DNA from: Salinirubellus salinus
Lineage (GTDB): Archaea; Halobacteriota; Halobacteria; Halobacteriales; Haloarculaceae
DNA: 64,000 nucleotides
NCBI RefSeq assembly: GCF_025231485.1
Contig: NZ_CP104003.1
Span: 1,426,001 to 1,490,000, forward strand
Direction of reading: 5' to 3'
Below, piece by piece: positions 1-64,000 of the stretch. Position 1 is the first letter of the stretch; every line of letters begins with the position of its first letter. The translations under genes were made by a program, and so were the position numbers. Below the pieces are notes generated by a model, which was not told where the DNA came from, did not search any database, and was given only the letters and a program-made list of their open reading frames with translations.

Positions 1-746
1 ACATGGTCGTCTCCGAGGACGAGGCGGCCGTCGTCGACCCGCTCCGGGCGTTCACGGACCAGTACCTCGTCGACGCCGACGAACTCGGCGTCCGCATCGA
101 GTACGTGCTCGACACCCACGTCCACGCGGACCACGTCTCCGGCCTGCGCGAACTGGCCGACGCGGCGGGCGCGACGATGGTGCTCCCGCGTGCGGCCGCC
201 GAACGCGGCGCGACCTACGCCGACGAGGCGCGCCTCGTCGAGGGCGGCGAGCGACTCCCGCTCGGGAACACCGCCATCGCGGTCCGGCACACCCCCGGCC
301 ACACCTCCGGGATGACGACCTACCGCGTGGACGACGCCATCGCCATGACCGGCGACACGCTGTTCGTCGACAGCGTCGCACGTCCCGACCTCGAGGAGGG
401 TGACGAGGGCGCCACGGCGGCCGCGGAACAGCTCTACGAGACCCTCCAGGAGCGCGTGCTCACCCTGCCGGACGACACGCTTGTCGCGCCGGCCCACTAC
501 GGTGGCGACACCGAACCGCGCGAGGACGGCGCCTACCTCACCACGGTCGGCGAGGTGACCGCCTCGCTCGCCCTGCTCGGTGTCGACCGTGAGACGTTCG
601 TCGAGCGCGTCCTCGCGGACATGCCGCCGCGCCCGGCGAACTACGAGGAGATCATCGAGACGAACCTCGGCCGGGCCACCGCGAGCGACGAGGACGCGTT
701 CACGATGGAACTCGGCCCGAACAACTGCTCGGCCGGTGGCGACTGA
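1..746 (+). CDS. MBL-fold metallo-hydrolase, ETHE1/persulfide dioxygenase-like (5' partial)
   Basis: Metallo-beta-lactamase-fold enzyme of the ETHE1/rhodanese-associated type, probably acting on glutathione- or other low-molecular-weight persulfides or polysulfide in the cytoplasm. The HxHxDH zinc/iron motif (THVHADHVSG), the HTPGHTSG ligand region and GDTLF are all visible. The reading frame is open at the left edge; family members have about 20 more N-terminal residues, so the true start lies outside the window and the ATG at 3 is internal. The TGA overlaps the next ATG (ATGA), and two YeeE/YedE half-transporters follow, which supports a sulfane-sulfur role. The exact substrate is inferred. 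Confidence 0.8.
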   Translation, partial: MVVSEDEAAVVDPLRAFTDQYLVDADELGVRIEYVLDTHVHADHVSGLRELADAAGATMVLPRAAAERGATYADEARLVEGGERLPLGNTAIAVRHTPGHTSGMTTYRVDDAIAMTGDTLFVDSVARPDLEEGDEGATAAAEQLYETLQERVLTLPDDTLVAPAHYGGDTEPREDGAYLTTVGEVTASLALLGVDRETFVERVLADMPPRPANYEEIIETNLGRATASDEDAFTMELGPNNCSAGGD

Positions 747-1222
747 TGCTCGGGGAGCTCTACGCGACGCTGCTACCCAACGGCTGGGTCACCTACGCGG
801 CGGGCGGCGCGCTCATCGGTCTCGGGACGGTGTTCATCTACTCGCTGACCGGCATCTCGGCCGGCGCGAGCACGTTCCTCGAGTCGACGCTCTCGTACGT
901 CTCGGACCGCCCGCAGTTCGCCCAGTACCGCGCCTCGCGTGACTGGCGGGTCGTGTTCAGCCTCGGTATCGTCCTCGGGGCCGCGGCGTGGGCGTTCACG
1001 TTCGGCGACGGGCCGTGGCTCACCGACGTCCAGCCGTGGCGCCTCGCACTCGGTGGCGTCCTCGTCGGCGTCGGCACACGCCTCGGCAAGGGCTGTACCT
1101 CGGGCCACGGCGTCTGTGGCGTCGGCAGCGGCTCGAAGACCTCCATCGTCAACGTCGCCACGTTCCTCGCCGTCGCCATCGGGGTCGCCCAGCTCGTCGC
1201 GGCTATGGGGGTGAGCCCCTGA
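746..1222 (+). CDS. YeeE/YedE family membrane protein, first half
   Basis: A 158-residue integral membrane protein of the YeeE/YedE (TsuA-like) sulfur transport family, about half the length of the bacterial single-chain transporter. It has about four hydrophobic segments and the conserved cysteine stretch GKGCTSGHGVCG near residues 114-125. Cysteines of this type relay thiosulfate in TsuA by family knowledge. Start and stop both overlap neighbours by ATGA, so it is translationally coupled to the hydrolase before it and the second half after it. The two halves probably form one transporter. Confidence 0.85.
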   Translation: MLGELYATLLPNGWVTYAAGGALIGLGTVFIYSLTGISAGASTFLESTLSYVSDRPQFAQYRASRDWRVVFSLGIVLGAAAWAFTFGDGPWLTDVQPWRLALGGVLVGVGTRLGKGCTSGHGVCGVGSGSKTSIVNVATFLAVAIGVAQLVAAMGVSP

Positions 1223-1701
1223 TGGTCGCGAAGGACCACGAGTCCCACCCGCTGTTCCTGCCGGCGGTGTTCGTCGGCGGGCTCGTCTTCGGCGTCGGCC
1301 TCGCCGTCAGCGAGATGGCACGGCCGGAGGTCGTCCTCGACTTCCTCCAGTTCGAGGACTTCGGCCTCCTGCTGGTGATGGGTGGGGCCGCGACGGTCAC
1401 CGCGACCGCCTACGCGGTCGTCGGCCGCTTGCGCGACAGCGCGCCGCTCACGGGCTGGGACTACGAGCGCCGGCTGAAGTCGTTCGACCGGAACGTCCTC
1501 CTCGGTGGCACCGTCTTCGGCGTGGGCTGGGGGCTCTCGGGCATCTGTCCGGGCGCGGCCTACGCCAGCCTCGGCATCGGGAACGTCACCATCCTCTGGG
1601 CCATCGGCGGGATGTTCGCCGGGGCGTACCTGCAAGGGTGGCTCCGAGCGGTGGTGGCCGGGGACGAGTCGCCCGCCGCGACCGCGGAGGTGTCGGACTG
1701 A
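1222..1701 (+). CDS. YeeE/YedE family membrane protein, second half
   Basis: A 159-residue membrane protein with four hydrophobic segments, and the partner half of the preceding YeeE/YedE protein. The conserved cysteine lies in GLSGICPGAAYAS, a family hallmark. ATG at 1222 is chosen because it overlaps the previous TGA; the frame stays open upstream to 988 but that part lies inside the previous gene. The stop again overlaps the next start as ATGA. It is likely a thiosulfate, polysulfide or sulfite-type sulfur carrier together with the first half; the ligand is inferred from the neighbouring persulfide-type hydrolase. Confidence 0.85.
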   Translation: MVAKDHESHPLFLPAVFVGGLVFGVGLAVSEMARPEVVLDFLQFEDFGLLLVMGGAATVTATAYAVVGRLRDSAPLTGWDYERRLKSFDRNVLLGGTVFGVGWGLSGICPGAAYASLGIGNVTILWAIGGMFAGAYLQGWLRAVVAGDESPAATAEVSD

Positions 1702-2156
1702 TGGTCGAGTCGATGGGCGAGATGCTCGAACGCGACCTGCAGTGCGAGAACCTGCTCGAGTGTTTCCACGGGCTGAGCGACCTGGACCGCGAGACGTTCC
1801 GGGTCCTCGTCGACGCCGACCGGCCGCTGACGGTCGACGAGCTGGCCGAGGCGGTCGACCGGGAGCGTACCACGGCCTACCGCTCGCTCCGGCGACTCGA
1901 CGAAGCGGGCGTCGTCGACCGGGAACAGCGCAGCGGCGACGGCGGCAGTTACTACCACGTCTTCAGTCCCGCCGACCCCGACGAGGTGGCCGACGCGATG
2001 CAGCGCCTGCTCAACGACTGGTACGCGACGATGGGGACGCTCGTCGCCGAGTTCCGCGAGACGTACGCCGACCGCGTCGAAGTGGGCGCGGACACCGACG
2101 ACGAGCCCGAGCGCGTCGCCGACGACCCACACCCGGCGCCGGCCAACCCCGAGTAG
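1701..2156 (+). CDS. Winged-helix (TrmB/MarR-like) transcriptional regulator of the sulfur operon
   Basis: A 151-residue DNA-binding protein with a winged helix at about residues 25-90 (VDELAEAVDRERTTAYRSLRRLDEAG, then a YYHVF wing) and a helical tail that could dimerise. Two cysteines, C15 and C21, lie in the N-terminal helix before the DNA-binding domain; such a pair could sense persulfide or redox state, but that is inference. The ATG overlaps the stop of the YeeE half, so the regulator is made with the transporter. The next gene starts directly after its TAG. Confidence 0.75.
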   Translation: MVESMGEMLERDLQCENLLECFHGLSDLDRETFRVLVDADRPLTVDELAEAVDRERTTAYRSLRRLDEAGVVDREQRSGDGGSYYHVFSPADPDEVADAMQRLLNDWYATMGTLVAEFRETYADRVEVGADTDDEPERVADDPHPAPANPE

Positions 2157-2930
2157 ATGACCGACGCGAGCACCGGACCCCCCCACGAGACCGAACCGGA
2201 CGAGGCGTCGAGCGACGCTGAGTCCCCACCGGTGGACTCGGCTCCCACGGCCGCCCCCGACGAGTCGGGGGACGCGAACGTCGGCTACGGGCTGCTCGAC
2301 GAGGAGATGGGCCCAAGCGGGGCGATGGCGCACCTCTACCGTGGCGAGGTCCACCGGATGAAGCTCTGGCGCGAGCGGTTGGACCAGACGACGAACTGGG
2401 CGGTCCTCCTGCTGGCGGCCATCCTGACGTGGGCGTTCTCGAACCCGAGCAACCCCCACTACGTCCTGCTCATCGGCAACATCGCCGTGGGGCTGTTCCT
2501 CGTCATCGAGGCGCGTCGCTACCGCGCCTACGACATGTGGCGCTCGCGGGTCCGGACGCTCCAGCGGAACGTCTTCGCGCCGGGGCTCGACCCGACACGC
2601 GAGGTGGACCCGGACTGGCGCGAGCATCTCGCGGCGGACTACTACCAGCCCACGCTGAAGATCACGTTCGAGGAGGCCCTCGCCCATCGCCTGCGGCGGG
2701 TCTACCTCCCGCTGTTCTGCATCCTCGACGGCGCGTGGGTGCTCCGGGTCACCGCGTTCAGCGCCGTGCCGTGGCCCGAGAGCGCGGCCATCGGCGTCGT
2801 CTCGGGCCTCGCGGTGACGGCCGGGCTGGCCGTCGCGTTCTGCGCCGCGCTGTTCGTCGCGCTCAGACCGCGCACGTGGCGGGCGCAGGACGAACTCCGG
2901 ACGGAGGATATCAGGTCGCCGCACGAGTAG
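2157..2930 (+). CDS. DUF2270 integral membrane protein
   Basis: A 257-residue protein matching the DUF2270 family of predicted membrane proteins. An acidic, disordered N-terminus of about 55 residues is followed by RGEVHRMKLWRERLDQTTNWA, two membrane segments (about 75-120), the family stretch RRYRAYDMWRSRV, and two more membrane segments near residues 180-235. It starts one base after the regulator stop, so it may be co-transcribed with the sulfur operon. The function of the family is unknown. Confidence 0.8.
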   Translation: MTDASTGPPHETEPDEASSDAESPPVDSAPTAAPDESGDANVGYGLLDEEMGPSGAMAHLYRGEVHRMKLWRERLDQTTNWAVLLLAAILTWAFSNPSNPHYVLLIGNIAVGLFLVIEARRYRAYDMWRSRVRTLQRNVFAPGLDPTREVDPDWREHLAADYYQPTLKITFEEALAHRLRRVYLPLFCILDGAWVLRVTAFSAVPWPESAAIGVVSGLAVTAGLAVAFCAALFVALRPRTWRAQDELRTEDIRSPHE

Positions 2931-2953
2931 GGCGAGGTGTGCGAGGTGTCGTG

Positions 2954-2993
2954 CGAGCGCAGCGAGCGCGACACCTCGGACTGACGAACGGCG
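2954..2993. repeat. 40-bp direct repeat, copy 1
   Basis: It begins cgagcgcagcgagcgcgaca and ends in gacgaacggcg. It matches 3036-3075 with one mismatch and lies just after the DUF2270 stop. It resembles the GAGCGnAGCGAGC-type intergenic repeats common between haloarchaeal genes. Confidence 0.7.
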
Positions 2994-3035
2994 AGCGAAG
3001 CGAGCCGTGAGCCGCGGCCTGCTTGCGCCGACCGA

Positions 3036-3075
3036 CGAGCGCAGCGAGCGCGACACCTCGGACTCACGAACGGCG
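3036..3075. repeat. 40-bp direct repeat, copy 2
   Basis: Second copy of the 2954-2993 unit (one mismatch: cacgaacggcg instead of gacgaacggcg), 82 bp downstream. It sits just beyond the 3' end of the convergent DUF429 gene, so the repeat pair fills the space between two converging stops. Confidence 0.7.
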
Positions 3076-3085
3076 CGGGACGCCC

Positions 3086-3871
3086 TCAGCCTCCGAGCGG
3101 CCGCTCGCTCCGGTAGCACATCCGCATCGGCAGTCCCTCCGGGTCGAGCGGCGGGTCCGTCGGCAGCGATCGGAACTCGCCGGGACCGGGGCGTGCGGTC
3201 AGCGCGAGTGCCGTCGCGTCGATGACGTCGGCGACGCGCACCTCGTGGCCGCCGGTGGCCTCGCTGGCGTTCACCACGTCGACCGGGGCGTCCGCGTCGA
3301 ACGCCGCCAGCACCCGCAGCCGCTCGGCGTAGCCGGCGGCCGTCCCGGCGTCGTACGAGAGGGTCTCACCGGCCAGCGCGCGGAAACAGAGTTCGGGGTG
3401 GGATTCGACGACCACCTCGCGGGCCTCCGGGATGGCCCCGAGCAGGCTGTCGACCTCGGCGATGTAGCCGGCGAGTTCGTGCGCGCGCTTCGAGAGCCGG
3501 CGGCCGGTCTTGCGCTCGTTCACCCGCGTCGCGGTGGCGTGGCGTCGCTTGCGCGTCGCCTCTCGGACCGGCGCGGGGACGACGGCGCTCGCGCGTGGGC
3601 CGAGCACCTCGCGCGCCAGCGGCTCCGGCGGCCGGGGGTCCTCGCCGCCCTCCAGCAGTCCGACCGGAACCCCGACGAGGATGCGTTCGGCCGTCTCCTC
3701 GTAGCGCCCCCAGAGCGCGCCCACCTCGGGGAACACCGCGGCGTGGTCGAACCCGTCCACGGTGTGGACCACGGCCACCCAGCCATCGGGACAGCGCCCG
3801 GCGCCGACGTACTGCCGTTCACCCTCCGTCGCCGTCTCACTCACACCGGACCAGTCGTGACTCGCCTGCAT
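3086..3871 (-). CDS. DUF429 domain protein (predicted RNase H-like fold nuclease)
   Basis: A 261-residue protein of the DUF429 family. The GADRCPDGW-like opening (GAGRCPDGWVAV, about residues 25-36), the VGVPVGL stretch where the family has DxPxGL, ARxVLGPRASAV, and ESHPELCFRAL are the usual marks. The family is predicted to have an RNase H-like fold and possibly nuclease activity. Here the usual acidic residue of DxPxGL is replaced by glycine/valine, so catalysis may be altered. It is transcribed alone and convergent to DUF2270. Confidence 0.8.
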   Translation of the reverse strand: MQASHDWSGVSETATEGERQYVGAGRCPDGWVAVVHTVDGFDHAAVFPEVGALWGRYEETAERILVGVPVGLLEGGEDPRPPEPLAREVLGPRASAVVPAPVREATRKRRHATATRVNERKTGRRLSKRAHELAGYIAEVDSLLGAIPEAREVVVESHPELCFRALAGETLSYDAGTAAGYAERLRVLAAFDADAPVDVVNASEATGGHEVRVADVIDATALALTARPGPGEFRSLPTDPPLDPEGLPMRMCYRSERPLGG

Positions 3872-3966
3872 GTATCCATCGGGACCGGGACCGGTTCACG
3901 GCGGGGCTACTTCAACCGCTGAGAACGCCGCTCGGGTATTATGTGTCCGTGGTACGACGTGGAAGT

Positions 3967-4551
3967 ATGAGCAGACAAGGTACCGTCGACCCCACCGGGG
4001 CGGACTCGGCGCGGACCACCCCGCGGGGCGAGAACGTGCTGGTGCTCGCGTCCTCGATGGACGCCGCTGCCGACGAGCCGTGCCGGTCCCTCACGAGCGA
4101 TGCCGACGCTCTCGTCGTGGTCTCCCTCTCGGAGTCGCCGGACCGGCGCCTGCGCGCCATCACGGCCGACGGCCGGCGGCCCGCGCAGGTGGGGGCTATC
4201 TCCTGTGACACGACCCGAGGGGCGGCCGCGGCGTCGGGGAGCAGCCAGTCCGCCGGCGGCTCGGCCATCGTGACGGTGCCGAGCCCGGCCGACCTCACCG
4301 GCATCGGGATGCACGCCGAGCGACTCCTCACGCGGTTCGAGGGGGTGGGCCGGGTGGCCCTCTGTGTCCACTCGCTCACCACGCTCCTCCAGTACGCCGA
4401 CACGCGGGCGGTCTTCCGCTTCGGCCACGCCCTCACCCGCAAGGTGCGCGAGACGGGAGCGACGGCGTACTTCCACCTCGACCCAGCGACGGTGGACCAA
4501 CGGACGCTCCGGACGATGCGGTCGCTGTTCGACCGGACCGTAGAGGTCTAG
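3967..4551 (+). CDS. DUF7504-like haloarchaeal protein (RecA/KaiC-like signalling fold)
   Basis: A 194-residue protein similar to the haloarchaeal DUF7504 family, distant relatives of RecA/KaiC-type ATPases found near sensor genes. The ordered marks are GENVLVLASSMD, the PDRRLRAI and VGAISCDTTR blocks, PSPADLTGIGMHAERLL, and the C-terminal HSLTTLLQYADTRAVFRF with a FHLDPATVDQRTL ending. No Walker A P-loop is present, so ATP use is unlikely. The frame is open upstream to 3595, but ATG 3967 gives the family N-terminus. It converges on a relative, with stop codons overlapping in CTAG. Confidence 0.65.
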   Translation: MSRQGTVDPTGADSARTTPRGENVLVLASSMDAAADEPCRSLTSDADALVVVSLSESPDRRLRAITADGRRPAQVGAISCDTTRGAAAASGSSQSAGGSAIVTVPSPADLTGIGMHAERLLTRFEGVGRVALCVHSLTTLLQYADTRAVFRFGHALTRKVRETGATAYFHLDPATVDQRTLRTMRSLFDRTVEV

Positions 4552-5186
4552 ACCGGGGTCCAGTTCGACCGGCCCTCGGGCCCGGTCACGCGACACGACA
4601 CCTCGGAGCCACGCTCGTCCAGTTCCACCACGACGTCGAACGCGTCGGTGAGCATCGCGAGAGTCTGGTCGTTGCACGCGTCGGGGTTGAGCGTGCAGAC
4701 GCCGAGCATCCCACCACGCTCGACCCGTCGGGCGAGCGTGGTGCAGAACTCGAACACGCCGCCACGGTCGAGGTGGTCGAGCATCGACGTGAGCGATAGC
4801 AGGCCGACCCGCATCCGGGCGGTGTCCGCCAGTTCGCGGAAACCGCGCGTGAGGGCCGTCCCGAGTTCCGTCAGGTCGCCGGGCGAGGAGATGGCGGCGA
4901 CCCCCTTCCCCCCGGTTCCGGTGGCGTCGACGACGAACAGCCGGTCGTCGCCCTCTGCGCCCGTCACCTCGCGGTAGGCGCCGGAGGCCGCCACGCCGGG
5001 GACGTCGGTGCTGACGAGGACCACACCCTCGGCGCGTCGCTGACCAGCCGCGAGGAGTTCGTAGGCGAACTCGCGGCGGTCGACGCCGGCCGGCCCCAGC
5101 AGGAGGATCGAGGTCCCGGGCGCCACCCGCCGTCGGCCCGAGTGGGGGAACGATGGGCCGAGGTCGAACGGCGACTCCTCGCTCAC
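4548..5186 (-). CDS. DUF7504/KaiC-like protein with degenerate P-loop
   Basis: A 212-residue protein with a RecA-like layout: an N-terminal GTSILLLGPAGVDRREFAYE where a Walker A motif would be but without the GK[ST] lysine, then VVLVSTDVP, AISSPGDLTELG, LLSLTSMLDHLDRGGVFEFC, and LNPDACNDQTL. It resembles the neighbouring 3967-4551 protein in the second half. GTG 5186 overlaps the stop of the response regulator gene (GTGA), so the two are translationally coupled. It probably acts as a non-catalytic signalling partner; this is inferred from context. Confidence 0.65.
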   Translation of the reverse strand: MSEESPFDLGPSFPHSGRRRVAPGTSILLLGPAGVDRREFAYELLAAGQRRAEGVVLVSTDVPGVAASGAYREVTGAEGDDRLFVVDATGTGGKGVAAISSPGDLTELGTALTRGFRELADTARMRVGLLSLTSMLDHLDRGGVFEFCTTLARRVERGGMLGVCTLNPDACNDQTLAMLTDAFDVVVELDERGSEVSCRVTGPEGRSNWTPV

Positions 5187-5779
5187 GACTCCTCACCCTG
5201 CCGCTCGTCGATGGTCCGGAGCGTGGCCGCGAAGCCGGTCCCGTCCGCCTCGACGGCGGCCGACTCGTCGAGGCGTGCGTCGAGTTCCTCGATGCGGGCC
5301 TGCAACCGCTGGAACTCCTCGCGCTCGCGGACGCCGGCCTCGTCGCCTCGGGAGAGCAGCGTCTCGCGTTTCTCGACCAGCGACGTGTACTCGTCGAGTG
5401 CGTCGGAGTACGCCGTCTGTGCCCGGATGGCCTCGATGGTCTCGGTCAGGCCCTCGCGGTCGACCGGCTTGGTCAGGTAGGCGTCGAACCCCATCTCCAC
5501 GATGTCGAGGTCCGGTTCGACGGCCGTCACCATCGCGTACTTCGCGCCGATGTCGCGCTCGCGCAGCGCCGCCAGCGTCTCGCTCCCGGAGCGTCCCGGC
5601 ATCAGCCGGTCGAGCAACACCACGTCGACGCCCTCGTCGGCCACCTCGAGTGCCGTCTCCCCGTCGGGTGCGGTCAGTACCTCGTACTCGCCCTCGAGCC
5701 AGAGCTGGTAGGTCTCGCGGAGTTTCGCTTCGTCCTCCACCACGAGGACCGTCGGCGGGCCGTCCGCCGAATCTATCAT
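5183..5779 (-). CDS. Response regulator with HalX domain
   Basis: A 198-residue two-component receiver. Residues 9-120 form the CheY fold with the acidic pocket VVEDE, phospho-acceptor D57 in VVLLDRLMPG, T in VTAVEP, and K in YLTKPVD. Residues about 140-198 carry the haloarchaeal HalX helical domain (SDALDEYTSLVEKRETLL). ATG 5779 is preferred over the upstream in-frame ATG at 5821 because it directly precedes the receiver fold. The histidine kinase ends 66 bp upstream on the same strand and is the likely partner. Confidence 0.88.
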   Translation of the reverse strand: MIDSADGPPTVLVVEDEAKLRETYQLWLEGEYEVLTAPDGETALEVADEGVDVVLLDRLMPGRSGSETLAALRERDIGAKYAMVTAVEPDLDIVEMGFDAYLTKPVDREGLTETIEAIRAQTAYSDALDEYTSLVEKRETLLSRGDEAGVREREEFQRLQARIEELDARLDESAAVEADGTGFAATLRTIDERQGEES

Positions 5780-5845
5780 ATTTTCGTCGTCGCACGGTGG
5801 GCGGATAAAACCGGCGGCCACGCCAGCCTCGCGGGCCGTGGCGGG

Positions 5846-6946
5846 TCAGTTCGCCCGCCGGAACCGGAGGACGAACACGGCGCCACGTGGGTCGTTGTCC
5901 TCGATGGTCACCGTCCCGCCGTAGGCGTCCATCATCGTGTCGACGAAGAAGAGGCCGAACCCGGACCCGACCTCAGAGTCCTTCAGGCCCCGGTGGTCGC
6001 GCCGGAACACGGTCGCCTTGATGTCGTCCGGGATGCCCGGCCCGTCGTCGGCGATCCGTACCTCGACGGACTCGTCGGTCGTGGTGGCCGTGACCTCGAC
6101 GTGTGGCCGCTCCCGGTCGTGGTGCTCGACGGCGTTCGAGAGCACGTTCGCGAACACGTCGGCGGCGAGGTCGTCCGCCAGCGCCAGCGCCCCCGTCGAC
6201 GTGTCGACGGAGACGTCGACCTCGCGGGTCTGGGCGAGTGTCTCGGCCTCCTGCGCGGCGAGCTCCGCCACGTCGGTCGGTTGGGTGGCGTACGTCTCGC
6301 CCTCGCCAAGCACGTCCAGGACCGCACGGGTTCGTTCGACGAGATCGACGACCTCCTCGGTCTGCGTCTCGATGGTCTCGGCGTACTCCCGCTCGCGCCC
6401 GTTCAGGTCGTCGGTGATGACCTCGGCGCGCGCCTGGACGATCATCATCGCGTTCAGCACGTCGTGTCTGAGCATCGAGTTGAGCAACTCGAAGCGGTCG
6501 CGGGCGCGTTCGGCACGCTCGGCGTCGTTCCGGGCCCGTGCGTTCAGGAGGCCCACGACGACTCCCGCGAGCGCGCCCGTGCTCGTGGCGACGAGCAGCG
6601 CGAACTGCGGTTCCCCGACGGGGCGACCCTCCGCGCTCCGGATGAGCATCGTCGCGGCGAGGGCGCCCGAGAACAGCGCTCCGCCCCCGACCGACAGGAG
6701 CGCGACCCGCCAGCGCGCGCCCACCCCGAGGTCGGTCCGGTGGAGGAACACCCCGGAGAGACCGACGAGCATCGCCCCGCCCAGCCCCATGGCGAACGCC
6801 GCGATGGGGGGGAGCGTCACCGAGAGGTTCCGGAGTTCCATCCGGAAGTTCCAGAGGGCGACGGCGAACAGGCCGGCACCGAACAGGCCGAGCAGCAGCG
6901 GCGGAAGTCGCTCGTCGTCCAGCGGCGACGGCGTGCTCACGTCCAT
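5846..6946 (-). CDS. Membrane-bound sensor histidine kinase
   Basis: A 366-residue kinase with four predicted membrane helices between about residues 15 and 137, a short linker, then the dimerisation box SMLRHDVLNAMMIV with phospho-acceptor H161. The catalytic domain shows the N box NVLSNAVEHHD, G1 DDGPGIPDD and G2 GSGFGLFFVDTMMDAYGG. There is no PAS or GAF domain, so the four-helix membrane region is the likely sensor. ATG 6946 is chosen; the frame runs further upstream without family-like sequence. It probably phosphorylates the HalX regulator downstream. Confidence 0.88.
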   Translation of the reverse strand: MDVSTPSPLDDERLPPLLLGLFGAGLFAVALWNFRMELRNLSVTLPPIAAFAMGLGGAMLVGLSGVFLHRTDLGVGARWRVALLSVGGGALFSGALAATMLIRSAEGRPVGEPQFALLVATSTGALAGVVVGLLNARARNDAERAERARDRFELLNSMLRHDVLNAMMIVQARAEVITDDLNGREREYAETIETQTEEVVDLVERTRAVLDVLGEGETYATQPTDVAELAAQEAETLAQTREVDVSVDTSTGALALADDLAADVFANVLSNAVEHHDRERPHVEVTATTTDESVEVRIADDGPGIPDDIKATVFRRDHRGLKDSEVGSGFGLFFVDTMMDAYGGTVTIEDNDPRGAVFVLRFRRAN

Positions 6947-7036
6947 CGTCCGGATTTCAGGCGTGCGGTAGTTGGAACTTGTGACTCGACGGGCCGCCGC
7001 CACGGGGTTCAAGCCACGGCGTCGCCTACCGGAGGT

Positions 7037-7306
7037 GTGGACTGGGTCTGCACGGAGTGTGAACGGACGTACCACGAGGTGCCAGACGCCTGTGGCGCCT
7101 GCGGCAACGAGGCCGTCGTCCCGGTCGACGAGCACCGCGTGGGGCGTCTGGACAGACTCCTCCGGAACGCCCGCGGCGCGCTCACGGACCCGTCGAGGGT
7201 GGACCGGAGTCTGGTCCGCCCGGCGTCCGGCGTGGACCTCGCGTTCCGCCTGCTCGTCCTCGCCGCGGTGGTGCTGGCGGGGTCGTTACTGCTCGGCCTC
7301 GTCTAG
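7037..7306 (+). CDS. Small zinc-ribbon protein with C-terminal membrane anchor
   Basis: An 89-residue protein starting at GTG 7037, divergent from the kinase gene. Residues 4-23 hold a CxxC...CxxC ribbon (VCTECER, then ACGACGN) and residues about 68-89 form one hydrophobic segment ending at the C-terminus, so it should be tail-anchored with the ribbon in the cytoplasm. Its last 21 bases overlap the convergent metallo-hydrolase gene. No function can be assigned. Confidence 0.65.
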   Translation: MDWVCTECERTYHEVPDACGACGNEAVVPVDEHRVGRLDRLLRNARGALTDPSRVDRSLVRPASGVDLAFRLLVLAAVVLAGSLLLGLV

Positions 7307-8026
7307 GACGACCGGGACGCCACGGCCGGCCACGTCGGCCGCGAACGCTCCCGAGTCCGTCTCGATGGCCTCGAACGTGTCGTAGTGGATCGGGCAGACG
7401 AGGTCCGGGTCGAGCGCGACGGCGAGGTCGGCCGCTTCGTGGCGGTCCATCGTGAACGTGCCACCGATGGGGGGGCAGAACAGCGAGACGTCGAGCCGGT
7501 CGTGCCCCTCCAGTACGTCCGTGTCGCCGGGCCAGAACACGGTCACGTCCCGGTCCCACGCGGAGGGCACGGTGAGGTGGAACCCACAGCCGAGCCCCTC
7601 GGGGTGGGGGACGTTCCCCTCGGCGTCGGCCCGCGGTCCCTCGGGGTCGTTGTAGGCAGGCACCGTCCTGACGATCACGTCGCCGACGGCGAGGTCGGCG
7701 TGGGCATCGACGGTTCGCACCTCGAGGGGGAGGTCGGTCGGCCGCACCACGTCCCGGTCGATGCGGTGGGTGTTGACCCCCTCGAACAGGACGAGCGTGG
7801 CGTCATCGCCGGCCACGCGGCGGATGGCGTCGGAGTCGTAGTGGTGGTCGTGGGTGACACAGACGAGGTCGGCGTCGCCGCCCGCGTCCTCGCGACTGGC
7901 GCCGCCGGTCGCGCCGTCGAGGACGCCGTAGCGACCGGGGTCACAGTAGACGACGTGCTCGGGACCGGCCACGCGCAGGGTGGCGTAGCCGAGCCACGAG
8001 ACGTCCAGTCCGTCGTGGCGGAACAT
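7286..8026 (-). CDS. MBL-fold metal-dependent hydrolase (UlaG-like)
   Basis: A 246-residue cytoplasmic enzyme of the beta-lactamase superfamily subgroup that includes UlaG-type lactonases and YtnP-like proteins. It opens with DVSWLGYATLRV and has THDHHYDSD (metal ligands H59, H61 and nearby), PAYNDPEG, the FWPGDTDV ligand aspartate, and the CPIHYDTFEAI histidine near the C-terminus. The substrate cannot be told from sequence. It is monocistronic, with a short divergent gap of about 125 bp to the coiled-coil protein gene. Confidence 0.82.
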   Translation of the reverse strand: MFRHDGLDVSWLGYATLRVAGPEHVVYCDPGRYGVLDGATGGASREDAGGDADLVCVTHDHHYDSDAIRRVAGDDATLVLFEGVNTHRIDRDVVRPTDLPLEVRTVDAHADLAVGDVIVRTVPAYNDPEGPRADAEGNVPHPEGLGCGFHLTVPSAWDRDVTVFWPGDTDVLEGHDRLDVSLFCPPIGGTFTMDRHEAADLAVALDPDLVCPIHYDTFEAIETDSGAFAADVAGRGVPVVLDEAEQ

Positions 8027-8116
8027 GCGGGTCGATTCTCCGGCGGTGATAACAAAGGTTCGGCCGTCGGGTGGCGAAAACGAGGGTGTTTTCAGCTGGA
8101 GATAATACGCGCGACG

Positions 8117-8125
8117 GTTTATGTG
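8117..8125 (+). promoter_or_regulatory. TATA element before the small coiled-coil gene
   Basis: gtttatgtg lies about 30 bp before GTG 8152 and about 60 bp before ATG 8182. It would place transcription start close to the GTG, giving either a leaderless message or a 30-base leader for the ATG. Confidence 0.5.
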
Positions 8126-8151
8126 TCAGGGACCGATAGAGGGGAACGAAC

Positions 8152-8427
8152 GTGTCCGAGGTCCCCCGGACGCGAACCAACATGGTCAGCGACGAAGAAC
8201 TCAAACAACACATCCGCACCGCCGAACGACAGCACGAGCAGTCGACGCCCGTCGCCGGACGACTCGACGAGATGGAGTCGACGGCCCGGCACGTCCACAA
8301 CGAACTGGCCCGCCGCATCGAGGCGGTGGACGACGCCAGCGCCGACCGGGACGAACTCGCGGCCATCCGCGAGGAGCTGGCCCGACTGGACCGTCGACTC
8401 GAATCCATCGAAGCCCAGCTCGACTGA
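8152..8427 (+). CDS. Small coiled-coil protein
   Basis: A 91-residue protein from GTG 8152, or 81 residues from ATG 8182, which begins MVSDEELKQHIRTAERQHEQ. Residues from about 20 to the end are almost purely helical heptads (LDEMESTARHVHNELARRIE, then ELARLDRRLESIEAQLD). It is probably soluble and oligomeric. It resembles small haloarchaeal coiled-coil proteins of unknown function; no catalytic motif is present. It stands alone between the UlaG-like gene and the permease. Confidence 0.6.
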   Translation: MSEVPRTRTNMVSDEELKQHIRTAERQHEQSTPVAGRLDEMESTARHVHNELARRIEAVDDASADRDELAAIREELARLDRRLESIEAQLD

Positions 8428-8502
8428 GACGACCCGGCCCCGAGCCCCGGTTCCGGCGTGCTGACCACCACCCCTCCACGCCGCTCTAATTCTCGATTCT
8501 GA

Positions 8503-8520
8503 TACCGCCAGCCGGCGGTA
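8503..8520. promoter_or_regulatory. Inverted repeat at the SLC13 promoter
   Basis: taccgcc and ggcggta form 7-bp perfect arms with a 4-base centre, directly before a TATA-like gtttaag (about 8522-8528) and 33 bp before ATG 8553. Its place over the BRE region suits a repressor or activator site. It could instead be a chance hairpin. Confidence 0.4.
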
Positions 8521-8552
8521 CCGTTTAAGCCGAGCCCTGTCGAACGGCCCGC

Positions 8553-10376
8553 ATGGTCACCGCGCCGCCGACGAGCGCCCTGGTCGTGTTCGCGCTCGTC
8601 GCCGTCGCCGTCGGGCTGTTCGTCACAGAGGTCGTCAGTCCGGACGTGACTGCGCTCTCGGTGCTGGTGGCGCTGGTCCTGCTCGAACCGTGGACCGGGG
8701 TCGGGCCGCAGGCGGCGCTCTCGGGGTTCGCCTCGCCGGCCACCATCACCATCCTCGCGATGTTCGTCCTGAGCGCGGGCGTCCAGCAGACGGGCGCCAT
8801 CCGACGGCTGGGGGCACTCGTCGCGGAGTTCGTCGCGGGGGACCGTCGACGGCTCTCGACCGCCATCGTGGCGATGACCGGGCCGCTGGCCGGGTTCGTC
8901 AACAACACCCCGGTCGTGGCGATGTTCATCCCGATGGTGACGGAGCTCGCCGACGAGGTCCACCTCTCCCCCTCGAAACTGCTCATCCCCCTGAGTTACG
9001 CCTCCATGCTCGGGGGGACCCTGACGCTCATCGGGACGGCGACCAACGTCCTCGCCTCGGACCTCCTGGACGAACTCGTCGGGCAGTCCTTCTCGATGTT
9101 CTCGTTCACGCCACTCGGCGTGGTCGTCCTGCTGGTCGGCTCCGCCTACCTGCTGCTCGTGGCCGTCCCGCTCCTGCCCGAGCGCATCGAGGTGGTCGAC
9201 CTCGTCAGCGAGTTCGGCCTCGAGGGGTACCTCCACCGGGTCTACGTCCGGCGACGCTCGCCGCTGATCGGGCTCAGCGTCGCCGAGGCGATGGAGGAAC
9301 TCGACGTGGACGTCGACATCATCCAGATCGTCCGCGGTGAGGAGACGCTCATCGCGCCCGTCGACCGGACCATCGAGCAACAGGACGTGCTCACCGTCCG
9401 GGCCGACCGGGACGCGCTCGACGCGTTCGTCGCCCTCGGCGCGCTCCGGCGGCTCCCGCAGGCCCGTGTCACGGAGCGCGAACTCGTCGAACCCGAGGGG
9501 CTCGGGACACTCGTGGAGGCCAGCATCGCACGGAAGTCGGCGCTGGCCGGCGAGACGCTCCGGACCGCAGAACTCCGTCGTCGCTACACCGACACCGTCC
9601 TCGCGTTCCGTCGTGGGGGTGACCTCGTCCACGAGGACATCGCCGACTTCGAGATGAGTGAGGGTGACGGACTGTTGCTCTACACCACGCAGGAGACGGT
9701 CGACCGACTGCGGAGCGACGGCGACCTCCTCGTCACGGAGGTGGCGAGGCTCCCGAACCACGAGGAGACGTTCCCGCCACTGTTCGAGACGAAGGCACCA
9801 CTCGCCATCGGCGTCGTCGGCGGGGTCGTCGCACTGGCCGCCCTGGACGTGCTCCCCATCGCTATCGCGGCGCTGGCCGGTGTCGTCGCGATGGTCGTCG
9901 GCGGGGTCATCGAGACCCGCGAGGCGTACAAGTCCGTCGACTGGGAGGTCATCCTCCTGCTCGCGGGCATCATCCCGCTCGGACTGGCCATCCAGTCCTC
10001 GGGCGGGGCGGCGTACCTCGGCGAACTGGTGGCGGCGGCGGCACCGGCGCTCCCGGCGCTCGTCGTCCTCGGGGCGTTCTACCTGCTCACGGGACTGCTC
10101 GCGAACCTCGTGACACCCGTGGCCAGCGTCGTCCTCGTGCTCCCCATCGCCGTCGAGACGGCGGCGAACGTGGGGGCCGACCAGTTCGCCTTCGCCCTCG
10201 GCGTGACCTTCGGCGCCGCCACCGCCTTCACCACCCCCATCGGCTATCAGACCAACCTCATGGTCTTCGCCCCCGGTGGCTACCGGTTCACCGACTACGT
10301 CCGGGTCGGTCTGCCGCTCCAACTGCTGCTCACGGTCGTCACCCCGGTGGCCATCGACCTGCTCTACAGCGTCTGA
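8553..10376 (+). CDS. SLC13-family permease with two TrkA-C (RCK_C) domains
   Basis: A 607-residue divalent anion:Na+ symporter-type protein of the ArsB/CitT superfamily. Helices fill residues 1-200, with the hallmark FVNNTPVVAMFIPMV and the GTATNVL stretch. Two cytoplasmic TrkA-C domains follow at about 205-290 and 320-400, then the second set of helices at 410-605 containing GAATAFTTPIGYQTNLMV. Relatives move sulfate, phosphate or dicarboxylates; the substrate here is unknown. The stop is one base from the convergent dodecin stop. Confidence 0.88.
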   Translation: MVTAPPTSALVVFALVAVAVGLFVTEVVSPDVTALSVLVALVLLEPWTGVGPQAALSGFASPATITILAMFVLSAGVQQTGAIRRLGALVAEFVAGDRRRLSTAIVAMTGPLAGFVNNTPVVAMFIPMVTELADEVHLSPSKLLIPLSYASMLGGTLTLIGTATNVLASDLLDELVGQSFSMFSFTPLGVVVLLVGSAYLLLVAVPLLPERIEVVDLVSEFGLEGYLHRVYVRRRSPLIGLSVAEAMEELDVDVDIIQIVRGEETLIAPVDRTIEQQDVLTVRADRDALDAFVALGALRRLPQARVTERELVEPEGLGTLVEASIARKSALAGETLRTAELRRRYTDTVLAFRRGGDLVHEDIADFEMSEGDGLLLYTTQETVDRLRSDGDLLVTEVARLPNHEETFPPLFETKAPLAIGVVGGVVALAALDVLPIAIAALAGVVAMVVGGVIETREAYKSVDWEVILLLAGIIPLGLAIQSSGGAAYLGELVAAAAPALPALVVLGAFYLLTGLLANLVTPVASVVLVLPIAVETAANVGADQFAFALGVTFGAATAFTTPIGYQTNLMVFAPGGYRFTDYVRVGLPLQLLLTVVTPVAIDLLYSV

Positions 10377-10377
10377 G

Positions 10378-10587
10378 TCACTCCTGCGGCTCGGCCAGTT
10401 CGAAGGCGACCGTCACCTCGGCCTGGTACTCCCGGTCGGCGGCGCTGGCGACCTCCACGCCGAGTTCCTCCACCTCCACCCAGTGGACGTTCTCGATGGT
10501 CTGTTCGGCCCGGTCGACGGCGTCGTCGACCGCGGCGTCGAAACTCTCGGTGCTCCGGCCGATGAGGGTGATCTTCTTGAACACCAT
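10378..10587 (-). CDS. Dodecin (flavin-binding protein)
   Basis: A 69-residue dodecin, a dodecameric flavin store and buffer in the cytoplasm. The sequence [12 protein letters not shown]...[15 protein letters not shown]...REYQAEV keeps W36 and Q55, the residues that in Halobacterium salinarum dodecin sandwich and contact the paired isoalloxazine rings. A Shine-Dalgarno-like GAGGAG sits at 10593-10598 just before the ATG, unlike the many leaderless genes here. The TATA element is near 10612-10620. Confidence 0.95.
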
Positions 10588-10611
10588 CGCGCTCCTCGGT
10601 TCTCAGCCAGA

Positions 10612-10620
10612 CTACATAAA
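10612..10620 (-). promoter_or_regulatory. TATA element of the dodecin gene
   Basis: On the minus strand the region reads gatttatgtagt, about 25-30 bp before the expected transcription start near 10590. Together with the GAGGAG before the ATG it supports the assigned start. Confidence 0.5.
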
Positions 10621-10639
10621 TCCGCGTGGCGTGGTACCA

Positions 10640-11296
10640 CTACGCGCTGCGGAAGCGCGCCGCCATCTCCGCGGCCAGCCCCGAGAGGTGTGCGGTCCCC
10701 CACACCGCCACCACGACGGCCCCGACGGTGTCGAACACGAGGTCGAGCATCGTGTCCTCGAGGCCGTACTGGGTCAGGACGGTGCCGCTCCCGAGGACGC
10801 CCGCGGTCTCCGCCAGCGTGAACTCGACGACCTCCCAGAAGACCCCGAACGCGAGGGTCACCAGCAGGATGAACGCGAACATGAACCGGGGTGGGAGCGA
10901 TACGTCCTCGGAGTGCAGGTCGTAGGCCCGCGCGGTGGCGTAGCCGGCCGCCGCGACGACGCTCGCCGACAGCGCGTGGGTGACGTGGTCCCACCACCAG
11001 ACCTGTCGGTAGAACGAGGTGAGGCCGGTGCCCGGGATACCCACCGTCCCGAGCGCGTGGAGGAAGACGGCGCTGGTCACCCAGAGGACGAGGCCGGCGT
11101 CCATCTGGACGCCGAAGTCGCGTTCCAGCACCGGGACCAGTTGCGTGACGGCGATGGCGACCCCGGTGTTGACGAGGATGCCCGTGTTCCCGCGCTGGAG
11201 GCCCACGAGGAACATCCCGACGAGCAACACCTCCATCGCTGCCACCAGACGCAGTTGCGTTCGTTCGCCCAGACCCAGTCGGTCACGGAGCCTCAC
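10640..11296 (-). CDS. YjdF/DUF2238-like integral membrane protein
   Basis: A 218-residue membrane protein with about six hydrophobic segments. The end pattern WWWDHVTHALSASVVAAAGY, FGVFWEVVEF and LVFDTVGAVVVA resembles DUF2238 (YjdF) proteins, which have HxxHxxxG, E and D-N-x-x-G signatures in membrane helices. GTG 11296 overlaps the stop of the upstream membrane protein (GTGA). The function is unknown; co-translation suggests a two-subunit membrane unit. Confidence 0.65.
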   Translation of the reverse strand: MRLRDRLGLGERTQLRLVAAMEVLLVGMFLVGLQRGNTGILVNTGVAIAVTQLVPVLERDFGVQMDAGLVLWVTSAVFLHALGTVGIPGTGLTSFYRQVWWWDHVTHALSASVVAAAGYATARAYDLHSEDVSLPPRFMFAFILLVTLAFGVFWEVVEFTLAETAGVLGSGTVLTQYGLEDTMLDLVFDTVGAVVVAVWGTAHLSGLAAEMAARFRSA

Positions 11297-11922
11297 GCGC
11301 GCACCTCCGGCGGCACCACCGTCTCCGGGGTCCGCCGGCGCCGGAAGTACCCCTCGAAGATGACGCCGGCGAGCACGCCCGCGGCCGTCGAGTAGACGAA
11401 CTCGAACATCAGTGCGCGCTCGATGGCCGCCTCGGGCAACGTCGGGTCGAGCAGGAACGTCGTCCCGAGCAGGCTGTCGAGGGCGAACCGGGCGACGGCC
11501 CACGCACCGGCGGCCGCGAGCGTCGCCACGACGACGAACCCCACGGCGAACCGTGGGGTCATCCGCACCGGGGTGAACACCTGGAGCTCCACGGCGACGA
11601 CGAGCGCCACAGCGGCGACCGAGAGGTAGGTGGCGAGCGCGCTCGTCACGGGGACTGTGGCGGCAGAGCGACCGAGCAGGGGGAGCGACGCCAGCGCGAG
11701 CACCTCCCACGGGAGCATCACGCGAGGTGACTGGTGGCCGAGGGGGACGACGAGCGTGAGCGCGAGGACGGTTCCCGCGAACCCGGCCCAGAGCAGCGAC
11801 CCGGTGAGCGCGTTCCCGACGGCGACGACGGTCACCGCCCCGACCAGCGCCCACGCCAGCAGGGCGTTCGTCCGGGCGTCCTCGAGGAGTCCCTCTAGTC
11901 CACCGCGCGCGTCGTCCGACAT
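11293..11922 (-). CDS. Haloarchaeal multi-spanning membrane protein
   Basis: A 209-residue protein with about six hydrophobic stretches (for example WALVGAVTVVAVGNALTG and ATYLSVAAVALVVAVELQVF) and a basic, proline-rich C-terminus. No family motif is recognised. It is coupled by GTGA to the YjdF-like gene downstream, so the two probably work together in the membrane. Confidence 0.6.
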   Translation of the reverse strand: MSDDARGGLEGLLEDARTNALLAWALVGAVTVVAVGNALTGSLLWAGFAGTVLALTLVVPLGHQSPRVMLPWEVLALASLPLLGRSAATVPVTSALATYLSVAAVALVVAVELQVFTPVRMTPRFAVGFVVVATLAAAGAWAVARFALDSLLGTTFLLDPTLPEAAIERALMFEFVYSTAAGVLAGVIFEGYFRRRRTPETVVPPEVRA

Positions 11923-11976
11923 CGTACGGGTGCGAGGTGGGAGGCGGAGGACAAAAGCCCGCTGTCGAACGGACGG

Positions 11977-12519
11977 TCAGTCGGCGTCGTCGAGCTTCGT
12001 CCACTTCTTCTCGATCTCCGCGTTCGCACGGACGACGGTGTCGTCACCGACCGTGAGTCGGGTCTTGCGGAGTTCGATGGCCTTCACCGTCCCGACCGTG
12101 CCACCGATGTCGACCGTGTCGCCGGGGTCGAAGTCGGGGTCGCGGAGGAGGTAGACGCCCGCGACGGCGTCGGCGATCATGCCCGAGAGGGCGTAGGAGA
12201 CCCCGAGTGCGAGGAAGCCGGTGGCGGTCCCGAGCGACGTGGCGATGCCCTCCAGTCCGACGATGGAGAGGAACGTCAGCGCGACGCCGAACCAGAGGAA
12301 GACGAGGACGACGGTGCTGACGAACTGCCGGTAGACCGGCGAGTCGCCCGGAAGCGCCCGCGAGAGGACGGTCCGCACGGCGAACATCAGGACCTTGACG
12401 AGGACGTACGCGACGACGAGGAAGACGAGCCCGGTGAGGAGGTCGGGGATCACCTCGAGGACGTTGTCGACGAACGCTTCGAGGGCCGTCCGCACCACAC
12501 TACCCTGTAGCGGGAGCAT
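11977..12519 (-). CDS. Small MscS-type mechanosensitive channel
   Basis: A 180-residue protein with three membrane helices followed by the MscS pore-lining stretch (GTATGFLALGVSYALSGMIADAVAGVYLL) and the beta domain (DPGDTVDIGGTVGTVKAIELRKTRL, then TVVRANAEI). It lacks the large C-terminal cage, as in minimal MscS proteins. It should release osmolytes under hypo-osmotic shock. ATG 12519 is used; a GTG three codons upstream at 12528 is also possible. Confidence 0.88.
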   Translation of the reverse strand: MLPLQGSVVRTALEAFVDNVLEVIPDLLTGLVFLVVAYVLVKVLMFAVRTVLSRALPGDSPVYRQFVSTVVLVFLWFGVALTFLSIVGLEGIATSLGTATGFLALGVSYALSGMIADAVAGVYLLRDPDFDPGDTVDIGGTVGTVKAIELRKTRLTVGDDTVVRANAEIEKKWTKLDDAD

Positions 12520-12556
12520 GGTCACCACGAGAAGCGCGGGGGGTTTGTAACGTCCG

Positions 12557-12871
12557 CTACGGCGCCGAGAGGACCGCGGCCGAGGGATGGAGGACTGTGT
12601 ACGCCTCGTCCTCGACCCCGACGACGGCCCAGTCGTAGTCGGGGGCGCGTCCGAGGAGGTCCTCTCGGAGCGACTCCGCTCGGTCGAGCGGGGCGACGAA
12701 ACAGCGCAGACTCCCGTATGCGGGTGCTTCTGCGGGGTCGGCCGTGGTGACGTAGACGGTGCGCCACTTGCGCTCGGCCCTGAACTCGCCCCGGTCGGGC
12801 GTCACCTCGTACCCGAGGTCGGTGAAAATCGTCCGTGCCCGTTCGTCGAGTGACGTGCTAACGGCTGCCAT
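12557..12871 (-). CDS. Haloarchaeal DUF7116-like protein
   Basis: A 104-residue soluble protein: STSLDERARTIFTDLGYEVT, then RAERKWRTVYVT, LRCFVAPLDRAESL and YDWAVVGVEDEAYTVLHP. I recognise it as similar to a haloarchaea-only family of unknown function (DUF7116-type), with less certainty about the number. ATG 12871 gives the family N-terminus; the frame is open to 12931. No catalytic motif is visible. Confidence 0.6.
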   Translation of the reverse strand: MAAVSTSLDERARTIFTDLGYEVTPDRGEFRAERKWRTVYVTTADPAEAPAYGSLRCFVAPLDRAESLREDLLGRAPDYDWAVVGVEDEAYTVLHPSAAVLSAP

Positions 12872-12955
12872 CCACCATGAGGTTACGTGCCGCTCGTGAT
12901 AAGTGTTCTCGTGGCACGAGACAACTTCCACGCCAGCCCGTGCCTCGCGGCCGGC

Positions 12956-13330
12956 TCAGGGGTCGCGGGGGACGACGAACACGGGCACCTCGACGGTCGA
13001 GAGCACCGCCCGCGTCGTGGTCCCGATGGTCGAGAACCCGCCGGGCGCGTCGCGCCGCGGGCCGACGATTATCTCGTCGGCTCCGATCTCACGGGCCAGC
13101 GCGACGATCTCCTGTGCCGGCTGCCCGCGTCGCCGGATGGTCCGAACCTCGGCCACCTCGGTCAGCCGGGTCTGGGCCTCCTCGAACGCCGTCTCCGTGG
13201 CCTCCTCCACGTCCGGTTCCTCGACGGAGAGGACGTACACGGCGTCGTCCGGAGTCAACTTCTCGAGGAGGTAGTCGCAGGCCGCCGTGGTGGTCTCCGC
13301 GGACGCCGTCGCGACGAGGTAGACGGTCAC
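12956..13330 (-). CDS. Universal stress protein-like (short UspA)
   Basis: A 124-residue UspA-fold protein from GTG 13330: TVYLVATASAETTTAACDYLLEKL, then QPAQEIVALAREIGADEIIVGPRR and STIGTTTRAVLSTVEVPVFVVP. The nucleotide-binding GxxG part of the usual GxxG-9x-G[ST] motif is incomplete (GPRR), so ATP binding is doubtful. It closely resembles the gene at 14410-14796, which suggests a duplication on both sides of the dehydrogenase gene. Confidence 0.75.
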   Translation of the reverse strand: MTVYLVATASAETTTAACDYLLEKLTPDDAVYVLSVEEPDVEEATETAFEEAQTRLTEVAEVRTIRRRGQPAQEIVALAREIGADEIIVGPRRDAPGGFSTIGTTTRAVLSTVEVPVFVVPRDP

Positions 13331-13431
13331 TACAGGAGCCTCTGGTAGGCATCCCCAATAGTGTTCCCACGCTTCGGTCCCGAGAACCGTCGTGGGGAGT
13401 GGGGAGCGGGGGAGGAAGCCGAACGGCGCCC

Positions 13432-14379
13432 TCAGACGACCCGGTTGGCCAGCGGCCCCCCGGACCCGAGGCGGGTGACGTTCCCGGCCACCAGGTCCGC
13501 GAGGCGGTCGTAGTACCGCGGCGTCGCCCCCGCGTTGTGCGGCGTCACGAGGACGTTCCCGAACCCCCAGAGCGGGTGGTCCGGCGGGAGCGGTTCGGGG
13601 TCGGTCACGTCCAGGGCGGCCCCGCCGACGGCGTTCCGCCGCAGCGCCTCGACCAGCGCGTCGGTGTCGACGACCTGCCCCCGCGCCACGTTGACGAGGA
13701 CGCCGTCGTCGCGCATCGTCCGGAACGCCTCGCGGTCGACCAGCCCACGGGTCGCGTCGGTCAGCGGGCACGCGAGGACGACGTACGCGGCCTCGGCGAT
13801 GGCATCGTGGAACCGGTCGGGGCCGACCACCTCGTCGGCCGGCCCTCCGTTCGAGGGGTCGCCACGGACCCCCACCGACCGCACGCCGAACGGGTTGAGG
13901 CGGTCGACGACAGCGCTCCCGATGGCGCCGAGCCCGACGACGGCGACGGTCGACCCCTGCAACTCCCCGGTCGGGTACGAGCGCCACTCGCCGCGACTCG
14001 CACGCTCCCGCCCGACGTGGAAGTTCCGCGAGAACGCCAGAATCGCACCGACGACGTGCTCGGCGACGTTCGGCGCGTGGACCCCCGAGGCGTTCGTCAC
14101 GGCCACGCCCCGTTCCTCGAAGGCCTCGAGTGGCAGGTGCGAGTGCCCGGCGTAGGCGCCGGCGAACAGTTCGAGCGAGTCGGCCGCCGCGAGCAGGCCC
14201 TCGTCCATCCGCGGGCCGGTCACCACCGTCGCGTCGGCAGCGAGGTCACGCTCCTCGGCCGGCGTCCGTGCGAGGCGAACCTCGCAGTCGAGACGCTCGC
14301 GCAACGCCGTGGCGTACTCCTCGACGGGCATCCCGTGGACCCCCTCGCGGAGCACGAGGACGGTCGGGTCGTCGGTCAT
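13432..14379 (-). CDS. D-isomer-specific 2-hydroxyacid dehydrogenase
   Basis: A 315-residue NAD(P)-dependent dehydrogenase that reduces 2-keto acids or oxidises D-2-hydroxyacids. The Rossmann part shows VAVVGLGAIGSAVVDRL (GxGxxG), and the catalytic set is Arg in NVARGQVVD, Glu in DVTDPEPLP and His in VTPHNAGAT. The substrate is not evident. It lies between two similar Usp-like genes on the same strand, with about 100 bp and 30 bp gaps. Confidence 0.88.
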   Translation of the reverse strand: MTDDPTVLVLREGVHGMPVEEYATALRERLDCEVRLARTPAEERDLAADATVVTGPRMDEGLLAAADSLELFAGAYAGHSHLPLEAFEERGVAVTNASGVHAPNVAEHVVGAILAFSRNFHVGRERASRGEWRSYPTGELQGSTVAVVGLGAIGSAVVDRLNPFGVRSVGVRGDPSNGGPADEVVGPDRFHDAIAEAAYVVLACPLTDATRGLVDREAFRTMRDDGVLVNVARGQVVDTDALVEALRRNAVGGAALDVTDPEPLPPDHPLWGFGNVLVTPHNAGATPRYYDRLADLVAGNVTRLGSGGPLANRVV

Positions 14380-14409
14380 GGTCGTCCGTCGACCCCGTGG
14401 GACAAGAAA

Positions 14410-14796
14410 CTACGAGAGGGGCTCGAGCGGGAGGACGACGACGGGGACCGCGGTCCCCTCGAGCACCGCTCTGGCTGTCGGCCCGAGTTCCGGTCCTGCC
14501 CCCGACCGGCCCCCGTGTGGGCCCACGAGGAGGACGTCCGCGTCGAGGCTGTCCACGCTGTCGAGAATCTCGTCGGCCACGTCACCCTCTCGTTCCTCGA
14601 ACGCGAGTTCGCAGAACCCGGTCAGGCGGGCGGTGGCGACGTTCGCGGCGTCACCCGGGTCACGCTCGTCCGCGTCCGTCTCGACGACGGTCAGTACCGT
14701 CGCCCGGTCGTCGGGGTCGAGTCGGGCCGCGTCGAGCAGGTAGTCACAGCCCGCGGCGGTCGTGTGGACGGAGTCGGTGGCGAGGAGGTAGTGCAC
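14410..14796 (-). CDS. Universal stress protein-like (short UspA)
   Basis: A 128-residue UspA-fold protein. GTG 14796 is chosen because it aligns the start (HYLLATDSVHTTAAGCDYLLD) with the paralogue at 12956-13330; the frame continues upstream to 14889. It has VLLVGPHGGRSGAGPELGPTARAVLEGTAVPVVVLP with spacing near GxxG-9x-G, but proline replaces the last Ser/Thr. It may respond to stress together with the neighbouring dehydrogenase, which is inference only. Confidence 0.7.
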   Translation of the reverse strand: MHYLLATDSVHTTAAGCDYLLDAARLDPDDRATVLTVVETDADERDPGDAANVATARLTGFCELAFEEREGDVADEILDSVDSLDADVLLVGPHGGRSGAGPELGPTARAVLEGTAVPVVVLPLEPLS

Positions 14797-14882
14797 GGCG
14801 GGGGATAGCGCGCCGCAGACTCGGGCGTTGTGGTCGGGGCGAACCACGCCCCTCAAGTCCATACCGTCCGGACTCGTGGACA

Positions 14883-16127
14883 GTGACACGCCGCACCCAG
14901 TGGGGACTCGTCAGCCTCGCCGCGCTCACGCGCTTCGGGAGCGGCATCCTGATGGGGACGGTGCTGGCAATCGTCGTCGAGCGGACCGGGTCGGCGCTCG
15001 CGGCGGGCGTCCTCGCCACGGGCTACTTCGCGGGGCTGATGCTGTTCTCGCCGGTCTGGGGTGCCATCGCGGACGTGACCGGCCGGCGCCGGGCGGTGAT
15101 GGTCGGCACCGGCGCGCTCGCGACGCTCTCGATACTGCCACTCACCCTCTCGGACGCCATCGGCTGGTCCATCCTCTGGCGGGCGGTCTACTCCGTGTTC
15201 GCGGCCGGGTTCGCGCCCGTCGTCCTCGCCATCGTCAGCCACTACGGCGGCGCCAGCGGGACGGGCCGCTCCATCGGCTTCTACAACGGCGCCCGCTCCG
15301 GCGGCTTCGCCGGCGGCAACCTCGTCGCCGGCGTCCTGCTGGGGCTCTACCTCCCGGGCGACATCTACCTCGTCGTCGGGGCGCTCTCGCTGGTCTCGAC
15401 GCTCGCCGCCCTCGGCATCGAGGACCCGACGCCCTCCCCCGACGGCGACGCGACGCTCCGCGAGGTGGCCAGCGAGGTCCGCCACCGACTCCTCCCGAGC
15501 GTCGGGGACCGCGACCACCTCCGGACGAACGGTCTCGCGTTCCTCTACCTCGGCCTCGCGGTCCGGAACGCCTGCATCCTCGGCGTGATGGCGCTCATCG
15601 CCCCGTTCCTCGTCGGCACCGTCGGGCTCACCGAGGCGACGATGGGGGCAGTGCTGGCGGCGAACCACGGGACGCAGGTGCCGGCGATGGTCGCGCTCGG
15701 CGTGGTCGCCGACCGGGTCGGGCGCAAGCCGCTCGTCGTCGCCGGGATGGCCGGCAGCGGCCTGTTCGCGCTCGTCGTCTCGCTCGCGCCCGCCGTCGCC
15801 CCCGACTCCCGCGTCCTCTTCGCCGCGGGCGCGATGGTCGTCCTCGGCGTCGCCTTCTCGGCGATGACGACGGGGGCGCTCGCGTTCATCTCGGACGTCG
15901 CACCGCCGAACCGGGAGTCCGAACTGATGGGCCTGCGCTCGACGGCGAAAGGGCTCGGTGGCGTCGTCGGACCGGTGCTCGTCGGCGGGGTGGCGACGCT
16001 CGCGGGCTACCGGACGGCGTTCGCGCTGGCGTCGGTACTGGCGTTCGCCGCCGCGGCACTCGTCTGGGTGGCGTTGACGGAGAGCCGGCCGACGGGGAGC
16101 GGTGAGGTGGTGCCGGCGGGCGACTGA
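14883..16127 (+). CDS. MFS transporter
   Basis: A 414-residue major facilitator with twelve predicted helices from GTG 14883. The loop 2-3 signature GAIADVTGRRRAVM is present and is mirrored in the second half as GVVADRVGRKPLVV, and VVGPVLVGGVATLAGY lies near helix 11. The short loops and lack of a large insert suggest a drug or sugar-type exporter; the substrate is unknown. It is divergent from the Usp gene and transcribed alone. Confidence 0.85.
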   Translation: MTRRTQWGLVSLAALTRFGSGILMGTVLAIVVERTGSALAAGVLATGYFAGLMLFSPVWGAIADVTGRRRAVMVGTGALATLSILPLTLSDAIGWSILWRAVYSVFAAGFAPVVLAIVSHYGGASGTGRSIGFYNGARSGGFAGGNLVAGVLLGLYLPGDIYLVVGALSLVSTLAALGIEDPTPSPDGDATLREVASEVRHRLLPSVGDRDHLRTNGLAFLYLGLAVRNACILGVMALIAPFLVGTVGLTEATMGAVLAANHGTQVPAMVALGVVADRVGRKPLVVAGMAGSGLFALVVSLAPAVAPDSRVLFAAGAMVVLGVAFSAMTTGALAFISDVAPPNRESELMGLRSTAKGLGGVVGPVLVGGVATLAGYRTAFALASVLAFAAAALVWVALTESRPTGSGEVVPAGD

Positions 16128-16140
16128 GTACCGACGCCCG

Positions 16141-16920
16141 TCACTCCCCCTCGAACTCGGCCTGCTCCTTCTCGAAGAACGCCTCGACGCCACGCTGGTA
16201 GTCTCCGGTCTTCGTCAGCCCCACGATTGTCTCGGCCTCCTCCTCCATCTGCTCGGAGAGCTGGCGGTCCAGCGAGGTCCGGAGCAGCCGTTTGGTGCCG
16301 GCGTGGGCGAGGGTGGGGCCCTCGGCGAGCGCGGCGGCCTCCTCGGCCAGTCGCGTCTCGAACTCGTCGTCCGGGACCACCTCGGTGACCAGCCCGATCT
16401 CCTCGGCCTCGGCGCTCCCGACGGACTCGTTGCGCATCGCGATCTCCTGTGCCTTGCGCAGCCCCACGAGTCGGGGGAGGAAGTACGACGAGCCGCCGTC
16501 GGCCGAGAGGGCGATGGCGGGGTAGGCGAACTGGAACCGTGCGGATTCGGCCATCAGGACGATGTCGCCACAGAGCGCCGGCCCGATGCCGCCGCCGGCG
16601 GCCACGCCGTTGACGCCGCAGACGACGGGCTTGGGTGCCCGGTGGAGCGTGCTCACCATCGCGTGGAGGTGGTTGGCCACCTCGCGGAGGAGCGCCCCGT
16701 CGCTCTCGTCGAGTTCGAGCATCCCGAGGTCGGCGCCCGTGTGGAACACCTTGCCAGTGCCGGTGAGGACGATACAGCGGACGGCGTCGTCCTCGACGAG
16801 TTCGATGGCCGCCTCGTGGAGTTCGCGGGCGGTCTGGGCGTTCATCGAGTTGTTCTGCTCGGGCCGGTCGAGCGTGATGCGGCCGACTCCCTCCGTCCGC
16901 GTGACGGTGACGTGGTCCAT
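16141..16920 (-). CDS. Enoyl-CoA hydratase/isomerase family protein
   Basis: A 259-residue crotonase-fold enzyme. RITLDRPEQNNSMNAQT opens the fold, FHTGADLGML forms the oxyanion loop, and KPVVCGVNGVAAGGGIGPALCGDIVLMAESARF is the family signature. The position of one classical hydratase Glu is occupied in GSSYFLPRLVG context, so it may be a hydratase or an isomerase. ATG 16920 is used. It probably serves fatty acid or branched-chain acyl-CoA breakdown; convergent to the MFS gene. Confidence 0.85.
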   Translation of the reverse strand: MDHVTVTRTEGVGRITLDRPEQNNSMNAQTARELHEAAIELVEDDAVRCIVLTGTGKVFHTGADLGMLELDESDGALLREVANHLHAMVSTLHRAPKPVVCGVNGVAAGGGIGPALCGDIVLMAESARFQFAYPAIALSADGGSSYFLPRLVGLRKAQEIAMRNESVGSAEAEEIGLVTEVVPDDEFETRLAEEAAALAEGPTLAHAGTKRLLRTSLDRQLSEQMEEEAETIVGLTKTGDYQRGVEAFFEKEQAEFEGE

Positions 16921-16954
16921 ACCGCCCGGGGGTGCGACGGGCGGCGGCAAAACG

Positions 16955-18508
16955 CTACCGGCGGGCGAGACGCGGTGTGGTCGGCGTCGCCAGTCTCGGG
17001 GTGGACGTGGCCGGCGTCGGCGTGGGTGTCGTCACGCCGTCGGCCGGGCCACGCCGTTCGAGACCGAGCCCGTACGTCTCGCGGACGGCCCGCCACGTCG
17101 GCCCGAACTGCCCACAGTCGGGTTTCCAGTAGCGGACGTCCGGGTCGTCGGCGAGACCGAGCCGCTCGACGAGTTCGTACTGCGTCCGGCCGACGAACAC
17201 CCGGCAGGTGGGGGCCTCGTGGCCGTGCCAGTAGAGCTGCTGGCGCTCGGTGAGGTTGTACGGCATCTCCATCTCCACCGCTTCGGTGGTGTCGTAGACG
17301 GCCGCGTCGGTCAGCCCCGTCGAGCCGGTGCCGTAGCCACCGAACGTGAGGACGCTGACGAGGGCCATCCCGCAGACGACGACGGCGACGGCGCGTCCGG
17401 CGCTGGCCCGCACCGAGACGCCGTCGGTGGCCTCTCGAAGCGCCCGCCTCGACCGGCCGACGACGCACCCCACCCCCACGCCGACCACCGCGAGGAACGG
17501 TATCAGGTCGTTCTTCGTGTCGTAGTCGACGAACAGGAGCGCGAGGAGGAACCACGCGGCGACGGCGACGACGGGTGCCACCTGCCGGCGGGTGTCGGCG
17601 TCCCGGCGGAGCGCCGCCAGCAGTCCGTAACACCCCAGCAGCACGACGGGCAGCGCGATACCGAGTCCGTCGACCACCCGTTCGACCGGCGAGGCGCCTC
17701 CGCCGTCCTCCGTCCCCAGCAGGGGGACGAACACCGTCTCGACGACCATCTCGGGGACCGTCCCCCACCAGAACACCGGGAGGGAGACCAGTCCAGCGGT
17801 CACGAGGATGGCCGCGAGGTAGCGCCGGGTCGACCCAGCGTCGCGTCCGGCGAGAGTCCCGACGAACGTGGCGACGGGGACGACGACGGCGAGCTGCCAC
17901 GTCCCCACCGCGAGCGCCGAGGCGACGCCCGATCCGACCTCGCGGTCGGTGACGTGGTAGTAGAGCGCCACCAGGACGAACGCCGCGACGAGGTACTTCG
18001 CCTTCAGGCCGATAGTCGCCCGCCACCAGTACCGCGGGAGGACGAACGGGACGAGCGCGGCGACGACCCCACCCAGCGAGTCGCCGGTCACCTCCCGGAC
18101 GATGCCGGCCGCGGCGACGCCCCCGACGGTGACGGCGGCCACGTTCGCGCCGAGCGCGAGGGCGTGGTAGGCGTAGGTATCCGGCGCCACCGTGGCGAGG
18201 AGCCACGACAGCTCGAACGGGACCGGGGGTTTCACCTCCCAGATGGTCTCGTAGAGCCGCCCCCCGCGGGCGAGGTGGAGACCGACGAACTCGAAGATGA
18301 CCGAGTCTCCGAGGACGACCCGCTCGGTGGCGGCGAGGCCGGCACGCAGGCGGAGGGTGGCGTGTACCTGCAGCGCGGCGACGAGGGCGCCGATCCAGAC
18401 GTACCAGTAGCGGTCCCGGAGCGTGGCGAGGTCGAGGGGTGTGTCGCCGAACGTGCCGGTGAGGACCGCACGCAGTCGCTGGAGGCGTGTGCGCAACGGG
18501 GAGGGCAT
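16955..18508 (-). CDS. GT-C type membrane glycosyltransferase (DolP-mannose mannosyltransferase-like)
   Basis: A 517-residue protein with about ten membrane helices. Acidic loop residues follow the first helix (LGDSVIFEFVGLHLARGG) and WEVKPPVPFELSWLLA, the layout of GT-C transferases that use dolichyl phosphate sugars, as in haloarchaeal protein N-glycosylation. A conserved-looking KPDCGQFGPTWR lies in the outward C-terminal part, and the tail (TPTPTPATSTPRLATPTT) is Thr/Pro-rich. The sugar and acceptor are inferred. Confidence 0.6.
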   Translation of the reverse strand: MPSPLRTRLQRLRAVLTGTFGDTPLDLATLRDRYWYVWIGALVAALQVHATLRLRAGLAATERVVLGDSVIFEFVGLHLARGGRLYETIWEVKPPVPFELSWLLATVAPDTYAYHALALGANVAAVTVGGVAAAGIVREVTGDSLGGVVAALVPFVLPRYWWRATIGLKAKYLVAAFVLVALYYHVTDREVGSGVASALAVGTWQLAVVVPVATFVGTLAGRDAGSTRRYLAAILVTAGLVSLPVFWWGTVPEMVVETVFVPLLGTEDGGGASPVERVVDGLGIALPVVLLGCYGLLAALRRDADTRRQVAPVVAVAAWFLLALLFVDYDTKNDLIPFLAVVGVGVGCVVGRSRRALREATDGVSVRASAGRAVAVVVCGMALVSVLTFGGYGTGSTGLTDAAVYDTTEAVEMEMPYNLTERQQLYWHGHEAPTCRVFVGRTQYELVERLGLADDPDVRYWKPDCGQFGPTWRAVRETYGLGLERRGPADGVTTPTPTPATSTPRLATPTTPRLARR

Positions 18509-18568
18509 CGCGTCGTCCGAGTCGCCGCTCGGGCGGGTGGTAAACCTTGTGTGCCGACGGGTCGCGGC

Positions 18569-19840
18569 TCAGTCCTCGAAGCGCTTCTCCACGCTCGCGG
18601 CGTGAGCTTCGAGCCCCTCGGCGCGCGCGAGCGTCGTGATGGCCTTACGGACGTCGCCGAGCGCCTCCCGGTCGAGCCGCTGGACCGTCGAGGAGCGCAG
18701 GAACGTGTCGACCGAGAGCCCCCCGTGGACCCTCGCCCCGCCGTTCGTCGGGAGGACGTGGTTCGTGCCGGCAGCGTAGTCGCCGGCGGCGACGGGCGAG
18801 TAGCCGCCGAGGAAGACGCTCCCGGCGTTGTCGACGCGCTCGAGCAGCGCCTCGTCGTCCTCGGCGACGACGCTCAGGTGCTCGGCGGCGTACTCGTCGG
18901 CGAACAGGACCGCCTCGGGCATCGACCGGGCGACCAGCACGCCCGACGCGTCGTTGTCGAGCGCCGCGCGGATGGTCTCCTCACGCTCGCGCTCGGCCGC
19001 CTGTTCGTCGACGGCCTCGCAGACGGCCGTCGCGAGCGCCTCGTCGTCCGTGACGGCCACGACCGAGGCGTTCGGGTCGTGTTCGGCCTGCGCGACGAGG
19101 TCCGCCGCGACCAGTTCGGGATCCGCGGTCGCGTCACAGAGCACCAGCACCTCGCTCGGGCCGGCGAGGAAGTCGATCTCCACCGTACCGCGGACCTCGG
19201 CCTTCGCAGCGGTGACCCAGCGGTTGCCCGGCCCGACAACCTTCTGGACGGCGTCGACCGTCTCGGTGCCGTAGGCGAGCGCACCGACGGCCTGCGCGCC
19301 GCCGACCCGGTAGACCACGTCCGCCCCGGCGTGGTGGATGGCCCCCAGCGTGACCGGGTTCAGCTCCGTCGCGGGCGGCGTGGCGACGGCGACGTGTTCG
19401 ACGCCGGCCACCTTCGCGGGGACGACGCCCATGATGGCCGAGGAGGGGTAGGCGGCCGTCCCGCCGGGGACGTAGACCCCGGCCCGTTCGATGGGGCGGA
19501 ACCGTCGCCCGAGTTCGCGCCCGTCGAACGAGTCGCGCCAGTCCTCGGGGACCTGCCGCTCGTGGAACGCCCGGACGTTCTCGGTGGCAGTCTCGATGGC
19601 CCCCTTCAGGTCGTCGTCGAGCGACGCCCACGCGCGCTCGGCGTCGTCGGTGATGTCGAGGTTGCCCACCTCGCAGTCGTCGAACTCGCGGGCGAACTCG
19701 CGGAGGGCCACGTCACCTTCCTCGCGGACGCGCCCGAGGATGTCGCGCACGTCCTCGCGTACCGCCTCGACGCCGGCGTCGCGTTCGAAGAAGGCGACGC
19801 GCTCGGCCGGCGAGAGGTCGGCGACGGCTCTCGGTTGCAT
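18569..19840 (-). CDS. hisD: Histidinol dehydrogenase
   Basis: A 423-residue enzyme catalysing the last two oxidations of histidine synthesis (histidinol to histidine, NAD-dependent, zinc). Family landmarks are VYVPGGTAAYPSS, YRVGGAQAVGALAYGTE, VGPGNRWVTAAKAEV, DFLAGPSEVLVL, AEHDPNA and EYAAEHLS, which carries a catalytic His. ATG 19840 matches the usual start (MQPRAVADLSPAERVAFFER). It is isolated from other his genes, as is common in haloarchaea. Confidence 0.96.
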   Translation of the reverse strand: MQPRAVADLSPAERVAFFERDAGVEAVREDVRDILGRVREEGDVALREFAREFDDCEVGNLDITDDAERAWASLDDDLKGAIETATENVRAFHERQVPEDWRDSFDGRELGRRFRPIERAGVYVPGGTAAYPSSAIMGVVPAKVAGVEHVAVATPPATELNPVTLGAIHHAGADVVYRVGGAQAVGALAYGTETVDAVQKVVGPGNRWVTAAKAEVRGTVEIDFLAGPSEVLVLCDATADPELVAADLVAQAEHDPNASVVAVTDDEALATAVCEAVDEQAAEREREETIRAALDNDASGVLVARSMPEAVLFADEYAAEHLSVVAEDDEALLERVDNAGSVFLGGYSPVAAGDYAAGTNHVLPTNGGARVHGGLSVDTFLRSSTVQRLDREALGDVRKAITTLARAEGLEAHAASVEKRFED

Positions 19841-20024
19841 AACGGGGTGTTCGCGGGGGCCGGAAAAGACGGTTTCCATGCCGTGTGGTGCCGGGACGGC
19901 TGGCGACCGTTCCACGACTGCGCTACGGAGTTCGACCGAACGGGGGAACGGCCAGCCCCCGGCGGTTTCGTGAGCCGCTCCCCGCCGGTGTGGAGGTCCC
20001 CCACCGGCACCCGGGTATCGACAA

Positions 20025-20034
20025 CCTATATATG
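20025..20034 (+). promoter_or_regulatory. TATA element of the metal ABC operon
   Basis: cctatatatg, one of the clearest TATA elements in the window. Transcription start would fall near 20055, exactly at the left arm of the palindromic operator. Confidence 0.7.
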
Positions 20035-20054
20035 AGAGGAGCACCACGAAATAG

Positions 20055-20068
20055 TTAGACGAGTCTAA
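20055..20068. promoter_or_regulatory. Candidate DtxR/MntR-family operator
   Basis: ttagacgagtctaa is a perfect 6-2-6 inverted repeat (ttagac / gtctaa) located about 25 bp after the TATA box and 26 bp before ATG 20094. It resembles the TTAG...CTAA-type palindromes bound by archaeal SirR/IdeR regulators. A regulator of that family is the fourth gene of the same cluster, so metal-dependent repression is likely. Confidence 0.65.
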
Positions 20069-20093
20069 TCCGACTTCGAACATCTATCGAATC

Positions 20094-21158
20094 ATGGTAT
20101 CTAGAGAGCACACTCTGAGTCGACGCCGTGTGTTGCGAGCAGGTGGACTGGTGGGAATCGCGGGGCTGGCTGGCTGTACCAGCCTCGGCAGTACGGTGGG
20201 CGGGGGTGGCGACGACGGTGATGCAGACGACGACGGCCCCGTCGCCGTGGCCTCCTTCTTCAGTTTCTACGACTTCGCCCGGAAGGTGGCCGACGGTACC
20301 CCACTCACCGTGAAGAACCTCGTCCCGACGGGGTTGCACGGCCACGGCTGGGAGCCGAACTTGAGCATCACCCGCCAGATCGTGACCGCGGACGCGTTCG
20401 TCCACGTCGGCAAGGACTTCCAGCCGTGGGCGGACCGGGCCATCCAGACCCTGAAGGACGACGGGGTGGACACCGCACTCATCAACGTCCGCGAGGGTAT
20501 CGAACTGGTGCCGCTCGCCGCCTCGCTCGACCGGGACGAGGAGGGCGTCGGGGAGAACCGCGGGCGCGACCCACACTTCTGGCTGGACCCCCAGCGCGCG
20601 AAGCGGGCCGTCGACAACATCACCGAGGGGTTCGTCGACCTGCTCCCCGAGCACGAGGACGCCTTCCGGGAGAACGGCGAGACGTACAAGACGGACGTCC
20701 TCGACCGGGTCGACGCCGACTACGAGGCCATCTTCGACGCCGCGAGCCGCGACGTGGTCCAGCTGGCCGCGCACAACGCGTTCCAGTACGTCGGTGAGCG
20801 CTACGGCGTCCGGATGCGACCGCTCGTGGTCAACCTCGCCGCCAGCGGGGACGTGAATCCGAGCGACATCACCGAAGCGAAGCGGGTCATCGACGAGAAC
20901 GACATCCGGTACATCGGTGCGGGCGTGTTCGAGACGCTCAGGCCCGCCAAGCAGCTGGTGGCCGAGACGCCCGTCGAGGCGTACTTCCCGGTGACCCCCT
21001 ACGCCGGCGTCCGCGAGGACTGGGTCGAGGCCGGCTGGGGCTACGAGGAGATCGCCTACAACATCAACATGCCCACGTTCGAGGTCGTCCTCGGGAACGA
21101 GGCACCCGAGGACGCCGGCCCCGAGGGCTGGGCGGCCGAGTGGAGAAACTTCGAATGA
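20094..21158 (+). CDS. Metal (Zn/Mn) ABC transporter substrate-binding lipoprotein
   Basis: A 354-residue cluster A-I (ZnuA/MntC-type) binding protein. The N-terminus has a twin-arginine motif (SRRRVLRAGG) and a lipobox LAGC with C28, so it should be exported folded by Tat and lipid-anchored. A Gly/Asp-rich linker follows. Probable metal ligands lie in GLHGHGWEPN, DPHFWLDP and AAHNAFQYVG. It is the first gene of the importer cluster under the TATA box and operator at 20025-20068. Zinc or manganese cannot be told apart. Confidence 0.9.
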   Translation: MVSREHTLSRRRVLRAGGLVGIAGLAGCTSLGSTVGGGGDDGDADDDGPVAVASFFSFYDFARKVADGTPLTVKNLVPTGLHGHGWEPNLSITRQIVTADAFVHVGKDFQPWADRAIQTLKDDGVDTALINVREGIELVPLAASLDRDEEGVGENRGRDPHFWLDPQRAKRAVDNITEGFVDLLPEHEDAFRENGETYKTDVLDRVDADYEAIFDAASRDVVQLAAHNAFQYVGERYGVRMRPLVVNLAASGDVNPSDITEAKRVIDENDIRYIGAGVFETLRPAKQLVAETPVEAYFPVTPYAGVREDWVEAGWGYEEIAYNINMPTFEVVLGNEAPEDAGPEGWAAEWRNFE

Positions 21159-21949
21159 GCACCGAGGGCACACCTTCCGAGGCCGGTCCCGGCGCGCCGG
21201 TGGTCTCCGTCGCGGACGTGGCGTTCGGCTACACGAGCGTCCCCGTCGTCGAGGACGTGAGCCTCGACATCCAGCCCGGCGAGTACGTCGCCGTGGTCGG
21301 TCCGAACGGGTCGGGCAAGTCGACGCTCATGAAACTCGTGCTGGGCCTGCTCCGACCGGACGCGGGGGAGGCACGGCTGTTCGGCGAACCCGCCCACGCG
21401 TTCGACGACGGCGCGCGGGTCGGCTACGTCGCCCAGCACGTCTCGGCCGCCAAGGAGATGCCCATCACGGTCCGTGAGGTCGTGCGGATGGGGCGGTTCG
21501 CCCACGTCGGCTTCGGGACGCTCGGCGCGGAGGACGATGCCATCGTCGACCGGGCGCTGAAGACGGTCGGGATGAGCGGCTTCGCGAGGCGTCGCATCAC
21601 CCAGCTCTCGGGCGGGCAGCGCCAGCGCGCGTTCATCGCCCGGGCGCTCGCCAGCGAGGCCGACCTCCTCGTGCTCGACGAGCCGACCGTGGGCGTCGAC
21701 GCGGAGTCCGTGGAGGCGTTCTACGACCTGCTTCGGGCGCTCAACGACGACGGCATCACCGTCCTGCTCATCGAACACGACCTGAGCGCAGTCGCCGAAC
21801 ACGCCGAGCGGGTCGTCTGCATGAACCGCGAGGTGTACTTCGACGGCCCGACCGACGAGTTCGTCCAGAGCGACGCGCTGGCCCGCGCGTTCGGGACCAC
21901 CGCGCGGTTCCTGACCGCCGGTGCGCCGACGGAGGCCGACGATGACTGA
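21155..21949 (+). CDS. Metal ABC transporter ATP-binding protein
   Basis: A 264-residue ABC ATPase: Walker A GPNGSGKST, Q-loop VGYVAQH, signature LSGGQRQR, Walker B LLVLDEPT and switch His in IEHD. ATG 21155 overlaps the stop of the binding protein (ATGA); an in-frame GTG at 21140 is less likely. It energises uptake through the permease encoded next, whose ATG at 21942 overlaps this gene's end. Confidence 0.92.
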   Translation: MSTEGTPSEAGPGAPVVSVADVAFGYTSVPVVEDVSLDIQPGEYVAVVGPNGSGKSTLMKLVLGLLRPDAGEARLFGEPAHAFDDGARVGYVAQHVSAAKEMPITVREVVRMGRFAHVGFGTLGAEDDAIVDRALKTVGMSGFARRRITQLSGGQRQRAFIARALASEADLLVLDEPTVGVDAESVEAFYDLLRALNDDGITVLLIEHDLSAVAEHAERVVCMNREVYFDGPTDEFVQSDALARAFGTTARFLTAGAPTEADDD

Positions 21950-23006
21950 ACTGCTCGGCCCCCTCGTGGCGCTCCTCGCGGGGGTGCTCGACCCGCTCGT
22001 GTTGCAGGGTGGGCTGGAGGCGCTCGGTGGGCCGGTGTACGATGCGCTGGCGCTCGTGCTCGAGGGCTGGTACCGCGTGATGGACTTCGTCTACGCGCTG
22101 ACCGGCCTCGAGATGATCGACCCCGACTTCCGGTTCATGCACCGGGCCATCCTCGTCGGCCTGTGTATCGGCGTGATGGCGCCACTCATCGGGACCTTCC
22201 TCGTCCACCGCCAGCTCGCCCTCATCGGTGACGCGCTGGCCCACACCGCGTTCGCGGGCGTCGCCGTCGGCCTGTTCCTGAACGGCGTCCTCGAACTCGG
22301 CGTCTCGCCGTACCTCACGGCCGTCATCGTGGCGATGCTCGCGGCGCTGCTCATCGAACTCATCTCGGAGGTCACGGACGCCTACAACGACGTCTCGATG
22401 GCCATCGTCCTCTCGACGGGGTTCGCGCTCGGGACCGTGCTCATCAGCCTGAACGCCGGTGGCCTCTCGGTCGGCATCAACCAGTACCTGTTCGGTAACC
22501 TCTCGACCGTCTCGGCGGAGAACGCCGTCATCCTGCTGGCGCTGTTCGCCGTCATCGTCGGCACCGTCGCGCTGACCCGGAACCAGTTGCTGTACGTCAC
22601 GTTCGACGAGGTGGCCGCCGAGGTGTCTGGCATCCCCGTCCGCTGGTACAACCGCGTGATGGTGATGCTCACCGCGATGGTCGTCGTCGGCGCGATGCAG
22701 ATCATGGGCGTCATCCTCGTCGCCGCGATGCTCGTGGTGCCCGTGGCCGCGGCCTCGCAGGTCTCCCGGAGTTTCACCGGGTCGCTCCTGACGAGCGTCG
22801 TCCTCGCCGAACTGGCGGTCCTGCTCGGTATCGGCGTCTCGTTCTACGGTGAGGCGACCGCCGGGGGCGTCATCGTCCTCGTCGCCGTCGCCATCTACGT
22901 CGTGGCGGTGCTGGTCGGGAAACTACTGGCCCGGCGGGACCGCGAGACGCCGGTGTCGGTGGGTGCCATCGACACGGACCGGACGGACCCGACGGAGGCC
23001 GACTGA
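21942..23006 (+). CDS. Metal ABC transporter permease
   Basis: A 354-residue ABC-3 family permease (ZnuB/MntB-type) with eight to nine helices. Family stretches include HRAILVGLCIGVMAPLIGTFLVHRQLALIGDALAHTAFAGVA, given here only as a region (about residues 67-108), and the GMQIMG-like AMQIMGVILVAAMLVVPVA. It starts within the ATPase gene, giving an eight-base overlap, and forms the membrane channel of the importer. The N-terminus carries an extra 60-residue hydrophobic lead. Confidence 0.92.
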   Translation: MTELLGPLVALLAGVLDPLVLQGGLEALGGPVYDALALVLEGWYRVMDFVYALTGLEMIDPDFRFMHRAILVGLCIGVMAPLIGTFLVHRQLALIGDALAHTAFAGVAVGLFLNGVLELGVSPYLTAVIVAMLAALLIELISEVTDAYNDVSMAIVLSTGFALGTVLISLNAGGLSVGINQYLFGNLSTVSAENAVILLALFAVIVGTVALTRNQLLYVTFDEVAAEVSGIPVRWYNRVMVMLTAMVVVGAMQIMGVILVAAMLVVPVAAASQVSRSFTGSLLTSVVLAELAVLLGIGVSFYGEATAGGVIVLVAVAIYVVAVLVGKLLARRDRETPVSVGAIDTDRTDPTEAD

Positions 23007-23008
23007 CG

Positions 23009-23740
23009 ATGGGCGACACCCGAAACCCTAACTCCGGCCGGCCGAAGAGGCGGACGAAGATGTTGAGCGCCGTCATGGAGGACTACATCAAGGCGATATA
23101 CGTCATCCAGAACGAGACGGGCGAGCGGGTCTCCACGTCGGCGCTCGCGGAGTACCTCGACGTGACCCCACCGACTGTCTCCTCGATGGTGAAGAAACTC
23201 GAGGAGCGCGGCCTCGTCGACCGCGAGGAGTACAAGGGCGTCACGCTCACCGAGGACGGCGAACTCGTCGCGCTGGAGATCCTCCGGCACCACCGGCTGC
23301 TGGAGTCGTTCCTCACCGAGCAACTGGACTACGACTGGGCGGACGTCCACGAGGAGGCCGACCGGCTCGAACACCACGTGAGCGACGAGCTCGCGCGGCG
23401 CATCGCGGAGGCGCTCGGCAACCCGGGCGTGGACCCGCACGGCGACCCCATCCCCGACGCGGACCTCCGACTGCCCGAGGGCGAGGAGACGACCCGTCTC
23501 GCGGAGATGGCGGTGGGCGACCGCGTCCTCGTCAAGCGCATCCGCCACCAGGGCGACGAGGAACTGCGCTACCTCGCGGACGCGGGCATCCGACCGGGCG
23601 TCGAACTGACCGTCGTGGACGTGGCCCCGTTCGGGATGATGACCGTGGAGACGCCGGCGGGCGAGCAGTCGCTCCCGGACGAGATCACCCGGCTCATTGA
23701 GATCACGAGCGCCGAGGTCGAACAGGACGCCTCGGCCTGA
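23009..23740 (+). CDS. Metal-dependent DtxR/MntR-family regulator (SirR-like)
   Basis: A 243-residue regulator: an N-terminal winged helix (EDYIKAIYVIQNETGERVSTSALAE, spanning about residues 24-48, then TPPTVSSMVKKLEERGLV), a helical metal-binding and dimerisation domain with ligands in ILRHHRLLESFL and EADRLEHHVSDELARRI, and a FeoA/SH3-like C-terminal domain (about 165-235). It begins two bases after the permease stop and most likely represses its own operon at the 20055-20068 palindrome when metal is bound. A second start at ATG 23060 is possible. Confidence 0.9.
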   Translation: MGDTRNPNSGRPKRRTKMLSAVMEDYIKAIYVIQNETGERVSTSALAEYLDVTPPTVSSMVKKLEERGLVDREEYKGVTLTEDGELVALEILRHHRLLESFLTEQLDYDWADVHEEADRLEHHVSDELARRIAEALGNPGVDPHGDPIPDADLRLPEGEETTRLAEMAVGDRVLVKRIRHQGDEELRYLADAGIRPGVELTVVDVAPFGMMTVETPAGEQSLPDEITRLIEITSAEVEQDASA

Positions 23741-23761
23741 GCGGGTCGGGTCGCCGCCTCG

Positions 23762-24397
23762 TCACACGCCTCGCGCGTACCAGTAGCCCGTCAGCACGAC
23801 GATCGCGACGAGGCCCCCGAGGAAAAACAGCAGGAGTGGGTCGGGGTTCGCGAGGAGGCCAGCGGCCCCGCCCGCGACCGTGTCGGCGCTCGAGGCGCCC
23901 GCGTCACCGGCGGTCTCGGCGGACAGCGAGACGGCCGAGTCGGCCGTGGGGCCGGCGGGGGCGAGTAGTTCCCGCAGGCTCCCCGCGGCCGCGACTGCCA
24001 CGGCGAGGAAGAGGTAGAGCCCCAGCACCCGTCCGAGGAGTCGAGAGAGCCGCGAACGGTCGTGTTCGTGACCGGCGAAGAGGACGACGGCCTCGCTCTT
24101 CGGGGCGAAGATGGTCATCTCGTTGCCCTTCTCGGAGTAGCCGACGCCGGCCGGCTCGATGAGGTCGGCCTCCTCCAGTCGCCCGAGGTGGTAGTGGACG
24201 TTCTGCAGGCTCGTACCGACCTCGTCGCGGACCTCCGGCGGCGTGCTCGGCTGTTCGTAGATGTGCGAGAGGATACGTCGGGCCGTCTCGCTGGAGAGCG
24301 CCTCGAACGCCCGGTCGGCTTCTACCCCTTCGATGTCGAGGACGCGGGCCGACTCCGGTGCGCGTTCGGACTCGACACGACGCGGTAACAGTCCCAT
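23762..24397 (-). CDS. ArsR-like winged-helix protein with two membrane helices
   Basis: A 211-residue protein. Residues about 28-100 form an ArsR-type winged helix (AFEALSSETARRILSHIYEQ, then TSLQNVHYHLGRLEEADLI and a wing with YSEKGNEMTIFAP). Membrane segments follow at about 128-150 and 188-207, separated by an Ala/Ser-rich linker. Membrane-tethered winged-helix proteins of this layout are common in haloarchaea. The target is unknown. It converges on the metal regulator gene. Confidence 0.78.
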   Translation of the reverse strand: MGLLPRRVESERAPESARVLDIEGVEADRAFEALSSETARRILSHIYEQPSTPPEVRDEVGTSLQNVHYHLGRLEEADLIEPAGVGYSEKGNEMTIFAPKSEAVVLFAGHEHDRSRLSRLLGRVLGLYLFLAVAVAAAGSLRELLAPAGPTADSAVSLSAETAGDAGASSADTVAGGAAGLLANPDPLLLFFLGGLVAIVVLTGYWYARGV

Positions 24398-24520
24398 CGC
24401 CCACCGATAGTGAACGGAGGTAGATGGGTCTTCCCGTGGTTCAAACGGTGGTTTGAGCTATCGTGGGGGACCATCGACTCGAGACAGAATCGGGAGTCGG
24501 TGGTTCGGTGGCGGGGCTAG

Positions 24521-24647
24521 GCGGTGCTGGGCGGTGCGGTCGAGTACACCCACCCGTCACGAGCGGCGAAGCCGCGAGTGGCGCAGTTTTTCCCCGCGTT
24601 TTCGCGACGAGCGGTTCGCGCCGCAGGCGCGAACCCGAGGAGTAAAA
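24521..24647 (-). repeat. Dispersed intergenic element, copy A
   Basis: About 127 bp behind the stop of the MTH865 gene. Read on the plus strand it has gcggtgcggtcgag...cacccacccg, cgagtggcgc, gttttcgcg, and the hairpin ttcgcgcc-gca-ggcgcgaa (24615-24633) followed by cccgaggagtaaaa. The same ordered blocks recur at 47814-47947 and, in the opposite orientation, at 58250-58371. In mRNA sense it begins a few bases after the stop with a U-rich stretch and CUCGGGU, then the hairpin. Confidence 0.65.
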
Positions 24648-24652
24648 CGTGG

Positions 24653-24907
24653 TTAGAGGTGACCCTGGTCCTCGAGGCCCTCCATGATGTCGTCGACGAG
24701 GTCCTCGACGGAGTCGTACGGGAACTCCTGACTGCCGCCACCCTTCGTGTTCAGTTCCATCGCGGTCATCGAGAAGTCCCCCGACTCGAACGTCGTGCCC
24801 GGCCCGGCCGGGAGCGCCGGCACGAGGTCCATCGGGCTGTTCACGGGGTAGTCGGCGCCCTCGAAGGCGTCGACGAACTGCTGTCGGAGGTCGTCCTTGT
24901 CTACCAT
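24653..24907 (-). CDS. MTH865 family protein, copy 1
   Basis: An 84-residue soluble acidic protein of the MTH865 family, whose structure is a small EF-hand-like helical bundle of unknown function. MVDKDDLRQQ, AFEGADYPVNSPMDLVPALP, FESGDFSMTAMELNTK and FPYDSVEDLVDDIM are nearly the same as in the second copy at 58480-58731 (about 80 percent identical by eye). ATG 24907 is used since both copies begin there. Promoter TATA is uncertain. Confidence 0.85.
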   Translation of the reverse strand: MVDKDDLRQQFVDAFEGADYPVNSPMDLVPALPAGPGTTFESGDFSMTAMELNTKGGGSQEFPYDSVEDLVDDIMEGLEDQGHL

Positions 24908-24977
24908 AGCACACGAAGAGTACACTCACGTGGTGTTGTAAGTTGTGATTCGTGCATCGTTTACCGTGGCGGACGCC

Positions 24978-26015
24978 TCACTCCTCGCTGAGCGCCCGGT
25001 AGACGGCCCACGAGGGGTCGACGTCCGGGTGTTCGACGTGCTCGCCGTCGACGTAGACGCCCTCGCCGGCCGACACCTCGCCCACGACGGCCGCGGGCGT
25101 CCCACGGTCCTCGAGGGCCGCGACCACCGCTTCGGCGTCCGCCGGTGCGGCGGAGAGCAGGAGCGTCCCACAACTGGTGACGTGCCACGGGTCGACGTCG
25201 ACGGCCGTACAGACGGCGTCGACGCCCGGTGCCATCGGCACCGCCGAGCGGTCCACGTCGAACCGCACGCCGGCGCCGCGGGCCATCTCGACCAGACCGC
25301 CCGCGACCCCGCCCTCGGTGGCGTCGTGCATCGCGGTCACCTCGCCGGCGGCGAAGGCGGCCCGTGCGTCGGCGACGGCGGCGATGTCGTCGACCCGTTC
25401 CCGCGCCGTCGCCAGCACCGCCGCCGGCAGGTCGAGTCGGTCGCCGAACAGCGTGGCGAACAGGCCCGCCACCTCCGCGGCGGGACCGGTGGAGACGACG
25501 AGGGCGTCGCCCGGTCGGGCACCGTCCGGACGGACCACGTCGGCCGGGTCGCCCACGCCGAACCCCGTCGCGGCACCGACCCACGAGGAGGCCACCCCGG
25601 AGTACCGGCCGGTGTGGCCCGTGACGACGCTCACGCCCAGCGACTCGGCGTGGTCGGCCATCCCCCGCCAGACGCGGGCCACCTCGTCGTCGGTCATCTC
25701 GGGCGGGAGGGTGAGCGCGACGGCGACGTGGGTGGGACCCACGCCGGAGACGGCGACGTCGGTCAGGCAGATGTCGAGGGCGAGTCGGCCGGCGCGTTCG
25801 AGGCCGAGCGCCGGCAGGATGGAGAGCGGGTCGGTGGCGGTGACGACGCACTCGCCGCCGACCTCGAGGACGCCGAAGTCGACGCCGTGTCTCGGGCCGA
25901 CCAGCACGTCCGAGCGGGTCGCTCCGAGGTTCGGGTAGACGTGCCGTTCGAGGAACGCCCGGTCGAGTTTGCCGAGTGCGGGGGCCGGTTCGGGGTCGGG
26001 AGTCGGGTCGCTCAC
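24978..26015 (-). CDS. AIR synthase/PurM-fold protein (ThiL/HypE/SelD superfamily)
   Basis: A 345-residue protein with the PurM two-domain fold. GVDFGVLEVGGECVVTATDP covers the N-terminal substrate/ATP loop, LALDICLTDVAVSGVGPTHV the AIRS helix, then VVTGHTGRY, and MHDATEGGVAGGL is the C-terminal signature. Superfamily members are ATP-dependent (ThiL thiamine phosphate kinase, PurM, HypE). The GTG start overlaps the stop of the thiamine-type ABC ATPase gene, which suggests a thiamine-related kinase, but the protein is not an evident classical ThiL. Confidence 0.75.
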   Translation of the reverse strand: MSDPTPDPEPAPALGKLDRAFLERHVYPNLGATRSDVLVGPRHGVDFGVLEVGGECVVTATDPLSILPALGLERAGRLALDICLTDVAVSGVGPTHVAVALTLPPEMTDDEVARVWRGMADHAESLGVSVVTGHTGRYSGVASSWVGAATGFGVGDPADVVRPDGARPGDALVVSTGPAAEVAGLFATLFGDRLDLPAAVLATARERVDDIAAVADARAAFAAGEVTAMHDATEGGVAGGLVEMARGAGVRFDVDRSAVPMAPGVDAVCTAVDVDPWHVTSCGTLLLSAAPADAEAVVAALEDRGTPAAVVGEVSAGEGVYVDGEHVEHPDVDPSWAVYRALSEE

Positions 26016-27052
26016 AGGAGGTGTCCCTCCGCCGGGTCGAAACCGACTTCGATGTCGCCCGTCGCCCGATCACGCGAGCGCACGAGTAACTCACGGCCCG
26101 CCCACGCACAGTGCAGGCGGTAGCTCTCGCCGAGGAACTCCACGTTCTCGACGCTGACGGGGAGCGTGACGACACCCTCGCCGAGCGTGAACGCCTCGGG
26201 TCGCACGGAGAGTGTCACCCGGTCGCCGGCCGGCCGGTCGGCCAGCTCGGGGAGCGGGACGGTCACCGCCGTGTCGTCGACCAGTCGGGCCGCACCGTCG
26301 GTCGTCACCTCGGCGTCGAGGAGGTTGTTGTCGCCGACGAACGCCGCGACGAACCGGGAGGCCGGTCGGCGGTACACGGTCTCGGGCCGGCCCACCTGCT
26401 CGATCCGGCCGGCGTTCATCACGGCGACACGGTCCGACACCGCGAGCGCCTCGGCCTGGTCGTGCGTGACGTACACCGTCGTCGTCCCGAGTTCGCGCTG
26501 GATACGCCGGACGGTCACGCGGAGCCGTTCGCGGAGGCGGGCGTCGAGCGCCGAGAGGGGTTCGTCGAGGAGGAGCAGGTCCGGCCCCGGCGCGAGCGCA
26601 CGTGCCAGCGCGACCCGCTGGCGCTGCCCGCCCGAGAGTTCCGTCGGGTCGCGGTCGCCCATCCCACCGAGGTCGACGAGGTCAAGGAGGTGCTCGACGC
26701 GGGCGGCGGGCGAGCGGTCGTCCGGCGGGTCCCGGAACCGCAGCCCGTAGCCCACGTTCTCGCGGACGTTCATGTGGTTGAACAGGGCGTAGCTCTGGAA
26801 GACGATACCGACGTTCCGGTCCTCTGGGGGGCGGTCGGTGACGTCCTCGCCGTCGACTCGGACGGTCCCCTCGGTGGGCCTCTCCAGCCCCGCGAGCACC
26901 CGGAGCGTGGTCGTCTTCCCGCACCCCGAGGGACCGACGAGCGTGAAGAACTCTCCCGGGGCGACCGAGAGCGAGACCGAGTCGAGCGCGGTCACGCCGC
27001 CGTAGCGGACGCTCACGTCCTCGAGTTCGACGGCGACGGAGTCGTGGCTCAC
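26012..27052 (-). CDS. ABC transporter ATP-binding protein (thiamine/iron type)
   Basis: A 346-residue ATPase: Walker A GPSGCGKTT, Q-loop VFQSYALFNHMNV, signature LSGGQRQR, Walker B LLLLDEPLS, H-loop THDQAEAL, and a TOBE-like C-terminal domain at about 250-346. It serves the 604-residue permease and the ThiB-like protein upstream. GTG 27052, preceded by gagggagcc, starts the conserved part; GTG 27112 in frame would add 20 residues and abuts the permease stop. Confidence 0.88.
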   Translation of the reverse strand: MSHDSVAVELEDVSVRYGGVTALDSVSLSVAPGEFFTLVGPSGCGKTTTLRVLAGLERPTEGTVRVDGEDVTDRPPEDRNVGIVFQSYALFNHMNVRENVGYGLRFRDPPDDRSPAARVEHLLDLVDLGGMGDRDPTELSGGQRQRVALARALAPGPDLLLLDEPLSALDARLRERLRVTVRRIQRELGTTTVYVTHDQAEALAVSDRVAVMNAGRIEQVGRPETVYRRPASRFVAAFVGDNNLLDAEVTTDGAARLVDDTAVTVPLPELADRPAGDRVTLSVRPEAFTLGEGVVTLPVSVENVEFLGESYRLHCAWAGRELLVRSRDRATGDIEVGFDPAEGHLL

Positions 27053-27113
27053 GGCTCCCTCCGCTCGCCGTTCGCGACCCCGAGCCGTCTCGCGCCACTC
27101 GACGGGGCGCACC

Positions 27114-28928
27114 TCACAGCTCGTACCTCCCCCCGAACCGGTCGATGACGAGGAAGCTCCCCGCGGTCACCACCAGGAGCACGGTCCCCATCGCCGTCGC
27201 CGGACCCAGACTCGGGCCGATGGAGCGGTTCCCGATGTAGCGTTCGAGCGCCACGGGCATGGTGGCGCTGTCGACACCCTCCGCGAGGATGACTGTGGAG
27301 TCGAACTCCCCGACGGAGATGGCGAACGCGAACGCCGCGCCCGCGAGGACCGCGGTGGAGACGAGGGGCAGCTCCACGTCCAGCAGGGTCCGAACGCGCG
27401 AGGCGCCGAGCGACCGGGCCGCGTCCACGACCCGCGGGTCGAGACCGCCGAGCGCGGGGGCGACGTTCCGGGTGACGAACGGGTAGGCCGAGACGGCGTG
27501 GGCCGCGACCACCGCGACGGCGCCCGTGACGACGATACGCTGGCCGAACAGCACGGTCCCGAACACGAGCGTCTGGAGCAGGCCGAGCCCGACGACGACG
27601 CCCGACACCGCGAGCGGCGCGGTGAGGACGGCCTCGGCCGCTCTGGACCCCCGACCACCCCGAACCGAGAGGACGCTGACGACGACGCCCATCGGCACCG
27701 CGATCGCGAGTGTCCCGACGCCGAACGCGAGCGAACGGAGGACCGCCGGGAGGGGACGGACCGTCCCCGCCGCGGCCGCGGTCTGCTGGTCGAGGAGGAA
27801 CGCCCAGTAGGCCGTCGTGAACGTGCCGCTCGGGTCCGTGACGCTCTCGACGACCATGCTCAGGAGTGGCCCGACGAACACGACGACGACCACCGCACCG
27901 TACCCGAGGAGCGCCACACGGACCGGGTCGGCCAGCGAGCCGACCCCGTCGAACAGGGGTCGCCGGGGGAGCGGCCGGCCACGGTCGGTGGTGCCGGCGG
28001 TACGGGCCTCGTAGCGGAGGTAGAGGTAGGTGAGGGAGAGCGTGAGCACCGTCTCGATGGTGCCGATGGCCGCCGCCTCGGTCAGCGCGAGGTCGCCGAC
28101 CCGCGCGTATAGCCACACCTCCAGCGTCGCCAGACGCAACCCACCGAGCGCGAGGACGATGGGGAACGTCATGAACGTGAACACGAACGTCAGCAGCGCC
28201 GAGGTGAGCAGCGCCGGCCACAGTTGCGGGAGGACCACGTCGCGGAACGCCCGCCGCGGCGAGGCCCCCATCGTGCGGGCCGTCTCCACGCCGGAGGCGT
28301 CGACGGACTCCCACGCCGCCGTCACGAGCCGGGTCACGAGCGGCGCGTTGTAGAACGCGTGGGCGAGGACGATGATCTCCAGCGTGAACAGGAGCCGGAC
28401 CGGCCCCAGCCCGAAGACGCCGAGGACGTCGTTGAACACGCCGTTGGCACCGAACATCGCGAGGAAGCCCACCGCGACCATCACGGAGGGGAGGACGAAC
28501 GGGAGGATGGTGAGCGACCGTATCGTCCGGCGGCCGCGGAACTCGAACCGCGAGAGGAGGTAGGCGCCGGGGAGGCCGAGCGCCACGCTGGCGACGGTGG
28601 AGAGCGCCGCCTGGTAGGCGGTGAACCCGACGAGGCCGAAGCCGAGCGGTGGGACGTCGAACGGCGAGAGCGTGACGTCGGCCAGCCACGCCGCGACCCC
28701 ACCGGGCACCCCGAGCGGGTCGGCGAACAGCCCGCTGGCCGCCCCGGTGTAGAACGGGTCGGCGAGCACCGCGAGCAGCGGCCCGGCCGTCAGTCGCCCC
28801 CCGTCGACGAGCGCCTGCAGGAGGACGCTCCCGACCGGGTGGTAGAACGTGACGACGAGGACGGCCAGCGTGCCGAGGGTGCCGAGTGCGAGTGCGTGTC
28901 GCTCGAGCGACTCGCGGAGCGCGCTCAC
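27114..28928 (-). CDS. Two-domain ABC transporter permease (ThiP/FbpB type)
   Basis: A 604-residue permease with about twelve helices and two BPD-type domains. EAA loops lie in each half (ARTMGASPRRAFRDVVLPQL and AARSLGASRVRTLLDVELPL), which is the fused layout of ThiP and iron FbpB permeases. The N-terminal part has one extra hydrophobic helix. It ends two bases before the alternative start of the ATPase and lies 20 bp behind the binding-protein gene. Confidence 0.9.
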   Translation of the reverse strand: MSALRESLERHALALGTLGTLAVLVVTFYHPVGSVLLQALVDGGRLTAGPLLAVLADPFYTGAASGLFADPLGVPGGVAAWLADVTLSPFDVPPLGFGLVGFTAYQAALSTVASVALGLPGAYLLSRFEFRGRRTIRSLTILPFVLPSVMVAVGFLAMFGANGVFNDVLGVFGLGPVRLLFTLEIIVLAHAFYNAPLVTRLVTAAWESVDASGVETARTMGASPRRAFRDVVLPQLWPALLTSALLTFVFTFMTFPIVLALGGLRLATLEVWLYARVGDLALTEAAAIGTIETVLTLSLTYLYLRYEARTAGTTDRGRPLPRRPLFDGVGSLADPVRVALLGYGAVVVVVFVGPLLSMVVESVTDPSGTFTTAYWAFLLDQQTAAAAGTVRPLPAVLRSLAFGVGTLAIAVPMGVVVSVLSVRGGRGSRAAEAVLTAPLAVSGVVVGLGLLQTLVFGTVLFGQRIVVTGAVAVVAAHAVSAYPFVTRNVAPALGGLDPRVVDAARSLGASRVRTLLDVELPLVSTAVLAGAAFAFAISVGEFDSTVILAEGVDSATMPVALERYIGNRSIGPSLGPATAMGTVLLVVTAGSFLVIDRFGGRYEL

Positions 28929-28947
28929 GGGCAGGCTCCCCCGACGC

Positions 28948-30006
28948 TCAGTTGCTGGCGACCTGCCGTGCCCAGTCTTCGATCCACGTGCTGACGTTGC
29001 CTGCGAGTTCGTCGTACGTAAACGTGACCGCTTCCGGGGGTTCGTAGGCGTACTGTGAGAACTCCTCGGGCATCTCGACCCCCGCCACGGCTGGGTACTG
29101 CACGTTCCGGGAGGCCACCTCGCGCTGTGCCTCGGGGGTGAGGACGAACTCCATGAACTGGCGGGCCAACTCGCCCTCGTCCGTGCCGGCGAACATCGCC
29201 ATCGCCTCCGGGTTCGCGTACCCCTGGTCTTCGACGAAGCCGACCTGGTGACGGCTCATGTCCACGTCCGGGCCGTGGTAGTAGACCTGGTCGGTGGAGT
29301 ACGAGACGACCATCGGCGCCTCCTCGGCGAGGTAGGCGTTGTACGCGGGTTCCCAGTCGTCCAGGATGGTGACGCCGTTGTCCAGCAAGCCCTGCCAGTA
29401 CTCGAGGTAGCCGTCCTCGCCCTTGGCGTCGATGGTCCAGAGCAGGAACGCCCGGCCGGGGTCCGACTGCTGGGCGTTCTGCGTGATGAGCGCGTCCTCG
29501 AACTCGGGTTCGAGGAGGCCGTCGAAGGTGAACGGGCCGGACACCTCGTTCTCGTCGTAGACGAGCGTGATGTAGCCCGTGTCGTACGCGATGGCGCGGC
29601 CGTCCGGGTCGATGCGGAGGTCGGACTTGACGTTCGTCGCCCCGTCGAGGTCGGCCTCCACCCTGACGAACAGGTCCGAGTCGAGCCGTTCGTCCGCCCG
29701 GACGAGCTCGCCCGTGTTCAGACCGACGTACAGGTCGGCGTCGATGGGCGCATCCTGCTGGGCGCGCTGGATGTACTGGTTCAGACCGTTCTCGGGCGTG
29801 ACGAACTCCACCGTCGCGTCCGGGTACTCCGACTCGAACGCGGACTTGAGCCAGTTGCCCGCGGTGCCCTCACCGGTGAACGAGGAGTAGGTCGCCACGG
29901 TGAGCGTGCCGCTCGGTGCGCCGCCGTCACCGACGAACCCGGTGCACCCGGCCAGCCCGACCGCACCCGCGGTGCCGACGCCGGTCAGGAACGTACGTCG
30001 TTTCAT
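28948..30006 (-). CDS. Thiamine ABC transporter substrate-binding lipoprotein (ThiB/TbpA-like)
   Basis: A 352-residue binding protein. KRRTFLTGVGTAG is a twin-arginine signal and LAGC with C21 a lipobox. The mature part opens with TLTVATYSSFTGEGTAG, matches the ThiB/TbpA pattern in WLKSAFESEYPDATVEFV and ADLYVGLNTGELVRA, and has the aromatic-rich pocket GYLEYWQGLLDNG...DDWEPAYNAY. Thiamine or thiamine phosphates are the likely ligands; iron-binding relatives are an alternative. It is the first gene of the operon. I see no clear thi-box in the leader. Confidence 0.82.
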   Translation of the reverse strand: MKRRTFLTGVGTAGAVGLAGCTGFVGDGGAPSGTLTVATYSSFTGEGTAGNWLKSAFESEYPDATVEFVTPENGLNQYIQRAQQDAPIDADLYVGLNTGELVRADERLDSDLFVRVEADLDGATNVKSDLRIDPDGRAIAYDTGYITLVYDENEVSGPFTFDGLLEPEFEDALITQNAQQSDPGRAFLLWTIDAKGEDGYLEYWQGLLDNGVTILDDWEPAYNAYLAEEAPMVVSYSTDQVYYHGPDVDMSRHQVGFVEDQGYANPEAMAMFAGTDEGELARQFMEFVLTPEAQREVASRNVQYPAVAGVEMPEEFSQYAYEPPEAVTFTYDELAGNVSTWIEDWARQVASN

Positions 30007-30178
30007 AACCGAGTGGTTGCACCCAGTGGTAGATAAGTGGCGTGGTGCCGGACGAGGGGGTCGCGTCGCTCGTCGATGTCGCCGTCGGAGAGCCGTGGCC
30101 GCCGCTGACCGGTCGGCGTCGAGAGAAATCGTGTCGTGTGGTTCGCCGCGTGAGCGGGCGTGAGTGGTTCCGTCGCGT

Positions 30179-30373
30179 CTACAGGCGCGTCAGGTTCGCC
30201 GCGCGGGGACCCTTGGGGGAGTCCTCAATCTCGAACTCGACCTCCTGGCCCTCCTCGAGGTCCGGGCCGCCCACGTCCTCCATGTGGAAGAAAACGTCGT
30301 CGTCAGAGTCCTCAGTGTCGATGAAACCGTAGCCGCCAGTGTCGTTGAAGAAATCAACCTTTCCGGTTGCCAT
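30179..30373 (-). CDS. Cold-shock domain protein (CspA-like)
   Basis: A 64-residue OB-fold nucleic acid-binding protein: GKVDFFNDTGGYGFI with RNP1 (GYGFI), VFFHMEDV as RNP2, then LEEGQEVEFEIEDSPKGPRAANL. It acts as an RNA chaperone in the cytoplasm. It stands alone. On the minus strand a TATA-like ccttatacg lies near 30400-30408, about 30 bp before the ATG, so the message is probably leaderless. Confidence 0.93.
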   Translation of the reverse strand: MATGKVDFFNDTGGYGFIDTEDSDDDVFFHMEDVGGPDLEEGQEVEFEIEDSPKGPRAANLTRL

Positions 30374-30685
30374 TGCGAGTAGACGGAGCGGAGTGCCACG
30401 TATAAGGCCTCCGATGTTCGTCCAGAAATGACGACCCGAGATAGACGCACGGTCGACGCTCGTGCGATACGACACGAGTACTCTACCGTACAGTCGGTTC
30501 CACGCTGGATTCTCGACGCATCCGGCGAGGTTCCGGGGTCTCCCAGCCGTATCGGCACTTTCTGCCGGTTCTGTGAGGTGCGTGGGCGGACCACACGGTA
30601 CTCGAGGGGCGGCGAGGGTACCGCGCCCGGCGACGGGTGGTGTCACCGTCGGTCTACGAGTCGCCCCGAGTTCGCGAGTTCGACC

Positions 30686-31243
30686 CTACCGTTCCGACGA
30701 GCCTGACCCCACGGTCGTCCGGTGGAGTCGCCCCACGCACCCACCGACCAGCCGACGACTCCGGTAGCCCACCGCGTCGACGGTGTTGCCGAGCAGGTTC
30801 GCGGCGTGGATGGCCCGGACGTACGCCCGGAGGTCGGCGGCCGTCTCCGGCCCGTAGGTGTCGACGAGCGTCGCGATGGCCTCCCGGCCGGGGTGGCCGT
30901 CCGTCTCGGCGTACCGCTGCGCGAACACGAGCGCCGGGCGTTCGTGGTCGTCGACGACCGCGACGCCGTCCCGTTCGAGGATGGCGTCCACCGTCGACTG
31001 GTCGACGCCGGCCTGTCGCGCGAGGCCGGCGTGGAAGCGGGCGCAGTACCGACACTCGTTGACGGCGGTCGTGGCGAGCATCAGCCGTTCGGCGAACGCC
31101 GGCGAGACGCGATCCGAACGGTTCGCTCGGACCAGCGCGGGGACGTTCAGGAGGCCCCGGGCCGCGTGGTGGGGGACCGTCCGAGGCGTGAGCGTTCGCT
31201 TGCGGAACTCGTCGGGTGGGCTGTTCGGGGTGTCGGAGGTCAC
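30686..31243 (-). CDS. AhpD/carboxymuconolactone decarboxylase family protein
   Basis: A 185-residue protein with the AhpD-like active site ECRYCARFHAGLARQAGV, i.e. E-x2-C-x2-C-x3-H, typical of alkylhydroperoxidase-type thiol enzymes of this superfamily. The all-helical fold continues to LLGNTVDAVGYRSRR. GTG 31243 is chosen because a TATA-like gcttttgcc sits about 30 bp before it; the frame is open to 31276. A divergent DCC-type thiol protein lies across the 438-bp gap. Confidence 0.78.
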   Translation of the reverse strand: MTSDTPNSPPDEFRKRTLTPRTVPHHAARGLLNVPALVRANRSDRVSPAFAERLMLATTAVNECRYCARFHAGLARQAGVDQSTVDAILERDGVAVVDDHERPALVFAQRYAETDGHPGREAIATLVDTYGPETAADLRAYVRAIHAANLLGNTVDAVGYRSRRLVGGCVGRLHRTTVGSGSSER

Positions 31244-31681
31244 TGCGCGTTCTACGCGCCCGGCGGGCAAAAGCACGCACGTGGACTCCTCAGGCGCGCC
31301 GTGTCGACCGGTCGGCCTCGTGGGACGTGGCCACCGCTCGGCGGCGGTGGAGTGTCGCCCGGAACACTAACGACCAGTCTCATCCCGAGGCGGCGTGCCG
31401 CGTCGACTGGGAAACCCTCGTGCCGGGCGGTCCGCGCCGGCTGGCGCGGACGGGTGCCGAGACGGCGTCAGCCGTCGAGGCAGGTGGCGCTGCGCGCGCC
31501 GGTCGGGCACTCCTTTCGGGCGAGTGCCAGCTCCACGTGCTGTCGCGCACCCGGGTTCTCCGCACCATCACCGCACCCTGATACGTACTCCGGGCGGGGA
31601 CTTGAGGTACGCACGACACCTAGCGCGGCGAGGGGTTTCCCTGTTACGAACCTTCAGGTGTCGGGAGCGCGTAGGTGTGGT
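31244..31681. other. 438-bp intergenic region between divergent thiol-protein genes
   Basis: No gene with family-like sequence is visible on either strand. It holds the two promoters and an inverted repeat with arms cgacacct (31614-31621) and aggtgtcg (31656-31663), 19-68 bp before the DCC gene start. Confidence 0.5.
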
Positions 31682-32167
31682 GTGAGCGAGACAGCGACGG
31701 ACGTGGCCGACGGGGCGCTGGCGGAGGTGCCCGAAGGTGGGGCCGTCGTCCTCTTCGACGGCGTCTGTAACTTCTGCTCGTGGTCGGTCCGGTTCATCCA
31801 CGAACACGACGACGGGACGCTCCGCTTCGCACCCCTCCAGTCCGAGGTTGGGGCCGCGCTCCTCGAACGGCACGGACTGGCGGCGGACTACTTCGACTCG
31901 CTGGTCTACCTCGGCGAGGACGGGGTCCACACCAAGAGCGACGGCGCGGTCCGTATCGCCCGGCACCTCGAGCAACCGTGGCGCGCCCTGTGGCTCGCGC
32001 GGGTCGTCCCCCGCCCCGTCCGTGACGTGGGGTACGACCTGCTCGGCCGGGTCCGCTACCGGCTCTTCGGCAAGAAGGAGTCCTGCATGATCCCTGGCCC
32101 GGACCTTCGCTCACGGTTCCTCGACGACCCCACCGACGAGTTCGGGACCGCCGGTCAGACCGCGTAG
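31682..32167 (+). CDS. DCC/DUF393 family thiol-disulfide oxidoreductase-like protein
   Basis: A 161-residue protein of the DUF393 (DCC) family. VVLFDGVCNFCSWSVRFIH carries the DxxCxxC-type motif that names the family, FAPLQSEVG follows, and the C-terminus holds YLGEDGVHTKSDGAVRIARHL and YRLFGKKESCMIP. A thioredoxin-like role is predicted but not proven. GTG 31682 is used. The last 13 bases overlap the convergent lipid reductase gene. Confidence 0.85.
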   Translation: MSETATDVADGALAEVPEGGAVVLFDGVCNFCSWSVRFIHEHDDGTLRFAPLQSEVGAALLERHGLAADYFDSLVYLGEDGVHTKSDGAVRIARHLEQPWRALWLARVVPRPVRDVGYDLLGRVRYRLFGKKESCMIPGPDLRSRFLDDPTDEFGTAGQTA

Positions 32168-33510
32168 TCGTCCTCGCGTATCTGGCAGTACCGACCCCGC
32201 CGGTAGCGGAACTTCGTCCACTTGTAGCCCGCGAAGAGCTTCGCGCCGTAGAGTCCCGCGAAGAGGGCGTCCTTCACGTCGTAGAAGCCGTCCTCGGGCA
32301 TGATGGAGTCGACGAGGCCGAACGTGCGGTCCCAGTCGTCGGGGCCGTACCCATCGACCATCTCGGCGAGTGCCACCGACCGGAGCACCTCGTCGCCCAT
32401 CGCGCGCTGCCACTCCGTGTTGTACGCGCGCATCGCGCCGAGCGCGGCGAGACGCCCGGCTATCTGACCCGACCGGACGGCGGTGTGGTCCCCGCCCTCG
32501 TGGAACGCGCTCGTCGCGCCCATCGCCCCGCCGACCACGGCCACGTTCGCCCGCGTGGGCGACTCGATGGGGCGGGTGGAGGAGATGGGGTACGTCTCGG
32601 TGCCGCCGCGCTTGCCGCGGTCCTCGACGAGCTGGAACGCCTCGACGCCGAGGTCCGGGTACACCTCCTCGATGAGCCGTTCGATGTACGTCTTACCAGC
32701 GGGGATTCGCTCGTCCTCGGGGCGCAGGAGGCGGTAGCTGTCGCGGTCCTCCAGTTCGTCGATGTCGAGGCCGATGGGCATCGTCAGGCCCACGCGCGCG
32801 ACGTTGCCGTCGTTCGGGAACACCCACGGGTAGGCGGTGTGCCCGGGCATGTACCCCCACCAGAACTTCAGGCGGTCGGGTTCGTACACCTCGTCGGGTA
32901 TCTCGCGGTACTCCTGGTAGGCGATGTGGTTGGCCGTGTTCGTGGCCATCCGCTCGAACTCGCCGTCGGGGAGGAGCGGCTCGAGGACCGTGCCCGTGAT
33001 TGTTCGCTGGGGGCCGTCCGCGAGTATCAGGTAGTCGGCTCGGATCTCCGTGCCGTCCTTGAGCGTCAGGGTGTGGCTCGGCGTCCCGACGAGGTCCGAG
33101 TCGACCGAGCGGACGCCCGTGCCGACCCGATACTCCGCGCCGGCGGTCTCGGCTCGCTCGCGGAGCCAGTCGTCGAACCGAGCGCGGTGCATCGTGAAGC
33201 CGAAACCGGGGTACGAGGAGTCGATGCCGGTCGAGTTCAGGTTCACCTCGCTGTTCGGACCGACGAAGTCCGCCCCGGTGAGTTCGCGGTGCTTGACCCA
33301 CCCGGGGATCTCCTCGTCCAGGTCCATGATGTCGACCCAGTAGTCGAGGATGCCCGCGGCGTCCGTCGAGTCCGGCCCCAGCTCCTCCCGGTCGGCTCGG
33401 GGGACCCCCTTCTCGACGACGAGGGTATCGGCCCCCTCGCTGGCCGCCGCGTACCCGGCGGAGGAGCCAGCGGGCCCCCCACCGACGACGGCGACGTCTA
33501 CGTTGCGCAT
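32155..33510 (-). CDS. Geranylgeranyl reductase family flavoprotein
   Basis: A 451-residue FAD enzyme that probably saturates isoprenoid chains of archaeal membrane lipids or related prenyl compounds. The N-terminus VDVAVVGGGPAGSSAGYAAA is the FAD Rossmann motif, the middle has YLILADGPQRTITGTVL, and the family stretch FWWGYMPGHTAYPWVFPN and VVGGAMGATSAFHEGGDHTA follow. A TATA-like tttaag near 33535-33541 places the transcript start close to ATG 33510, so it is probably leaderless. Confidence 0.85.
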   Translation of the reverse strand: MRNVDVAVVGGGPAGSSAGYAAASEGADTLVVEKGVPRADREELGPDSTDAAGILDYWVDIMDLDEEIPGWVKHRELTGADFVGPNSEVNLNSTGIDSSYPGFGFTMHRARFDDWLRERAETAGAEYRVGTGVRSVDSDLVGTPSHTLTLKDGTEIRADYLILADGPQRTITGTVLEPLLPDGEFERMATNTANHIAYQEYREIPDEVYEPDRLKFWWGYMPGHTAYPWVFPNDGNVARVGLTMPIGLDIDELEDRDSYRLLRPEDERIPAGKTYIERLIEEVYPDLGVEAFQLVEDRGKRGGTETYPISSTRPIESPTRANVAVVGGAMGATSAFHEGGDHTAVRSGQIAGRLAALGAMRAYNTEWQRAMGDEVLRSVALAEMVDGYGPDDWDRTFGLVDSIMPEDGFYDVKDALFAGLYGAKLFAGYKWTKFRYRRGRYCQIREDDYAV

Positions 33511-33641
33511 ATCACGGTGGGTGTCCGGGGCCGGCTTAAATCGATTGACCGCGCGGTGGGTGTGGTGTCGGGTCGGTCCCAGCCAGTCCCCCGTGGGAGG
33601 AGCGAGTGGGGCGCCATCCGCGGGGGAGACGAGGTTACTAG

Positions 33642-33662
33642 CACGGTACAGGCTGTACCGTG
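33642..33662. promoter_or_regulatory. Perfect 21-bp palindrome, candidate operator
   Basis: Arms cacggtacag (33642-33651) and ctgtaccgtg (33653-33662) around one central g. It lies about 100 bp before the TATA element of the lipid reductase gene and 64 bp behind the VOC gene stop. A one-base centre is poor for an RNA hairpin loop but suits a dimeric DNA-binding protein. Confidence 0.5.
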
Positions 33663-33725
33663 ACGCGTCGGTCTGCCCGCTGGCCCGAGGGACTGGGAAG
33701 ACGACTCGAGACAGAAGAGGCGGTC

Positions 33726-34100
33726 TCAGTCTTCGAGCGGCTGGATGAGTTCGACGACGTGCCCGTCGGGGTCCTTCACGAAGGCCGTCCGCGCGCCGGC
33801 CTCTGGCTGGTCGCCCGGTTCCTTCACGACACCGTGGTGCTCGATCTCCGCGAAGGCCGCGTCCACGTCCTCGACGCCGACCGCGAGGTGGTCCCACGTC
33901 TCGCCGTGGTCCTCGGGGGTCACGCCCCGCGTCTCCGAGAGCTGTAGTTCGACGCCGTTCTCGTCGGCGACGTAGCGGTTGCGCGTCTCGCCGTCGGCCG
34001 TCTCGAACTCCCACGAGAACTCGAAGCCGAGCTGTTCGGTGTACCACTCGACCGACCGGTCGGCGTCGGCCACGTTCAGGCAGGTGTGCAGGAACTGCAT
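33726..34100 (-). CDS. VOC/glyoxalase I family protein
   Basis: A 124-residue vicinal oxygen chelate protein with two beta-alpha-beta-beta-beta units. FLHTCLNVADADRSVEWYTEQLGF opens the fold. Metal ligands fit the glyoxalase I set: H5, Glu in NGVELQLSE, His in TWDHLAVGV and Glu in GHVVELIQP. It resembles lactoylglutathione lyase; since haloarchaea do not use glutathione, another thiol such as gamma-glutamylcysteine would be the cofactor, which is inference. Confidence 0.85.
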   Translation of the reverse strand: MQFLHTCLNVADADRSVEWYTEQLGFEFSWEFETADGETRNRYVADENGVELQLSETRGVTPEDHGETWDHLAVGVEDVDAAFAEIEHHGVVKEPGDQPEAGARTAFVKDPDGHVVELIQPLED

Positions 34101-34220
34101 ACCCGTTCGCCGGACGGGGAGGGCAGGAACCTTGCGATACGGGCGAGGGGCGCAGGCCGGCCCCGACCCGCACCGTCCCTGCCGTAGCACACTTGACCCC
34201 GGCACACCTACCGAAGGTCG

Positions 34221-34676
34221 ATGGGAACGGACTGGCGAGCGGTGGGCGTGGGCACGCTGTGGGGTCTCGGCCACCTCGCGGTGCTCTCGGTGCCGCCGTT
34301 CGCCAGCCTCCGCTGGAGTGCCGTCCCGCTCGTCCTCGCGACGGGGCTGCTCGCGGGTGCGGCCACGGGCCGCATCGTCGACCACGTCGAGGGGGGTGGT
34401 CGCCACGGTCTGCTCTCGGGGGGCGTGACGGGCGGCTGTTTCGCCGTCGCCTTCTGGGTGGCGCTCTCCTCGCCCGGCATCGACGCGGGCGTGTTCTCCG
34501 CGTTGAACTACCTCCTCGCGACGAACGCGCGGTACTTCCCGGTCATCGCCACCCACGGCGAGTACGTCGTCGCCGCCTTCGCCGTCCTCGGCGGGTTCGG
34601 TATCGCCTTGCTCGGGGAGTACGCCGGCCGCCGGGCGCCCGAGCGTGGCGACGACTTCCTCCTCGTGGAGGAGTAG
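34221..34676 (+). CDS. Haloarchaeal small membrane protein
   Basis: A 151-residue protein with four hydrophobic segments (GVGTLWGLGHLAVLSV, SAVPLVLATGLLAGAATG, GLLSGGVTGGCFAVAFWVAL and EYVVAAFAVLGGFGIALLG) and a short acidic tail. The small Gly/Ala-rich helices resemble haloarchaeal DUF5518-like proteins, but I cannot assign a family firmly. It is divergent from the VOC gene. Confidence 0.55.
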   Translation: MGTDWRAVGVGTLWGLGHLAVLSVPPFASLRWSAVPLVLATGLLAGAATGRIVDHVEGGGRHGLLSGGVTGGCFAVAFWVALSSPGIDAGVFSALNYLLATNARYFPVIATHGEYVVAAFAVLGGFGIALLGEYAGRRAPERGDDFLLVEE

Positions 34677-34749
34677 CCCGAGTCCCCGCGCCGGACGTTT
34701 CGACGGTTCTGCGAGTTCCTTCAAGAGGTATCGGGAGTTCGCAGTCGGT

Positions 34750-34977
34750 ATGCCAACCCCGATATACGGCGGTCCCGACGGCGAGTTCCACACCGGCATC
34801 GAACTGCTGAAGCGCACGCAGGACGACAGCTGGGGATTCCTCATCGGTTACGAGGACCGGCTCGTGCTGTCGAGCCCGGCGGGAGAGGAACGGCTCTACG
34901 TCGAGGTCCCCGAGCACGAACTCCCGGCCGGCATCCACGAGGAGAACGGCGTGGTCGTGGACGAGCGAATCGTCTGA
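34750..34977 (+). CDS. Small haloarchaeal protein of unknown function
   Basis: A 75-residue soluble acidic protein starting at ATG 34750 (MPTPIYGGPDGEFHTGIELL). It is beta-rich, with SWGFLIGYEDRLVLSS and LYVEVPEHELPAGIHEENGVVVDERIV. No motif or family is recognised. It lies 73 bp behind the membrane protein gene and may share its transcript. Confidence 0.55.
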   Translation: MPTPIYGGPDGEFHTGIELLKRTQDDSWGFLIGYEDRLVLSSPAGEERLYVEVPEHELPAGIHEENGVVVDERIV

Positions 34978-35040
34978 GCGAACCCACCGGGCGACACGGG
35001 AGGTCGCGGTCGCGGGGTAGTGCTGTCACCACCCGATTCG

Positions 35041-35250
35041 CGACCCGCTCCGAGGGCCGAAGGCCCGAGGAGCGCAGTGGTTCCCCACGTGTTTGCGAGC
35101 AGTGCGGGGCCGGAGCTCCCGCATACCGTGCGAACGGCGGCTTCGCCGTCCTCGGATATCTCCGATGGGCTGCGGAAGACGCGGCGCGTCTTCCGAGCGC
35201 CGTGAGCAGAGAGTGGTCGCGCTTCGCGCGACCCGACGAGTGAAAGGTGG
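35041..35250 (-). repeat. Hairpin-rich intergenic block behind asd
   Basis: Four inverted repeats in 210 bp: gggcc-gaa-ggccc (35054-35066), acggcg-gctt-cgccgt (35134-35149), ggaagacgc-ggc-gcgtcttcc (35174-35194) and tcgcgc-tt-cgcgcga (35216-35230). The last is followed by cccgacgagtgaaa, the end pattern of the dispersed element seen at 24521 and 47814. It directly follows the asd stop and may act in 3' end formation or mRNA stability. Confidence 0.5.
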
Positions 35251-35254
35251 GTTC

Positions 35255-36289
35255 CTACAGGTAGCCTTCTCTGGCGAGCAGTTCCCCGTTCAGGATGCTC
35301 GCCCCTGCCGCCCCCCGCAGCGTGTTGTGCGACAGGCAGTTGTACTGGACGCCCTCCGGCGTCTCGCGGAAGCCGCCCGCGGAGACGGCCATCCCGTCAC
35401 CGAGCATCCGGTCGAGTCGGGGCTGGGGCCGCTCCGGGTCCTCGAACGTGTGGATAAGCGGCGCGGGCGACGAGGGGAGGTCCGCGCTCGGGTAGTCGGC
35501 CATCGCCTCGGCGGCGGATTCGGTGGTCACGTCCTGCGCGGTGTCGGCCCAGACGTTCTCGAGGTGGCCGTCGAGCGTCGCGATGCGGTTGCACGATGCC
35601 GAGACGTCCATCCCGTGGAGGTCGAGTTCGGCGCCGTCGAACCCGCCGAGCAGTTTACGCGACTCGTCCTCCATCTTCTCCTCCTCGCCTCCGATGTGGG
35701 GGATGGCGTTGTCGAGGATCTCCATCGAGGTGACGCCGGAGTAGCCGGCGCCGGAGACGGCCTGCAGGGTCGAGACGTGGACGCGTTCGAGGCCGAACTG
35801 GTCGAGCGCCGCCAGCGTGGGGACCATCGTGATGGTCGAGCAGTTCGGGTTCTTCAGGAGCGCGCCGTCCCAGCCGCGCTCGTCGCGCTGGACCTCGAGG
35901 AGATCGAGGTGGTCGGCGTTCACCTCGGGGATGACGAGCGGGACGTCCGGGTCCATCCGGGCGTTCGAGGAGTTCGAGGAGACGACGTAGCCCGCCTCGG
36001 CGAGACCGGGCTCGACCGCCTCTCCGACCGAGGAGGGGAGCGACGAGAACAGGAGCGGCACGTCGTCCGGGATCTCGTCGGCGTCGGTGGCCCGGACCGT
36101 CATCTCGGCCACGCTATCGGGGATGGGGAAGTCCAGCCCCCACTTGGCGGCGGCGCGGTACGACCGCCCGGCCGAGGCCTCGCTGGCGGTCAGTGCGGCG
36201 ATCTCGAAGTCGGGGTGCGGGTCGAGCAGCTGGACGAGTCGCTGGCCCACGGCGCCCGTCGCGCCGAGGATGCCTACGCGGATGCTCAT
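35255..36289 (-). CDS. asd: Aspartate-semialdehyde dehydrogenase
   Basis: A 344-residue NADP-dependent enzyme converting aspartyl phosphate to aspartate semialdehyde for Lys, Thr and Met synthesis. VGILGATGAVGQRLVQLL is the Rossmann motif, NPNCSTITMVP carries the nucleophilic Cys, and LQAVSGAGYSGV the substrate loop. The archaeal/fungal-type end SHNTLRGAAGASILNGELL is present. ATG 36289 is used over upstream in-frame codons that extend to 36337. Confidence 0.95.
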   Translation of the reverse strand: MSIRVGILGATGAVGQRLVQLLDPHPDFEIAALTASEASAGRSYRAAAKWGLDFPIPDSVAEMTVRATDADEIPDDVPLLFSSLPSSVGEAVEPGLAEAGYVVSSNSSNARMDPDVPLVIPEVNADHLDLLEVQRDERGWDGALLKNPNCSTITMVPTLAALDQFGLERVHVSTLQAVSGAGYSGVTSMEILDNAIPHIGGEEEKMEDESRKLLGGFDGAELDLHGMDVSASCNRIATLDGHLENVWADTAQDVTTESAAEAMADYPSADLPSSPAPLIHTFEDPERPQPRLDRMLGDGMAVSAGGFRETPEGVQYNCLSHNTLRGAAGASILNGELLAREGYL

Positions 36290-36388
36290 TGTCACGGATA
36301 GGGACGAGGCTCCTCTAAACGGTTCCGAAAGCCACAACCGGGCGGCGGGATGCGGCCGGCGAACCGGACGTCCGTCCAGTGGGCCGAC

Positions 36389-37870
36389 TCAGTCGTCGGT
36401 CGGCGCGGCGTCCGCGTCGCTGCCGTCGGCGGCATCGCCACCGGGGGACCCCACCCCCCGCGTCGCGTCGGCGTCGCGCCAGCCGCCGCGGCGGAACCAC
36501 CCGAACGCCAGTCCGGCACCGAGGACGTTCGAGACGACGAACGCGGCCCAGATACCGGTCGGGCCGAGGTCGAGGCCGATCGGCTGGGAGGCGAACCACG
36601 CCGTCGGGAGGCGGATGGCCGCGAGCGTGGAGATGGAGATGGCCGCCGCGACGATGGTCTGGCCGGCCCCGCGGAACGCGCCCGAGTACGATCGGACGAT
36701 GCCGATGAAGCCGAACGAGGGCGAGACGATGCGGAGGAAGTTGGCGCCCTCGGCGATGACCTGCGGGCCGTCGGTGAACAGCGCCACGATGGGTTCCGCG
36801 AAGACGAACGTGACGACGCCGGCGAGCGCGAGGACGACGAACGAGGCCTTCGCGGCGAAGTCGGCGGTGGCCTGCGCGCGGTCCTGTTTGCCCGCGCCGA
36901 TGTTCTGCCCGGCCATCGTCTCCACCCCACGAGCGACGGCGATGGCGGGGAGGAAGATGGTCGAGAAGACGCGCACCCCGACACCGAACGCGGCGACGAC
37001 GGTGGTGGAGTAGAGGCCGACGATGATGAGCATCAGGTTGACCGACACCGCCCGGCCGGTCCCCTCGATGCTGGCCGGGACGCCGATGTCGAGCATCCGC
37101 CGGAAGTAGCCCAGTTCGGGCGTCATGTCGCCCAGGTGGATGCGGACCCCGCGGTTACCACGGAACATGATGGCGAGACCGACGACCATCGCCAGCCCGC
37201 GGGAGATGACCGTCGCGTAGGCGGCCCCCTCGACGCCCAGCTGGGGGAGGCCGATGGCGGGCACGCCGAAGATGAACAACGGGTCGATGACGATGTTGAG
37301 GACGACCGTCCCGAACTGCACGAGCATCGGCGTCACGGTGTCGCCGTACCCCCGCATCAGCGCCGTGAACACGAAGAAACCGAACATGAGCGGGAGGCCG
37401 GCGGAGATGACCCGCATGTAGTCGGTGGCACCCTCGAGGACGACGGGTTCGGCCCCGAAGATGGTCAGCACGTCACCCACGAACAGCAGGCCGAGGATAC
37501 CGAGGATGGCGCTCACGACGAACGAGAACGTGATGGTCTGGGAGGCGGCGAACTCCGCCTGTCGCTCGTCGCCCTTCCCGACGTTCTGCGCGACGAGGAC
37601 GCTGCCGGCCACGCTCACCCCGAAGCCCAGTGAGATGAGGAGGAACACCATCGGGAACGCGAACGTGATGGACGCGAGCGCCTCCTTCGAGAACTGGCCG
37701 AGCCAGAACGTGTCGGCGAGGTTGTAGGCCGTCTGGAGCAGGTTCGTGACGACGATGGGCAACGAGAGGAAGAACAGCGGCTTCGCGATGCCCCCCTCCG
37801 TCAGGTCGACCTGCTCGCGGCCGCGGAACACGGTGGCGAACTTCTCGCGGAGCCAGTCGAGCCGACTCAC
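36389..37870 (-). CDS. MATE family efflux transporter
   Basis: A 493-residue multidrug and toxin extrusion protein with twelve helices. FFLSLPIVVTNLLQTAYNLADTFWL sits at the start (about residues 32-56), VAQNVGKGDERQAE is the loop after helix 2, and the second half mirrors it with AGQNIGAGKQDRAQAT. GTG 37870 overlaps the TetR gene stop (GTGA), so regulator and exporter are co-translated. It should export cationic compounds in exchange for Na+ or H+; the substrate is unknown. Confidence 0.92.
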   Translation of the reverse strand: MSRLDWLREKFATVFRGREQVDLTEGGIAKPLFFLSLPIVVTNLLQTAYNLADTFWLGQFSKEALASITFAFPMVFLLISLGFGVSVAGSVLVAQNVGKGDERQAEFAASQTITFSFVVSAILGILGLLFVGDVLTIFGAEPVVLEGATDYMRVISAGLPLMFGFFVFTALMRGYGDTVTPMLVQFGTVVLNIVIDPLFIFGVPAIGLPQLGVEGAAYATVISRGLAMVVGLAIMFRGNRGVRIHLGDMTPELGYFRRMLDIGVPASIEGTGRAVSVNLMLIIVGLYSTTVVAAFGVGVRVFSTIFLPAIAVARGVETMAGQNIGAGKQDRAQATADFAAKASFVVLALAGVVTFVFAEPIVALFTDGPQVIAEGANFLRIVSPSFGFIGIVRSYSGAFRGAGQTIVAAAISISTLAAIRLPTAWFASQPIGLDLGPTGIWAAFVVSNVLGAGLAFGWFRRGGWRDADATRGVGSPGGDAADGSDADAAPTDD

Positions 37871-38475
37871 GCGGCCGCCTCCTCGACGAACAGGTCGTCG
37901 ACGTAGTCACGGAGCGCCGACTCGGCGGCCGTCGTCTCCCGGTCCAGCGCCACCCGACGCGTGTGGGCACCGCTCGAGACGGTCACGACGAACTCGGCGG
38001 CCGTCTCGGGGGACACCTCCGCGCGGAGCAGGCCGGTTTCGGCCGCCCGCTCCAGCGTCGTGGTCAGTTCGCCGCGGAGGTACGCGTCGAACTCGGCCAG
38101 ACGCTCGCGCAGCGCCGGGGCGTACGGTGCCTGCGCCTTCAACTCCAGCATCGCCGTCCGGAACTCCGCGTCCGCGTCGCCCCCCGGCGGCTCGAACAGC
38201 AACTCGACGAGCGCACCGAGACGCTCGCGCGGCCCGTCGCTCTCGACCGCGTCGACCCGCTCGCGGAAGGAGTCCAGCAGGAACTCGAGGAACGACTCCA
38301 GCAGCGCTGCCTTCGACTCGTAGTGGTAGTGCAGCGCGGCCTTGCTCAGGTCCGACTCGTCCGCGATGTCCTGCATCGTCAGGTCGGCGTAGCCGTGTCG
38401 ACAGAGTGCGCAGTAGGTGGCCCGCATGATGCGGTCCGTCGTCTCACCCCGCTCGGGGGCGTCGCTCTCGCTCAT
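37867..38475 (-). CDS. TetR/AcrR family transcriptional regulator
   Basis: A 202-residue repressor: the N-terminal helix-turn-helix at about residues 12-58 (LTMQDIADESDLSKAALHYHY, reading ESKAALLESF after it) followed by a helical ligand-binding domain. It is the first gene of a two-gene unit with the MATE exporter. The palindrome at 38484-38499 sits 9 bp before its ATG, so it most likely represses itself and the exporter until a toxic ligand binds. Confidence 0.92.
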   Translation of the reverse strand: MSESDAPERGETTDRIMRATYCALCRHGYADLTMQDIADESDLSKAALHYHYESKAALLESFLEFLLDSFRERVDAVESDGPRERLGALVELLFEPPGGDADAEFRTAMLELKAQAPYAPALRERLAEFDAYLRGELTTTLERAAETGLLRAEVSPETAAEFVVTVSSGAHTRRVALDRETTAAESALRDYVDDLFVEEAAA

Positions 38476-38483
38476 TGCACTTA

Positions 38484-38499
38484 CTGACTGGCCAGTCAG
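38484..38499. promoter_or_regulatory. TetR operator candidate
   Basis: ctgactggccagtcag is a perfect 16-bp palindrome 9 bp upstream of the TetR gene start. It overlaps the expected transcription start and translation initiation region, the classic place for autorepression. Symmetric TGACTGG-type sites are typical of TetR-family operators. Confidence 0.7.
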
Positions 38500-38570
38500 A
38501 CAAGTATCCGTCGGAACGTGGGTCGACCTGCCGGTGTCGAACGCGTGGCGAGAACGGGGAGGAGACCGGC

Positions 38571-38759
38571 TTACGCGGCGACGGGACGCTTCTTTCGGGT
38601 GATGTACCCGGCGATGCGGTTGCGCACGCCCTTCGACTCGACGTTGGTCACCTCGCCGATGACGTCCTTGTTGTGCTCGAAGTCGTGGGAGAACGCGTCG
38701 GGATAGCGCTCAAGCAGTCGGTTGCCGATCTTCTTGATGTAGGCGGGTTTGATGGCCAT
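38571..38759 (-). CDS. 30S ribosomal protein S17e
   Basis: A 62-residue archaeal/eukaryotic-type small-subunit protein: [20 protein letters not shown], then [31 protein letters not shown]. It is basic, unlike most proteins here, as expected for an rRNA-binding protein. ATG 38759 matches the family start; the frame is open to 38786. It lies 81 bp behind the DUF447 gene, at the 3' end of the cofD cluster. Confidence 0.96.
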
Positions 38760-38840
38760 TACCGGTCGAAGGGCGGTTCGCCACAAAAGCGGTTCGGAAC
38801 GGACGCCCCCGCGGCCACCCTCACGACCCCACGTCGGCTC

Positions 38841-39443
38841 TCACCACTCCGCGTCGGCGTACTCGCGGACCCGCGCGTACGCCTCCCGCTCGGCCGGCCC
38901 ACCGGCCCGGGCGACCACCGACTCGAGCCACCGCAACCGCTCGAGCAACGCCGTCCGGTCGTAGCCGGGCACGTCCAGACGCGACACCGCGACGGTGGCC
39001 TCCACGACGGCGCCGTACCCACGGTTGAACGTCGGCACCGTCCGCTCGCGCACGACCGACTCGGTCGGTGCGAGCGCCCAGTCGACCCACTGGGTGTCGC
39101 CCTCCTCACCCGAGCGGTGTTCCGTCACGTCGACGCGGACCCACGCGGCCGCCTCGTCGATGACCGGGTCGTCCTGCTCCCGGACCGAGAGCGCGGCGTC
39201 CACGAACGTCCGCGGGTCGGCCACGAACTGGACGACGCCCTCGCCACGCTCGTCGAAGTTCCGCCACGTCCGGGTCCGGCCCCACGTCCGTGCGGTGACG
39301 CGGTCCCCACCCACCTCGTCGAGTGCCGGCGCCCGCAAGCCGAGGGCCGCGAGGTTCCAGCGCTCGTTCGGCCCGAGCGTCGTCACGACGCTCTCGGTGA
39401 CGCCACGGAGTCGCACGGCGTCGGGCCACCCCTCGGCGCCCAT
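38841..39443 (-). CDS. DUF447 family protein (predicted FMN-binding split barrel)
   Basis: A 200-residue protein of DUF447 (COG2457-like). TESVVTTLGPNERWNLAALGLR opens the split-barrel fold and the ARTWGRTRTWRNF and GVVQFVADPRTFVDAAL stretches are family marks; the C-terminal half is a helical extension. Members are, as I recall, the Orf19-type proteins of methylotroph methanopterin gene clusters and are frequent in methanogens. It starts one base after the CitG-like gene stop, so it is translated with it. Its reaction is unknown. Confidence 0.8.
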   Translation of the reverse strand: MGAEGWPDAVRLRGVTESVVTTLGPNERWNLAALGLRAPALDEVGGDRVTARTWGRTRTWRNFDERGEGVVQFVADPRTFVDAALSVREQDDPVIDEAAAWVRVDVTEHRSGEEGDTQWVDWALAPTESVVRERTVPTFNRGYGAVVEATVAVSRLDVPGYDRTALLERLRWLESVVARAGGPAEREAYARVREYADAEW

Positions 39444-39444
39444 C

Positions 39445-40302
39445 TCAGACCTCCAGCCCCCGCTCGAGGGCGACGAACAGCGCCCCCGCGGTCAGGTCGG
39501 CCGTCGTCCCGGGGTTGATGCCGCGCTCGACGAACTCGTCGGCCAGCGCCTCCGCCTCTTCTTCGCCGTCGAGGGCGGCGCGTGCCCGCCTCGTCGCCTC
39601 CGTCGCGCGCGCCTCGTCGGCCGTCTTCGCGACGAAGGTGTCCACCTCGTCGACCAGCAGTCGGAGGAAGACGCGTGCGGCGCGGTCGGGAGCCGACCCC
39701 TCGTCGGCCAGGAGCCACTCGGCGGCCTCGAAGGTGCGTTCGAACCCGCGCACCCACTCGGCAGCGACGCCGTCCACCTCGGCGGAGAGTGCCATCACGT
39801 CCGCCAGTGTCAGGCCGCGCTCGCGGAGCGCCCGCTCGGCCGCGCCCCCGCGGCGCACGTCCAGAGCATCCAGCCCCTCCGGCGGGTCCCCGACGGCGAC
39901 GTCGACGTGTTCGAACGCGCGGTAGAACGCGACGGCGTCGTCGACGGTCGTGTCGGCGACGACGTGCTCGACGGCCTCGGTGGTCAGGGCGCGGCCATCG
40001 CTCCCAGCCCGGACGAGCGGGACGAGGAGGAGGAGCGCCCCGAACTGCGTGTTCCCGCCGCGCTGGTGGGACATCCCCTCGACGGCGCGCTCGAACGCCT
40101 CACCGACGGCGTGGTCGTGGTCGGCGGCGAGCGCGAGGCCCCGGCGTGCCCCCACCGCGCCCGCGAGGAAGTGCTCGAAGCGCAGGTCGTCGTGGTCCCG
40201 GTGCCGGTCGACGTTGCCCGGCTTGGGCGTGCCGGCCACCTCCAGCAACAGGGCGAGTTCGGCGTTCTCGACGGACGTTCGGGGTGAGTCGCGACCGGTC
40301 AC
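39445..40302 (-). CDS. Triphosphoribosyl-dephospho-CoA synthase-like protein (CitG family)
   Basis: A 285-residue helical protein of the CitG/MdcB family. VAGTPKPGNVDRHRDHDDLRF, SHQRGGNTQFGALLLLVPLV and the C-terminal RGINPGTTADLTAGALF are its signatures. True CitG makes the prosthetic-group precursor of citrate lyase, but no lyase or acyl-carrier partner is near. GTG 40302 overlaps the upstream stop (GTGA). Together with cofD, the Dus-like gene and DUF447 it suggests a coenzyme-type nucleotide transfer in a C1/F420-linked pathway, which is inference. Confidence 0.8.
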   Translation of the reverse strand: MTGRDSPRTSVENAELALLLEVAGTPKPGNVDRHRDHDDLRFEHFLAGAVGARRGLALAADHDHAVGEAFERAVEGMSHQRGGNTQFGALLLLVPLVRAGSDGRALTTEAVEHVVADTTVDDAVAFYRAFEHVDVAVGDPPEGLDALDVRRGGAAERALRERGLTLADVMALSAEVDGVAAEWVRGFERTFEAAEWLLADEGSAPDRAARVFLRLLVDEVDTFVAKTADEARATEATRRARAALDGEEEAEALADEFVERGINPGTTADLTAGALFVALERGLEV

Positions 40303-41048
40303 GCCGTCACCTCGCGGTCGGCGAACCACGCGTCGACGGCCTCGCGGACCCGGCGCAGGACGACGGGGTCGTCGCTCGGGCGGCCCACACTCACCGCGTC
40401 GGCGCCGTACTCGAGATACTCGGTCGCCGTCGCGCGGTCACGGACACCGTTGTTCGCGACGAGGAAGCAGTCACACGCCTCGCGCACCTCGCGAACGACG
40501 GGTTCGGAGTCCATCGCGTCGACGTGGAGCCAGTCCGCCCCCGCGGTTTCGAGCGCGGCCGCGAGGGCGGGGAGGTCGACCCCCTCGACCTCGGTCCGGA
40601 CCTTCACGCTCGTCGTGGCGAACTCGCTGGCCGCGGCGACCTGGTCGCACAGCCGGTCGGTGTCGCGCAGGAGCGTCTCGCCGGCGCCCGCCTCGCGCAT
40701 CTCCGCCTGCCGGCAGTGGGCGTTCACCTCGAGGACGGCGTCGTGGCCGGCGCAGACCCGCGCCACCTGTCGGAGCGGCCCGAGCGTCGTCGTCCGGACG
40801 TTGACGGAGGGCCGGACCTCGAGGTCCGCGACGGCGTCGAGTTGCGCGCCGACGAACGCGACGGGGTCGTCGGGCAGGAACTCGGAGCGGTCCCGGTCGA
40901 CGAGCCGGCGGGCCGCCTCCCGGGTCGGCCCGTCGAGTGAGACGCCTCCGAGGAACGCACAGCCGACGTACGGGGCGGCCCGCCGGGCCCACGCGGCGTC
41001 GGCTGCCCCCGAGAGCGACGCGACGGCCACGCGGGGGGTGAACGTCAC
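40299..41048 (-). CDS. Dus/NifR3-like FMN-binding TIM-barrel protein
   Basis: A 249-residue protein of the dihydrouridine synthase superfamily but lacking the C-terminal tRNA-binding helical domain (true Dus is above 300 residues). The Dus-type Cys is kept in [21 protein letters not shown], Lys in [12 protein letters not shown], and His in [10 protein letters not shown]; the phosphate-binding [11 protein letters not shown] lies at the end. Similar 250-residue NifR3-like domains are, as I recall, fused to some methanogenesis marker 9 proteins. GTG 41048 overlaps the cofD stop. A tRNA role is doubtful. Confidence 0.72.
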
Positions 41049-42052
41049 GCGACGACCTCCAGCGCGTCCTTCACCGCGAGGGCGACCCGTTCGGCGTCGT
41101 GGTCCTCGTCGAGCGAGGTGTCCGTGTGGATGACGGGTCGGTCGAGTTCGGTGTCGTCCTCCGTATCGAGGACGAACGCGTCGGCGAACGGGTAGGCCTC
41201 CGCGACGCCCGCGGTGGAGGCCTCGTAGCCCATCGCCGCCATCAGGGTCGCCGCCGGCCCCGAGTAGAGTTCGTCGCCCACGAACGGGGAGACGGCGACG
41301 ACGGGCGTTTCGTGCAGCGCGCGCTCGAACTCCTCCATCGCGACCATCGGCCCGATGCTCGTGATGGGGTTCGACGGCCCGACCACGACGGGTTCGGTGA
41401 GCGCAGTCAGCACCCCGTCGGTCGGTTCGGCGGCCTCGGCCCCCCGGAACTCGACCCGGTCGACCGGTGGCTCGGCCCGGTGGCCCACCCACCACTCCTG
41501 GAAGTGCTGGAACGGCTGGCGGCCCGGCCCGCCGTCGACGTGGACGAGCGAGGCGACCGGGTCGTCGCTCATCGGCAACAGCGTCCGCTCGACGTCGTAG
41601 GCGGCCGCGAGGATATCCGTCACCTCGGTCAGGGTGCGGCCCTCGTCGAGCAGCGAGGTGCGGGTGAGGTGCAGCGCCCGGTCGCGGTCGCCGATGAGCA
41701 TGAACTCCGCGACGGCCGAGAACCGGCGCCAGTTCGCCAGCGGTCGACCCTCGGTCTGCAGGCGCTCGGGGAGGTAGCCCGGTCGGCCGTCGAGGCCGGC
41801 CTTCGTCGCGAGCCGCTCGAGTTCGCGGTGGGTCTCGTCGGTGTCGCCAGCGATGCCCCACCACCGGTCCCGTTCGAGCATCTCCGCGTCGAGGAACAGC
41901 ACCGTGTCGATGTCCGGGCAGACGAGGTGGCCCCCGAGCACCACGTCGTCGCCGGTGTTCCCGATCACGGTGGTCTCGGCCGGGGGGAACACCGCGTCCG
42001 CGCCGGCCAGCAGTTTGGGCGTCCCCGTCCCACCGGCGAGGAACGTCGTCAT
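41045..42052 (-). CDS. cofD: 2-phospho-L-lactate transferase (F420 biosynthesis)
   Basis: A 335-residue enzyme joining the phospholactate (or phosphoenolpyruvate) moiety to Fo in coenzyme F420 synthesis. [18 protein letters not shown] and [22 protein letters not shown] are the hallmark motifs, and [15 protein letters not shown] covers the product loop. It is the first gene of the tightly overlapped cluster cofD/Dus-like/CitG-like/DUF447. A divergent HD-hydrolase gene starts 124 bp away. Confidence 0.95.
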
Positions 42053-42176
42053 AATCGGACTATGAGAGCACCCGAATTAGGGCTTGCGCTGTCTCGATAT
42101 TCAGTGAGAGCGACCGCCCGAGACGCACTGGCTCGATGCCGGAGGCTTATCTGCGAACGCGACGAACCCTCGGCCA

Positions 42177-43394
42177 ATGAACACCATCAAGGACAGCGTC
42201 CACGACCACATCGCCGTCCGTGGCGTGGCCGAGGAACTCCTCGACACGCCGCCCGTCCAGCGCTTGCGACACATCAAGCAACTCGGGACGGTCGGGATGG
42301 TCTACCCCTCCGCCAACCACACCCGCTTCGAGCACTCGCTCGGGGTCTACCACCTCGCCGAGGAGGCGCTCGGCCACCTCGGTGTCGAGGGACGGAACGC
42401 CGACCGGGTCCGCGCCGCCGCCCTCCTCCACGACGTGGGGCACGCCCCGTTCTCGCACAACACCGAACACCTCGTCGAGCGGCGGACCGGCAAGATGCAC
42501 GACGAGGTCCACGACCTCATCGAGCGCGGCGAGGTGGCGCGCGTCCTCGAACTCCACGACCTGAACCCCCGGAAGGTCGCCGACCTCGTCGCCGGGAAGG
42601 GCCGGTTCGGCCAGCTGGTCTCCGGTGAACTCGACGTCGACCGGATGGACTACCTCGTCCGCGACGCCCACCACACCGGCGTCCCGTACGGGACCATCGA
42701 CCACGGCCGACTCGTCCGCCAGTTGCGGTTCGTCGAGGACTCGCTCGTGCTCGCGGAGGGGAACGTCCAGAGCGCGGAGTCGCTCCTGCTGGCCCGCGCC
42801 CTGATGAACCCGACCGTCTACAACCACCACGTCGCGCGCATCTCGAAGGCGATGCTCCGGCGCGGGTCCGAACGACTGCTCGATGCGAGTGTCGTCGACG
42901 CCGAGACGTTCCGTCGGTGGGACGACCACGACCTGCTCGTCGCGCTGCGGACCCACGAGGAGAGTGCCGAGTTCGCGGACCGACTCGACCGGCGCGACCT
43001 GTTCAAGCGTGCCGTCTGGGCCGAGTACGACGACGTCGACGACGACCTCATCGACGCCGACCACGAGCGCGTCCTCGAGTACGAGGCCGACATCGCCGAG
43101 GCGGTGGGCATCGACCCGGAATCGGTGGTCATCGACGTCCAGCCGCGACCGAGCATGAAGGAGTCCACCTCGCGGGTCGTCGTCAACGGGGAGGTCCGCC
43201 GACTGGGCACGCAGTCGGGACTCGTCGACGCGCTCCGACAGGCCCAGACCGAGCAGTGGCGACTCGGCGTCTACGCACCCGCGGCCCACACCGACGCCGT
43301 GGGGGCGGCCGCCGAGTCCGTCCTCGGCCTCGACCTCGATGCCCTCGTCGTCGAGGTCCGCAAGGGGATGAACCGCTCGCTCGACCAGTTCTGA
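42177..43394 (+). CDS. HD domain phosphohydrolase (SAMHD1/dNTPase-like)
   Basis: A 405-residue metal-dependent HD hydrolase. The H...HD...D set is in TRFEHSLGVYHLAEEAL, AALLHDVGHAPFSH and ELDVDRMDYLVRDAHHTGV. Relatives act as dNTP triphosphohydrolases or broader nucleotide phosphatases. A TATA-like ggcttatct near 42145-42152 stands about 28 bp before the ATG, so the transcript is probably leaderless. The C-terminal third (about 280-405) has no motif I can name. Confidence 0.88.
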   Translation: MNTIKDSVHDHIAVRGVAEELLDTPPVQRLRHIKQLGTVGMVYPSANHTRFEHSLGVYHLAEEALGHLGVEGRNADRVRAAALLHDVGHAPFSHNTEHLVERRTGKMHDEVHDLIERGEVARVLELHDLNPRKVADLVAGKGRFGQLVSGELDVDRMDYLVRDAHHTGVPYGTIDHGRLVRQLRFVEDSLVLAEGNVQSAESLLLARALMNPTVYNHHVARISKAMLRRGSERLLDASVVDAETFRRWDDHDLLVALRTHEESAEFADRLDRRDLFKRAVWAEYDDVDDDLIDADHERVLEYEADIAEAVGIDPESVVIDVQPRPSMKESTSRVVVNGEVRRLGTQSGLVDALRQAQTEQWRLGVYAPAAHTDAVGAAAESVLGLDLDALVVEVRKGMNRSLDQF

Positions 43395-43507
43395 CGTGTG
43401 GACGCACGTCCGTCCAGATACACCTTGAGGGTGTCGTTCGGACAGTTCTCCGCGGCACCCTCGAACGTTCAAATCCCCTAACCCACCTTAGTCACCCTAG
43501 ACGCCCA

Positions 43508-43519
43508 ATTTTTTAATAC
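43508..43519 (+). promoter_or_regulatory. TATA element of the 44-residue gene
   Basis: attttttaatac, an AT-rich block rare in this GC-rich window, centred about 29 bp before ATG 43543, the spacing of a leaderless archaeal promoter. Confidence 0.6.
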
Positions 43520-43542
43520 ATCACACGACATTCGTAGATAGA

Positions 43543-43677
43543 ATGAGTTCGAGGTCGTTCGGTCGGCGGATGACGTGCCGAGTCGTTGGACACGAGTGGA
43601 AGATCGAGAAGTTCAGGGTCACGCACGGGCAGGTCGTGTGTACCCGGTGTGACCACGCGGAGTGGCGGCGGAACTGA
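43543..43677 (+). CDS. 44-residue zinc-finger-like protein
   Basis: A short basic protein (MSSRSFGRRMTCRVVGHEWK... ending RCDHAEWRRN). C12, H17, C33 and C36 (TCRVVGH, then VCTRCDH) could bind one zinc ion. A TATA element stands 29 bp upstream. Length, basic charge and a CxxC end resemble the very small zinc-finger proteins of haloarchaea. The function is unknown. Confidence 0.6.
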   Translation: MSSRSFGRRMTCRVVGHEWKIEKFRVTHGQVVCTRCDHAEWRRN

Positions 43678-43741
43678 GTCGCAGGGGACAGACGGCGGTG
43701 CGGTTCCACGGATTTAACAGCACACCGCGCGGACGGAGCGT

Positions 43742-44776
43742 ATGATCCTGGAGGGGACCGTGCTCGCCGGTCCGGGGTACGACCCCGTCGAGGGGCGCGT
43801 CGTCGTCGAGGACGGACACGTCGAGTCCGTCGAGGAGACGGAGACCGACTCCACGGACATCGTCCTGCCGGCGTTCGTCAACGCCCACACGCACGTCGGG
43901 GACTCCATCGCCAAGGAGGCCGGCGGGGGCCTGTCGCTGGAGGAGCTGGTCGCGCCGCCGGACGGCCTGAAACACCGACTGCTGGCCGAGGCGAGTCGCG
44001 AGGAGATGGTCGAGGCCATCCGCCGGTCGCTCCGGTTCATGGAGCGTGCCGGGACCGCGGCGTTCCTCGACTTCCGCGAGAACGACGTCGAGGGCGTCGA
44101 GATACTCCGCGAGGCCGTCAGCGGGCGGGCCATCGAACCGAGGATATTCGCCCGCGGGTCGCCCGAGGCGATGGAGGCCGGCGACGGCTTCGGCGCCAGC
44201 GGCGCGAAAGACGCCGACTTCAGCATCGAGCGCAACGCCACCCGCCGGGCCGGCAAGCCGTTCGCCATCCACGCCGGCGAGGCCGACTCGGCGGACGTGA
44301 ACCCGGCGCTCGACCTCGACCCGGACTTCCTCGTCCACATGGTCCACACCGAGCCACTCCACCTCGAACGCCTCGAGGAGCGGGGCACACCCGTCGTTGT
44401 CTGTCCACGCTCGAACCTCGTCACCGGTGTCGGGGTGCCGAACGTGCGCGAGCTACTCGACACGACGACGGTGGCGCTGGGGACGGACAACGTCTTCCTC
44501 AACGCACCGTCGATGTTCCGCGAGATGGAGTTCACCGCGAAGCTCTGCGACGTGAGCGCTACCGAGGTGCTCCGGATGGCGACGCGGGCGGGTGCCGAGT
44601 TCGCGGACCTGAACTGCGGGACCGTCGAGGCGGGCCGCGAGGCCCGACTGATCGTCCTCGATGGCGACTCGGACAACCTCGCCGGCGCGCAGGACGTGGT
44701 CCGGGCCGTCGTCCGCCGGGCGGGCGTCGCGGACGTGAAGTCGGTGTTGCTGGAGCGACCCGACCCCACGGCGTGA
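43742..44776 (+). CDS. Amidohydrolase family protein (chlorohydrolase/deaminase-like)
   Basis: A 344-residue cytoplasmic metal hydrolase of the ATZ/TRZ-type amidohydrolase group. VLPAFVNAHTHVGDS gives the HxH pair, FAIHAGEADS the third His, HMVHTEPLHLE the fourth, and ALGTDNVFLNAPS the catalytic Asp. Family members deaminate or dechlorinate ring nitrogen compounds; the substrate is unknown. It is preceded by a TATA-like ggatttaac at about 43712-43720, about 25 bp before the ATG. Confidence 0.85.
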   Translation: MILEGTVLAGPGYDPVEGRVVVEDGHVESVEETETDSTDIVLPAFVNAHTHVGDSIAKEAGGGLSLEELVAPPDGLKHRLLAEASREEMVEAIRRSLRFMERAGTAAFLDFRENDVEGVEILREAVSGRAIEPRIFARGSPEAMEAGDGFGASGAKDADFSIERNATRRAGKPFAIHAGEADSADVNPALDLDPDFLVHMVHTEPLHLERLEERGTPVVVCPRSNLVTGVGVPNVRELLDTTTVALGTDNVFLNAPSMFREMEFTAKLCDVSATEVLRMATRAGAEFADLNCGTVEAGREARLIVLDGDSDNLAGAQDVVRAVVRRAGVADVKSVLLERPDPTA

Positions 44777-44826
44777 GGGTCGCCAGGGGGCAAACGTTCA
44801 TAGCGGGTCGCGTGTCACTGTCTCGC

Positions 44827-45315
44827 ATGTACGACCGTATCCTCGTGCCCACCGACGGGTCGCCGGGGATGGACAGCGTCGTCGCTCACGCCGCCTCGCT
44901 GGCCGAGGTGCACGGCGCGACGCTCGACTTCGTCTACGTCGTCAACACGGCGGCGTTCGCCAACCTCCCGATGGAGACGTCGTGGGAGGGCCTGAGCGAG
45001 ACGCTCCGTGACGAGGGGGAAGCCGCTCTGGACGCCGCCGCGGAGGCGGCCGGCGACGTGCCACACGAACGCCACCTGCTCGAGGGCGGTCCCTCGCGAG
45101 AGATAACGGCCTACGCGAACCGGTCGGGTGCCGACCTCGTCGTGATGGGGACCCACGGTCGCGGGGGCATCGACCGTATCCTGCTGGGGAGCGTCGCCGA
45201 GCGCGTCGTCCGGTCCTCGTCGGTCCCGGTCCTCACCGTGCGCGTCGGAGAGCCGCCGGCCGACGCGGACGTGGACGCCGATCGGGCGGCCGAGCCGCCG
45301 ACGGACGAGGAGTAG
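44827..45315 (+). CDS. Universal stress protein (ATP-binding type)
   Basis: A 162-residue UspA protein. YDRILVPTDGSPGMDSVVAHA opens the fold and the complete nucleotide motif GTHGRGGIDRILLGSVAERVV keeps GxxG-9x-GS, so ATP binding is expected. The tail is a 25-residue acidic extension. ATG 44827 is used; the frame extends to 44773 inside the leader. It follows the amidohydrolase gene by 50 bp. Confidence 0.92.
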   Translation: MYDRILVPTDGSPGMDSVVAHAASLAEVHGATLDFVYVVNTAAFANLPMETSWEGLSETLRDEGEAALDAAAEAAGDVPHERHLLEGGPSREITAYANRSGADLVVMGTHGRGGIDRILLGSVAERVVRSSSVPVLTVRVGEPPADADVDADRAAEPPTDEE

Positions 45316-45330
45316 CGCCCCGGCGCCCCC

Positions 45331-46272
45331 TCACTCGACCGGACGGAGGTGCTCGCAGTCGCCGGCGCTGACGCTGACCTGCCCCTCGTCCGTGTCGACC
45401 AGCAACGTCCCGGGGAACGTCACGTCGACCGCCTCACCCTCGACGACACCGCCGGGGGTCTCGACGCGGACCCGCTTGCCCAGCGTCAGCGCGTACTCGC
45501 GCCACGCCGGGAGGACGGTCTCCGGGTCCCGCCGCAGGTCGTCGAACGACTCGAGCAGTCGGCGGAGGAACGCGGCACGGTCCACCTCGCCGACCTCTCC
45601 CCGGAGGCTCGTCGCCGTCGCCGGGAGCGCCTCGGCGTCGACGTTCGCGTTCACGCCGATGCCCACGACGACCCACGAGACCCGGTCGGCCTCCCCCTCC
45701 ATCTCGGTCAGGATACCGGCCAGTTTCCGCTCGTCCGGCCCGACGAGGACGTCGTTGGGCCACTTGATGCCGGCGTCGACACCGAGTTCGCGGGCCGCAC
45801 GCGTCGTGGCGACGGCGGCCGCCAGCGTGTAGACGGGCACCTGCGCGACGGGGAGGTCCGGCCGGCAGACCAGACTCACGTAGACACCGCCCGGCGGCGA
45901 CGACCACTCGCGGCCGAGTCGCCCGCGCGCGCCGGTCTGTCGCTCGGCGACGACGGCCACGTCGCTGGCACCCTCCACGGCGCGTTCGCGGGCCGCGACG
46001 TTGGTGCTGGCGAGCGACTCGTGGAACTCCACGTCGAACTCGGCGTCGAGGCCAAACTCGATGGCCGCGGCGCCGTACTCGGGGACCGACTCGACGCGGT
46101 AGCCGTCGTCGCCGCTCGTCACCTCGAACCCCGCCTCGCGGAGCGACTCGACGTGTTTCCACACGGCCGCCCGCGAGACACCGAGTCGGTCGGCCAGTTC
46201 CGGGCCGGGGACCGGGTCGGCCGCCAGCGCGTCGAGGACGCGTCGCCGCGTCGCCCGTTCCGTCTCGTCCAT
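45331..46272 (-). CDS. birA: Biotin--[acetyl-CoA carboxylase] ligase, BirA type
   Basis: A 313-residue bifunctional protein. Residues about 1-60 form a winged helix (LADRLGVSRAAVWKHVESLRE). The central ligase domain shows RQTGARGRLGREWSSPPGG (biotin/ATP loop), IKWPNDVLV and VGIGVNANVD. The C-terminal SH3-like domain holds GKRVRVETPGGVVEGEAVDV. It attaches biotin to carboxylase carrier proteins and may also repress biotin genes. It converges on the Usp gene with a 15-bp gap. Confidence 0.95.
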   Translation of the reverse strand: MDETERATRRRVLDALAADPVPGPELADRLGVSRAAVWKHVESLREAGFEVTSGDDGYRVESVPEYGAAAIEFGLDAEFDVEFHESLASTNVAARERAVEGASDVAVVAERQTGARGRLGREWSSPPGGVYVSLVCRPDLPVAQVPVYTLAAAVATTRAARELGVDAGIKWPNDVLVGPDERKLAGILTEMEGEADRVSWVVVGIGVNANVDAEALPATATSLRGEVGEVDRAAFLRRLLESFDDLRRDPETVLPAWREYALTLGKRVRVETPGGVVEGEAVDVTFPGTLLVDTDEGQVSVSAGDCEHLRPVE

Positions 46273-46304
46273 ACCCGCGGTTCCAGGCCGACGCTCTTGA
46301 GCCT

Positions 46305-47390
46305 CTAGGGACGGCGGCGCTCGGTCGACCCGGTCTCCGCGTCCGCCGCGGTGAGGTTCGGGACGTCGTGGTCGAGTTCGGCCGCCAGCCCGTCCACCGC
46401 CCGGCAGAGGTCGGCGACCCGAGCGGCCGTCGTCTCGCCCGCGTCCGCCGTGGCCTCGAGGTCGGCACGGAGCGCCGACACCTCCTCGCGGAGGTCCTCG
46501 ACCGCCTCGCGGGTCCGCTCGAGTTCGTCGACTCCCAGTTCCGCCCGGAGCCGCTCGCGCGCCGCGTCGGACTGGAGGTCGGCGAGCAGCGCCGCGAGCA
46601 CCTCGCCACCCGCGCCGTCGTCCTCGACCGGCGTCTCGCTCGCCGCCCCATCGGCGGCCGGTGCCGCGTTCCGGTCGCCCTCCCCCTCGTCCGCCGCCGG
46701 GAGCGCCGAGAACGCCGCGTCCTCCGTCTCGGAGACGGGAGCGACGACCGGTGTCAGCGTGGGGTTCTCGTCGTGGGGCTGGGTCGGGTCGCGGCCGCCG
46801 CCCGGCGTCGTCTCGCCACGCGAGACCACCATCGCGTCCGGGTCGAGGTCGGAGGCCCGGACCACCTCGTCGTCGTCACCGCCGAAGACGGCGCTCCTGA
46901 CACCCGAGAGGAGGCCACCGCCCCGTTCCGCGTCGGCCGCGCCGCGCGAGTCGGAGGGGGCGACGGCATCTTCCTCCGCGTCCGCGTCCGGGAAGACCAT
47001 CCGGTCACCCTCCGGCGCGACGCCGACGGGTTCGGCGTGGACGATCTCCGGGTCCGGCAGCGACACGTCGTCGCCGAACCCTCCCTCGATGGCGAGACCG
47101 AACTCGAACGTGGCGGGAGCGGTGCTCCCGACGGTGTCCTTGAACCCGAGGCGACTCTCCTCGACGACCCACCACCGTGGTTCGCGCGACGGGTGGAACC
47201 CCGTCCCCTCGGTCGACTCTCCGGGGAGGTCGTTCTCCACGTGGACGGCGACGGGTCGCTCGTTCTCCGTCGTGACGGTGTACGTGGCGACGATACCGGC
47301 GTCGCGTCGCTCGGTCACCCGGTCCACTGCCACCAGTCCGTCCGCGACCCTCGTCCCCTCGGACCCCGGGCCCGCACCCCCTGCGCTCAT
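46305..47390 (-). CDS. Haloarchaeal acidic coiled-coil protein of unknown function
   Basis: A 361-residue protein in three parts: an N-terminal beta-rich domain (about 15-125; GIVATYTVTTENERPVAVHV, RWWVVEESRLGF), a long acidic disordered linker (about 130-265), and a C-terminal coiled coil (270-345; RERLRAELGVDELERTREAV, then REEVSALRADLEA). No signal or membrane segment. The N-terminal domain looks like an Ig/arrestin-type sandwich but I cannot name a family. Confidence 0.6.
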   Translation of the reverse strand: MSAGGAGPGSEGTRVADGLVAVDRVTERRDAGIVATYTVTTENERPVAVHVENDLPGESTEGTGFHPSREPRWWVVEESRLGFKDTVGSTAPATFEFGLAIEGGFGDDVSLPDPEIVHAEPVGVAPEGDRMVFPDADAEEDAVAPSDSRGAADAERGGGLLSGVRSAVFGGDDDEVVRASDLDPDAMVVSRGETTPGGGRDPTQPHDENPTLTPVVAPVSETEDAAFSALPAADEGEGDRNAAPAADGAASETPVEDDGAGGEVLAALLADLQSDAARERLRAELGVDELERTREAVEDLREEVSALRADLEATADAGETTAARVADLCRAVDGLAAELDHDVPNLTAADAETGSTERRRP

Positions 47391-47467
47391 GTCGTCAGTA
47401 ACTGATTAGAACACGTACATAAATCCGTCGCCGAGCAGTCCTCGCTCCGCGGAGCGAGGGGCCGGGG

Positions 47468-47779
47468 TCAGAACGGGACTTCGTCGGGGTCGAACCCCCG
47501 TGGCGTCGCGGCGTCGGTCTCCGCTGTGCTCGCGTGGACGACGCGGATCTCCGGGATCTCCTGCACGAGCCGGACCTTCAGGGCCTGGATCGTCATCGGC
47601 GAGATGCCACACCCCGAGCAGGCCCCGCCGAGTTCGAGTGTCACCTCGCCCGCCTCGGCGTCGAGGTGGCTGATGGCGTGGCTCCCACCGTGCATCCCGA
47701 TCTGCGGGAAGTTCCGGGCGACGAACCGGGAGATACGCTCGCGGAGTTCGGCCTCGTCGACGGCTGCCTCGGTGCTCAT
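47468..47779 (-). CDS. NifU C-terminal domain (Nfu-type) Fe-S carrier
   Basis: A 103-residue Nfu-type protein. GMHGGSHAISHLDAEAGEVTLELGGACSGCGISPMT (a region at about residues 28-62) has the CxxC pair C-S-G-C that holds a [4Fe-4S] cluster between two subunits, and a LVQEIPEIRVV helix follows. It should carry Fe-S clusters to target enzymes. ATG 47779 is used; the frame is open to 47851. It is followed downstream by the unknown coiled-coil gene at 46305. Confidence 0.9.
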   Translation of the reverse strand: MSTEAAVDEAELRERISRFVARNFPQIGMHGGSHAISHLDAEAGEVTLELGGACSGCGISPMTIQALKVRLVQEIPEIRVVHASTAETDAATPRGFDPDEVPF

Positions 47780-47813
47780 ACCGACTCTGAAGCCGAGCAG
47801 AGAGATAGCGATA

Positions 47814-47947
47814 GCGGTGCGGTGCTGGGCGGTGCGGCGAGCCCCCGGCACCTACCCGCCACGATGCGCGAAGCACCGAGTGGCGCGTTTCGAATCCAAC
47901 GTTTTCGAGGAGTGGTGCGCGCCTGCGGCGCGCACCCGAGGAGAAAA
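47814..47947 (-). repeat. Dispersed intergenic element, copy B
   Basis: Behind the acyl-CoA ligase stop. It has the same ordered blocks as copy A (24521-24647): gcggtgctgggcggtgcgg, cgagtggcgc, cgttttcg, and the hairpin tgcgcgcc-tgc-ggcgcgca (47915-47933) followed by cccgaggagaaaa. In mRNA sense the U-rich start and CUCGGGU lie about 10 bp after the stop. Confidence 0.65.
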
Positions 47948-47956
47948 GTTTGGTCG

Positions 47957-49939
47957 CTAGTCGTCGGCGGCGACTCTGTCCTGTTCCCCGTAGATTGCCT
48001 CTATCTCCTCGTCGTAGCGGTCGAGGATGTTGCGCCGCTTCAGTTTCATCGACGGCGTGAGCAGGTCGTTCTCCGGGGTCCACTCCTCGGGCACGAGGCG
48101 GAACGCTTTGATCTGCTCGTGCTTCTCGAACTGGCGGTTGACCTCGTCGACCTCCGCCTGGACCCACGCACGGACCTCGTCGTGCCGGCAGATGGCCCAC
48201 TGGTCGCTGGGCAGTGCCACGTCGTTGGCGTCCGCCCAGCGCTGGATGGCCTCGAAGTTCGGGACGAACAGCGCGGAGATGAACTTCTGGTCGTCGCCCA
48301 TCACCATCACCTGGTCGACGCGCTCGCTGGTGGCGAACCCGTCCTCGATGGGGCCGGGCGCGACGTTCTTCCCGGTGTCGAGCACGAGGATCTGCTTCAG
48401 GCGGTCGTGGTAGACGAGGTAACCGTCGCTCGTCTGCTCGATGATGTCGCCCGTGCGGAACCAGCCGTCCTCGGTGAACGCGTCCTCGGTGGCCTCCGGT
48501 CGGTTCCAGTAACCCTGCGTGACGTTCGCGCCCTTGACCAGGAGTTCGCCGATAGCGCCGGTCGCCTTCCGGCGCTGGTCCTCCGTGACGACGCCGCCGT
48601 CGAGTTTCGTCTCGATGCCGACGAGCGGCGGCCCGAGGGTCCCCGGTCGAGGGTCCTCCGGCGGGTTCGTCGAGACGACGGGCGACGTCTCGGTCAGCCC
48701 GTACCCCTCGAGGATGGGGAGGCCCATCCCGTCGAACAGTTCGGCCAGTCGTTTCGAGAGCGACCCCCCGCCGCTGACGAAGAAGTCGATGTTGCCGCCC
48801 ATCTGCTCCTTGACCGAGGAGAAGACGAGCCGGTCCGCGAGGGCGTGTTTCGTCCGGAGGCCGATACCGGGCGAGGCCGTGGTCGAGTAGTCGCGGGCGA
48901 CGCCGAGCGCCCAGTTGAAGATTCGCTCCTTGAAGTCGGACTCGGCGGCCTGCTCGCGCATCGAGTCGAAGATGCGTTCGTAGACCCGCGGGACGCTCGT
49001 CGCGACCGTGGGCCGGACGAGTTTGATGTCCTCGGAGACGGTCTGGGCGGACTCGGCGTACGCCACCGTCGCTCCCGAGGCGAACATCAGGAAGTTGCCG
49101 GCCAGTCGCTCGAAGACGTGGGCCAGCGGCAGGAACGAGAGCGAGCGGTCGGAATCGTCGAGGCTGGGGACGCCGTCAGCCTTGTCCGGGCGGGGGCCGA
49201 ACCGCTTGCGACACTGGTTGACGTTCGCGCGGAAGTTGCGGTGGGTCAACTGGACGCCCTTGGGCTGGCCCGTCGTCCCGGAGGTGTAGATGAGCGAGGC
49301 GAGGTCGTCGAGCGAGCGCTCGGAGAGCCACCCCTCGTAGGCGTCCACGTCGAACGCCTCGTCACCCATCCGGTAGACGTCCGCCAGCGAGTGGATGTCG
49401 TCGCGGTCCTCGTGGCCCTCGTACTGGTCGACGACGACGATGAACTCGAGGTCGAGGTCGTCCTCGACCGAGAGGACCCGCTCCAGCAGTTCCTCGTTCT
49501 CGACGACGACGCCGTCGGCGTCCGGGTCGTCGAGCAGGTAGCGGACCTGTCGGGGCGAGGACTCGGTGTAGACGGTGGTGACCACGCCACCCGCAGAGAG
49601 GATACCGAGGTCGCACTGCGCCCACTCCATCCGGGTCCCGGCGAACAGGCCGACCCGGTCGCCCGTCTCCAGCCCGAGTTCGCGGAACCCGGTCGCGAGG
49701 TTCTGGACGACGTTCTGCATCTCGGCGTAGGTCAGCGCCGCGTACTGCCCGTTCGGCGCCTCCGGGACGATGCCGTCGGCCAGCGAGCGGTCGTAGATGC
49801 CGCCTTTGTACCACTGGGCCTCGTTGTTGGCGTAGCGCGAGGCGGCGGCCTCGAACATCCGGGGGATGGTGTCGTCACCGATCACCTCGTCGGTGTACTG
49901 TTCCTCGGCCTGTCGCCAGTCCGCGTCGATAGATGCCAT
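47957..49939 (-). CDS. Long-chain acyl-CoA ligase (AMP-dependent synthetase)
   Basis: A 660-residue ANL-family enzyme of the FadD/ACSL type. LIYTSGTTGQPKGVQLTH is the P-loop motif, GYGLTETSPVVSTNPP the A5 motif, and WFRTGDIIEQTSDGYLV the A7/A8 hinge with the catalytic Lys in a later loop near the C-terminus. It activates fatty acids to acyl-CoA for the oxidation genes around 54.9-58.2 kb. On the minus strand a TATA element (cattaatag, about 49973-49981) precedes it by about 35 bp. Confidence 0.9.
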   Translation of the reverse strand: MASIDADWRQAEEQYTDEVIGDDTIPRMFEAAASRYANNEAQWYKGGIYDRSLADGIVPEAPNGQYAALTYAEMQNVVQNLATGFRELGLETGDRVGLFAGTRMEWAQCDLGILSAGGVVTTVYTESSPRQVRYLLDDPDADGVVVENEELLERVLSVEDDLDLEFIVVVDQYEGHEDRDDIHSLADVYRMGDEAFDVDAYEGWLSERSLDDLASLIYTSGTTGQPKGVQLTHRNFRANVNQCRKRFGPRPDKADGVPSLDDSDRSLSFLPLAHVFERLAGNFLMFASGATVAYAESAQTVSEDIKLVRPTVATSVPRVYERIFDSMREQAAESDFKERIFNWALGVARDYSTTASPGIGLRTKHALADRLVFSSVKEQMGGNIDFFVSGGGSLSKRLAELFDGMGLPILEGYGLTETSPVVSTNPPEDPRPGTLGPPLVGIETKLDGGVVTEDQRRKATGAIGELLVKGANVTQGYWNRPEATEDAFTEDGWFRTGDIIEQTSDGYLVYHDRLKQILVLDTGKNVAPGPIEDGFATSERVDQVMVMGDDQKFISALFVPNFEAIQRWADANDVALPSDQWAICRHDEVRAWVQAEVDEVNRQFEKHEQIKAFRLVPEEWTPENDLLTPSMKLKRRNILDRYDEEIEAIYGEQDRVAADD

Positions 49940-50110
49940 GGGTTGCTATCTCGCTCGTGTGGGTCCAGCACTATTAATGTAGCATCTTCGAGGGGGACCG
50001 AAAGCCGGCCATGCACGGGGAACGCGACCCGCGCAGGGCGACAGAACGGAGCGAGGAGGGAGGGCAGTGGGAGGAGAGTGAGAGCGGCGCCCGAGGACGG
50101 GAGCCGGTGC

Positions 50111-50563
50111 TCAGTCGATGTCGATGCGGTGGCTGTCGTCTTCGAGCCCCCCCTCGACGGGGAGGGTGACCTCGAGGACGCCGTTCCGGTAGCGGGCGTC
50201 GATGTCCGCGACGACGACGTCGCCGGGGACGCGGATGGAGTCGGTGACGCGGCGCGAGCGGCTGAAACTGGCCCCCATCGCCTCCTCGCTCACCTCGTGG
50301 GTCGCGCGGATCGAGAGGATACCCTCGTCGAACCGAAGGTCGATCTCCTCCTTCTCGAAACCGGGGAGGTCCGCGAGGACGACGTAGCCGTCCTCGGTGG
50401 ACTCGAGGGTGAGGTTGGTGTCACCGGTCGTCTCGTAGTCGCCGAAGGCCGGTACGGGGCGCATCTCGGGGAACGAGGGGCGCACCCCGATCATCGAGCG
50501 GCGCATCTGGTCGAACAGCTGGTCCATCTCGTCGAACACGTCGAAGGGGGTTCGTCGGTCCAT
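50111..50563 (-). CDS. Hsp20/alpha-crystallin small heat-shock protein
   Basis: A 150-residue chaperone. The alpha-crystallin domain covers about residues 48-145: YVVLADLPGFEKEEIDLRFD, LSIRATHE, and the IXI-like end ARYRNGVLEVTLPV with EDDSHRIDID. The N-terminal 40 residues (FDEMDQLFDQMRRSMIG) form the oligomerisation arm. A TATA-like cttaatacc on the minus strand near 50593-50599, about 33 bp before ATG 50563, suggests a leaderless message. Confidence 0.92.
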   Translation of the reverse strand: MDRRTPFDVFDEMDQLFDQMRRSMIGVRPSFPEMRPVPAFGDYETTGDTNLTLESTEDGYVVLADLPGFEKEEIDLRFDEGILSIRATHEVSEEAMGASFSRSRRVTDSIRVPGDVVVADIDARYRNGVLEVTLPVEGGLEDDSHRIDID

Positions 50564-50638
50564 GACTATCGGCACCCCAGTAGGCGAGATTCGGTATTAA
50601 GCTCCGCGCGAATCCTGATAGCACGTGTCCGAGGCCGG

Positions 50639-51361
50639 TCAGAACAGCGAGAGCGCCGTCGTGCCGGCCGACCGGGCCGCCCAGAACCCCTTGCGGCCCG
50701 CCCCCTTGACGTAGTGGCCCGCGGACTTGTGGTAGGGGACCCGCCGGCCGTTGACCCCCGTCGCACCCTCGCGGATGGCCTCGACGACGGCCTCGGCGGT
50801 CACGGCGGCTCGTGGACCGGGGACCGTGAGTTCGGTGTACGCACGCCCGATGGTGGCGACGGTGTGGGCGTCGCTGCCCGCGAGCGCGGTGTAGCCGTGC
50901 CGCCGGGCGAACGCACGTGCCCGGCGGTTCCGATAGCCCGTGAACAGCCACGCGTTGTACGTCTCCATCCCGTCGGGTTCGGCGGGGACGATGTGTTTCC
51001 CCCGGGCGCCGTGGCGCGTCCGCTGGAACGGGTGGGGGACGACGGCCGCCCCGCCGAGTTCGCGGACCCGCGCGACGGTGTCGACCATCGACTCCCCCGG
51101 CCGTGGTCGTTCCTCGACGCCGATGGCGAGCAGGTGGCCGTGTGCCGTCGACACCTCCACACCGGGGATGCCGACGAGTCCGTACTCCGGGGCGAGTTCG
51201 GCGGCCCGCAGCGACGCCGAGATGCGGTCGTGGTCGGTCACCACCACTCCGTCCAGACCGATGTCGGCGGCCTGTTCGAGCAGCAACTCGGGAGGGTCAC
51301 GGGCGTCGTAGGACGCCTCCGAGTGGACGTGGGGGTCCAGTCGGAGCGTGGTCTGTGACAT
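50639..51361 (-). CDS. PHP domain metal-dependent phosphoesterase
   Basis: A 240-residue PHP protein. DPHVHSEASYDARDP, VVVTDHDRIS and ALAGSDAHTVATIGRAYTEL carry the metal-binding His/Asp residues in order, with HGHLLAIGVEE and VVPHPFQRT between them. Similar proteins hydrolyse nucleotide 3',5'-bisphosphates or act as RNases; the substrate is not evident. A basic C-terminal tail of 40 residues (YHKSAGHYVKGAGRKGFWAA) could touch nucleic acid or membrane. Confidence 0.85.
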   Translation of the reverse strand: MSQTTLRLDPHVHSEASYDARDPPELLLEQAADIGLDGVVVTDHDRISASLRAAELAPEYGLVGIPGVEVSTAHGHLLAIGVEERPRPGESMVDTVARVRELGGAAVVPHPFQRTRHGARGKHIVPAEPDGMETYNAWLFTGYRNRRARAFARRHGYTALAGSDAHTVATIGRAYTELTVPGPRAAVTAEAVVEAIREGATGVNGRRVPYHKSAGHYVKGAGRKGFWAARSAGTTALSLF

Positions 51362-51405
51362 CTATCGGAGGGTACGGACCGGGGACGAATGAACGATACG
51401 GCCGG

Positions 51406-51612
51406 CTACTGTTCGGCCAGCCGACCCGCCATCTCGGCCTCGTCGGCCGCGGCGAGTATCTCGCGGGCGATGTCGCGGGCCTCCTCTGGGGTGTACAGCG
51501 TCTGGTCCCCGCTGGGTTGCTGGACGTCGACGTACCCGTTGCGCTCCTCAACGAAGATGGGGGCGACGTGTTCGAGGGGGAGTACGGTCGGGGGGTCGGC
51601 GGAGTCGGCCAT
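51406..51612 (-). CDS. Small haloarchaeal protein of unknown function
   Basis: A 68-residue acidic soluble protein: VLPLEHVAPIFVEERNGYVDV as a beta part and TPEEARDIAREILAAADEAEMA as one helix. No family is recognised. It is monocistronic, between the PHP gene and the DUF4350 gene. Confidence 0.6.
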   Translation of the reverse strand: MADSADPPTVLPLEHVAPIFVEERNGYVDVQQPSGDQTLYTPEEARDIAREILAAADEAEMAGRLAEQ

Positions 51613-51676
51613 ACCCCCTATACTGTGTGCCGTGATAACAAACTTACCCCCGCGCCGGGCTCACCGCCGCGTCGCG

Positions 51677-53092
51677 TCATCGCACGGGCGCCCGCGGAGC
51701 GAGCGACGGTCCGGGGGTCGGGCCGGTGGGCGGTTCGCCGTCGTCACCGTCGGAGTCGGTACCGTCGTCGGGCGCGCCCGACACGGACGTGGTGTCACCG
51801 CCCCTCAGGACGGCCGTCCGGTCGGAGAGGGCCTCCCCGCGGCTCCCGTTCGCGACGAGGACGGCGACGGCCCGTTCCACGGCCGTCGCCGACGGTCCGA
51901 CCACCACGACGGCGTCAGTCCCGCGTGGCTGGTGGACGACCGTACTGTTGGCCGTGGGACCGCGATAGCCCGGCACCGACACCTGCGACCCACTCACCGT
52001 GACGCCGGTCCACGGAGCCTGCCCGCCCAGGGTGTCATAGGTGGCGAGGAGCAGGTCCGTCCCGTTCGCTCCGGTGCCACCGATGGAGAGGCGCGGGTCG
52101 AACCCCTCGTCCCGGAGGTCGTTCACGGCCGTCTTGCTCGCGTTCAGCAGGGTCGGTGCGGTGTAGCGGACCCGCGGCGACCGGTCGAGGAGGTGTGGGT
52201 ACTCCGTCAGCGAGCGCTCGCGCGTCCCGTCGACGGCGAACTGGGCGATGGTCCGGACCAGCCGCTCGTTGTCGGCGACGAGGTCCTTCGTCCCCTCCAG
52301 GAACGTGGTGTCACCCACGGCGAGGACGTTCTCGGACCGCACCGCCACCGGCCGTGCTCCGACGCCACTCCCGTCGGAGTACCGGGTGGTCTCCCCCGTC
52401 CGCAACAGGACGTCACCGTCCGTCGCCCGGACGGTGGTCGCGGTGTAGAGCGCCGCCCGTCGGTCGGCCAGCGGTCCGGACCCGCGTGCCACCACGCGCT
52501 TGAAGTTGCCGTCGTTGGCCGCCTGGTCGTAGAGGTATCCCGTCCCGAACGCGACACCGAACCGGCCGGCGAGCGTGTCGATGCGCGAGCGCGACGGGAG
52601 TGGCGCGCCGACTGGCCCTGCCGAACGGAAGCGTGTCGGCTCACCGAGGAGGACGAGCCGACCACCGTCCTCGACGAACGCCTCGACGGCGTCGCGCTCC
52701 GCGCTCGTGTAGGCGATGCTCGGGTCGGCGACGACGAGCGCGTCCGCGCGCGCCAGCGCCGACCGGATCTGGGACGCGTCGCGGAGGAACCGCACCTCGA
52801 CGTTCGACCCGTAGGCGGCCACCAGCGGGTCGTACGCCGAGGGAAGCAGGCGGTTGCCGTGGGCGTCGTCCACCAGCACCACCTGCCGCTCGTCGCGCTC
52901 GACTGGCGCCAACCCGTCGTCGCTCGCGTCGAGTTCCGTGGGGACCAGTCCGTCGACCGCGGGGTAGTCGACGCCCGTGTCGGCAGGGGTGGGCGCGGTG
53001 GTCACCCCGAGCGCCACCCCGCCGGCGACGACGAGGAGGAACACCACCCCGAACACCGCGAGGCGGCCGCCGACCCCGTCCGCGGCGCTCAC
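51677..53092 (-). CDS. DUF4350-type membrane-anchored protein
   Basis: A 471-residue protein with an N-terminal hydrophobic segment at about 12-32 (LAVFGVVFLLVVAGGVALGV) that should anchor it, and the rest outside. The DUF4350 part holds SALARADALVVADPSIAYTSAE, VEAFVEDGGRLVLLGEPTRF and FAVDGTRERSLTEYPHLLD. The C-terminal 40 residues are Asp/Pro-rich and disordered. Its start overlaps the stop of the SppA-like gene (GTGA), so it is co-translated with that protease. Confidence 0.75.
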   Translation of the reverse strand: MSAADGVGGRLAVFGVVFLLVVAGGVALGVTTAPTPADTGVDYPAVDGLVPTELDASDDGLAPVERDERQVVLVDDAHGNRLLPSAYDPLVAAYGSNVEVRFLRDASQIRSALARADALVVADPSIAYTSAERDAVEAFVEDGGRLVLLGEPTRFRSAGPVGAPLPSRSRIDTLAGRFGVAFGTGYLYDQAANDGNFKRVVARGSGPLADRRAALYTATTVRATDGDVLLRTGETTRYSDGSGVGARPVAVRSENVLAVGDTTFLEGTKDLVADNERLVRTIAQFAVDGTRERSLTEYPHLLDRSPRVRYTAPTLLNASKTAVNDLRDEGFDPRLSIGGTGANGTDLLLATYDTLGGQAPWTGVTVSGSQVSVPGYRGPTANSTVVHQPRGTDAVVVVGPSATAVERAVAVLVANGSRGEALSDRTAVLRGGDTTSVSGAPDDGTDSDGDDGEPPTGPTPGPSLAPRAPVR

Positions 53093-54174
53093 GACCCCCC
53101 ACCTCCGGCGGTGGCCGTCGCCCCCGCGCCACCACCCGTCGCGTTCCTCGCGGTCGTCGCGTCGGTGGTGTTCTCCGGAGTGCTCTCGGTGCCCGTATCC
53201 CCGTCGGCCGAGTCGGCCAGCGACGCCCGGAGCACGCTCGGGGGCAGCATCAGGACGTTCGGGAAGCCACCCTGCTGGCCGACGAAGTAGCGCCCGGAGA
53301 CGAGTTCACGCTCCGGCGCGTCCGAGGCGAGGTAGGCCGCCCGGGTGAGGAACTGGACGGACGACTCCGGCCGGACGACACGGACGTCGTAGCGCGACAG
53401 GCCGGCCCGACTGGCGGCGTACTCCACCGCGTCGCGGGTCCCGCCGAGTTCGTCGGCGACGCCGTTCTCGACCGCCTGCACACCGGTGAACACCTCGGCC
53501 GAAGCCGCCTCCGCCCGCGACAGTTCGAGCGTGTCGCCACGCCCACGCATCACGGCCGAGACGAACGCCCGCTTGATGGACTCAGTCTTGTACTTCCACG
53601 CCCGCTCGCTCCCGCCAGAGCGCTTGTTCGGGCCGGTGGTGATGAGGCTGTCCGACGGCTCGATCTGCGCTGGCGGCGGGAAGACGACCCCCACGCTCCC
53701 GATCACCGACGAGGGCTTGACGAAGATACGCTCCGTACCGACGGCCGTGTAGTAGGCTCCCGAGGCGGCGATGGCGTCGACGCTCGTCACGACTGGCACA
53801 TCCTCGGCCGTCTTGTCCGCCTCGAGGTACATCGCCTCGCTGGCGGGGGCGGACCCGCCCGGACTGTTCACCACGAGGACGACGGCGTCCACGTCAGGGT
53901 CGGCCCGTAGCCGTTCGAGCGTCGTCGTCAACGCGACGGCGGTCCCCCCGTCGATCCCGCCCTCGACGGGGACGACGGCCACCGTCCCCGCACTGCCCGA
54001 GAGCGCCACCGTCGCCGCGATGGGGGCGACGAGCAACCCCACGACCACCGCCAGAATGGCCACGCCGGCGTAGGTACCCACGAGGAACTCGCCGAGCGCC
54101 TGCAGACGGCCCGCCGGACTGGACTCGAACGTCGCTGTCAGGGACCCGTCGTCGGGGCCGTCCTCGCCAGCCAT
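53089..54174 (-). CDS. SppA-like S49 signal peptide peptidase
   Basis: A 361-residue membrane-anchored serine peptidase. One helix lies at about 35-58. VVLVVNSPGGSAPASEAMYL forms the S49 substrate groove, S138 in DAIAASGAYYTAVG is the nucleophile, SSVIGSVGVVFPPP follows, and K184 in TTGPNKRSGG is at the right distance to be the dyad Lys. The C-terminal 40 residues are low-complexity Thr/Ala. It probably degrades membrane or signal-peptide fragments and is coupled to the DUF4350 protein. Confidence 0.85.
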   Translation of the reverse strand: MAGEDGPDDGSLTATFESSPAGRLQALGEFLVGTYAGVAILAVVVGLLVAPIAATVALSGSAGTVAVVPVEGGIDGGTAVALTTTLERLRADPDVDAVVLVVNSPGGSAPASEAMYLEADKTAEDVPVVTSVDAIAASGAYYTAVGTERIFVKPSSVIGSVGVVFPPPAQIEPSDSLITTGPNKRSGGSERAWKYKTESIKRAFVSAVMRGRGDTLELSRAEAASAEVFTGVQAVENGVADELGGTRDAVEYAASRAGLSRYDVRVVRPESSVQFLTRAAYLASDAPERELVSGRYFVGQQGGFPNVLMLPPSVLRASLADSADGDTGTESTPENTTDATTARNATGGGAGATATAGGGGS

Positions 54175-54264
54175 TGTATGTCACTCGGTGGCATGGGCCG
54201 GTCGTGTCAAAAGTCTACGGTAATCACTGATGGAAGCGGACGCTCTTCGTCGAGAGAGTGGAGA

Positions 54265-54383
54265 TGCTCGGTAGGGGATTTGAACCCCTGTCGTTGGCTT
54301 TCTTCACCAATCGGGCCGGACCCGAAGTGTAGGATTCTTGATTCGAAAGGCCAACATGATTGGCCGGACTACACCAACCGAGC
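54265..54383 (-). tRNA. tRNA-Glu (UUC) with 44-nt intron
   Basis: Read on the minus strand, gctcggt (5' acceptor arm) pairs with accgagc, followed by A73; the CCA is not encoded. The D arm is ggtgtagtccggccaatcat, as in haloarchaeal tRNA-Glu. The anticodon stem ttggc/gccaa encloses cttt|cg...a with anticodon TTC (54345-54347) and U33; the T arm is aggggttcaaatcccct. An insertion between positions 37 and 38 (54300-54343) must be an intron, giving a 75-nt mature tRNA. A TATA element lies about 30 bp upstream. Confidence 0.88.
54300..54343 (-). other. tRNA-Glu intron (approximate borders)
   Basis: A 44-nt insert at the canonical 37/38 site. It contains gtgaag, whose gaa can pair with anticodon TTC, as expected for the central helix of an archaeal bulge-helix-bulge splice substrate. 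The exact cut sites were not modelled, so the borders may shift by one or two bases. Confidence 0.7.
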
Positions 54384-54408
54384 TTACACCCACAACTCCG
54401 CCGGTGCC

Positions 54409-54418
54409 ACACATAAAC
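54409..54418 (-). promoter_or_regulatory. TATA element of tRNA-Glu
   Basis: On the minus strand gtttatgtgt, centred about 30 bp before the 5' end of the tRNA at 54383, which is the normal archaeal spacing. Confidence 0.6.
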
Positions 54419-54435
54419 TCTGCTCTTTCCACTCC

Positions 54436-54809
54436 TCAGAACGAGTGTTCGAGAGTTGACTCGAACTCGAGTTGCCCCAGCCCCGCCCGTGCGTGACACG
54501 AGCGACAGAGCAACACGAGGTTCCCCTCGTCGTGGGCATCTGCGACGTTCACAGTGTCCGACTCGTGGAACGTACAAACGGGAACAGTGTGGTGAACGTC
54601 GAGATAGGTAGCCGACCCATCGTCTCCACACTCCTGACAGACCTCGTCACGCGCTCTGACGCGGCGTCTCGCGTCGGGATGCCGTGCTCGTCCAAGTACT
54701 TCCGGATCGCCTGCGGCGAGACACCGCAACACTCGGCCAGCTCAGCCGGCGAGTGCTCACGCCCGTGGTACATCACGTCCAACCACTCGCGGTCTCGGTA
54801 CCGCACCAT
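54436..54809 (-). pseudogene. HNH endonuclease gene with one frameshift
   Basis: ATG 54809 opens a helix-turn-helix part (MVRYRDREWLDVMYHGREHS, then AELAECCGVSPQAIRKYLDEHGIPTRDA), typical of haloarchaeal HNH proteins. The HNH part (EVCQECGDDGSATYLDVHHT, then EGNLVLLCRSCHARAG) lies in another frame and ends at 54436. The two join if one base is added or lost at about 54650-54685. The gene spans 374 bp, not a multiple of three. It is either a decayed gene or a sequence error. Confidence 0.7.
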
Positions 54810-54889
54810 AGGGCACCTGCTCCGGGCTGTCCGTTGAACCCTCTCCGCGCGGGGCGAAACGGAGAGGAGCCGGTAGGGCGAGGTGTGCT

Positions 54890-56866
54890 CTACTTGCCCT
54901 CGAACTCGGGCTCGCCGTCGCCCATGAACGCCGTGATGCCGGTCATCAGGTCGTCCGTGTTGATGAGGTGGCCGAACGCGTGGGACTCGACCTCGAGCCC
55001 GGCGTCGGTGTCCTCGCGGCCCTTCAGCATGGCCTTCTTCGTCAGCTCCTGCGCGATGGGCGGGCCACCGGCGAGCTGGGCGACCAGTTCGAACGCACGC
55101 TCCTCGAACTCGTCGTTCTCGACGACCTCGTTGACGAAGCCGTAGTCGTACATCGTCTCGGCGTCGTAGCGCTCGGCGGTCAGGATGATCTCCTTCGCGC
55201 GGCCCTCGCCGACGATGTGCTTCAGGCGCTGGGTGCCGCCCCAACCGGGCAGCAGACCGAGGTCGAGTTCGGGCTGGCCGAGTTCGGAACGCTTCGAGGC
55301 GATGCGCATGTCCGCACACATCGACAGCTCCATCCCGCCGCCGAGGGCGTAGCCGTCGATACCCGCGACGATTGGCATCGGCGAGGACTCGAGCTTGCCG
55401 AAGGTCTCCTGACCCTGCCGGGAGAGCTTGATGGCCTCCAGCGGGTCCGCGGAGGCGGCCATGCTGGTCACGTCCGCACCGGCGGAGAAGGCGCGGTCAC
55501 CCTTGCCGGTCAGGAGCACCGCACGGACCTCGTCGTCGTCCTCGAGCATCTCGATGGCCTCGCCGAGTTCCTCCATCAGGTCCGGCGAGATGGTGTTCAT
55601 CCGGGCCTCACGCGAGAGGACGATGTGGCCGACGTAGTCGTACTCGTCGGGCTTGTAGACCTCGATGTTGGTGAACTCGACGACGTCCTCGTCGTCGCCG
55701 GAGGCGTGGAAGCCACCTTCATCTGCGGCCTCGCGCAGCGCGTCGCTGACCTCGAAGCGCGGGTGGCCCTGCTCCTCGTAGAGCTCCGAGATGGTGGACT
55801 CGAGCGAGGCGAGTCCGTGGTCGTCGGCGAGCTTCGCCGGGCCGTCCGGGAAGCCGGCACCGAGCATGACGGCCTCGTCAATGTCACGCGGGTTCGAGAC
55901 GTCGCCGCCGACGAGGTTGCCGACCTCGTTGGCCATGACCGCGAGCAGGCGGGCCTCGATCTCGTCCGTGCCGGCGTCGGTCGGGATGTCGGCGCCGTCG
56001 CCGTTCTCGTAGTCGTAGAAGCCCTCGCCGGTCTTCTTGCCGAAGCGCTCCTCCTCGACGATCTGCTCGAGGAACGGGGCCGGCTCGTACGCCTCGCCGA
56101 GCACCTCGTTCATGTACTCGAGGACGTGGTATGTGACGTCGTTGCCGACCTGGTCGCCGAGTTCGAACGCACCCATCGGCAGGCCGAGGTCGAACTTGGT
56201 GGCGGAGTCGATCTCCTCGATGGTCGCGGCGTCCTCGCTGACCATCCAGCAGGCCTCGTTCATCAGCGGAACGAGGATGCGGTTGACGATGAAGCCGGGC
56301 GAGTCCTTGTGGACGCGCACCGGCGTCTTGCCGAACGCCTCGGCGAGGTCCTCGGTCGCCTGCAGGGTCTCCTCGCTGGAGTGGGCACCGGAGATGACCT
56401 CGACCAGCTGCATCCGCACCGGCGGGTTGAAGAAGTGCATCCCACAGAACTGCTCGGGGCGCTCGGTGACCTCCGACAGCTCCGTGATGGAGAGCGAGGA
56501 GGTGTTCGTCGCGACGATGGCCTCCTCGGGCAGGTACTGTTCGACGTCCCCGTAGACGTCCTTCTTGATGTCCATCTTCTCGGGGACGGCCTCGATGACG
56601 ACGTCCACGTCACCGACGGCGTCCTCGACGTCGACGTACGGCGTGACCCGGTCGATGGCGGCATCGGCCTCTTCCTGCGTGATCTGTTCCTTCTCGGCGA
56701 GCTTTTCGAGCGACCACTCGATCTGGTCGTAGCCGTTCTGGACGAACTCCTCCTTGATGTCCCGGAGGTTGACCTCGTAGCCCGCGAGGGCTGCCACCTC
56801 GGCGATGCCGTGGCCCATGTTCCCGGCCCCCAGCACCGCGATGGTCTCGATGTCGTCGAATTCCAT
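54890..56866 (-). CDS. 3-hydroxyacyl-CoA dehydrogenase/enoyl-CoA hydratase fusion
   Basis: A 658-residue bifunctional beta-oxidation enzyme. Residues about 1-390 are the NAD-dependent dehydrogenase: [36 protein letters not shown], and a catalytic His in [17 protein letters not shown]. Residues about 400-658 are the crotonase part: [11 protein letters not shown] and [19 protein letters not shown]. The order is the reverse of bacterial FadB (hydratase first). ATG 56866 is used; the frame extends upstream to 56932. It is divergent from an acyl-CoA dehydrogenase gene. Confidence 0.93.
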
Positions 56867-57066
56867 GGTTCGTACGTCTCTCACGTTCCCTGCCTCTCGT
56901 TTCAAGGTTTCCAATCGGGCCTGTTTCACCACCTCTGCCCCCTACAGACCGGGGGCCAGGCACCCCCGAACTGGTAATGGACGGTTCCTTTATTTTGAGT
57001 CCGTCGGGCCGCGAGAGTCCCGAAAACCGACGGACGCGGACGCGGCGTTTGCAAAGAATTATGTTT

Positions 57067-57074
57067 GTATAATC
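57067..57074 (+). promoter_or_regulatory. TATA element of the acyl-CoA dehydrogenase gene
   Basis: tgtataat lies about 20 bp before ATG 57090 in an AT-rich patch (aattatgtttgtataatcg). The divergent HAD-fusion gene has its own AT-rich patch (tttattttgag, about 56988-56998). Confidence 0.5.
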
Positions 57075-57089
57075 GTGAGGTACGGTGTC

Positions 57090-58244
57090 ATGGACTTCGG
57101 GTTGACGGACGAACAGGAACAGCTGAAGAAGGAGGTCAAGCGGTTCGCCGACGAGGAGATCCGGCCGAACGCGACCGAGTACGACGTCGAGGAGAAGTAC
57201 CCGTGGGAGATCGTCGAGAAGGCCGCCGAGATGGGCCTCATCGGCATGTCAATCCCGATGGAGTACGGTGGGGCCGGCTACTCCCCGCTCGAGAACATCA
57301 TGGTCGCGGAGGAGCTGTTCGCGGCCGACGCCGGCATCGGGCTCTGTATCGGCGCCTGTTCGTTCGGCACCGAGGCCATCCAGGAGTTCGGTACCGAGGA
57401 GCAGAAAGAGCGCTTCCTCGAACCCGTCCCCAGGGGGGAGGCCATCTCCGGCGCGGCCATCTCCGAGCCGGACACCGGCTCCGACGTCTCGTCCATCTCG
57501 ACCCGCGCGGAGAAGGACGGCGACGAGTGGGTCGTCAACGGCAACAAGATGTGGATCACCAACGGCTCCATCGGCGACTACTTCGTCGTCCTCTGCAAGA
57601 CCGACCCGGAGGCCGAGGGCCGCTACAACGGCTTCAGCCAGATCGTCGTCGAGTCCGACCGCGACGGGTTCAAGTCCGAGAAGATCACCGGGAAGATGGG
57701 CATCCGCGCCAGCGACACGGCGGAACTCATCTTCGACGACGTCCGCGTCCCCGAGGAGAACCTCGTCGGCACGCGCGGTGCCGGCTTCCTCCAGCAGATG
57801 AACTTCTTCGACGCCACGCGAACGGGCGTGGCCGCGCAGGGTGTGGGTATCGCCCGTGGCGCCGCCGAGCGCGCTCTCGAGTACAGCCAGCAGCGCGAGC
57901 AGTTCGGCCGTCCCATCGGTGAGTTCCAGGCCATCCAGCACAAGTTGGCCGACATGTTCACCAAGATAGAGGCTGCGCGTAACCTGACCTACAAGTCCGC
58001 GTGGACCGTCGAGAACTCCGACCAGCCGGTCACGAAACTCGCCTCGATGGCGAAGGAGTACGCCTCCCGCATCGCGGTGGACGTCACCAACGAGGCGGTC
58101 CAGATCCACGGTGGCTCGGGCTACGTCAACGACTTCGACGTCGAGCGGTTCTACCGCGACGCCAAGATCACCCAGATCTACGAGGGCACCACCGAGATCC
58201 AGAAGAACATCATCGCTCGGGAGCTGCAGGGTAAGGGCTTCTAA
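57090..58244 (+). CDS. Acyl-CoA dehydrogenase
   Basis: A 384-residue FAD enzyme oxidising acyl-CoA to enoyl-Co[21 protein letters not shown] is the start, [17 protein letters not shown] and WITNGS the flavin-binding strands, and [21 protein letters not shown] the family block. The catalytic Glu lies in [19 protein letters not shown]. With the ligase (47957) and the divergent dehydrogenase/hydratase fusion it supplies the first three beta-oxidation steps. A copy of the dispersed repeat follows the stop. Confidence 0.94.
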
Positions 58245-58249
58245 GACCA

Positions 58250-58371
58250 TCTTTTTGCGCTCGGGTCCACGCGCTGCGCTCGCGAACCGCTCGCGCAAAA
58301 ACGTGGGTGAAACCGGCGCCGCTCGCTCCGCTCGCAGCGGGTGGGTGGGCTCGACCGCACCGCAACCGCAC
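58250..58371 (+). repeat. Dispersed intergenic element, copy D
   Basis: It begins six bases after the acyl-CoA dehydrogenase stop, in mRNA sense tctttttgcgctcgggt, then hairpin-forming cgcgctgcgctcgcg. Read on the minus strand it matches copy A over gcggtgcggtcgag, cacccacccg, gagcgg, cgttttgcg (with one T-run longer) and acccgag...aaaa. The orientation relative to the upstream gene is the same as in copies A and B. Confidence 0.6.
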
Positions 58372-58442
58372 AGCTCTGCAACCTCGTCTCGACCCTCATT
58401 CCGCCTTTGGAACCGCTAGCAGTGGGCCTGAAGTTCTCGAAC

Positions 58443-58449
58443 GATTTAT
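58443..58449 (+). promoter_or_regulatory. TATA element of the second MTH865 gene
   Basis: tttataa about 34 bp before ATG 58480, within cgatttataacgg. Confidence 0.6.
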
Positions 58450-58479
58450 AACGGTTCTGCCTCACGATACGAGTGTACC

Positions 58480-58731
58480 ATGGTAGACAAGGACGACCTC
58501 CGTCAGCAGATGATCGACGCGTTCGAAGGTGCCGACTACCCCATCAACAGCCCGATGGACCTCGTGCCCGCGCTCCCGCAGGGGCCGGGGACGAAGTTCG
58601 AGTCCGGGGACTTCTCGATGACCGCGATGGAGCTGAACACGAAGCTCGGCGGCGGCGAGTTCCCCTACGACTCCGCCGAGGAGTTCGTCGACGACGTGAT
58701 GGCCCAGCTGGAAGACCAGGACCTCATCTGA
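58480..58731 (+). CDS. MTH865 family protein, copy 2
   Basis: An 83-residue soluble acidic protein, about 80 percent identical by eye to the first copy at 24653-24907, with changes concentrated in the last 30 residues (KLGGGEFPYDSAEEFVDDVM). MTH865 proteins are small EF-hand-like helical proteins of unknown function. It has its own TATA box and lies after the dispersed repeat copy D. Two copies this similar suggest a recent duplication or a dose need. Confidence 0.85.
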   Translation: MVDKDDLRQQMIDAFEGADYPINSPMDLVPALPQGPGTKFESGDFSMTAMELNTKLGGGEFPYDSAEEFVDDVMAQLEDQDLI

Positions 58732-58844
58732 GGCGGCTTCGACGCAGACCTTCCCCGTTCTTTGCGCGAGCCACACCCCACAGCGACGCCACCGCTCGAG
58801 CCGTGTCACCCACACTTTTCGAGTGGCCGGCCCTCCTCCCGACG

Positions 58845-59108
58845 ATGCCCGACACCGAGCCGCAGTCAGAGGTCTCACGGTCCGACCGGACCCGACGGTC
58901 GGTCAGACAGCTCCTGTTCGTCGTCGCCGGGGCACACACCGGGGCGTTCATCGGCTCGTTCGTCCCGAACTCGCGTCTCGGCATCCCCGGCGACGTGTTC
59001 TCGCTGCTGCTCATCGGCTTCCTGTTCGCGCTCCCGTTCGCCGTCGACGCGAACTGGGACCGCATCTACGGACGCTACCGCTCGGCGTTCGGCGACACAC
59101 TCCGGTGA
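58845..59108 (+). CDS. Small two-helix membrane protein
   Basis: An 87-residue protein: an Arg/Ser-rich N-terminus (RSDRTRRSVRQ), membrane helices at about 22-42 (QLLFVVAGAHTGAFIGSFV) and 48-66 (VFSLLLIGFLFALPFAV), and a charged tail (DRIYGRYRSAFG). No family is recognised. It starts at ATG 58845 and converges on the GINS gene with a two-base gap. Confidence 0.6.
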   Translation: MPDTEPQSEVSRSDRTRRSVRQLLFVVAGAHTGAFIGSFVPNSRLGIPGDVFSLLLIGFLFALPFAVDANWDRIYGRYRSAFGDTLR

Positions 59109-59110
59109 AC

Positions 59111-60043
59111 TCACTCGAGGGGTTCCGCGTTGTCCTGGCCGACCAGGATACTCGCGTTCTCCTCCGGCAGGTCGACCACGTCGTCCGACGAGAGGTCGTA
59201 CGTCCGACCGTCGACACCGAAGATGTCGCCCACGTCGCCGGTGATGCGGACGACGCGACGGTCGACCCCCTCCGGGTCGTCCGGGTCGGCGCCGGTCTCC
59301 GCTTGGCGTGGGTCACCACCCGGCGGGGTGGCGTCCGGGGCCACGTCGCTCGGCTCTCCACCAGCGTCTGACGAGGGCTGGTCGCCGCCACCCATCGCGC
59401 CGCCGATGTCCAGCCCCTGGTCCTCGGGCGGGGCCGGTGGTGCCTCACTTTCCGCCTCGGCACCCGACTGGGTGGAGGAGTGCGAGGCCGTCTCGGCAGG
59501 CGCGGACCGGTCGGCCGTCAGGTCGGGCGTCGCATCGCCCGACCCCGGCTTCGGGTCGGTCGAGCGGACGTCCGGCTCCGTCGGCGTCCCCGCGCCCGGC
59601 GGGGCGTCGTCCACGGCCGCTTCCCCGTCGGTCCGCGAACACGTGATGCTCCCGGTCTCGCCATCGAGCACCGAGAGCACGGCCTCGCGGTTCTCCTTGA
59701 TCTGTGAGACGAGCGTCTCGAACAGGTGGGCCTCCTCCTCGGTCAGTCCCTCGTCGTCGTAGGGCATGTCGGCAGCGGCGATGGAGGCCATCTTGACCAC
59801 CTTGCCGACGCGGCGCTCGTAGAGTGACTCCACGGTCCGCTGGGCCGTCTCCATGTCGTCGGTCAGCCGACGGACCTCCTCGGAGCCGAACGGGTCGTCA
59901 GCCTGGGCAGCCGCCGCGTCGCGTCGGTCGCGTAACTCCTGGACGAACTCGCCGGCCTCCTGGTAGAACGAGGCCCGGAGATGCTGGAGGCTGCTGGATT
60001 GGCGCTCCTTGTTCTGGACCGACTGGAGTTCGTCTAGGTTCAT
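59111..60043 (-). CDS. GINS complex subunit (archaeal Gins51-like)
   Basis: A 310-residue subunit of the replicative helicase accessory complex GINS, which joins MCM and Cdc45/RecJ at forks. The N-terminal A-domain (about 1-130; LRASFYQEAGEFVQELRDRR, then EEAHLFETLVSQIKENREAVL) is helical. A long acidic disordered linker (130-258) comes before a small C-terminal B-domain (VVRITGDVGDIFGVDGRTYD, then LPEENASILVG). It lies four bases after the primase gene stop, a typical haloarchaeal pairing. Confidence 0.8.
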   Translation of the reverse strand: MNLDELQSVQNKERQSSSLQHLRASFYQEAGEFVQELRDRRDAAAAQADDPFGSEEVRRLTDDMETAQRTVESLYERRVGKVVKMASIAAADMPYDDEGLTEEEAHLFETLVSQIKENREAVLSVLDGETGSITCSRTDGEAAVDDAPPGAGTPTEPDVRSTDPKPGSGDATPDLTADRSAPAETASHSSTQSGAEAESEAPPAPPEDQGLDIGGAMGGGDQPSSDAGGEPSDVAPDATPPGGDPRQAETGADPDDPEGVDRRVVRITGDVGDIFGVDGRTYDLSSDDVVDLPEENASILVGQDNAEPLE

Positions 60044-60047
60044 TGTG

Positions 60048-61301
60048 CTACTCCCGCCCCTTCTCGGCGTTGCCGCGAGCCATCGCGAACACGCCGACGT
60101 GTTCAGGTACGGAGTGTAAACCCGCGTCTACATTAAACCTCTCCCCCGCGAGACGAACCTCGAACGGGTCGGCCACGTCGACCATGATGCGGTTCTCGCG
60201 GAACGTGTCCGCGACGGCGTCCGTGAGCGGGTCGAAGGCGTCCACGCCGTCCAGCGGGATGCGCGTGACGACCAGTCCCGTCCCGCCGTGGAGGCTGCCC
60301 GGCAGACGGATGAGTCGATTCACGTCCGTCGTCACGGGCTCGTCGATGGGGGCCGCGTCGGCGGCTCGCGTCTCCTCGAGGAGGTGCTTCGACACCGAGT
60401 AGACCGCCGAGTGGACGTCGATGTTCCCCCGCTCGACAGCCTCGCGGTTCGACCGCACCGCGTTCAGCGCCGCGCGCGCCTTCCCCTCGCCGACGCCGTC
60501 GAACTCCCGTAGCCGGGCGATGCCGTCGTCCTCGTCCAGCCCGTCGAGTTCCTCGACCAGCGCCATCACGTGCCGGTGGACCCGCCGTGACCACCCGCCC
60601 GCGACCGAGAGCGTCCGCTTGTCTGCGGGCGTCTTCCGGCCGATTCCGGCCACCGACTCAGTGCGCACGAGGTCGTCGAACTCGATACCCAGCCCGCGCA
60701 CGTAGTCGACCACCTCGCGGCGCTCCTCGCGGGAGAGTTCGAGCACCCCCTCGTCCCGGACGTGGACGTGGTACCCGCGGCCGCCGGAGAAGACGACGGT
60801 CAGGTCCTCGAAGCCGAAGTCGTCGACGAGGAAGTCGAGCAACGCGACGAGCGCCTCCTTCCCAGCCGCGAGCATCTCGCCGTAGGGGTCAGCCTCCTCG
60901 TCCACCCCGGGGAGGTGGTCGGCGTCGATGTCGAACACGAGGTCCGCCCCGCGCCACCCCTTCTGCCCCATCGAGTCGGCGCCGGGGTGGTCGTACCGCC
61001 CGGCCGAGAAGTAGACGTGACGCGGCCGCTCGCGCGCGAGGAACTCGCCGACGCCACCGCCGCCAGTCAGGTCGAGCAGCGACTGGTGGCGCACCATCGT
61101 CGTCCCCCCCTCGGAGAAGGGGATGTACCCCCACTCGCGTTCGTTCCCGGCCGGTGGGCCCCTGAGCGGGGCGTTCGCGTCCTCGTCACCGAGTTCCGCG
61201 TCCCCCTCCGCGTCCCCGTCACCCTCGCGTGTGCGGCGGGCCTGCCGGCGGTAGTGGTCGCCGAACCGGCCTCTGAGGTACTCGCGGGTGCGGGGTTCCA
61301 T
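60048..61301 (-). CDS. priS: DNA primase small (catalytic) subunit
   Basis: A 417-residue archaeal/eukaryotic-type primase that makes RNA/DNA primers with PriL. EYLRGRFGDHYRR starts it, DLVFDIDADHLP carries the metal-binding acidic pair, TVVFSGGRGYHVHVRDE the nucleotide-binding histidine block, and RLIRLPGSLHGGTGLVV a C-terminal motif of the family. It is the first gene before GINS. The insertion ENERE/GDEDANAP-like acidic loop near residue 35 is haloarchaea-specific. Confidence 0.94.
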   Translation of the reverse strand: MEPRTREYLRGRFGDHYRRQARRTREGDGDAEGDAELGDEDANAPLRGPPAGNEREWGYIPFSEGGTTMVRHQSLLDLTGGGGVGEFLARERPRHVYFSAGRYDHPGADSMGQKGWRGADLVFDIDADHLPGVDEEADPYGEMLAAGKEALVALLDFLVDDFGFEDLTVVFSGGRGYHVHVRDEGVLELSREERREVVDYVRGLGIEFDDLVRTESVAGIGRKTPADKRTLSVAGGWSRRVHRHVMALVEELDGLDEDDGIARLREFDGVGEGKARAALNAVRSNREAVERGNIDVHSAVYSVSKHLLEETRAADAAPIDEPVTTDVNRLIRLPGSLHGGTGLVVTRIPLDGVDAFDPLTDAVADTFRENRIMVDVADPFEVRLAGERFNVDAGLHSVPEHVGVFAMARGNAEKGRE

Positions 61302-61400
61302 CGCTCTGCGAGTGCAGGGTGGGGCGTCACATAAGGGTGCCCGTTGTGTCGGTCCGCCCCCGTCCAGTCTCCGGGGTCCCGGTCCCGCCTCCGGGTGGCG

Positions 61401-61646
61401 TCACTCGTGGGCCGCGTCCCACTCGTCCGGCTTCTTGTAGTTCGCACAGACGTTGCACTGCAGACGGCCCATCGAGTCCATCGCGTTGTCGAAGCTCTCG
61501 CAGTTGGTGCAGAAGTAACCCCACCGGGTCTCGCAGTCCTCGTCCTCGTAGACGACGAGGAACGGCCCCTTCTCGCCGCGCTCGGCCTCCCGGGAGACGT
61601 AGAGCGTCTGCCCGTCGGGGCCCTCACGCGTCTCGTACAGTTCCAT
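61401..61646 (-). CDS. DUF5816 family zinc-ribbon protein
   Basis: An 81-residue soluble protein with a C-x2-C ... C-x2-C ribbon (YFCTNCESF and LQCNVCANYKKPDEW) after a beta part (LYETREGPDGQTLYVSREAE). It matches the haloarchaeal DUF5816 family of unknown function. ATG 61646 is used; the frame is open to 61706. It lies about 100 bp upstream of priS on the same strand. Confidence 0.78.
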   Translation of the reverse strand: MELYETREGPDGQTLYVSREAERGEKGPFLVVYEDEDCETRWGYFCTNCESFDNAMDSMGRLQCNVCANYKKPDEWDAAHE

Positions 61647-61720
61647 GTCCGTGACCAGCGGGGGGAGCGTCAAAGCGGCTTCGGAGGCGATTAGTACGAC
61701 GGACACTCACGAACGACAAC

Positions 61721-63142
61721 GTGTCCCTCCGCCTGCTCCACTACTCCGACGTCGAGAACGCCTACGACGACCCCGAACGCGTCGGCCGCCTCGCCGGCAC
61801 CATCCGCGACCTCGACGGCCCGGACGCCATCGTCTGCGGCACCGGCGACACCACCGCACCGGGCGTGCTCGCGCTCCAGACCCGCGGCGAACAGGCCATC
61901 GACTTCTACGAGCGCGTCGGCACCGCCGTCGAGACGTTCGGCAACCACGACTTCGACTTCGGCTACGAACGCACCCTCGAGCTGGTCGAGCGCTCGCCAC
62001 AGCACTGGCTCTCGGCGAACGTCTATCACCCCGCCGACGCCGGGACGGCCACGGACGGTGGAGACGCCAGAGCCGACGAACGCTTCGGCGACGCGGTCGG
62101 CGTCGACCCCCTCGCCGTCCACACGGTGAACGGCCACCGCGTCGGCTTCTTCGGCCTCACCGACCCGTCGACGCCGGACATCAACCCCCACGCGAGAGCG
62201 CTCGCGTTCACCGACCCCGTCGTGGAGGCCGAACGCGCCGTCGCCGAACTCCGCGAGCGCGGTGTCGACTTCGTCGTCTGCCTCTCGCACCTCGGGCGGG
62301 GTGACGAGGAGCTCGCCGCCAGCGTCGACGTCGACGTCGTCCTCGGAGGACACGTCCACTCCGAGCGCGTCGAGTACGTCGACGACACCGTCCTCACCCG
62401 CCCGGGGGTCAACGGCCGCGTCGCGCTCGAGGTGTCGCTCCCGGACAAGGAGGTGACCCGCCACCTCGCGGACGACGGTCCGGTGGACGAGCCGCTCGCG
62501 ACCCGCCTGCGCGACCGGTTCGACACCACGGGGCTGACCGACGTGCTCGCCACGGTCGAGGACCCCGTCGAACGGACCGAGAAGACCTGCTTCCGTGGGG
62601 AGTCACGCATCGGCAACTTCGTCGCCGACGCGTACCGCTGGGCGGCACGCGAGGCGGGCTACCCGGAGCCCATCGTGGGCCTCCAGAACTCCGGTGGCAT
62701 CCGCGAGGGTCCGGCACTGGCGGGCGAGGTGACGCTCGCTGACCTGGTGAGCGTCATCCCGTTCGAGGAGGGGGTCGCCGTCCTCGAACTCACGGGCGAT
62801 GAGCTGCTCGGGACGCTCGCAGAGGCCGACGCCAGCGTCGGCTTCGGCGACGCGGAGGCCGACTGGTGGCACGCGCACGTCTCGAACGTCCGTCTGGAGT
62901 ACGACCACGGCGACGGTGAACTCGTCTCGGCGACCGTCGCGGGCGACCCGGTCGACCCCACCGCGACCTACCGTGTCGCCACCTCCGAGTACCTCCTGCA
63001 CACGGCGGGGGAGTTCCCGTCGCTGCACGAGGGGCAGCGTGTCGACACGCTCGACACCCAGTACGAGGTGCTCGCCGCGTACGCCCGCGCGGTCGGCGTC
63101 GACCCGGAACTGGAGGGCCGCATCGTCCGGACGGGCCTGTGA
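61721..63142 (+). CDS. 5'-nucleotidase/metallophosphatase family protein
   Basis: A 473-residue protein with the UshA-type layout: an N-terminal metallophosphatase domain (LRLLHYSDVENAY, CGTGDTTAPG, ETFGNHDFDFG, LSHLGRGDEEL, VVLGGHVHSE) and a C-terminal 5'-nucleotidase domain (about 285-473; VGLQNSGGIREGPALAGEVT). No signal peptide is present, unlike UshA, so it should be cytoplasmic. The GTG 61721 start is close to the divergent DUF5816 gene. Confidence 0.88.
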   Translation: MSLRLLHYSDVENAYDDPERVGRLAGTIRDLDGPDAIVCGTGDTTAPGVLALQTRGEQAIDFYERVGTAVETFGNHDFDFGYERTLELVERSPQHWLSANVYHPADAGTATDGGDARADERFGDAVGVDPLAVHTVNGHRVGFFGLTDPSTPDINPHARALAFTDPVVEAERAVAELRERGVDFVVCLSHLGRGDEELAASVDVDVVLGGHVHSERVEYVDDTVLTRPGVNGRVALEVSLPDKEVTRHLADDGPVDEPLATRLRDRFDTTGLTDVLATVEDPVERTEKTCFRGESRIGNFVADAYRWAAREAGYPEPIVGLQNSGGIREGPALAGEVTLADLVSVIPFEEGVAVLELTGDELLGTLAEADASVGFGDAEADWWHAHVSNVRLEYDHGDGELVSATVAGDPVDPTATYRVATSEYLLHTAGEFPSLHEGQRVDTLDTQYEVLAAYARAVGVDPELEGRIVRTGL

Positions 63143-63197
63143 CCGGACCCACGCGAGAACCACGACGTTTACCCGACGCCGGCCCGACTCTCCGTCG

Positions 63198-63599
63198 ATG
63201 ACGCTGGTCGTCGTTCCGGTCCGGTACCCGCTCTCGGAGCACTCGGAGGCGACCCTCCGTCGCGCCATCGAACTCGCGGAGGCGGAGGACGCCGACCTGA
63301 CCGTGTTCCACGTCAACCTCTACCAGAAATCCAGGCGGGTGAAGCGGGCCGAACTCAAGCGGGCCGTCGAGGAGACGTTCGGCCACCTGCCGAACACGCG
63401 CTACGTCGTCCGCTCGGGCTTCCTCGTCGAGGAGACCATCCTCGACGAGGTGGCCGGCGAGGGGGCCGACTACGTCGTCATCGGCCGCAAGCAGGCCGGC
63501 CGCTGGCGCCGGATGCTCCGGAGTATCACCGACGAACCGGACGTGGAGGGGTACCTCCGCGAGAAGTTGGACTGTACCGTCGTCACGGCGTCGCTCTAG
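63198..63599 (+). CDS. Universal stress protein-like
   Basis: A 133-residue UspA-fold protein: LVVVPVRYPLSEHSEATLRR, LTVFHVNLYQKSRRVKRAEL, VVRSGFLVEETILDEV and YVVIGRKQAGRWRRMLRSIT. The G-x2-G-x9-G[ST] nucleotide motif is absent (GRKQAGRWRR), so it is a non-ATP-binding type. It follows the nucleotidase gene by 55 bp and converges on MscS with the stop codons sharing CTAG. Confidence 0.82.
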   Translation: MTLVVVPVRYPLSEHSEATLRRAIELAEAEDADLTVFHVNLYQKSRRVKRAELKRAVEETFGHLPNTRYVVRSGFLVEETILDEVAGEGADYVVIGRKQAGRWRRMLRSITDEPDVEGYLREKLDCTVVTASL

Positions 63600-64000
63600 T
63601 CGCGCCGCTCGTCGCCGTCGACCCCCGGCGGACGTTCCGGGCCGAGCTCGGGGCCACGGTCGCGGACGCTGACCTGCATCTCCCCGCTCGTGTCGTCGAA
63701 GTAGAGGTGGCTGTGCGGGTAGGCGATCTCGACGTCGGCCTCCTCGAGCCGGTCCCAGATGGCCGTCTGGACCTCCGAGCGGAGTTTCAGCAGTTTGTAC
63801 GGCTCGGTCGCCCAGTAGCGCAGGCGGAGGTTCACGCCGTGGTCGGCGAACGCGTCGATGTAGCAGGTGGGCCTGGCCGGGTAGCGTGCCGACCCGATGC
63901 GGATGTCCGGGCCCCCCTCGATGACCTTGTCGACGTGTGCGGCCGCCTCCTCGATGAGTGCGCGCGCCTCGTCGAGGTCCGACTCGTAGGTGACCTGTAC
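63596..64000 (-). CDS. MscS family mechanosensitive channel, C-terminal part (5' partial)
   Basis: The C-terminal 134 residues of an MscS-type channel; the gene starts beyond the right edge. TYESDLDEARALIEEAAAHV and PTCYIDAFADHGVNLRLRYW form the alpha-beta cage domain, and LKLRSEVQTAIWDRLEEADV is the final family block, followed by a disordered acidic tail. It would add a second mechanosensitive channel to the small one at 11977. Confidence 0.85.
   Translation of the reverse strand, partial: VQVTYESDLDEARALIEEAAAHVDKVIEGGPDIRIGSARYPARPTCYIDAFADHGVNLRLRYWATEPYKLLKLRSEVQTAIWDRLEEADVEIAYPHSHLYFDDTSGEMQVSVRDRGPELGPERPPGVDGDERRD

Follow-up and report, generated by a model that had tools for sequence, protein, structure and literature searches.

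The genome of Salinirubellus salinus encodes a metal importer in a four-gene operon, and a palindrome lies just ahead of the first gene. This raises the question of which protein reads the palindrome and which metal controls the operon. The locus was analyzed within a 64,000-nt stretch of the genome, termed the window, and unprefixed positions refer to this stretch. For the reasons detailed below, the palindrome is very probably the operator of a haloarchaeal repressor of the SirR/MntR type, with Mn2+ as the most likely metal. The predicted repressor is made by the ORF at 23009-23740, which closes the importer operon. Three elements of this reading are inferred, namely that the repressor binds at 20055-20068, which metal it senses and how transcription is blocked.

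The palindrome and the importer operon

The operon codes for an importer of the ZnuA/TroA type, with PF01297, PF00005 and PF00950 represented in one operon (Table 1). Its four genes are tightly packed or overlapping, and the regulator gene is the last. Reading by eye, the substrate-binding protein has a Tat-like signal, with a Cys after LAG.

Table 1. Coordinates of the importer operon and its promoter elements in the window.
Feature	Position	Strand	Basis
Operator (predicted box of the SirR/MntR type, at the predicted start of transcription)	20055..20068	+	exact match, conservation at orthologs
TATA-like element TATATAT of the importer operon	20027..20033	+	read from sequence
Metal ABC importer substrate-binding lipoprotein, ZnuA/TroA family, PF01297	20094..21158	+	domain match
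Metal ABC importer ATPase, PF00005	21155..21949	+	domain match; 4-base overlap with preceding gene
Metal ABC importer permease, PF00950	21942..23006	+	domain match
DtxR/MntR-type regulator with FeoA domain (SirR ortholog)	23009..23740	+	PF01325, PF02742, PF04023

A search of the window returned TTAGACGAGTCTAA (TTAGAC-GA-GTCTAA) at 20055-20068 as an exact match. This confirms the palindromic site which an earlier note on this DNA had placed upstream of the metal importer operon. The note had called it perfectly symmetric, which holds for the arms (6/6 pairs) but not for the centre, where GA is asymmetric. It had also located the operator over the start site, and this (as a prediction) fits the sequence: TATATAT at 20027-20033 is ahead of the box, the centres of the two elements being ~31 bp apart. 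With the ~26 bp that usually separate TATA and start in archaea, transcription would start at ~20056, where the box begins. The ATG of the importer, at 20094, is downstream of the box.

Perfect 6-2-6 palindromes are not rare in the 64 kb window (42 cases), but only that at 20055-20068 has at least 8 A/T among its 14 letters. For the 253-bp intergenic stretch, 0.08 such palindromes are expected from its own composition. When up to two mismatches are allowed, the window contains a single match, compared to 0.42 expected from shuffles.

A genome scan, as proposed in the earlier note, yielded one exact box and one box with a single mismatch in the whole Salinirubellus salinus genome. At up to two mismatches, the box was found at 27 places, versus 22 for the reversed-motif control. 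The genome is thus not enriched at this level, and only the exact and the one-mismatch site stand out. Genome-wide enrichment at up to two mismatches was rejected as evidence for the box on account of these counts (27 versus 22). The regulon seems to comprise few targets here, namely the importer operon and one GDT1 gene (see below).

Conservation of the box across the order

The comparison set consists of 195 haloarchaeal genomes of the same order. The best 53 rows (at least 57% identity) were taken as importer orthologs, while 46 lower rows (at most 44%) were left out. The regulator set consists of 147 of 150 rows, among the matches listed. A box was called when at most two of the 12 arm letters were mismatched, and the reversed motif served as control. 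A scan of named genomes with the regulator alignment had few haloarchaea among the 80 loci kept and is excluded from the counts.

Exact sites occur in 82/195 genomes and the reversed pattern in 11/195. The box (up to two mismatches) is present upstream of 51 of the 53 importer orthologs (26 exact, 18 with one mismatch, 7 with two), and the remaining two importers have three mismatches. It is also present upstream of 106 of the 147 listed regulators (27 exact, 48 with one mismatch, 31 with two). The reversed control gave 0/53 and 0/147, respectively. When 179 alternative half-sites with the same letters were compared, they reached at most 4/53 importers, 10/147 listed regulators and 2/46 GDT1 genes (100 nt upstream), versus 51/53, 106/147 and 29/46 (100 nt upstream) for TTAGAC. 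Among 75 listed exact sites, 22 are before an importer, 17 before a regulator and 8 before a GDT1 gene, while 28 are beside none of these. The left arms at the importers read TTAG(A)(C/T), with G at position 5 in 0/51 sites.

Across the order, importer and regulator genes thus share one palindrome, which is the pattern of a haloarchaeal SirR operator. That other genomes keep the box ahead of GDT1 and of the regulator gene itself goes beyond the reading of the earlier note. In the clade of the window regulator, the palindrome is found at the importer and not at separate regulator genes. In total, 41 of the 147 listed regulators have no box (up to two mismatches) at their own gene, including all 10 of the window clade. 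As the 12-letter operator is near-invariant, SirR target genes can be read from haloarchaeal genomes.

There is a negligible probability that the box is a chance palindrome in an AT-rich promoter, not connected to a regulator. For such a coincidence it can be said that the box is a single 14-mer in a single genome, and that genome-wide enrichment at two mismatches is lacking. The box is, however, kept at orthologous promoters, where the control has no matches, and chance is refuted as far as the comparison reaches.

A wide gap separates the box from the downstream ATG in 42 of the 51 importer promoters, and in these an AT-rich TATA-like element follows ~35-40 bp from the box start. In these 42 promoters, a second half-site, TTAGA(T/C), follows 22 bp after the first and matches in 4.5/6 letters on average, while the next best half-site spacing scores 3.0/6. 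A distance of 22 bp corresponds to two helical turns and suggests that two dimers may bind side by side. In 9 of the 51 promoters, that of the window included, the box is near the ATG and downstream of the TATA-like element. At the listed regulator genes, the box comes right behind the TATA-like element, 15-23 nt ahead of the ATG, as judged from the sites and the average AT profile. This geometry would be that of autoregulation. The box positions suit repression, short of proof.

The regulator and its metal

According to the earlier note, the cluster ends with a regulator of the DtxR/MntR type. Such an ORF is indeed present at 23009-23740, and its family domains score above the cut-offs (PF01325, 71.4 bits, cut-off 26; PF02742, 103.8 bits, cut-off 27; PF04023 (FeoA), 55.7 bits, cut-off 23). 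The protein combines the N-terminal HTH and the metal-binding dimerisation domain of this family. It reaches 221.9 bits with the NCBIfam MntR model, which is under the cut-off of 350. Among solved sequences, 5zr4 is nearest (148.6 bits), followed by SloR, IdeR and MntR. The first ATG of the ORF adds 17 residues that are absent from most relatives in the alignment, and the conserved start is probably the ATG at 23060. An AlphaFold2 model has a mean pLDDT of 73.9, but the HTH part is mostly at 43-60, so that the model was used for no conclusion.

At E<=1e-30, no second SirR-type protein of the genome was found among the matches listed. In a tree of the listed regulators, the window regulator is placed in a clade of 10 (support 100/99). 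Three of these 10 regulators are encoded in importer operons (G000, which is Salinirubellus salinus, G055 and G078). All six genomes of this clade that have an importer also have an importer box at up to two mismatches (0 in G000 and G043, 1 in G055 and G067, 2 in G051 and G078). In G000, G051 and G067, no SirR-type protein outside the window clade was found among the matches listed, and the boxes of these genomes provide the cleanest hint that the window-type regulator itself may read TTAGAC. The predicted pairing of the operator with the regulator of the operon, already proposed in the earlier note, is strongly supported by the promoter comparison (51/53 importers, 106/147 listed regulators).

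Position 42 in the recognition helix (numbering from the ATG at 23060) is Ser in 139/147 and Asp in 8/147 listed SirR-type proteins. A TTAGAC box at the own gene is found for 0/8 of the Asp42 regulators. This covariation was dropped and is not used here, because most relatives of the 8 keep the boxes at importer or GDT1 genes and all 8 fall inside one larger supported tree group.

It is improbable, yet conceivable, that a different DtxR-family protein, and not the operon regulator, reads the box. The genome codes for two further clear DtxR-type proteins (C1:644535 and C1:3774601), besides several weaker HTH matches, and Idr-type sites are only one letter per arm apart from the box. The paralog at 3774601 is, however, preceded by its own TTAGGCAAGCCTAA site. 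Moreover, TTAGGC sites precede iron-type genes, while TTAGAC boxes track the SirR genes across the order.

The earlier note had distinguished the operator from the TTAGG-type sites of Idr proteins. This distinction holds, as there are six separate TTAGGC-NN-GCCTAA sites in the same genome. Two of them are just upstream of Peripla_BP_2 genes (iron/siderophore-type binding proteins), and one is before a DtxR-like gene. The window box, with its TTAGAC arms, does not have the TTAGGC arms of an Idr-type operator. TTAGAC (Mn-type) and TTAGGC (iron-type) would represent two DtxR-family circuits in one cell, which are one letter per arm apart. One Idr-type site, TTAGGCTAGCCTAA, is found at C1:1423274-1423287 (L007); it lies 2.7 kb outside the left end of the window and is flanked by an Fe-S biosynthesis gene and a DUF7522 gene. 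Another region, C1:3225473-3233062 (L014, L015, L339), has four TTAGGC-type sites in 7.6 kb, two of which are just before Peripla_BP_2 genes. It is likely an iron/siderophore uptake cluster.

With the operon regulator as the reader of the box, the following scheme is proposed. With ample metal (most likely Mn2+), the protein encoded by 23009-23740 would bind to TTAGAC-NN-GTCTAA as a metal-loaded dimer. The bound dimer would cover the predicted start site and thereby block transcription of the importer operon. As the regulator's own gene is within the blocked operon, it would be under negative feedback. When the metal is scarce, the repressor would release the operator and the importer would be made.

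The earlier note had named Mn or Zn. Manganese is the likelier of the two, being favored by the sirR data from Halobacterium (see below), the acidic ligands of the regulator and the GDT1 targets, while a His of the importer aligns with zinc proteins. In the DtxR/MntR family, Cys marks iron-type sensors and an acidic residue Mn-type sensors. Among the 147 listed regulators, Asp8 is found in 147/147, and position 101 is Asp in 143 and Glu in 4, but never Cys.

That the operator and the repressor are the same, but with zinc (or iron) as the metal that is sensed and imported, is possible, though we regard it as unlikely. The His of the binding protein (AAHNAF) is in the column that we take to be the third ligand, and there it aligns with the His of zinc proteins of the ZnuA/AdcA/YcdH type. 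The best NCBIfam match of this binding protein is to zinc AztC (84 bits, far below the cut-off of 350). The manganese MntC model gives 68 bits, and every metal-specific match is below its cut-off. TroA-like proteins with His take both metals. Against zinc, a His-rich loop is absent from the translation of the binding protein. Zinc is further disfavored by the Halobacterium sirR data, which concern Mn, by Asp8 and Asp/Glu101 together with the lack of Cys in the 147 listed regulators, and by the box being common to GDT1 genes, since characterized GDT1 members move Mn according to the available text of PMC7380456.

GDT1 genes and comparison with known systems

The sole one-mismatch box of the genome (C1:919534-919547; L349:5535-5548) is 48-61 bp before a GDT1 (UPF0016) gene at C1:918818-919486, the product of which has an EFGDKT motif. 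This box supports the operator, because GDT1 genes are the same target class in other genomes. GDT1 orthologs occur in 120/195 genomes. The set that was used comprises 124/130 rows, leaving out second halves, fragments and one weak row. GDT1 is within 300 bp of a listed regulator on the same strand in 41/124 rows, and in 40 of these 41 it is just downstream. Among the 83 rows that do not adjoin a listed regulator, 46 promoters were scanned, and 36/46 have a box (up to two mismatches), compared to 0/46 for the control. According to the rows used, GDT1 is present in 44/53 genomes with the importer versus 75/142 others (Fisher p 1e-4, with relatedness ignored). In Salinirubellus salinus, the GDT1 gene sits among apparent ribosomal protein genes (translations read by eye).

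The box is either between TATA and start, or GDT1 is encoded directly after sirR, behind the putatively autoregulated promoter. With GDT1 being under a repression-type operator, and often after sirR, shut-off by Mn is therefore predicted and not induction. The available text of PMC7380456 states that characterized bacterial GDT1 members export Mn and that V. cholerae mneA is Mn-induced. The same text lists four halobacterial UPF0016 members as being under Mn control and cites two papers for these and an Anabaena member, one of which is Leyn and Rodionov 2015.

According to excerpts of the respective papers, deletion of sirR in Halobacterium NRC-1 raised the mRNA of zurA, zurM and ycdH with Mn present (PMC1779511), and sirR is termed a Mn(II)-dependent autorepressor in a review (PMC3600143). 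As the importer and sirR are both reportedly repressed by Mn-SirR, the GDT1 gene behind sirR is expected to be repressed, too. Hbt. salinarum is in the comparison set (G064, with 100% identity over 1050 bp to the importer gene on pNRC200). Its sirR (L289) has TTAGATGCATCTAA, with 2 mismatches, 21 nt before the ATG, and GDT1 starts 15 bp after sirR. In Halobacterium NRC-1, sirR is presumably VNG0536G. Judging from the gene numbers, VNG0535C would be the GDT1 gene beside it. VNG0535C is a “membrane protein of unknown function” that is grouped by co-expression with zurM, zurA and ycdH (PMC1779511, Table 1, as excerpted).

It is tempting to speculate, although we consider this rather doubtful, that the cation/proton antiporter GDT1, known as a Mn exporter from other organisms, belongs to the haloarchaeal SirR regulon and shares repression-type control with the importer. 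If GDT1 is repressed by Mn-SirR, Mn would turn it off, and it would function in Mn uptake, retention or delivery and not as an exporter induced by Mn; otherwise, SirR would have to activate from a position without known activation in archaea. With the operator at hand, the function of GDT1 in haloarchaea can be put to a direct test.

At least four of the 28 listed exact sites that are off the importer, regulator and GDT1 lists are targets according to tblastn (L016, a regulator; L034, L037 and L038, importer paralogs). In two cases (L024:1501-1514 and L036:1501-1514), an exact box is before a gene of the PF11449 10TM (heavy-metal) exporter family. A stretch of L029 (box at 1501-1514) is similar to this exporter DNA (73% over 1184 bases). 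The PF11449 exporter gene is a possible further SirR target. In L039, L041, L042 and L043 (four genomes of one genus), the exact box is conserved, and no recognisable target gene was found nearby (around 1501-1514). These loci have a half-site ~21 bp beyond the box and a NUDIX gene close by.

Repression by SirR/MntR is already known in haloarchaea, and the window operon would represent an ordinary case of an importer controlled by a metal repressor. For archaea, Leyn and Rodionov 2015 are said to have described palindromic motifs along with regulons of MntR, ZntR and FetR, including TroA-family importers, and the TTAGAC operator may already be in their tables. The operator sequence was not noticed in the parts of the literature that were searched, which did not include this likeliest source.

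Bacterial MntR/TroR (B. subtilis, T. denticola) is a Mn-dependent repressor of a TroA-type importer and is encoded at the operon end in tro operons. The bacterial systems differ in having a bacterial promoter and other boxes; the window protein, in turn, carries FeoA at its C-terminus. Idr1/Idr2 of Halobacterium and Idr/TroR of Haloferax, named in the available text of PMC11349517, belong to the same protein family as the window regulator, with a palindrome of the same size. Idr-type sites have TTAGGC arms and, in the window genome, are at iron genes, in contrast to the TTAGAC arms of the window box.

In Halobacterium NRC-1, SirR and the importer encoded by zurA, zurM and ycdH are orthologous to the regulator and the importer of the window, and excerpts of the papers cited above report Mn-dependent repression and autorepression there. 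The Halobacterium importer promoter has only a box with 3 mismatches (~1 expected by chance in that 7.9 kb), followed by a TTAGAT half-site at a distance of 22 bp, an arrangement shared by its relatives. Thus, Halobacterium has a weak box, and its importer (on a plasmid) and its regulator are apart. In the window, the regulator gene closes the operon, its product belongs to a clade separate from that of Halobacterium SirR, and one exact box is found for all four operon genes.
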